A stretch of 28,369 nucleotides of DNA from a virus. Under the pieces are notes generated by a model. The model ran no database searches, was not told the origin of the DNA, and worked only from the letters and a program-made list of their open reading frames with translations. A program made the translations under genes and the position numbers. Shown here piece after piece: positions 1-28,369 of the stretch (position 1 is the first letter of the stretch; each line of letters opens with the position of its first letter). Location: IMG/VR virus record IMGVR_UViG_3300005936_000292, positions 1-28,369 of that record, one strand, 5' to 3'.

Positions 1-549
1 ATGGAAGAAAAAACAAATCCTAATAAGCACGAAATCAAAAGGGACGACAAGGGAAGGTTTTTAAAAGGGTTCGCTCCTAATCCAAAAGGAAGGCCGGTAG
101 GCCCAACGCTTAAAGAATGGGCTAGAAAGAAACTAATGGAGATGTCAGAGGAAGAACGCAACGAGTTTTTGAAAGGATTGCCCAAAGAAGTAATATGGAA
201 AATGAGCGAAGGCAATCCTAAAGAGCAAGTAGAAGTGGAAACAGTAACAAACCCTTATGGAGAACTTACAGACGAACAACTTAAAGACAGACTTGAAGGA
301 CGACTTGGCAGAATGGGACAGAAGGTTGGGGAAGAAGGACCTAATATTCCTGATGGAGGACATATTGGTTTACCCAAAGATGGGACAGATACACCGGAAG
401 GTGGAGAAGTTCCTGAAGAAGACAGTCCAAGAGTCAAGGAGAGCAGTGATACTATTACCGAGGTCTCACCTGAAAACAACACAGATAACAATAAGTTGGA
501 CGATCCAGCAGTTAATCAACAACCCGAACCTAAGAATACTGATAACTAA
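1..549 (+). CDS. Putative terminase small subunit (DNA packaging)
   Basis: This 182-residue acidic protein probably recognises phage DNA for packaging and hands it to the large terminase. The N-terminal third carries a GRF-LKG-FAPNPKGRPVG motif (about residues 18-34), like the start of DUF5681-type phage proteins that often sit before terminases. The helical middle (about 37-60) could be the DNA-binding or oligomer part. From about residue 86 the protein is rich in D, E, P, G, T and N and looks disordered. That tail is encoded by the same bases as the N-terminus of the large terminase in another frame. The ATG is the first base of the window, so an upstream start cannot be excluded. The function rests on the motif and gene order; no classical helix-turn-helix is obvious by eye. 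Confidence 0.6.
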   Translation: MEEKTNPNKHEIKRDDKGRFLKGFAPNPKGRPVGPTLKEWARKKLMEMSEEERNEFLKGLPKEVIWKMSEGNPKEQVEVETVTNPYGELTDEQLKDRLEGRLGRMGQKVGEEGPNIPDGGHIGLPKDGTDTPEGGEVPEEDSPRVKESSDTITEVSPENNTDNNKLDDPAVNQQPEPKNTDN

Positions 550-1705
550 CGAGAGATTAGACAACGCAAAGTCAATTCTTAGAGAGATAAAGACACACTT
601 TGAAAAGAACAACAAATTCAAATACTTATACGGAGACTGGAAGAATGAAGACAACAAGTGGACAGAGACACAGATAATCATTAAGGCCCGAACCAAAGTA
701 GTTAAAGAACCAACAATACAGGTAGGAAGTTTAGACACCTCACTGGTTTCACAGCATTACGACATTATAATAGCAGATGACTTAGTTTCAAGAAACAACG
801 TAGGAACTAAAGAACAAATGGATAAGGTGAAGCAGTACTGGAAAGATTTACAGTCGCTACTAGAACCAGACGGGATATTATTAGACGTTGGAACGAGATG
901 GGCGATAGATGATATGCACGGTTCACTATTAGAACAGCCTCAATACGATTCTTTGGTACTAGGTTGCTACGAAGACGACGGACAGCCAGTATTCCCCGAA
1001 AAGTTCAGTAAAGAGCAACTGGAGGCAATCTCGGGCGAAATAGGGTCATACGATTTCTCTTGCTTGTGGAAGAATGACCCAGTTGACGACCAGAGTGCGG
1101 CATTCAAGAGGAGCTTCTTCAATAATAGATACACAGAAGAAGACCTAAAAGGCAAAGAACTTAACACTTTTATAACACTAGACAATGCACCAAGCACAAA
1201 AGCCGGAACAGATTGGCAAGGTTGCATAGTAGCTTCAGTAGATTCAGAGAACAATTGGTACATCAGACTGGTATTGAGACTGAAACTAAGCACTCCGGAT
1301 CTAATACAGAAGCTAATAGAACTATATTTATACTGGAAACCAATAGATATAGGGGTAGAGCAGAAAGCCTTTGACGATTTAATCAAACCATTCTTAAAGG
1401 AAGAGATGGACAGACGAAGTATTTATTTCAGTGTTAAAGAGTTAAAGGATAAAGGAATAAGAAAGGAAGATAGAATAAGGGGAAGACTACAGGCAAGATT
1501 TGAGAACGGGAAGATATTCCTAAAGAAGAACCCAACAGATAATACAGAAGACTTAGTTGATGAGCTAATACGATTCCCAAGGAGTCAATATGATGATTTA
1601 GCAGACGCTCTTCAATATGTTGACGACTTAGCATATAAGCCTCACTACCAAGCAGAAGTAGAAGAGGAAGAAGACGAAGTAATTTATAGCGACATAGGTA
1701 TATAA
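257..1705 (+). CDS. terL: Terminase large subunit (packaging ATPase/nuclease)
   Basis: This 482-residue motor protein pumps DNA into the prohead and cuts it. The ATPase domain shows a Walker A variant, PRSHLKTT (residues 68-75), and Walker B, YDIIIADD (168-175). The nuclease domain shows acidic residues at FITLDN (about 305-310), GVEQKAFDD in the middle, and a final DDLADAL (about 444-450), as expected for the RNase H-like fold of large terminases. The ATG at 257 lies within the upstream gene. Later in-frame ATGs (353, 380) exist, but Walker A is encoded at about 458-481, so at least about 100 bases of overlap are unavoidable. There is no clear SD before 257. The portal gene follows after 26 bases. 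Length and motif order are normal for the family. Confidence 0.93.
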   Translation: MENLQTNNLKTDLKDDLAEWDRRLGKKDLIFLMEDILVYPKMGQIHRKVEKFLKKTVQESRRAVILLPRSHLKTTQITISWTIQQLINNPNLRILITNERLDNAKSILREIKTHFEKNNKFKYLYGDWKNEDNKWTETQIIIKARTKVVKEPTIQVGSLDTSLVSQHYDIIIADDLVSRNNVGTKEQMDKVKQYWKDLQSLLEPDGILLDVGTRWAIDDMHGSLLEQPQYDSLVLGCYEDDGQPVFPEKFSKEQLEAISGEIGSYDFSCLWKNDPVDDQSAAFKRSFFNNRYTEEDLKGKELNTFITLDNAPSTKAGTDWQGCIVASVDSENNWYIRLVLRLKLSTPDLIQKLIELYLYWKPIDIGVEQKAFDDLIKPFLKEEMDRRSIYFSVKELKDKGIRKEDRIRGRLQARFENGKIFLKKNPTDNTEDLVDELIRFPRSQYDDLADALQYVDDLAYKPHYQAEVEEEEDEVIYSDIGI

Positions 1706-1731
1706 CATTATCAGAGTGGATAACTGATATA

Positions 1732-3708
1732 ATGGCTACAAAAGCAAAAGAGGTAAAAAATTTAACACCAGCAGAGATAGAAGAATTAAAGGCTCAGATG
1801 GCAACTGAGATAACCTTTGATAGAAGATACAAGCAAGGGAAGACTACCAACTGGCAGAAGAACGAGAATATGTATTATGCAGTCAAGTCTCCTACTGTTG
1901 AGTCTAGGGCTAATGTAGAGCTTGGAAAGATGCAGGAGTTTGTGCATACTCTACTTTCAAAGATAGATAATCCACTTGTCTTCAAATTCTTGAAGAGGAA
2001 AGAGGCTCAACTTAAAAGAGTAGCCAACCTTAACGCTCTAAGGACAGTTGACCAACAGAATAACGACTGGGATATCAAAGACTTAGTAGGAAAGAAGCAG
2101 GGCATAATATATGGCCGTGCAGTTTTTGCTTACTACGCAGACAGCATTGATGGAACTTATCAATCCCACCTAGATAATACAGATGTTTATGACTTCCTAA
2201 TTGATCCAAGCGCAGGAGGTATTGATATTGAAAAGGCTATGCACCTTGGAAGATATGGAGTTGTTAAGACTAGAAAACAGCTAGAAGCACTTGCAAAGAG
2301 CCAAACCAGTAAACATATTAAGTCAGAAATAAAATCGCTTTTAGATGGTACTGGAAACAACACAGAGAAGCCACAAGAAGAGGTTAATAAAGACAAAAGA
2401 AGACAAGCACAGAATACTATCGGAGAGAAGAACCTACAGAACGACGACCAGTTCAAGTTCTGGGAATGGTTCACTACTTATAAGGGAGTCAGATATTATG
2501 CCTTATATCAAGAAACCGGAGGTAAATGTATAAAGATAGAGAGACTAACAGATATGTTTACTCCTAACAAGCAGTTTCCAATGGGAGCTTATCCTTTCTG
2601 GACTTGGGCTGCCTTCCCAGACCTAACAGAGTTCTGGTCTCCTTCATACTGTGATTATGTTAGAGAAGTCTTTCAAGCACAGAATGTTAGCATAAACCAA
2701 TCGTTAGACAACTCAGAGCAGATTAACAAGCCACAGAAGGTAGTCAATGTAACTGCTATTGAAAACTTAGCTGAACTTAAATATAAGAAGAACGGAACTA
2801 TCAAGGTTAAAGGAGACTTTGACGCAAACAAAGCAGTACAGATATTAGAGACTCCAGCTATAAACACTCCAATCAATGTCTATAACGTACTAGAAAATAT
2901 CCAAGAGAAGGCTTCAGGAGTTACAGCAGGTTCTAAAGGAGTAGCAGAAGAAGACGGAAAGGTTGGAATATACAAAGGAAACCAAGAAGCTACAGCAGAT
3001 AGGTTCGGACTATTAAACAAATCCTATTCATTTGGATATAAAAGGTTCGCTAGACTTTATGAGATAGGAGTTAGAGACCATTTGAACAAAAAGACTTCAA
3101 TAGATATTATCGGGCCAAATGGAATTGAGACAATGGATATCACACGAACAGACATATTCAAAAACAAAGATGAGTTCGGAGTTCTTGTTGAGGCAAGTAA
3201 CGCAGAGACTATGGCTTCTACAATAAAGCAAGACCAGAAGACTGCTTTCTTATCAAGCCAGGTGAACAACCAAACTATTAACCAACAGAAACTCTTTGAG
3301 ATACAGGCTAAAAATGCCGGACTTAATGAGGAAGAAGTTAAAGAACTTATGGATATTTCAGAATTTGGAAACCAAGAGTTAATGGCAGAGGCAGAGAGAG
3401 ACATTGAAGGATTACTTGACGGAGACAACGTCAAAGTAAATATGTCAGCTACAAATGCCTACAAACAAAGGTTCGTAGATTACTTAAAAGACCACGAAGA
3501 AGATATGAGTATGAAGCAGTTCACATCTATAATCGATTATGTTGCTAAAGTGGACAAGTATATCTATAAGAACACAGCTCGAATGATTAATAAATCAATG
3601 ATAGACACATTAAATCAAGGAAGTTTGCCAGTCAGTGGAGCTGGAGAACAACCTAATAATCAAAAAATTCCACAACAAAACAATGGTCAAGTACAAAATC
3701 AAGGGTAA
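1732..3708 (+). CDS. Portal protein
   Basis: This 658-residue protein would form the dodecameric ring at the capsid vertex through which DNA enters and leaves. It lies directly after the large terminase and before the scaffold and capsid genes. Its length fits podovirus-type portals. Visible features are a charged N-terminus, a DFLIDPSAGG segment (about 154-163) of the kind common in these portals, a long helical middle, and a Q/N-rich tail from about residue 634 that looks flexible. No transmembrane segment is seen. The start has no SD; the ATG overlaps a TATAAT-like string. Its last 26 bases overlap the next gene. The call rests on position, length and general resemblance to podovirus portals. 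Confidence 0.85.
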   Translation: MATKAKEVKNLTPAEIEELKAQMATEITFDRRYKQGKTTNWQKNENMYYAVKSPTVESRANVELGKMQEFVHTLLSKIDNPLVFKFLKRKEAQLKRVANLNALRTVDQQNNDWDIKDLVGKKQGIIYGRAVFAYYADSIDGTYQSHLDNTDVYDFLIDPSAGGIDIEKAMHLGRYGVVKTRKQLEALAKSQTSKHIKSEIKSLLDGTGNNTEKPQEEVNKDKRRQAQNTIGEKNLQNDDQFKFWEWFTTYKGVRYYALYQETGGKCIKIERLTDMFTPNKQFPMGAYPFWTWAAFPDLTEFWSPSYCDYVREVFQAQNVSINQSLDNSEQINKPQKVVNVTAIENLAELKYKKNGTIKVKGDFDANKAVQILETPAINTPINVYNVLENIQEKASGVTAGSKGVAEEDGKVGIYKGNQEATADRFGLLNKSYSFGYKRFARLYEIGVRDHLNKKTSIDIIGPNGIETMDITRTDIFKNKDEFGVLVEASNAETMASTIKQDQKTAFLSSQVNNQTINQQKLFEIQAKNAGLNEEEVKELMDISEFGNQELMAEAERDIEGLLDGDNVKVNMSATNAYKQRFVDYLKDHEEDMSMKQFTSIIDYVAKVDKYIYKNTARMINKSMIDTLNQGSLPVSGAGEQPNNQKIPQQNNGQVQNQG

Positions 3709-4066
3709 GAAGGGGGATCCAGCAACAACTCTTTTAGAAGTTTCTGGAAAGGTTGAGGAATTAACACTTGGTGATTACAATGATGCCATCAAGTCAAATA
3801 CTAAGAGTATAACAGAAGTAGCACAGCAAGTAGCTATTGAGAAGGCTAAGATGGTGAACGTATTGAGAAGCCACCCGGAAGTTAAGACGGCAGACACAAA
3901 GTTTAGAGTTGCCTGCGCAATATATGAGTTAGCTTCTTCAACAGTCAAAGGAGGAAAGGCAAAGTTGACTGAATTAAGAAAGCAAGTCGCTAGAGACCAA
4001 AAAGAAATGGCTGAGATTTCAAAGCAAACAGGGCTAGTATTAGTTTCTGTTGATAAAAAGAAATAA
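3683..4066 (+). CDS. Hypothetical helical protein between portal and scaffold
   Basis: I do not recognise this 127-residue protein. It begins MVKYKIKGKKGD and is lysine-rich. A short beta-like start is followed by long helices (about residues 35-115) with heptad-like spacing, so it may be a coiled-coil oligomer. A GTG at 3635 in the same frame would add 16 residues, but those are low-complexity and overlap the portal tail further, so the ATG at 3683 is preferred; neither start has an SD. Its site between the portal and the scaffold suggests a virion-assembly or internal head role, which is inference from gene order only. Confidence 0.7.
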   Translation: MVKYKIKGKKGDPATTLLEVSGKVEELTLGDYNDAIKSNTKSITEVAQQVAIEKAKMVNVLRSHPEVKTADTKFRVACAIYELASSTVKGGKAKLTELRKQVARDQKEMAEISKQTGLVLVSVDKKK

Positions 4067-4067
4067 T

Positions 4068-4370
4068 ATGTCAAAAGAAGCAGACAGCATTAGAAGAGAC
4101 ATTGTAGGATATGCAGAGATGGAGGCAGTCGCAAAGACAAAGGGAGGAGAGAAGCTTATCAAATCCCTTGTAAAGACTATCAATGACTCTTTGGATAGCC
4201 TTTGCACGTCCTATAAGACTGCAACTCACGTTGAGTTAGTATCAATCACAGCTAGACTTTCAGAGAGAATGACATTATTGAGAGTCTTAACCAGATCCAA
4301 AAAGAATAAGAACCTAGCCAAAGACGCACTGGACGAATTGATTAAGGACGAAAAGGAAGAGGAAGAATAA
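4068..4370 (+). CDS. Hypothetical small helical protein
   Basis: I do not recognise this 100-residue protein. It is almost entirely predicted helix, with a charged KDEKEEEE-type C-terminus and one cysteine (near residue 46). It starts at an ATG one base after the previous stop (TAATATG), so it is probably translationally coupled to that gene. A TTG at 4050 would extend it by six residues but lies inside the upstream gene and is less likely. The downstream gap holds several hairpins before the scaffold gene, so this may be the last gene of a transcript or processing unit. A head-assembly role is possible from position alone. Confidence 0.7.
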   Translation: MSKEADSIRRDIVGYAEMEAVAKTKGGEKLIKSLVKTINDSLDSLCTSYKTATHVELVSITARLSERMTLLRVLTRSKKNKNLAKDALDELIKDEKEEEE

Positions 4371-4537
4371 ATATAGTATCTTGAAGATATAGAGCAGTCC
4401 ATAACTTTCCACTCTTTATGGATTGCACTATGCCTTTATAGGCAGAACTTGGGGAAGTATAAATCTTTTGGAGCATTAGGTCGCTTCGCTGAAAGGCTAA
4501 CAAAACCTCGTCAGCACTCCGTTACAGTGTTAAATCT
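4371..4537 (+). promoter_or_regulatory. Structured intergenic leader before the scaffold gene
   Basis: This 167-base gap is full of inverted repeats. The strongest is an 11-pair stem, 4394-4404 with 4416-4426 (one G-U pair, 11-base loop). A second is TGCC/GGCA at 4431-4434 and 4441-4444 with a six-base loop. A third, weaker, multibranch fold could be closed by GGAG (4470-4473) with CTCC (4517-4520), with AGGT/ACCT (4478-4481 and 4505-4508) inside it. No U-tract follows any stem, so this does not look like an intrinsic terminator. It could be an RNA processing or stability element, or a translational control leader for scaffold and capsid. No known RNA family was recognised. Confidence 0.45.
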
Positions 4538-5275
4538 ATGACAGATGAAGTCAAAGACGCTCCCGTTGCAGAGCCAAACAAAGACGCAACAGCAATAAAG
4601 ACAGAAATTGCGCCAGAACCTACTGGCAAAGATGTCAAAGTCAGCGAAGTTCTTGATAACACTAAGGAAACCGGACCAGATATGGTTCCAGTTGCTACTC
4701 TTATCGAAAGAAAAAGAGAAGTTAAAGACCTTAAAGGTGAAGTCAAAGCGCTTAAAGCTCAGATTGCAGAAGGTCCTTCTAATTTAGATATATCTTCTGA
4801 TATCAAGGCATTGGCTGAAGAACACGATATTGACCCAGAGTTCTTAGGAAAGCTGGTTAAATTGACTGAGTCTCAAACAGAAGCGAAGTTAGAGGAAAGT
4901 TTTGCAAAGAAACTCAAACCAATGGCAGACAAGGAACGCCTTGCTGAAATTGATAAGAGGTTCAATGAAAACTATGAGAAGACTATATCTCAAATGCCTG
5001 CTTATGCAGAAATTGCAGATAAAGAAACTATCAAACAGCTTTCCTTAGACCCAGCAAACAGTAACAAGACTTTCGGACAGATTTTAGAAGGAGCATACGG
5101 GAACCTCGTTAAAGGCAAGACTACCCTTGAATCAACACAAGCTAGAGTGGAGCAAATCGATAAGATTGACTTTGCAAAAGCTAAAGATGATTCAGAGTAT
5201 TTCAAGCAGATAATGTCAGACCCTACGCTCAAAGAACAATACAATGAAGGACTTGTTGCCAGATTGAAGTTATAA
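4538..5275 (+). CDS. Putative scaffolding protein
   Basis: This 245-residue, highly charged, mostly helical protein lies immediately upstream of the major capsid gene, the usual place for the scaffold that shapes the prohead and then leaves. The first 50 residues are acidic and proline-containing (probably disordered). Residues about 57-78 (ERKREVKDLKGEVKALKAQ) look like a coiled coil. The rest is helix-rich with little aromatic content, and the C-terminus is basic (ARLKL), as is common in scaffolds that bind coat protein. No protease catalytic motif is seen. The ATG follows the structured leader; GTTAAATC sits just before it and there is no SD. Confidence 0.75.
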   Translation: MTDEVKDAPVAEPNKDATAIKTEIAPEPTGKDVKVSEVLDNTKETGPDMVPVATLIERKREVKDLKGEVKALKAQIAEGPSNLDISSDIKALAEEHDIDPEFLGKLVKLTESQTEAKLEESFAKKLKPMADKERLAEIDKRFNENYEKTISQMPAYAEIADKETIKQLSLDPANSNKTFGQILEGAYGNLVKGKTTLESTQARVEQIDKIDFAKAKDDSEYFKQIMSDPTLKEQYNEGLVARLKL

Positions 5276-5303
5276 ATAACAGAGTGGTTAAAAACAAACA
5301 ATT

Positions 5304-6500
5304 ATGAGTTTAAATGATTTTCAGGAGAAGTTCGATAACTCCTATGAAACAGTGTTCAACAAAGTTTTGGTTTCAAAGCCAATTATGAACACAAGATTCG
5401 AAGCAACCCTAAAGTATGGTGAGTCAGTAGAAAGATTCGCATACGACTTATCTGCAGTAAGAGTCAGAACAGTTGTAAGAAATTCTGCTTCTACTGTTGA
5501 TTCGCTAACAGATTCAACAGCCTTGCTAACAATTAACTTGGAGAAAGAAGCCGTATTCCCATTGTCTGATGGTGAAATTACACAAGCCGGACCATTAAAT
5601 CCGGGAGAAGTTATCGGTGGACAAGTTGCTATTAAAGTAGCAACAGACTTAGATGCAAGATGTTTTGCAGAAGTCTTAAACGCTTACCAAACATTTGACA
5701 ACGGAGACTTAACTACATTGGCTGCAGACGGCACACCAATTACTTTGTCTTCTACAACCGTTCCACAAATGGTAGTAAGAATGCCAGCTAAGTTGAGAAG
5801 AGGTGCAAACCAAACTATTACTAATATGGCTTTAGTAATTGACTCCTATGCAGGAGCAGAAATTGAAGAATACCTATTAGGCAAACAGTTCTCTATTGTA
5901 GAGTCTGTATTCAAAAATGGATATTCTGGTATTATTTCTACAGCAGAAGTTTACATTTCAGAGAACCTAACTGGTACAACTTTGTTCACAGACGTTGGAT
6001 TAGCTGATGGTGAAACAGTTATCATCAATGGAGTTACTCTTACAGCGAAGACAACTCTTGGAACAACAGCAGGTAACTTCGCTTTAGGTGCAGACAATAC
6101 TGCAGCTTTAGCTAACTTACTTGAATTGATTAACGCTCCTGGCACAACTGATGCAGGACAAGTAGCGCTATCAACAGCTAACCAAATTTTGTTCACAGAT
6201 ACATTAAAGTTGACAGCAACAGTTTCTGTAGCTGCCTCAGCTATTATTGTTACTGGAGTAGGCGCAGGAAGATTGACAGTTTCTGATACTGCAGCTTCAG
6301 GAGCTTGGACTCTAACGTGCATTCACGGCTACTACGGAAAGAAAGGAGCTATCGATTTGGTAGTTCAAGACTCAAAGTCAGTAGATATGAGAAAACGCTC
6401 AGACTTAAGAGGTTACAATATCTTTAGTTCTTATCTTGCAGGTATCAAAACCTTTGATGATGGAGCTAAACAGTTCTTAGACGTTTTGATCGCAGTCTAG
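5304..6500 (+). CDS. Major capsid protein (HK97-like) with inserted domain
   Basis: This 398-residue protein would form the icosahedral head. It follows the scaffold and has the general look of short-tailed phage coat proteins: a helical N-arm (FQEKFDNSYETVFNKVL), beta segments, and a C-terminal part ending with TFDDGAKQFLDVLIAV. Between about residues 220 and 335 lies an alanine/threonine/glycine-rich stretch beginning near GETVIINGVTLTAKTTLGTT that looks like a separate beta-domain inserted in the coat fold, probably exposed on the capsid surface. CAGAGTGG followed by A-rich sequence precedes the ATG and there is no SD. The gene ends in TAG and is followed by a 10-pair hairpin. Confidence 0.85.
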   Translation: MSLNDFQEKFDNSYETVFNKVLVSKPIMNTRFEATLKYGESVERFAYDLSAVRVRTVVRNSASTVDSLTDSTALLTINLEKEAVFPLSDGEITQAGPLNPGEVIGGQVAIKVATDLDARCFAEVLNAYQTFDNGDLTTLAADGTPITLSSTTVPQMVVRMPAKLRRGANQTITNMALVIDSYAGAEIEEYLLGKQFSIVESVFKNGYSGIISTAEVYISENLTGTTLFTDVGLADGETVIINGVTLTAKTTLGTTAGNFALGADNTAALANLLELINAPGTTDAGQVALSTANQILFTDTLKLTATVSVAASAIIVTGVGAGRLTVSDTAASGAWTLTCIHGYYGKKGAIDLVVQDSKSVDMRKRSDLRGYNIFSSYLAGIKTFDDGAKQFLDVLIAV

Positions 6501-6519
6501 TCAAACGCCATTCTCTTTT

Positions 6520-6543
6520 GGGTAGGGTATTAGTACTCTACCC
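6520..6543 (+). other. Stable hairpin downstream of the capsid gene
   Basis: GGGTAGGGTA (6520-6529) pairs with TACTCTACCC (6534-6543) over ten base pairs (one G-U) around a TTAG tetraloop. It starts 20 bases after the capsid stop. No run of U follows, so it is more likely to protect the capsid mRNA end or mark an RNase processing point than to terminate transcription. Confidence 0.6.
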
Positions 6544-6577
6544 ATTAGGGGAAATGTAATTAAATAGATAAAAAATT

Positions 6578-7228
6578 ATGCCAAGTACAGACGCAGACTT
6601 AGGACTTGGAATACTAATACAGTCAAAGAACGAAGCTGGCTATATTATGAGAGGTAGTTCTAAAGGAATAGGAAGTGCGCTTCCAACAACTGCCTCCAAG
6701 TTCGCCGTCAATGCAGAAATGATTTGCACTGATGGAATTTTTAGAAACGAAGGTACTGTAGCAGTGCCAAGCTGGAATAACATTGACTTGATAGACGACA
6801 ATGAAGAGGCAAACCCTCTTTATCAGCAAGTCGTACAAGTAGCTTTGACAGCAGCACAAATTAATGCCCTATTCACAACTTCTATTGAGGTAATTCCAGC
6901 AATTGCTGGAAAGAATATCATTTTAGATGATATGGTATTAGATTTAACTGGTACAGCAACACAGTTTACTGCCGGAGGAGTATTAGCGTTGCAATATAAG
7001 GACACTGCAAATGGAGGAGGAGTTCTTCTACACGCAGATATTGCCGCAACAGTATTGACTGGTGCAACTGCAAGAATACTAACGCAAAGAGTTGCTCTAG
7101 TAGCAGGTCATTCGTCAGTAGCCACAGCAGATATTACAGGGATTGGAGTATATGTCGGAGTGCAAACACAAGACTTTGCTACAGGAACTGGAACAGCTGT
7201 TCTTACAGTAAGATATCACACAGTTTAG
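6578..7228 (+). CDS. Putative capsid decoration or head fibre protein
   Basis: This 216-residue protein is rich in beta-sheet, alanine, threonine and glycine and has little charge. It lies between the capsid and head-tail adaptor genes, where decoration or head-fibre proteins are common. The N-terminal 60 residues are mixed (IGSALPTTASKFAVNAEMICTDG). The C-terminal 150 residues form a likely jelly-roll-type sandwich (GGVLALQYKDTANGGG, and the final TGTAVLTVRYHTV). There is no signal peptide or membrane segment. ATTAAATA lies 11 bases before the ATG and there is no SD. The role is inferred from composition and position; I do not recognise a named family. Confidence 0.6.
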   Translation: MPSTDADLGLGILIQSKNEAGYIMRGSSKGIGSALPTTASKFAVNAEMICTDGIFRNEGTVAVPSWNNIDLIDDNEEANPLYQQVVQVALTAAQINALFTTSIEVIPAIAGKNIILDDMVLDLTGTATQFTAGGVLALQYKDTANGGGVLLHADIAATVLTGATARILTQRVALVAGHSSVATADITGIGVYVGVQTQDFATGTGTAVLTVRYHTV

Positions 7229-7237
7229 TGATTTGAT

Positions 7238-7259
7238 TCTGCCCTTTTACGAGGGCAGA
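7238..7259 (+). other. Stable hairpin between decoration and adaptor genes
   Basis: TCTGCCCT (7238-7245) and AGGGCAGA (7252-7259) form a perfect eight-pair stem with a six-base loop, ten bases after the stop of the upstream gene. The following bases are GATTAGACTATT, without a U-tract. As with the post-capsid hairpin, it may set mRNA stability or processing between head genes. Confidence 0.6.
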
Positions 7260-7283
7260 GATTAGACTATTAAACATAAACTT

Positions 7284-7889
7284 ATGTCAACAGGACAAGA
7301 TATAATAAATTTATTCGAAACTTTTGTAGATGACGCTACAGAGTTAAGCTCCTCAGATGAGCTTATTTTAGTCAACAAATATTACAAAAAAATATGCAGG
7401 AATAGACCGTGGGAGTTCTTGAAGAAAGAAGAGACCGGAAATTTATCTACTTCTGTTGCTTATGTTGCTTTACCTTCTGATTTTGCAATACCAACACTTG
7501 ATAGAACAGTATTTGTTACTATTAACGGAGTTGTTACTGAATACAAAATAATCAACTACGCAGACAGAAGAGACTATACAGACCAAAGCGGATATTGCTA
7601 TATAGACTTAGCAAATAGCAGATTGACTTTCACACTACAACCAACGTCAGCTTACTCTTACAGCTTTGACTACATTTATATACCAGACGACCTCACTACA
7701 GCTACAGAGCCAGTCGGCCCATCAGATATAATGACTCCGGCAATTTACCACGCTATGTGTACAGACCACGCTATAATTGAGATGTCAGATAAGGCCAGAA
7801 GCTATTCTTCAGAGAATCAAGCAAAACACAACAGTTATATGAGAGACTTAGCTTATTATAATTCACAGCTAACAGAAGATACTTTCTAA
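7284..7889 (+). CDS. Head-tail adaptor (connector) protein
   Basis: This 201-residue protein resembles the adaptor that docks under the portal in short-tailed phages (T7 gp11/P22 gp4 role). A helical N-terminus (INLFETFVDDATELSSSDELILVNKYYKKIC) leads to the characteristic RPWEFLKKEETG segment, then a beta-rich middle with ALPSDFA, and a C-terminal helix that could contact the portal. Its place right before the nozzle gene supports the call. ATTAAACA lies seven bases before the ATG and there is no SD. The last base of its stop is shared with the next start (TAATG), indicating translational coupling. Confidence 0.75.
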   Translation: MSTGQDIINLFETFVDDATELSSSDELILVNKYYKKICRNRPWEFLKKEETGNLSTSVAYVALPSDFAIPTLDRTVFVTINGVVTEYKIINYADRRDYTDQSGYCYIDLANSRLTFTLQPTSAYSYSFDYIYIPDDLTTATEPVGPSDIMTPAIYHAMCTDHAIIEMSDKARSYSSENQAKHNSYMRDLAYYNSQLTEDTF

Positions 7890-9778
7890 TGGATCACTCC
7901 ATAAAAATTTTTAGTGAAGGAATACATAACCTAGTTGACTCAGAAGTTATCCCTTCTTCGGCAGCGCAAGATAGCAAGAACTTCGTTACGCAAGACGGCA
8001 AATTGAAATTGTCCAACGGTAGAGCATTGATTGGAGCAGAAGGCGTAGTCGGAACAATACAGGGTTTACATTGGGGATATAGGGCAGTAGGAACAAAGAT
8101 TCTATTTAGAAAGACAGACACAGTTTTACAATACCTTTCAGGTACGACTTGGACTGATATAGTAACCGGACTAACAAGTGGAGCAGAATATAGCTTTGCT
8201 AACTACACTTCCCTTGCAGGTTCTTTTGTCTTCGCTTCTGGAATTGACGGATTATATAAGATAAATACAGCTAACCCAGCAGACGCTATCAATCTATACG
8301 ACGCTGTAAAAAATGACAAAGGTAAGATAATGATTGATAAAGGCAGGTTGATTATGTGGGATTGCTTAAACTATTCAAAAACAACTTTATTATTATCTTG
8401 GATTGATAGACAAAACTCTGATGTTTACACAACAGTAACAGCCGAGGCTATAGGAACTGCCGCAGCTAATTTCACAGGCACACTAGCATTTAAGGCCGGT
8501 GGAGCTAAGAGAAATAGCTTTGGATTACAGCTATCCGGAACTACTGGAGGAACTGCAGAAACATTCACAGACAATAAAGATGGAACACTAACATCTGATA
8601 AAGGAGGAACTGGAACAATCAACTATACTACAGGAGTATATGACTTTACTTTTTCAGCAACTTGTACTTCAGCCGTTTGTACTTACTTCTGGGAAGATTC
8701 AACAGCAGAAGGATTGGCAGACTTTACCTTTTCAGCAACAAGAGTTGCCTCAGAGGGAAACAGAATAACACAAGACATTGGAGGAGATGAGATAATGAAA
8801 GTAGAAGTAGGACAAGACGGAGCATACTACTCACTGAAAAAACACTCTTCATATAGATTGGCGATTTCAGCAGACGACATAACATTCACAAACCTAGTTT
8901 ACAGAAGAAACATCGGTATTTCTAATTGGAGAGCTTCGGTTTCTACTTCAAAAGGCATTATGTTTATGAATACTGCCAACCCAGAGAAGCCAGAGATGAC
9001 TATACTACAAAGAAACCCACTAGGAGATAATGTAGAACCAGTAGTATTATTCCCACAATTCAAATTTGCTAACTATAATTTTGACGATTGTGCTATTGAT
9101 ACTTGGGAGAGATATATAGTAGTAACTTGCAGGGAAACAGACGATACAGTCAACAGAACAATATTGCTTTGCGACACTACGCAAGGAACCGTTGACGTAA
9201 CATATTTTCCAGCAAGAATGTTTGCTAAAGATTCTGGAATATTATATATAGGTTCTTCTATGACTCAATCAGTTCATAAGGTATTCAACGGATTTGATGA
9301 TGAAGGATATGCAATAGAAAACTTTTGGATCGGGAGAGGAGAACAATACACTGGAAAGAGAATAGCAGAGAAGCTTAAAAAGTTTAGGAAGTTAAGACTC
9401 AAAGGACTAATTGACCCAGACCAAGTTGTTGAGATCTATGCCTCTTATGACGACGCAGGATTCCAATTAGTAGGCACAATCAGAGGAGACGCTCCTTATG
9501 TAGATTATGCCACTCCACAATTTATAGGTAGCAATATGATAGGAACAATCCAGATTGGGGGAGACGATACAGTTTCAGCTTACCCATACTTTATGGAACT
9601 TAAATTAAATACACCAAAATTTAGGAAGAGAGAGATAAAGATAATGGCTACAGGAATAGGCTATTTTGATATAGAGTCAATGATGGATTGGGATATCCTA
9701 ACATTTGAACAAAGGATTCCTAAGAGGTTTAGACAAAAACAAGCAGTGTCTCTTGATGGCACATCTGAAGATAATTAA
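7889..9778 (+). CDS. Tail nozzle / tail tube stabilisation protein
   Basis: This 629-residue beta-rich protein probably forms the nozzle below the adaptor (the T7 gp12/P22 gp10 role). The N-terminus (GIHNLVDSEVIPSSAAQDSKNFVTQDGKLKLSNGR) is typical of these propeller-like proteins, which start by listing defined points along the tube. An inserted small beta-domain lies at about residues 185-270, marked by FTDNKDGTLTSDKGGTG and NYTTGVYDFTFSAT, of a kind often seen in phage tail proteins. The C-terminal part is basic (KRFRQKQA). The start overlaps the adaptor stop by one base. The call comes from order, length and fold character. Confidence 0.75.
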   Translation: MDHSIKIFSEGIHNLVDSEVIPSSAAQDSKNFVTQDGKLKLSNGRALIGAEGVVGTIQGLHWGYRAVGTKILFRKTDTVLQYLSGTTWTDIVTGLTSGAEYSFANYTSLAGSFVFASGIDGLYKINTANPADAINLYDAVKNDKGKIMIDKGRLIMWDCLNYSKTTLLLSWIDRQNSDVYTTVTAEAIGTAAANFTGTLAFKAGGAKRNSFGLQLSGTTGGTAETFTDNKDGTLTSDKGGTGTINYTTGVYDFTFSATCTSAVCTYFWEDSTAEGLADFTFSATRVASEGNRITQDIGGDEIMKVEVGQDGAYYSLKKHSSYRLAISADDITFTNLVYRRNIGISNWRASVSTSKGIMFMNTANPEKPEMTILQRNPLGDNVEPVVLFPQFKFANYNFDDCAIDTWERYIVVTCRETDDTVNRTILLCDTTQGTVDVTYFPARMFAKDSGILYIGSSMTQSVHKVFNGFDDEGYAIENFWIGRGEQYTGKRIAEKLKKFRKLRLKGLIDPDQVVEIYASYDDAGFQLVGTIRGDAPYVDYATPQFIGSNMIGTIQIGGDDTVSAYPYFMELKLNTPKFRKREIKIMATGIGYFDIESMMDWDILTFEQRIPKRFRQKQAVSLDGTSEDN

Positions 9779-9792
9779 ATAAATACAAACTT

Positions 9793-10956
9793 ATGAGTAC
9801 TAAACTAGCCAAAATAATTGCTGACTTCCGAACTTCGTTATCAACAAAGATAAGCGTAGCGGGAGAAGGAGCTACATTGTTATCTGCAACAGATGACGAT
9901 TCAGTAGCTTTGCCAACTGGAAAGTATTACTTTACTTTAGATGGAGACAATAACCAAAAGGAACATATCTATGCCACCTTGACCGGCACTACTTTGTCTT
10001 TAATCAAAAGTATTTCAAGGCAAGGAGTAGAAAGCACAGGAGTAGCAAGAGAACATAGAATTGGAGCAACAGTTACCATAACTGATTTTGCACATATTCT
10101 AAGATTGAATGAATTATTAGATGGAACAACAGACTTAGATTCAACAGTCCCACTAAAATATGATGGCGACCCTACTCTTACTTTGGACGCAGAATTAGCT
10201 ACAGTGAAATATGCTGATGACTTAGCTATTGCAGGTTCTCCCAATATATCTTTGACTGTCAAAGGTATTGGAGAAGAAGCTACTGCCGCTGAAATTAATG
10301 CAGGTACTCAAACAGGAGGAACTTCTGCAGAGTTACTTGTTAATCCAAAATACTTGAAAGACTCAGAGTATTATACTTTAAGACCAACATCTGACGAGAA
10401 AGACGCTTTGGCAGGTTCAGGCACTCCTTCTAGCTCAAACAAGTTTGTTACTGCTGATACAGATGCATTAAAAGAAGTATTATCTAACAAAGATACAGAC
10501 AACACTTTAGCCGCAGATTCAGACACAAAATATCCTTCCCAGAAAGCAGTTAAGGCTTTTGTTGCTACACAAGTCGCAACAGCTTTTGGAACTTCAAAGA
10601 ACGGATATGCACAATTAGATTGGGCTATAAATACAACAGTAGAGACAGTCGCTCACGGATTAGGAAGTACTCCTGCAAAACTTTCATTCACTATTTATGG
10701 AGAAGGAGGCTCTTTATCTCACGCAGAATGGGACGCTTCTGGACAATCCTCTCTTTCAACAGTTAATCCAAGTGGACCCGGTGGAGTCGTGGATATGGTT
10801 GGATCTACTAGCGACTGTGGAACGATACACGAAGTCGGCTCAAATAGAAATATAGAAATTACAGTAACAGCAGATGCGACTAATATAACATTTACAATTG
10901 CAACAGACCCAAGTTGGTCAGCAAGAGCTTATGTAGTTTGGTCAGCTATAGCATAA
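9793..10956 (+). CDS. Putative tail fibre or fibre-adaptor protein
   Basis: This 387-residue protein follows the nozzle. The N-terminal 110 residues form a beta-rich domain (PTGKYYFTLDGDNNQKEHIYATLTG) like adaptor domains that attach fibres. A repeat-like middle follows, with DTKYPSQKAVKAFVATQV (about 245-262), a segment common in phage fibres just before the shaft. The C-terminal 110 residues form a compact beta-domain (AHGLGSTPAKLSF to the end) that could be a head or knob. No enzymatic motif is seen. ATTAAATA overlaps the previous stop 11 bases before the ATG and there is no SD. Confidence 0.65.
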   Translation: MSTKLAKIIADFRTSLSTKISVAGEGATLLSATDDDSVALPTGKYYFTLDGDNNQKEHIYATLTGTTLSLIKSISRQGVESTGVAREHRIGATVTITDFAHILRLNELLDGTTDLDSTVPLKYDGDPTLTLDAELATVKYADDLAIAGSPNISLTVKGIGEEATAAEINAGTQTGGTSAELLVNPKYLKDSEYYTLRPTSDEKDALAGSGTPSSSNKFVTADTDALKEVLSNKDTDNTLAADSDTKYPSQKAVKAFVATQVATAFGTSKNGYAQLDWAINTTVETVAHGLGSTPAKLSFTIYGEGGSLSHAEWDASGQSSLSTVNPSGPGGVVDMVGSTSDCGTIHEVGSNRNIEITVTADATNITFTIATDPSWSARAYVVWSAIA

Positions 10957-10980
10957 ACAAAAATTAAACAATAAAAGATT

Positions 10981-12258
10981 ATGGCACAAGATACAACAAT
11001 AGTTGGACAGACAACTCTTCCAGACGGAAGGATTCTTAAATATGGAGCAACCGACTCTACTGGCAAAAGATATGAAGAAATTTCTGCGCCTATTGCGACA
11101 CCACCTGCTACTACAACCCCACCACCTACCACTACAACCCCACCACCTGCGACTAGCACTCCACCACCAGCGACTACCCCACCTCCAAATATGACAGATG
11201 TTTATAGTGGATTAGTAGAGCCACAATCAGAAGCAGAAATAAATCTAGGACTTGCAGAAGACGCTCAACAAGCTAACGCTCAAGGCCCAGTTGATGAGGC
11301 AGCGATAAGAGCAGACGGTATAGCAAGACTACAATCAGAGATTGACGCTTTAGATAGACTATACGCACAAAAACGAAGTGACGTTACTGCTCAATATACA
11401 CAATTTGGAGAGAATAGAGTTGGGTCTCAGGCGGCACTTCAAGCAGGAGCAGGAATGATAGGACAAGTTTCAGGTGAATCAGAGAGATCAAAGCTTGATA
11501 GTTCTAACCTACAAGAGCTAACTTCAGCACAAAATGTTGTAGATGTAGAACTACAAGATAGAAAATCAGCATTATTAGGAGAAGCTAGAACTTCTGCAGA
11601 CGCAGAAATAGCAGCTAAGAAATTAGCTTATGCTGGTTCTCTTGCAGATAAGGTTGCCTTCTTACAAGGTAAGGTTAAGAGGAGTAAGGCTAATATGAAT
11701 AAGGCAATTCAAAATGCTATTCTAAACGGAGTAGAGATTACAGACTCACAAGACGAATATGTTCAAGAGTTAGCTAAGCAACTAGGAGTTTCAACAGAAG
11801 CTTTAGTAAATAGCTACAACACAGCCAAAGCGACTTATGACGCTAAAGAAAAGGAAGCAAAGAATAAGCAAGATAAGTTTGACGCAGACTTGTCTAAAAC
11901 ACTTGCTGGTATTGGATTGACCGAAGCGCAGACAAAAGGAGCAATAGCTGATATAGCTAAGACAAAAGCTGAGATTGCTAAGCTTTACAGTGAAGCTGGA
12001 ACAAAAGGAGAAAAGGATTTTTACGAAGACATACAAGATCAAGCAGAAAAACTATCAACTGGTAAAGCGACTTGGGGTCAGGCTTGGAATTATATGCAAA
12101 AGAAATATGATATGCCAGAGAAGAACGACGACGGAACTAATAATTGGGAAACATTAGATAGCTTACTTAATAAAGATATCTGGGCTAAGTCCGGAGCTTA
12201 TCAAAACAAAAAGATAGGTTCAACTCCAGAAGGAGCAGTAATCCTAAATTATAACTAG
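10981..12258 (+). CDS. Putative internal virion protein, alanine-rich coiled coil
   Basis: I do not recognise a named family for this 425-residue protein. The first 35 residues (TTLPDGRILKYG) precede a Pro/Thr repeat (about 40-70). Then follow long alanine-, glutamate- and lysine-rich helices (about 90-345) with coiled-coil spacing, and a C-terminus with tryptophans (ATWGQAWNYMQKKYD). Location between tail genes and the giant polyvalent gene, and the absence of any signal peptide, fit a protein stored in the capsid and ejected with DNA, like internal proteins of T7-like phages. ATTAAACA lies ten bases before the ATG. The internal-virion role is inference. Confidence 0.6.
   Translation: MAQDTTIVGQTTLPDGRILKYGATDSTGKRYEEISAPIATPPATTTPPPTTTTPPPATSTPPPATTPPPNMTDVYSGLVEPQSEAEINLGLAEDAQQANAQGPVDEAAIRADGIARLQSEIDALDRLYAQKRSDVTAQYTQFGENRVGSQAALQAGAGMIGQVSGESERSKLDSSNLQELTSAQNVVDVELQDRKSALLGEARTSADAEIAAKKLAYAGSLADKVAFLQGKVKRSKANMNKAIQNAILNGVEITDSQDEYVQELAKQLGVSTEALVNSYNTAKATYDAKEKEAKNKQDKFDADLSKTLAGIGLTEAQTKGAIADIAKTKAEIAKLYSEAGTKGEKDFYEDIQDQAEKLSTGKATWGQAWNYMQKKYDMPEKNDDGTNNWETLDSLLNKDIWAKSGAYQNKKIGSTPEGAVILNYN
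11098..11190 (+). repeat. Imperfect Pro/Thr-coding tandem repeat
   Basis: About four imperfect units of roughly 21-27 bases, built on CCACCACCTnCnACTACnACC, encode PPATTTPPPTTTTPPPATSTPPP-like sequence inside the putative internal virion protein. The strand is C-rich here, in contrast to the AT-rich surroundings. It is probably a flexible linker that can change length by slippage. Confidence 0.8.
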
Positions 12259-12290
12259 CAAGTAGGTTTTATAAATTAAATAGCTTAATA

Positions 12291-15200
12291 ATGGCAATAA
12301 ATTGGAAAAAATTTGCGAGTCCAACAGGTGGAACAGAAAATTCTAGTGGTATGGATTGGAAGAAGTTTGGAACTCCAGCACCCTCTGTGCCACAACCAAC
12401 AGTATCAGAAGTTCCAGCTCCAACGCCACCAGTAGAACCAAAGAAAGACTATCCTTTTGGGCAGGGTTCTTTTCTAAAAAAGGCTCGTGATTTTGTTTCT
12501 CTTTTGCCTAGCTCTTTCAATATTCTAAGAGACGAACTAGCTACTGCTTATCAAGAAACACCCGTATTTGGAGTACAAGCAACTTATTCACCGAAGTCGA
12601 AAGACGACTTAGCTAAACTTCAAGAAGAACACAAAAAATCTAAACTGGGTAAATACACAGAGAGAGAACAAGCTGTTGTTCCTTCTGCTGTTAGTAGTAG
12701 AACACTTGGAATAATACCGAATAAGACACAACAACAAGCGAAGAAATTAACAGTAAAAACAACTGAACTTGATAAGAAAAGGACTGAAGTTGATGATTTA
12801 GGTAAGTATATGAGCAGCATCAAAGATACCGATACACAAAAGTATAATGATAATGTAGATAGTTTTAACAAAAAGGTAGAAGCTTATAACAAATCAGCAG
12901 AAAAAGTTAAAAAAGAATATGTTGCTTTTATGCTTTTGCCAGAGAACAAACACCCAAATTATGCTATGGCTGGGTCAGCCGTAGGAGGATTGATGGCTTT
13001 TGGAACTCTTGGAAAATTATTTCAACCATTAAATCTGTCTTCAAAAACTTCTAGTCTTTTCAGTAAAGGATATCAAGCACAGAAAGGTATTTTTAAGGGC
13101 GCACAAATATCTAGGGGAGCAGGCTCAATCGTAGCTAGTGTACCAATCTTTGCTACAGCTTCAACAATACACGAGGGTATGGAGCAATTATCAGACAATA
13201 AGTTTGACCCTAAAACATTATTTTCAGAAGCAGGTAAGGGAGTAGCTACCGGAACACTATTCGGAGCAGGAAAATCTTTTGCTACTCTTCCAGCAAGAGT
13301 AGCCTCTCAATTTATCAACTTCAGTAGTTGGAGTGCTTTAGATAGATACGCAGAAAACGGAGAGATATCAAAAGACGACATTATACCAATCTTAATAGAT
13401 GGAGGGCAGATGGCTTTGTTTGAACTAATATCAGGCAGAGCGATCACTAAGGCATACGAAACAAATAGAATGGGAGCTGTTACAGGAGAGCTTTCAAGGG
13501 GACACCTAGAAGCTAGAAACCCTAAATTATCTAAATTAGAAATTAGTAATCTTTCTGCTACTATTGGCAAAGCCAACGCTACATTATTTTATGCGAAAGA
13601 AGGATTGTTAAGAGCTAGGGTAGCCAAAGAAAGTCCAGAAGTTATCAGAATACTTGAAAATCAATACAAAGATTCTTTCAATCTTAACAATAAGTTGAAT
13701 GTAAAATATAATTATCTAGAAGGAAAAGATTATATCATAAAGAATAACGAAGTGAAGGTGTTGAACGAAGAAACAGGAAGGATTCAAGAAGGAAAACAAT
13801 TTCAAAATTTTGAAAATGGAATAAATTATAGAATTTATGAGGGTAAGATGTATCCTGTAGATATAGTCGATTCAACTGGCATAATACCACAAGGAACTGG
13901 AATGCCTAAGATCGGTAAGGGCGTAACAGCAGAAAACAAAGTGGTCCTTCCAAAAGAAGCAGAGAGCGTAACTGTAGCTAAGAAACCAGTAGAACCAACC
14001 AAACCAGTAATAACCCCAGATAAAGCCGCTACGATAAAGACTGCATTGACTGGCAAGACTCCAATCATTCCAAAAACAACAGGTGAAATAGTAGCAGGAA
14101 TAGCCAAGAAGACGGTAATTCCTACAATAGAAAAGACTCCAGTCAAAGAGATTGAAGAAAAAGCTAAGGCTGAAGTAGCATTAAACCCTAAAGATTTTGA
14201 ATTTGGAAAAATAACAACAGAAGACGCAGATAAGTTTATTGGTAAGACGTTTACTCAATCAACTAAGAGTCTTTCTGACGGAAATGAAGGATTTGTTATC
14301 AAGGGAGAAAGAGAGTTAAAAGTTATCTCACGAGATGGTAACGACTTTACTGTTAAAGATACAAAGACTGGAGAAGAAGAAACTTTTGACGCTTCACTAT
14401 TTATCGGGAATTTCAAGGGTGGAGATATGAAAGAAGTAAAGAAGCCAGTAGCACCGGAACTAAAGGGAAAAAAGATAACAGTAGAAAAGGGCGCATTATC
14501 TGATGTGCCTGTTTCTGATAGAAAAGGTAAGATTATAAAGAAAGGAGAAGGCGCTTACGACACAGACTCAAAAGTAAAATCAACAAAAAAAGAGTTTAAG
14601 ATAACACTTGAAAATGGAGAAGAAATAAATGTAGAATATGATGAAGATTTTGGAGTAAGGCACTTTGCGTTTATGACAGATGAGCCCAATTCCATTTCAA
14701 GGACAGGCTACAAGAGCCACTATGAGATGGATTATACATTACAAGGAATGACTCCAGAAAAATACGCAGTAGGACTAGGGAATGAGTTTGCTAAACAAGA
14801 ACTAAAGAATAGACCAAAAAGGAAGAAAAAACTTGACAAAGTTAAAAAACAAGAGGATAATAAGATTAAACCTAAAACTTATGGAAAACCAAGCGATAAC
14901 AATATCGGGAGTAGTGTTAAAAAAGATACACTTCCCAAAGCTATACAAGTGGGCGAAAAGCAACCCAGCGACACTGGAGGAGCAGTTGCAGTCGATAGCA
15001 AAGGCGTGGCACCAAGGAAGCGTAGTGTCAGCGGCAAACGCATTGGAGAGCGACTTGGAAAAGATGTAGGCAAGAAAGGACAAGCCGAGATAAACAAAAA
15101 AGTTAAAGAACTCTTAGCATTAAACAAAGCTAACGAAGACTATAGCGTTAGCGAGAAAGAACTTCTAGCACAATACTCCGGACTAGGAGGACTTGAAAGT

Positions 15201-18200
15201 ACAGGAGCTGAAGGACGAGGATTATTAGACGAATATTACACACCTAAAAAGGTTGTGGATTTGATTTGGAATAATATAAAAGATTTACTACCAGAGAATC
15301 CAAAGATAATAGAACCAGCAATAGGAACTGGAAACTTCTTAAAAGACGCTCCTAAAGGTTCAATCATTGAAGGATTTGAAATTGATAAGACTAGCGCAAA
15401 GATAGCACAGATATTATATCCAGACGCAAGTATTACAACAGACTCTTTTGAAAAGCTATTTATTGACGATAGAGGGAATAAGAAAACTCCTACAGCTTAT
15501 GCTGATTTAGTAATTGGAAACCCTCCATACGGAGAGCATAGGGGAATCTTCAAAGGATTAGGAGAAGAACCTAAGATAGCAAAATACGAAGAATACTTTA
15601 TAAAGCGATCACTTGATATAGCAAAAGAAGGAGGAATAGTTGCTATGGTAATTCCAAGTAGCTTCCTAAGAAATGGTAGCGATTATGCTAAACAACAAAT
15701 AGCAAAATCGGGTATATTGATTGACGCATATAGACTACCAAATTCTACATTTGATACTACTGACATTGGTACTGATGTTGTTATATTCAGAAAGACACCA
15801 TTGGTAGGAACTGATAGCACAGGAAGACTAGCAGAAACAGAAAGACTAAGGGAAATAACTAACAACACATATTTTGAATCAAATCCAGAGAAAATCCTAG
15901 GAATTGAAAAGGAAAGGAAAGGAAGGTTTGGTTTAGAGAAATATGTTGAAGCCTCAAAAGATATCACTATAGGAACTACTATAGATAAAGTAACATATAC
16001 TCCAGAAGAGAACGCAAAGATTACAGAGGTAGCAGACGCACAAGATGTTGGAGAGAGCAAATCAGACATTAAAGAGGCTTCTGATGGTATAAAGACAGAG
16101 ATTGAAAGTGGAGCTATAACAAAGCCAGAAGAGTTTGAAAAGAATTGGGAGAAGCCAGTCAATACCGTTACAAAGAAGCCTAAAGCAAAACTAGGAGCTA
16201 AAGTAGATAAACGAGTAACTATACCAACACCAAAGAAAACTAAAGGTATTCTTGATTTAGGACAATACTATAAACTACCAAAGGAAGAACTAGAAGCACT
16301 TACTGAGGTTGGCCCTACTGGAGAAGCAACACCAGAGCTTGTCAAAAAACTTACAGAAGAGAAAAAGGCAGAATATCTTAACAAATATAAAAATGAGTGG
16401 CAAAATAACTTTAATTACTTCTCAGGTGATATTCAGGAAAAATTGCTACAACTAGAGATAGATTTCCCAAAGGGAGGAGAGCAATATGATAAACAAAAGA
16501 AAGGTCTTTTGGCTTCATTACCAGAGAGATACGAAGTAGATCGTATATCTATTGCACCGAATACACCTTTTGCACAGACAAAGATTACTTATGACGGAGA
16601 GGAAAGGACATTAAGAGGCGCTTTCCTAGAGTTTTTAGATACATTACCACACTCAACTTTTGGCAAGACTTCCAGATGGGAGATAAGAGACTATGTTAAT
16701 GAACAGTCAGTCAGAGGTGGAGACAAAAAGAGAAACCAATCAGTCAGAGAAGCAAGAAGAGTAGTCGGTAACAAATTATTTTCACAGTTTTTAACAGAAG
16801 GACTAGAACCTTCTCAACAGAAGATTGTAGCTGATAAGTTCAACGACCAATACAACGGGTACGCAAGACCAGATTATAGAGAAGTGCCATTGGCCGGTAA
16901 GCTACACGATACTTTCAAAGGAAACCCATTAGAAATTAAAGACGTCCAATTACAGGGAGTCGGATTTTTAGTAAACAAAGGAGTAGGCTTGTTAGCCCAC
17001 GACGTTGGAGTTGGTAAGACAATGCAATTAGTTATAGCTATCAACGAGACAATAGCCCGTGGTTGGTCTAAAAAACCACTATTAGTTGTTCCCGGTGGAA
17101 ATGTTTACGGACAATGGATAAAAGAAATACAAGAATTATTACCTAATATAAAAATAAACTCTTTAGCTAATTTGGGAGGAGAGTTTAAGGGAGACTTAAA
17201 AACATTAGAGATAGAAGACGGCTCTATTACTATTTTATCTTATGAGGGATTAAAGAAACTAGGATTCAAAGACGAGACATACGCTAGTTTGACTAAGGAC
17301 TTGCAAGACGCAATAGGAGACCTAAACCCAAGTAAAACAGCTAGATCTAAAGCTAAAGAGATTACACAAGTTGAAGAGACTCTAGGCAAAGCTAAAAAAG
17401 GCACACAGACAGAGAACTTCTTTGAAGAGCTAGGTTTTGACTTGTTTGCTATGGACGAGGTACATAATGCAAACCACATAGTCAAAGGAGCTAAGTTAGC
17501 AGAGCAGGGCAAGGCAACAGAGTTCAGAGGCCTTACAGTAAGACCAAGCGATCTAGGGATAAAGACTTGGTTAGCTACTCAATACGTTCTAAAAAATAAC
17601 AATGGCAGAAATGTTTATCTAGCCAGCGCAACACCATTTACAAACAACCCAATGGAGTATTACTCAATACTTTCCTTAATGGCAAGAAGCAGATTAAAGA
17701 AAATGGGAATAGAAAATGTAAATGAGTTTATGAATACCTTTATGGATTTGACTGTAGAGGGAGAAGCAACGGCAGCAGGAAAATGGAAAGAGAGAAATAA
17801 CATAAGAGGATTCAAAAACTACCAACAGTTCCAGAAGCTTTTGACAGAGTTCATAGACTTTAGAGACGGAGCAGAAGCCGGAGTCAAAAGACCAAACAGA
17901 GTAACGAATACAACCGTACTAAAGCCAACAGCTTTACAAACAGAATTGACAGAAGAAGCACAAGAATTATTCACTCCAAAATTCCAGAATGAAGGTGGAA
18001 CAATGAAGGGAATTGGAGAGATGAGGCTAATAGCATACAGCCCGTACGCTTCTCACTATTACAAAGGCGCTCTACCAACCTACAAGCAGTTTGTTGAGAA
18101 CAGCCCTAAGATAAAGGCTATTGTAGATATGATAGTTCAGAATAGGAGCGACCAGAAAACTGCTAATCAAGTTATATATTCTACTATTGGAGTAACACAC

Positions 18201-21200
18201 TTTCCAATGATAAAAGAGTATCTTATCAGAGAGTCAGGATTCAAACCGGCAGAAGTAGGAATAATCACAGGAGCAGTAAACAAAAAACTTCGTGGAACAA
18301 TACAAGAGCAGTTTAATGAGGGGAAGATTAAAGTCTTGCTTGGTTCAGACGCTATCAAAGAAGGAGTAAATTTACAGGTGAAAACAACAGACTTGTATAT
18401 TGCTTCTTTGCCTTGGAACTTTACACAGGTAAAACAAGTTATTGGAAGAGTTTGGAGACAGGGTAACGAATGGAAGAACGTAAGAATACATAACGTATAT
18501 ATAGAGGACAGCATAGACGTATTTTCAGCACAGAAGATTGAGACAAAGCAAAAAAGATATGAGGAGTCGTTAAAATATAAAGGAGACTATTTAGATGTTG
18601 GAGATGTCAACTTTGAAGAGTTGAAACTAGACCTTATCAAAAGTGGGGTCAGAAGAGTTGAGATAGAAAAAGAAATAGAGAAAAAGAAACTAGAAAACGC
18701 AGTCGGAGAAGCCGAGTCAAACTTTGGATTCTACAGCAGAAAAGCACAGGAGATTAACAACCTTAAAGAAAGAACAGACAGGTATTTGGAATTGACTGAG
18801 CGTTATGAAAAGAGCGCGTTGGAAGACCCAGCTGATGAATACTACACAAGACAAGCTAAAGAGTATAGAGAAGATTATAACGATACACTAGCAAAATATG
18901 AGGAAGCTAAGACAGAAGCAGTAGAGCGTGGAGTTTTGGATATAGAAAAACTAGACTTATTATCAAATGAAGTTACCAAATCCAAAACAGAGCTTGAAGG
19001 ACTAGAAGAAAGATATGTGGAGAAGTTAGCTGAAGCCACAAAAGAAGAAGAAACTAGAGTAGCCACTACTGCAGGGAAGAATGATTTCAAAGACATAACA
19101 GACAAGATAGCAGAACAAAACAAAACTTTCTTTGAGAAAGCTCCAGCACTTGGCACTAAAACATCTGTAACAGAAAGCCCAACAAGTGATCCAGTTGAAA
19201 CTATTCAACAAGAAGAAAGTTTTAATGATTCAGAAGGGTCAGGTGATTCTGCTTTAGATGTAGAGAGAGACGAGAATATGGCAGCTGAAAGGGCAAAATG
19301 GAATATAAAAATGTCTAAGGAAGCCGAGACTGATAGTTTGATAAACAAAACAACTATAATGCAAAGGCTTGAGAAGATATATAACATACCTATCAAGAGC
19401 AAGGCTACATACAAGTGGGGTTCAGTCGTTGGTATGTTCTATCCAAAGAAGCAAATAATCAGAATGAAGAAATGGGGAGAGTTGGCAGTCGCAGCGCACG
19501 AAATTGCACACCACATAGACAGCACTCTATTAAAACTAGAAACAAAATGGAGAAAATCCACAAGAGCTATACAAAAAGAACTGGCTGATTTAGATTACAA
19601 TCAAAAGCAGAGAAGAACTAAAGAAGGGTTTGCCGAGTATATGAGATATTATTTAACAACTGATTTAGCAGAGAGCAAAGCTCCAGAGTTCACTAAGTTC
19701 TTTGAAGACTTTTTGACTAAAAATCCAGAGCTAAAGGGTAAGATAGTCGAAACTAAACAGATGTTTGATACTTGGAACAAGCAGGGAGCAGAGAATAGGT
19801 TTATACAACATATTGACTGGAAAGGGGAACATACAACCTTGCCCGGAGTAAGAAGAAAAGCTCAAAAAGCTATACAATGGATTCAGACAGAACTGAATGA
19901 CTCTCTTTATGTGCCAAGAAAAATAGAAAAAGAAATAGAGAAGATAATCGGTAGGAAGTTCAGACCAACAGAAAGCCCGACAGCTATGATGGAATTCTCA
20001 CAGTCAAAAGCAGGAGCTATAGCAAAAACATTTGTTATGGAAAAAGCCATTGATGAATTTGGAAACGTAGTTGGAAAGAGTTTAGCAGAAGTGTTAAAAC
20101 CTATTGCGAGGAAAGATATCAAATTCTTTGTAGCTTATGGAGTTGCAAAGAGAGTTATAAACCTAGAAGGCAGAGGAGTTGAAAGTGGATTTGATATGGA
20201 GGACGCAGAATATATTATTGAAAAGTATAAGGATAAAGGGTGGGATCCAGTAGTTGAAGACTTAACTACTTGGTCTAACAATATTATGGACTGGCTTACT
20301 AGGGCAGGTGGTTTGAGTGTAGAAAATACTCTAAGAATGAGAGAACTAAACCCAATATATTTGCCATTTAAGAGAGCTTTCTTAGATGACATAATGACTT
20401 CTATAAAGGGGTCTGGAGGTATAGTTAATACTGGAACAGGAATTAAAAAGATAAAAGGAAGTGGGAGAGCTATCATAAACCCTCTTGACTCTATGATTCA
20501 GTCAGTTACAGAGCTTATTGGTAGGGCTCAAAAATTACAGATTGCTAAGTTGTATGCGAATATAGCAGAGCAAGAAGGAGTAGGTGGATTTATAACAGAA
20601 GTTCCAGCTCCTACTAAAGCTACAACTTTCAACTCTTCACAAATACAAAGTTATATAGAAGAAATTACTGGAGAAGTCAGTACCTCAGAGTTAGACGATA
20701 TGCTAACAGTGTTTACGCAAGACAGTAAGTACAGTGGTAAAGACAATATCGTCTCTATATATAAGGACGGAAAACAAAAGTTCTATGAGATACACCCAGA
20801 CTTATACGAAGCGCTACAAAGTATTGAGCCGATGAAGCTTAATGGAGTAATGACAGTATTATCAAAGTTCTCAGGATTGTTAAGACTTGGAGCTACTGGA
20901 TTAAAGGCCTCTTTTGGACTTGTTAGAAACCCAGTCAGAGATGCACCGACTTATGCTGTATTCTCAAAGAGAAAAGGAGCAACTCCATTTGATATTGTAG
21001 GTGGAACGATTAAAGGCATAACAGCTAAAGAAGGAGAGCCTACTTGGAGATTCAAGCGACTTGGTGGAGCTATGTCCGGTCAGATAGGCTATGACAGAAA
21101 ATCTGCTATGTCCACTTTTGACGAAGTCTTGTTAAAGAGCGAAGGATTCAAAGGAAAAACCTTAATGGTTGTGAAACACCCAATAGACGCTTTAAGGAAT

Positions 21201-22295
21201 ATAGTGTCAGCAGGATTTGAGCTTGGGCCAAGAAGCGCAGAACTAGAAGCTAACTATAAAAAGTATAAAAAAGAAAAGCCAGACTGGACAGACGAAGATG
21301 CTTTTGTTCAAGCATTTAATGACGCACAAGATGTAACAATCAACTTTACTAAAGCAGGACGCTTAGCGAGGAAGATAAACGAAGTTTCTGCTTTCTTTAA
21401 TGTAGCTATCAGAGGACCAGAGAAGATGTATAGGAGTGTGAAAGAAAGACCAATACAAACGATTGTAAAGGCTATAATGTGGCTTACAATAACAGCGCTT
21501 CTTTCTTGGTGGCAGAACAAAGACAAGCAGTGGTATAAGAATTTAGAACCTGCATATAAATACAACAACTTATTTTATGAAGTTGGAGATGTAGTCTTCA
21601 GGCTACCTATACCTTTTGAATTAGGTACAATATTTATGTCTTTACCAATGGCTATATTAGATAGTACTAGAGAACAAGATTTAGAGGCTTTCTCTGGTAT
21701 TCTTGATATATTAAAATCACAGATTCCAGACCCGACTCCATCAGCCTTTGGGCCATCACTAGATGTTGCTGCAAACAAGAACTTCTTGGGCAGACCGATT
21801 GAGTCAAAGGGATCACAGTATTTATATCCTACCGAGAGGAAGAAGAGCTATACCTCAAAACTTGCAGTCAATACTTCAAAAATGTTTGACGCTCTTAATA
21901 TAGAACTACCTTATATTGGAACACTATCTCCAGTACAGATTGACTACTTGATAGATAATTATACTGGTGGGTTCCTAAGACAATTCAAGACTAAAGGCAA
22001 TTCAGAATTAGCAGACCAACCGGTGATTGGAGACGTTCTATTAAGAAACAGAGAGTTCCCTTCACGACAACTTAATAACTTCTTTACTGATTACACTAGA
22101 TTGCAACAGAAAAAATCCGCAGGAATAGCCACAACAGAAGAACAGATAGAGTATTTGAAGATTAAGTCTATGCACAAGATATATACTTTATTAAATGATA
22201 TAATTAGGTCATCAGTTGAGAGTGGAGACAGAGCAAAAGCTGATAGAATAAAAAGAGAATTAACAAATCAACTAAAAAACTATGGTTATAAATAA
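12291..22295 (+). CDS. Giant polyvalent protein: DNA methylase, SNF2 helicase, zinc peptidase-like, LPD38-like
   Basis: This 3334-residue protein fills a third of the window. In order: two WKKF motifs (5-8, 23-26) and a proline-rich linker; helical and hydrophobic Gly/Ala-rich stretches (about 221-330); a small beta-domain (about 634-715); a basic linker; an N6-adenine methylase (about 936-1170) with DEYYTPKKV, SAM motif EPAIGTGNF (from 1008) and NPPY (1077-1080); an SNF2 helicase (about 1360-2100) with GVGKT (1573-1577), DEVH (1722-1725), SATP (1779-1782) and QVIGRVWRQG (2049-2058); a coiled coil (about 2120-2260); HEIAHHID (2403-2410) with downstream EGFAE (2445-2449); and a long C-terminus (about 2850-3260) like LPD38 of phage polyvalent proteins, with a possible membrane segment near 3058-3075. 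Known relatives such as P1 DarB are packaged and protect incoming DNA. All catalytic motifs look intact. It overlaps the tail fibre start by 14 bases. Confidence 0.92.
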   Translation: MAINWKKFASPTGGTENSSGMDWKKFGTPAPSVPQPTVSEVPAPTPPVEPKKDYPFGQGSFLKKARDFVSLLPSSFNILRDELATAYQETPVFGVQATYSPKSKDDLAKLQEEHKKSKLGKYTEREQAVVPSAVSSRTLGIIPNKTQQQAKKLTVKTTELDKKRTEVDDLGKYMSSIKDTDTQKYNDNVDSFNKKVEAYNKSAEKVKKEYVAFMLLPENKHPNYAMAGSAVGGLMAFGTLGKLFQPLNLSSKTSSLFSKGYQAQKGIFKGAQISRGAGSIVASVPIFATASTIHEGMEQLSDNKFDPKTLFSEAGKGVATGTLFGAGKSFATLPARVASQFINFSSWSALDRYAENGEISKDDIIPILIDGGQMALFELISGRAITKAYETNRMGAVTGELSRGHLEARNPKLSKLEISNLSATIGKANATLFYAKEGLLRARVAKESPEVIRILENQYKDSFNLNNKLNVKYNYLEGKDYIIKNNEVKVLNEETGRIQEGKQFQNFENGINYRIYEGKMYPVDIVDSTGIIPQGTGMPKIGKGVTAENKVVLPKEAESVTVAKKPVEPTKPVITPDKAATIKTALTGKTPIIPKTTGEIVAGIAKKTVIPTIEKTPVKEIEEKAKAEVALNPKDFEFGKITTEDADKFIGKTFTQSTKSLSDGNEGFVIKGERELKVISRDGNDFTVKDTKTGEEETFDASLFIGNFKGGDMKEVKKPVAPELKGKKITVEKGALSDVPVSDRKGKIIKKGEGAYDTDSKVKSTKKEFKITLENGEEINVEYDEDFGVRHFAFMTDEPNSISRTGYKSHYEMDYTLQGMTPEKYAVGLGNEFAKQELKNRPKRKKKLDKVKKQEDNKIKPKTYGKPSDNNIGSSVKKDTLPKAIQVGEKQPSDTGGAVAVDSKGVAPRKRSVSGKRIGERLGKDVGKKGQAEINKKVKELLALNKANEDYSVSEKELLAQYSGLGGLESTGAEGRGLLDEYYTPKKVVDLIWNNIKDLLPENPKIIEPAIGTGNFLKDAPKGSIIEGFEIDKTSAKIAQILYPDASITTDSFEKLFIDDRGNKKTPTAYADLVIGNPPYGEHRGIFKGLGEEPKIAKYEEYFIKRSLDIAKEGGIVAMVIPSSFLRNGSDYAKQQIAKSGILIDAYRLPNSTFDTTDIGTDVVIFRKTPLVGTDSTGRLAETERLREITNNTYFESNPEKILGIEKERKGRFGLEKYVEASKDITIGTTIDKVTYTPEENAKITEVADAQDVGESKSDIKEASDGIKTEIESGAITKPEEFEKNWEKPVNTVTKKPKAKLGAKVDKRVTIPTPKKTKGILDLGQYYKLPKEELEALTEVGPTGEATPELVKKLTEEKKAEYLNKYKNEWQNNFNYFSGDIQEKLLQLEIDFPKGGEQYDKQKKGLLASLPERYEVDRISIAPNTPFAQTKITYDGEERTLRGAFLEFLDTLPHSTFGKTSRWEIRDYVNEQSVRGGDKKRNQSVREARRVVGNKLFSQFLTEGLEPSQQKIVADKFNDQYNGYARPDYREVPLAGKLHDTFKGNPLEIKDVQLQGVGFLVNKGVGLLAHDVGVGKTMQLVIAINETIARGWSKKPLLVVPGGNVYGQWIKEIQELLPNIKINSLANLGGEFKGDLKTLEIEDGSITILSYEGLKKLGFKDETYASLTKDLQDAIGDLNPSKTARSKAKEITQVEETLGKAKKGTQTENFFEELGFDLFAMDEVHNANHIVKGAKLAEQGKATEFRGLTVRPSDLGIKTWLATQYVLKNNNGRNVYLASATPFTNNPMEYYSILSLMARSRLKKMGIENVNEFMNTFMDLTVEGEATAAGKWKERNNIRGFKNYQQFQKLLTEFIDFRDGAEAGVKRPNRVTNTTVLKPTALQTELTEEAQELFTPKFQNEGGTMKGIGEMRLIAYSPYASHYYKGALPTYKQFVENSPKIKAIVDMIVQNRSDQKTANQVIYSTIGVTHFPMIKEYLIRESGFKPAEVGIITGAVNKKLRGTIQEQFNEGKIKVLLGSDAIKEGVNLQVKTTDLYIASLPWNFTQVKQVIGRVWRQGNEWKNVRIHNVYIEDSIDVFSAQKIETKQKRYEESLKYKGDYLDVGDVNFEELKLDLIKSGVRRVEIEKEIEKKKLENAVGEAESNFGFYSRKAQEINNLKERTDRYLELTERYEKSALEDPADEYYTRQAKEYREDYNDTLAKYEEAKTEAVERGVLDIEKLDLLSNEVTKSKTELEGLEERYVEKLAEATKEEETRVATTAGKNDFKDITDKIAEQNKTFFEKAPALGTKTSVTESPTSDPVETIQQEESFNDSEGSGDSALDVERDENMAAERAKWNIKMSKEAETDSLINKTTIMQRLEKIYNIPIKSKATYKWGSVVGMFYPKKQIIRMKKWGELAVAAHEIAHHIDSTLLKLETKWRKSTRAIQKELADLDYNQKQRRTKEGFAEYMRYYLTTDLAESKAPEFTKFFEDFLTKNPELKGKIVETKQMFDTWNKQGAENRFIQHIDWKGEHTTLPGVRRKAQKAIQWIQTELNDSLYVPRKIEKEIEKIIGRKFRPTESPTAMMEFSQSKAGAIAKTFVMEKAIDEFGNVVGKSLAEVLKPIARKDIKFFVAYGVAKRVINLEGRGVESGFDMEDAEYIIEKYKDKGWDPVVEDLTTWSNNIMDWLTRAGGLSVENTLRMRELNPIYLPFKRAFLDDIMTSIKGSGGIVNTGTGIKKIKGSGRAIINPLDSMIQSVTELIGRAQKLQIAKLYANIAEQEGVGGFITEVPAPTKATTFNSSQIQSYIEEITGEVSTSELDDMLTVFTQDSKYSGKDNIVSIYKDGKQKFYEIHPDLYEALQSIEPMKLNGVMTVLSKFSGLLRLGATGLKASFGLVRNPVRDAPTYAVFSKRKGATPFDIVGGTIKGITAKEGEPTWRFKRLGGAMSGQIGYDRKSAMSTFDEVLLKSEGFKGKTLMVVKHPIDALRNIVSAGFELGPRSAELEANYKKYKKEKPDWTDEDAFVQAFNDAQDVTINFTKAGRLARKINEVSAFFNVAIRGPEKMYRSVKERPIQTIVKAIMWLTITALLSWWQNKDKQWYKNLEPAYKYNNLFYEVGDVVFRLPIPFELGTIFMSLPMAILDSTREQDLEAFSGILDILKSQIPDPTPSAFGPSLDVAANKNFLGRPIESKGSQYLYPTERKKSYTSKLAVNTSKMFDALNIELPYIGTLSPVQIDYLIDNYTGGFLRQFKTKGNSELADQPVIGDVLLRNREFPSRQLNNFFTDYTRLQQKKSAGIATTEEQIEYLKIKSMHKIYTLLNDIIRSSVESGDRAKADRIKRELTNQLKNYGYK

Positions 22296-24672
22296 TAAAG
22301 AAAATCCACAAGAGCCACAAGACCCTAGTATCGGAGTAGAAGATTTACTTCTACACAACGAAGAAACCAGAAGAGACGTTCAGAATCTTAAAGAGACTGA
22401 GATTGTTCAGCGTTCCGAAAACCACCAAGAAGCTCAAACTATCAGAGAGGCAAGTCTTGAAGCGCTCTCAGAGATTAAAGGCTCAATAGACTCAATAGAC
22501 ACTTCTAAAGAGAAAGATAAAAATGAGGTCCAAAAGATTGAGATAGTTACGAAAGAAGATAAAGAAGATGGGAATGAATTGGCTACAGCTTTTTTCAAAA
22601 TGCTTAAAGGGAGAAAGGGAGAACAAGGAGAGAAAGGAGACTTTGCAAAAGGGATTGATGGAAAGACACCCGTCAAAGGCGTTGATTATTATACTGAAAA
22701 AGAAATAGAAAAGATTGCAAAAGATGTTTTGGCTCTTGTTACTATTTCAAAAAACAATAAGGACGCTATTGACTATACTAAAATTGCAAAAGATGTTTTG
22801 TCAGAAATGTCTAAAGATAAAACCAACAAATCTCTTACCTCAAAAGATGTTGTAAGGATTGTTGCTTCATTAAAAGGAAAGGATAAAATTTCTTATAATG
22901 ATTTGAAAGAGACTCCTACCATATTCAAACAGAAGGGAGGAATAGCCGGAGCAGGATATCTAAAAGACTTATCAGATGTTTCTATCTCTGGGCTTACCAA
23001 TGGAGAAGTATTGAAATGGAATAGCACAACCAACAAATTTGAGAACGGAGCAGGTTCTGGAGGAGTTTCAACTTTTATAGCTTTGACTGATGTATTTGAG
23101 ACTACTTATGTTGGCGAAACTGGAAACTCAGTAAGAGTTAATGCTGCAGAAACAGGCTTAGAATTTTATACTCCAGCCGGAGGCACAGACGAAAAAGTAG
23201 GAATAGATTCGGGTGCTACAGCAGGATATATTGGAGCTGGAGCAGGTGATGGCGTATTAAGGGTAGATTCTACTTTAGATTATGTTGATGGAGGAGACTA
23301 TGTAACTGTAGGATTAGACTCAACATTAAAATCAAACTATGACGCAGGATATTCTCACATTTCTAATAATGGTTCAGACCACAGCTATATAGACCAAAGC
23401 GTGGTTAGTGGAGCTACCCCAACATTTACAAACACAAACTTTACAGCTTCTACAGATAAAAATTATGTAACTGACGCAGAGTTGGTAGTGATCGGGAATA
23501 CTTCTGGGACTAACACAGGCGACCAGAGTTTAGCCGGATTAGTTACTACAGACCAAAGCACTCCACAGACAATAGGAGTAACTGGAGACAGGCTAACCAA
23601 ATTATGGGCTGTTGATATTACAGTAACGAATGCGATAGCAGGAGATATCACAGGAAACGCAGCAACAGTTACCACCATTACAGGATTAGCTCCAGACACA
23701 GCTACAACACAAGCTACACAGCCAAATATAACAAGTGCAGTGCTTTTACCTTGGACTGGATTAAAACCAGGGGTAGATGGAGAGATACCTACCTTTGACG
23801 CTTCAGGAGACCCAGCCTTTGTAGCTGTAGGAACAGCAGACCAAGTATTAACATCTAATGGAGTAGGAGCGGCCCCAACATTCCAAGACGCAACTGGAGG
23901 AGCTTCTCAATTATCTGAATTATCAGATGTTGTAAGTGCTACTAACACAGACAAGTTTGCTTTAATGGCTAACGGATCTACGGGATATGTAGGCAGGGCT
24001 TTAGTAGAAGCAGACATCTCAGATTTAGGAACTTACGCTGCTACAGACCAAACATTTTATATAGGTACTACTCAACTTGCTATTAATAGAGCGAGTGCGG
24101 CTTTGACATTAGCAGGACTTACATTGACTACTCCGAACATAGGAACACCGAGTGCTGGAACTCTTACCAGTTGTACAGGGTTGCCTTTAACTGGATTAGT
24201 AGATGATACTACAACAGCTTTAGGAGTCGGTACTTTAGAATTAGGACACGCCTCTGATACTACTCTTTCAAGAAGTGCGGCAGGAATATTGGCGGTGGAA
24301 GGAGTTGTAATTCCTTCTATAAGCTCAACAAACACTTTAACCAATAAAAGAATTACAGCAAGAGTTGCTACATTCTCTTCTGATGCTACACCAGATGTAG
24401 ATACAGATGATTATGACGCAGTAACTATTACAGCACAGGCCGCAGCAATCACTGATATGAACTTTACTGGAACGCCAACAAACTTCCAAAAGATTACAGT
24501 AAGAATAAAAGATAACGGAACTGCAAGAGCAATAACTTGGGGTTCAGATTTTGAAGCAAAGGGAATAGCTTTGCCCGTAACCACAGTAATATCAAAAGTA
24601 TTAACAGTTGGGTTTATATATGACACAGTAACCTCAAAATGGGGCTGTGTTGCTACAACCCAAGAAGTATAA
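22282..24672 (+). CDS. Tail fibre protein with collagen-like segment
   Basis: This 796-residue protein probably forms a trimeric receptor-binding fibre. Residues 1-105 are charged and helical (coiled coil). A short collagen-like stretch follows (GRKGEQGEKGD, then GKTPVKGVDYYTEKE, about 110-137), a common phage fibre hinge. The shaft is Gly/Thr/Ala-rich, with fibre phrases such as LSDVSISGLTNGEVLKWN, NTSGTNTGDQSL, and TLTNKR near the C-terminal domain. The last 100 residues form a beta-domain with ITDMNFTGTPTNFQKITVRIKD, seen in many phage fibres. The ATG lies inside the polyvalent gene (14-base overlap), so the two are probably translationally coupled. No enzymatic domain is seen. Confidence 0.85.
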   Translation: MVINNKENPQEPQDPSIGVEDLLLHNEETRRDVQNLKETEIVQRSENHQEAQTIREASLEALSEIKGSIDSIDTSKEKDKNEVQKIEIVTKEDKEDGNELATAFFKMLKGRKGEQGEKGDFAKGIDGKTPVKGVDYYTEKEIEKIAKDVLALVTISKNNKDAIDYTKIAKDVLSEMSKDKTNKSLTSKDVVRIVASLKGKDKISYNDLKETPTIFKQKGGIAGAGYLKDLSDVSISGLTNGEVLKWNSTTNKFENGAGSGGVSTFIALTDVFETTYVGETGNSVRVNAAETGLEFYTPAGGTDEKVGIDSGATAGYIGAGAGDGVLRVDSTLDYVDGGDYVTVGLDSTLKSNYDAGYSHISNNGSDHSYIDQSVVSGATPTFTNTNFTASTDKNYVTDAELVVIGNTSGTNTGDQSLAGLVTTDQSTPQTIGVTGDRLTKLWAVDITVTNAIAGDITGNAATVTTITGLAPDTATTQATQPNITSAVLLPWTGLKPGVDGEIPTFDASGDPAFVAVGTADQVLTSNGVGAAPTFQDATGGASQLSELSDVVSATNTDKFALMANGSTGYVGRALVEADISDLGTYAATDQTFYIGTTQLAINRASAALTLAGLTLTTPNIGTPSAGTLTSCTGLPLTGLVDDTTTALGVGTLELGHASDTTLSRSAAGILAVEGVVIPSISSTNTLTNKRITARVATFSSDATPDVDTDDYDAVTITAQAAAITDMNFTGTPTNFQKITVRIKDNGTARAITWGSDFEAKGIALPVTTVISKVLTVGFIYDTVTSKWGCVATTQEV

Positions 24673-24673
24673 T

Positions 24674-26005
24674 ATGGCATTAATAACAAACTTAGTATCT
24701 GCTTGGAAAATGGACGAAGAGTCTGGAAATTTAGTGGATTCTCATGGAACCAATACTGGCACGGATAATGGAACTACTGTTGTCGCAGGAAAGATTAACA
24801 ATGGCAGAACTTTTGATGGAACAAATGATTATGTAGATATTGGAGGAGATTCAAGTTTGCATACAGCCAATGCTGGGCTTTCGTTTTGGATTAAATCAAC
24901 TAATGATGCTAGAGGAATAATCTTTGAACAAGGAGATGATGATGCTGTAACCTTTGTGTCTATAGAAGTAGGAGCAGGCTCAACAGGGTTTTTAACAGAT
25001 GAATTAATAACAATAGTAACCAATTCATCTGGAGGAACAGAAAACAGGATTGGATATACAACTGCAACAAGAAGCGAATTATTTGATGGTAATTGGCATC
25101 ACATTGTTTTTGTAGCTGATACTTCTGAATATAGACTTTATTTAGACGGAGTGGAAAAAACTTTAACAGTGGGAGTTGGTAATAATAATGGAGCTTGGAC
25201 TGATAAAGCTGGATTAGATGTTGGAGGGATAGGAGCGGGAATAGGAAATAGCGTTGATTGGTTTGCTAAATTCAACGGAACATTAGATGAGCTCTACTAT
25301 TTTAATGAAGCATTAAATGATAGAGATGTAACAAATCTTTATAACTTAGGAGCAGGGCTTCCATATCCATTTCACCCTATAGCATTTGATAATACAGCAG
25401 AGAGTACAGCTTATTCTTTTTCATACACTTGTACTGGAAAGGACAGAGCGTTAGTTGTCGGTATTTTTAATGCACAAGTAAATGAAACAAATATAACTGG
25501 AGTAACCTATGATGGAGTTTCTCTAACTAAGGTTATTACTGAGCAAAATACTTATGGAATGTATTTATTCGTTTTATTAAATCCTGCTTCTGGCTCAAAT
25601 ACTTTAGTAATAAATAAAACTGTAGCAAGCGATAATGTAGCTTTTGTAACAAGCTATACTGGCGTTGGGAATATAGATGCTGTAGCAAGCGATAAAACAA
25701 GCGCAGGAACAACCGATTTAGCCCTTGATACAGCTGTTAGAAATTCTAATGCTTGGCTAGTAAACTTAGGAACTCACGTTTGCACAGATGCCGGAGTTGA
25801 TATTGTTACAGAGTATACCGAAAGACAAAATGCCCAATTAATCGCAGCGAATATTCAAGCATCACTAGGGGATAGTGACGGGACTGTGGCTACTGGAAAT
25901 GTAGAGACAAATTTTTCAAGTGCAACGACTAGGCCAACTTCAATAGTAGCAGGGCTAACAGTATCGTTGACCCCGCCAACAGGTAACTTTTTACAATCAT
26001 TTTAA
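24674..26005 (+). CDS. LamG / concanavalin-like receptor-binding protein
   Basis: This 443-residue protein carries a LamG-type (concanavalin-like) domain at about 1-235, with LVSAWKMDEESGNLVDSHG, DGTNDYVDIGG, NWHHIVFVAD, YRLYLDG and the closing GTLDELYYFNEALNDRDVTNLYN. Such domains bind sugars or surface proteins, so it is probably part of the tail tip. The C-terminal half is another beta-sandwich rich in T, V and N. It starts one base after the fibre stop (TAATATG). An in-frame TTG at 24647 lies inside the fibre gene and is unlikely to be used. Codon use differs from the neighbours: aspartate is almost always GAT. A 15-base direct repeat (TGTAGCAAGCGATAA) occurs at 25621 and 25681. Confidence 0.85.
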   Translation: MALITNLVSAWKMDEESGNLVDSHGTNTGTDNGTTVVAGKINNGRTFDGTNDYVDIGGDSSLHTANAGLSFWIKSTNDARGIIFEQGDDDAVTFVSIEVGAGSTGFLTDELITIVTNSSGGTENRIGYTTATRSELFDGNWHHIVFVADTSEYRLYLDGVEKTLTVGVGNNNGAWTDKAGLDVGGIGAGIGNSVDWFAKFNGTLDELYYFNEALNDRDVTNLYNLGAGLPYPFHPIAFDNTAESTAYSFSYTCTGKDRALVVGIFNAQVNETNITGVTYDGVSLTKVITEQNTYGMYLFVLLNPASGSNTLVINKTVASDNVAFVTSYTGVGNIDAVASDKTSAGTTDLALDTAVRNSNAWLVNLGTHVCTDAGVDIVTEYTERQNAQLIAANIQASLGDSDGTVATGNVETNFSSATTRPTSIVAGLTVSLTPPTGNFLQSF

Positions 26006-26019
26006 TTAAATAGAATACA

Positions 26020-26151
26020 ATGAAACTATCAATAATTTGTGCTAGATGTCAAAAGAAAATAAGAGAACCCGAAGAAGATAACGGGCATAATGACCGAGAA
26101 TGGTGCAAAAAATGTTGTAAGAAACACAACGGAGGTAAAGATATAAAATAA
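26020..26151 (+). CDS. Small zinc-ribbon-like protein (43 aa)
   Basis: This 43-residue protein has two cysteine knuckles: CARC (residues 7-10) and CKKCC (29-33), the second followed by KKH. The CxxC pairs are spaced as in a zinc ribbon and the rest is basic and charged, so it may bind nucleic acid or a protein partner. ATTAAATA ends seven bases before the ATG and overlaps the preceding stop, the same arrangement as before the structural genes; this supports it as a real gene. It sits between the LamG protein and a membrane protein, separate from the operon's other functions. Its function is not recognised. Confidence 0.65.
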   Translation: MKLSIICARCQKKIREPEEDNGHNDREWCKKCCKKHNGGKDIK

Positions 26152-26166
26152 TTAAATAAATAAGTA

Positions 26167-26475
26167 ATGGAAGAACTAACAACAATCGGTTTAGTAGTGT
26201 CAGCAGTAGTAGGGATAACAACAGGATTAATCGCCTTGATTAAATTCAGCACTACCAAGTTCTTTGATTATTTGAATAGAAACGCTGATAAAGGAAAGAC
26301 CGACAATAACCAAGAGGTTGAGATTGCGTTGTTACGACAAAAGCAGAAAATGCTTGAAAGTAATCACTTGATACACCAAAAAGCCATTGAAGTTCAATTA
26401 GTAGAAAACACTAAAGAGCATACAAAGATAAGCGTAGTATTGGCTAAGATTTGCCAGAAATTAGGAATAGAATAA
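26167..26475 (+). CDS. Small membrane protein with coiled coil, holin-like
   Basis: This 102-residue protein has one clear transmembrane helix (about residues 6-27, IGLVVSAVVGITTGLIALI). A soluble part follows with helix-forming heptads (VEIALLRQKQKMLESNHLIHQKAIEVQLVE) and one cysteine near the C-terminus. The form (one N-terminal membrane helix plus a coiled coil) is common in phage lysis proteins, either holin-like or inner-membrane spanin-like, and it lies near the lysin. ATTAAATA lies eight bases before the ATG. The next feature is a strong promoter. The lysis role is inference from topology and context. Confidence 0.65.
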   Translation: MEELTTIGLVVSAVVGITTGLIALIKFSTTKFFDYLNRNADKGKTDNNQEVEIALLRQKQKMLESNHLIHQKAIEVQLVENTKEHTKISVVLAKICQKLGIE

Positions 26476-26489
26476 AGGTTAATAACTTT

Positions 26490-26518
26490 TTGACATATTA
26501 TTTTATATATTAGATAAT
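26490..26518 (+). promoter_or_regulatory. Near-consensus sigma-70-type promoter
   Basis: A perfect -35 box, TTGACA (26490-26495), is followed by a 17-base AT-rich spacer and a -10 box, GATAAT (26513-26518), one base off TATAAT. Transcription would start at about 26525 and run into the structured leader and small-gene cassette. It is the only promoter of this quality I see in the window. Confidence 0.8.
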
Positions 26519-26524
26519 TAATTA

Positions 26525-26719
26525 AGAGACAGCACATTTATATAGTTGAGGGTTCTGCCATCTATCTTTGATAGGTGTCCTAGCGTCTCCCATACACCTT
26601 AATCGTTGGATTTTGCCGAATAAGTAAATAAGGCAAATATAATTTCTTAGGAGATTATCCATAAAACTTCCCGTGATTAGGTGGATGGCAGAGTTCCTTA
26701 ACAAATAGGAGTACGTATT
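26525..26719 (+). ncRNA. Structured leader RNA, candidate riboswitch-like or trans-acting RNA
   Basis: Between the promoter and the first cassette gene lies a roughly 195-base leader with a nested fold. TCTGCCATC (26554-26562) pairs with GATGGCAGA (26684-26692) as a nine-pair closing helix that can grow to about 14 pairs inward with wobbles. Inside it are AGGTGT/ACACCT (26573-26578 with 26594-26599) and TTTGCC/GGCAAA (26612-26617 with 26632-26637). CTCC in the first loop (26587-26590) could pair with GGAG (26650-26653) as a pseudoknot. CTATC/GATAG (26562-26566 with 26570-26574) is an alternative hairpin that competes with the inward extension. The SD (AGGAG, 26707-26711) lies just after the closing helix. 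No known family was recognised. Confidence 0.5.
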
Positions 26720-26893
26720 ATGGCTGCCGAAAGCATAATTGAGGAGGAAGTCTACATTGATGACAAAGAAGATTTAATGCTTCTGATTCACAAACTTCAC
26801 CACTTACTAAAAAAGGTGAACAGACGGAAACGTAGGATTGTCGTTATTTTCTTTGACGAGGAAGTTGAGAAATTTCCGAAAGGAGAGAGATGA
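26720..26893 (+). CDS. Unrecognised small protein, first of SD-driven cassette (57 aa)
   Basis: This 57-residue protein begins MAAESIIEEEVYIDD, with an acidic start, an amphipathic helix with repeated leucines and histidines (LIHKLHHLLKKV), a basic patch (NRRKRRIVV), and an acidic then basic end. The split into acidic and basic parts suggests a protein that binds another protein or a nucleic acid; I recognise no family. AGGAG sits eight bases before the ATG, unlike the structural genes. Its stop overlaps the ATG at 26890 of the next gene. It lies downstream of the strong promoter and structured leader, so its expression could be set by that RNA. Confidence 0.6.
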   Translation: MAAESIIEEEVYIDDKEDLMLLIHKLHHLLKKVNRRKRRIVVIFFDEEVEKFPKGER

Positions 26894-27120
26894 TGATTAA
26901 GGGATATTGTCACAAGAAGCGTAGGTTTATCGCAGACGGAAAAGTTGTTAGATATTGTTGTGTAAGGAACGAAAATTGTCCTTGTCAGCACCTACAACTT
27001 AAAAAAGTTGAAACCGACAGAAGGGAGGCTAATGATGGCAGAGGAAAACACGGGCAACGCAAAAGGCGTAGGAGAGAAAGACGAAGGCTTGCTGCTTTAC
27101 GAAATTCAAGCACCCGATAG
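26893..27120 (+). CDS. Unrecognised cysteine-rich basic small protein (75 aa)
   Basis: I do not recognise this 75-residue protein. The N-terminal 35 residues hold five cysteines (one near residue 6, then CCVRNENCPCQH), suggesting zinc binding. The C-terminus (about 45-75) is extremely basic, with KRRRRERRR, which would bind nucleic acid. It starts at a tandem ATGATG (26890/26893). GGAG at 26882-26885 gives better spacing to 26893. The first ATG overlaps the previous stop (ATGA). The last 86 bases overlap the next gene in another frame, so the arginine-rich tail may be either real or a by-product of that frame. Confidence 0.55.
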   Translation: MIKGYCHKKRRFIADGKVVRYCCVRNENCPCQHLQLKKVETDRREANDGRGKHGQRKRRRRERRRLAALRNSSTR

Positions 27121-27235
27121 TGCTAGACGTGAAGCCTTTCCAGTTATACTGGAACAGTACACCTACACTTGCGATAGCAAAGACCACGACTTAGTAGTCA
27201 GACTATTCGCAGTAGTACGGAAACGTACCACCTAA
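27035..27235 (+). CDS. Unrecognised small protein, third of cassette (66 aa)
   Basis: This 66-residue protein starts MAEENTGNAKGVGEKDEG, an acidic flexible head, followed by a compact part (LLLYEIQAPDSARREAFPVILEQYTYTCDSKDHDLVVRLFAVVRKRTT) with mixed strands and helix and one cysteine. No family is recognised. GGGAGG (27023-27028) lies six bases before ATG 27035; ATG 27032 is also possible, while a TTG at 27008 would place the SD inside the gene. It overlaps the previous gene by 86 bases in another frame. Use of a strong SD matches the other two cassette genes. It is followed by hairpins and then the lysin. Confidence 0.6.
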   Translation: MAEENTGNAKGVGEKDEGLLLYEIQAPDSARREAFPVILEQYTYTCDSKDHDLVVRLFAVVRKRTT

Positions 27236-27236
27236 A

Positions 27237-27329
27237 ACCATTTTCTGCACGTCAGGAATATGGTCTAAACTATGGGGAGATATGCCACAGACTATAACGT
27301 CTAACATATTAAATAGGTTATATCTCCCC
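27237..27329 (+). promoter_or_regulatory. Hairpins between the cassette and the lysin gene
   Basis: Two RNA folds fill this gap. The first is ACCAT (27237-27241) with ATGGT (27260-27264), enclosing a small TTCTG/CAGGAA stem. The second is GGGGAGATAT (27274-27283) with ATATCTCCCC (27320-27329), a perfect ten-pair stem enclosing AGAC/GTCT (27289-27292 with 27299-27302). Only TTT follows, so termination would be weak. ATTAAATA lies within the loop (27308-27315). An alternative stem, GGTTA/TAACC (27316-27320 with 27332-27336), could compete, so the folds may regulate lysin translation. Confidence 0.5.
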
Positions 27330-27339
27330 TTTAACCTTT

Positions 27340-27927
27340 ATGAAAAACATTTGCAAACCATTTATAGACGCAAAGCCGTGGAGTATATCACAGTCTTTTG
27401 GAGTGAACCCACAATCTTATCAACCTAACGGCCACGTTGGAGTTGACTTTGCCTATGCTAACGGGACCCCATTAGTAGCTCCTCAAGATGTTAAGGTTGT
27501 GAAGATAGTAGAAGACCTAAAATGGCAAGACCCTAAGTCAGAAGAGCTAGAGATGAGAAGAGGCTACGGGCTAGTTATGCAAGATTTAAGAGACACAACT
27601 ATATATTATGTTTACTGGCACTGCACAAACACTTTTCCGGTCAATGTAGGAGATATAGTAAAGCAGGGAGAATTAGTGGCCCTAATGAGTAACACGGGAT
27701 ATGTTATGTCAGCTGGAGTCTATGTGCCGATAGGAGAGAGATTCTTACCACCCTATATGGGAACCCATTTGCACTTTGAAATGTATAACTTAGTAAACGG
27801 AGTAAAGAACTATATAGATCCACTGCTACATATGAACTGGAGTATAGTACCAAAATACAGCGACAACATATTCAACAAGATGAGTTTAATGTTAAAGAAA
27901 ATGATTAAGGTTATTTTGTCGAAATGA
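27340..27927 (+). CDS. M23-family peptidoglycan endopeptidase (lysin)
   Basis: This 195-residue zinc endopeptidase should cut peptide cross-links of the cell wall at lysis or entry. The LytM/M23 motifs are intact: GHVGVD with H32 and D36, YWH with H94, and GTHLHFE with H143 and H145. H32, D36 and H145 are the expected zinc ligands, and H94 and H143 the expected catalytic histidines. There is no signal peptide or membrane helix, so it would need a holin to reach the wall. The last 30 residues are basic and helical (KMSLMLKKMIKVILSK), perhaps membrane-binding. The stop overlaps the ATG of a small membrane gene (ATGA). No wall-binding domain is present. Confidence 0.92.
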   Translation: MKNICKPFIDAKPWSISQSFGVNPQSYQPNGHVGVDFAYANGTPLVAPQDVKVVKIVEDLKWQDPKSEELEMRRGYGLVMQDLRDTTIYYVYWHCTNTFPVNVGDIVKQGELVALMSNTGYVMSAGVYVPIGERFLPPYMGTHLHFEMYNLVNGVKNYIDPLLHMNWSIVPKYSDNIFNKMSLMLKKMIKVILSK

Positions 27928-28031
27928 ACGGTATAGAGAGAGCCTGTCTAGCTTTCTTTGGAGCAATAATAGTAACGTATATAATAATTCCACTCTTTTA
28001 TAAAATAACTGGTTGGAATTATAATAAGTAA
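27924..28031 (+). CDS. Small single-span membrane protein (35 aa)
   Basis: This 35-residue protein starts at an ATG that overlaps the lysin stop (ATGA) and consists mainly of one hydrophobic helix (ACLAFFGAIIVTYIIIPLFY), with one cysteine and a short polar tail. Translational coupling to the lysin suggests a lysis accessory such as a pinholin-like or antiholin-like peptide; that is inference. It ends two bases before the next gene is read (TAAAATG). Confidence 0.55.
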   Translation: MNGIERACLAFFGAIIVTYIIIPLFYKITGWNYNK

Positions 28032-28032
28032 A

Positions 28033-28230
28033 ATGCAATTTAAAAATTCACTTTGTAAAGCTACTCTAATCAAAATCTTCAAGGGAGGATTGATAGCCGG
28101 TGGAGGAGCTATGGCATATTATTTATTGATCGCTTTCTCAGGTCTTGACTATGGAGTATATACTCCAACAGTAGTAGCGTCATTTGGTATTCTTATAAAC
28201 ATAGTTAAAGAATGGAGAAGCGGTAAGTAA
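28033..28230 (+). CDS. Putative holin (65 aa)
   Basis: This 65-residue protein has a basic N-terminus, then two likely membrane helices (about residues 15-34, FKGGLIAGGGAMAYYLLIAF, and 42-57, TPTVVASFGILINIV), and a charged end (KEWRSGK). Two spans, short length and basic ends are typical of class II holins, which open the membrane for the lysin. It sits in the lysis cluster one base after the previous stop. There is no SD. The holin role is inferred from topology and context. Confidence 0.65.
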   Translation: MQFKNSLCKATLIKIFKGGLIAGGGAMAYYLLIAFSGLDYGVYTPTVVASFGILINIVKEWRSGK

Positions 28231-28231
28231 C

Positions 28232-28363
28232 TTGATAAATTGGAAAACAGTTTTAGTATTATATATTTTGTTGTGGGTAGCCTTCTTTGTTCTCACAGCA
28301 GAACAAGCAACCAGTACAACAAACAAGAATGTATGCCTTGAAAGGCACTGCATAAGCTCTTAA
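28232..28363 (+). CDS. Possible small membrane or spanin-like protein, TTG start (43 aa)
   Basis: One base after the holin stop, a TTG opens a 43-codon frame ending in TAA. The product has one hydrophobic helix (TVLVLYILLWVAFFVL) and a polar tail with two cysteines (NVCLERHC). It might be a small spanin-type or other lysis accessory. The start is non-standard and has no clear SD, so the frame may be chance, but the tight spacing and membrane character favour a gene. It ends six bases before the end of the window. Confidence 0.4.
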   Translation: MINWKTVLVLYILLWVAFFVLTAEQATSTTNKNVCLERHCISS

Positions 28364-28369
28364 AAAAAG

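Follow-up and report, generated by a model that had tools for sequence, protein, structure and literature searches.

A putative 5' leader with a compensated closing helix and a variable core in the lysis region of a phage

The locus and its genes

The window considered here, i.e. the whole stretch of DNA that was analysed, is a 28,369-bp phage record that encodes a terminase large subunit, an SU10-like portal protein and an M23 endolysin; the record does not include the early region of this phage. The locus of interest comprises the features listed below, for which the comparisons refer to L002, a part of the 47,201-bp (47.2-kb) phage record G001 that has a 115-bp end repeat and is represented by the pieces L013-L015.

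26490-26518, + strand: sigma-70-type promoter, TTGACA-17-GATAAT, 11/12 match
26525-26544, + strand: 5' leader segment conserved by sequence identity to L002, GAGA.AG.ACATTTANATA, with the predicted transcript start near 26525
26545-26567, + strand: 5' arm of the closing helix (outer 26545-26552, inner 26554-26567), from folding and the L002 comparison
26568-26678, + strand: variable core with three local hairpins (26573-26599, 26612-26637, 26639-26658), from folding
26679-26702, + strand: 3' arm of the closing helix (inner 26679-26692, outer 26695-26702), from folding and the L002 comparison
26703-26719, + strand: Shine-Dalgarno (SD) segment and spacer, AAATAGGAG, with CCTTAACAAATAGGAG identical in L002
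26720-26893, + strand: ORF1, 57 aa, the first gene after the leader, 93% amino acid identity to L002
26890-27120, + strand: ORF2, 76 aa, with a Cys-containing N-terminal part and an Arg-rich helical C-terminus (low-confidence model)
27035-27235, + strand: ORF3, 66 aa, overlapping ORF2 in a different frame, with a C-terminal part almost identical to that of L002
27266-27338, + strand: second structured element, GGGGAGATAT...ATATCTCCCC, 73 nt, 100% identical in L002 (L013 13157-13229)

The promoter reported in a first-pass annotation of this DNA is indeed present at 26490-26518, and a leader of about 195 nt, extending from about 26525 to the SD AGGAG at 26707-26711, is found where it had been placed, in the lysis region. 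Three sites on the + strand of the window reach 11/12, as compared to a mean of 0.6 in shuffles; since the other two fall inside coding sequence, such a match is, by itself, weak evidence. In L002, the -10 element is a perfect TATAAT, and the -35 element is poor and not conserved relative to the window. No terminator-like site was found between the leader and ORF1.

ORF1 matched no known family; 8 of its 174 bases differ from those of its L002 counterpart, and of the 7 codons affected, 3 carry silent changes. Neither ORF2 nor its Arg-rich tail gave a match in Pfam, PHROGs or a PDB sequence search, the solved N peptides included, and the AlphaFold models of ORF1 and ORF2 were too weak for a structure search. 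ORF2 and ORF3 are read in different frames within 26890-27235, and where they overlap, the relative shows conservation of both. The three-gene unit ends with the second structured element, which is located between ORF3 and the start of the M23 endolysin gene (region z -4.5); the 73 nt gave no match in an Rfam search, and a 10-codon ORF (MGRYATDYNV) can be read in them.

The closing helix of the leader

The ends of the leader are joined by 22 base pairs, 8 outer (26545-26552/26695-26702) and 14 inner (26554-26567/26679-26692) ones, which thus contain, exactly in place, the shorter helix 26554-26562/26684-26692 proposed initially. In the isolated leader, the outer and inner pairs form with a probability above 0.9, except for the innermost pair of each segment. 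The energy of the closing duplex is -31.8 kcal/mol, a value reached by none of the 11,286 arm pairs taken from the window at the same spacing, and, in both phage records, no other long-range helix of the + strand matches the closing helix in strength. As had been claimed, the helix ends just before the SD, 4 nt upstream of AGGAG; the SD itself is only partly unpaired when the leader is folded in a longer context.

Inside the helix, at least two hairpins had been expected, and three fold (26573-26578/26594-26599, 26612-26617/26632-26637 and 26639-26646/26651-26658). The suggested loop-loop contact 26585-26590/26650-26655 can be drawn, but it competes with the third hairpin and lacks comparative support. 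The leader as a whole folds only moderately better than its shuffles (z -2.5 to -2.7, with 1 of 200 shuffles equally good); it is the closing helix, not the overall fold, that is significant.

Comparison with the relative

Viral contigs were scanned for relatives with ORF1, ORF3, the M23 protein (alone and as an alignment), the upstream gene and three DNA patterns as queries. L002 was the sole record in these scans with relatives of the neighbouring genes, the other matches to the DNA patterns being due to chance; genome scans and the phage and plasmid collections yielded no usable relatives. The gene order in L002 is the same as in the window: upstream gene, leader, ORF1, ORF2, ORF3, the 73-nt hairpin element and endolysin. 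The leader of L002 (hereafter L1) folds at z -6.3 to -6.7 and is closed by 23 pairs (-34.1 kcal/mol) that end at the same place, 4 nt upstream of an identical SD.

The similarity between the two loci changes abruptly along the sequence. The identity is 87% over 26526-26555, i.e. the 5' segment and the outer arm, drops to 0-50%, about background, in the core, rises to 97% from the 3' outer arm to the end of ORF1, falls to ~40% across the first half of ORF2 and is again 87-100% through the end of ORF3, reaching 100% in the second hairpin element. The core, ~110 nt, cannot be aligned between the two phages, although ORF1 is 95% identical at the DNA level; hence, the core was probably replaced as a block, gradual drift to this extent being unlikely. 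Elsewhere in the window, the segments 23643-23903 and 14179-14423 show 80-89% DNA identity to G001 within otherwise dissimilar large structural genes, which suggests that the two phages exchanged DNA recently.

The outer arms of the closing helix are conserved in sequence, whereas the inner arms are wholly different, with pairing retained in each phage. When arms are swapped between the phages, the energy of the duplex is only -14.3 and -11.2 kcal/mol, as compared to the native -31.8 and -34.1 kcal/mol; for the inner arms alone, the respective values are -1.6/-3.7 (swapped) and -23.2/-17.4 kcal/mol (native), so that the residual energy of the swapped arms comes mostly from the conserved outer arms. 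Thus, the covarying pairs that had been named as a check on the closing helix are borne out by compensatory change in L002, the leader being known from two phages and the covariation resting on pairs of sequences.

Known RNA families and riboswitches

The claim that the leader matches no RNA family stands: the Rfam covariance search gave no match at the gathering threshold, and matches with E up to 10 were chance matches only. The leader had been described as the layout of a cis-regulator, riboswitch-like, or of a small RNA. A promoter-driven structured 5' leader is supported, and its closed fold next to the SD resembles that of metabolite riboswitches in Rfam; it differs from them in having no Rfam match and an unconserved core. 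A metabolite riboswitch requires a conserved aptamer core, and here the interior, where the aptamer would be located, is the unconserved part, which makes this identity unlikely.

A second leader in the relative

G001 contains a second promoter-driven leader (L2) on the - strand, at 20606-20383, with a perfect TTGACA-17-TATAAT promoter at 20639 and a closing helix of 20 pairs (z -6.6). The 5' ends of L1 and L2 share TATAATAGAGA...AAATAG...GAGGG, and both leaders contain a three-way junction made up of a base stem and two hairpins, the first of which has a GUCA loop and is followed by UAAUC. The 15 aligned pairs of the junction are all kept, 7 of them with changes on both sides; this pattern of compensation was equalled by 1 of 500 shuffles and by none of the slid versions, in a test that was not blind, since the likeness had been noticed first. 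In L1, an extended closing helix, better by 3 kcal/mol, is an alternative to the junction, so that L1 may, judging from these models, exist in two states. The letters CUGAUGA in L002 had brought a hammerhead ribozyme into consideration; they fall in the conserved hairpin and the junction stem, not in a hammerhead core, and this candidate was rejected.

A covariance model built from L1 and L2 (R1; GUCA-loop hairpin, UAAUC and junction stem) found no copy in the leader of the window, the core of which has no detectable three-way junction and holds only CCTTAATCG at 26597, a match that chance can produce; nor was a further copy found in the other loci examined. At 13262-13470, G001 has a third element (z -4.8) in which a closing helix is combined with a CGUCAG hairpin; its match to the model is no better than E 0.12. 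The initial statement that nothing else in the window resembles the leader is, therefore, correct for the window but incomplete, as the relative has not only a homologue of this leader but also other leaders with this layout.

A cis-acting leader and the alternatives

That pairing is retained while sequence is not, at a fixed position by an unchanged SD, speaks for the closing helix acting in cis, as RNA: a compensated structure adjoins the SD of the same gene, as is expected of a cis-acting structured leader. The recurrence of such leaders before two different operons, together with the adjacency to the SD, favours the same reading. We therefore lean, with moderate confidence, towards a cis-acting 5' leader in which a double-stranded clamp adjacent to the SD would hold an inner domain specific to the phage, with a protein as its probable binding partner. 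We infer that RNA polymerase would start near 26525 and that the first ~20 nt would remain single-stranded; the ~22-pair clamp would then join the leader ends and keep AAAUAGGAG open for ribosomes to load at ORF1, so that the SD would be either presented or protected. The clamp would hold out the multi-hairpin inner domain, different between the phages, which would most likely be bound by a protein of the phage or of the host, and this protein could set the expression or the stability of the ORF1-ORF2-ORF3 operon.

The main competitor of the cis-acting leader is, in part, contained in it. A stem of this kind might be just an RNase III processing site or an mRNA-stabilising structure, with ~22 double-stranded pairs before the SD that are either cut or left as a 5' shield, and with the core as mere filler; this amounts to a subset of the cis-acting reading, lacking a specific inner ligand, and we consider it possible but unlikely. 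The helices are long enough for an RNase III site, for which at least ~20 nearly continuous base pairs are expected: 22 pairs in the window and 23 in L002 are interrupted by small internal loops only, their pairing is conserved and their sequence is not, and further long stems are found at gene borders of G001 (32231-32399, z -3.4; 23726-23838, z -4.0). This explanation, however, leaves unaccounted for both the sequence conservation of the outer 8 pairs and the 5' segment and the conservation of the GUCA-loop/UAAUC junction between the two leaders of G001. The own promoter and the stable closed structure would also suit an independent non-coding RNA acting in trans, with ORF1 reached by read-through only, and the third element of G001 (13262-13470) does not lie directly against an SD and a gene start. 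Yet the terminator-like site before ORF1 is missing, the closing helix abuts the conserved SD in both phages, and the core, the expected location of a seed, is not conserved, which leaves a trans-acting RNA quite unlikely in our estimate. Finally, the inverted repeat could function at the DNA level, as a mobile cassette, a recombination site or an origin with exchangeable cargo, as might be suspected from the conserved outer arms around a replaced cargo and from the surrounding mosaic of 95-100% and ~40% identical blocks. We regard this as highly improbable: the inner arms differ and still pair in each phage, unlike the terminal repeats of one mobile element, no target-site duplication was seen, and the junction in G001 keeps its unpaired loop letters while the stems change in pairs.

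Returning to the cis-acting leader, the fact that the core is exchangeable speaks against a metabolite aptamer; the core would have either a phage-specific partner or no specific function. Of these, a partner is favoured by the finding that two leaders of the same phage carry one core, in which the stems are compensated and the loop letters are fixed. An inner function common to the two phages would be conjectural, the core of the window having no match to the junction of the relative. Since the Cys-containing half of ORF2 is swapped between the phages along with the RNA core, and its Arg-rich tail is predicted to be helical, ORF2 is, from this single comparison, a candidate nucleic-acid-binding protein and a possible partner of the core. 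One could further imagine a system of cognate pairs, in which a conserved clamp carries a phage-specific domain read by the partly swapped ORF2 and, within each phage, one protein coordinates early and lysis-region operons via the domain shared by several leaders; we deem this extension improbable.

To our knowledge, few structured leader RNAs have been described from uncultivated phages. Comparative support without an Rfam match, in a leader whose scaffold and genes are kept while the core is exchanged, is an unusual pattern, and the repetition of the relative's own core before another operon would make a phage-specific RNA-protein code directly testable.

Comparison with known phage systems

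The closest layout is that of pL-nutL-RNase III hairpin-N in phage lambda, where a phage promoter is followed by a long structured leader that ends near the SD of a small gene, and the homologous operons of P22 and 21 have leaders of different RNA specificity. ORF2 may bear some resemblance to P22 N, and the joint swapping of its Cys-containing half and the RNA core adds to the likeness. The differences are that the leader described here lies in the late lysis region, not in an early operon, that a 22-pair clamp surrounds it as a whole, and that ORF2 has no family match to N. In T7 and lambda mRNAs, stems are cut by RNase III or left as a 5' shield, and the T7 hairpins and 5' mRNA-stabilising stems are likewise long and located at phage gene borders; here, in contrast, the stem spans a folded core of 110 nt, and the core of the relative has a conserved motif of its own. 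The put elements of HK022 are structured RNAs that start more than one transcript of a phage, as L1 and L2 would in G001, but they are short, consist of two hairpins without a long closing helix and have been assigned a role in antitermination, which is not proposed here. The arginine-rich motif of the P22 N-boxB interaction is treated in PMC11480772. ORF2 is not recognisable by sequence as an N-like arginine-rich protein, and neither boxA nor boxB was recognised in the leader by eye or through an Rfam match.

Other structured elements of G001

Several further regions of G001 show local structure. On the - strand, a 412-nt intergenic region at 16640-17100 (L014 640-1100) contains ~4 degenerate hairpin copies of the TTTT..ACAGCTCCTTTATGGGGGTTGTGAT type (z -4.8), and at 27600-27940 (L014 11600-11940) a promoter-like site precedes a leader that shows long-range pairing and, ahead of the next ATG, a strong GC hairpin. 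The space between the large terminase and portal genes, at 32231-32399 (L015 231-399; z -3.4), is taken up by long stems. An element of ~165 nt at 29984-30148 (L014 13984-14148), closed by CACGGGGGT/ACCCCCGTG, with z about -2 and no Rfam match, lies just upstream of the TTGACA-17-TATAAT promoter of the presumed small-terminase gene and is, possibly, a packaging or leader element. The leader of a DnaD-like gene at 23726-23838 (L014 7726-7838), - strand, forms a hairpin of ~26 pairs (z -4.0) that is flanked by near-identical repeats, AAAAATCAAAAAAAT(T)ATG, and can be read as a 34-codon ORF; judging from the repeats, it looks as if the hairpin had been inserted and the start region duplicated.
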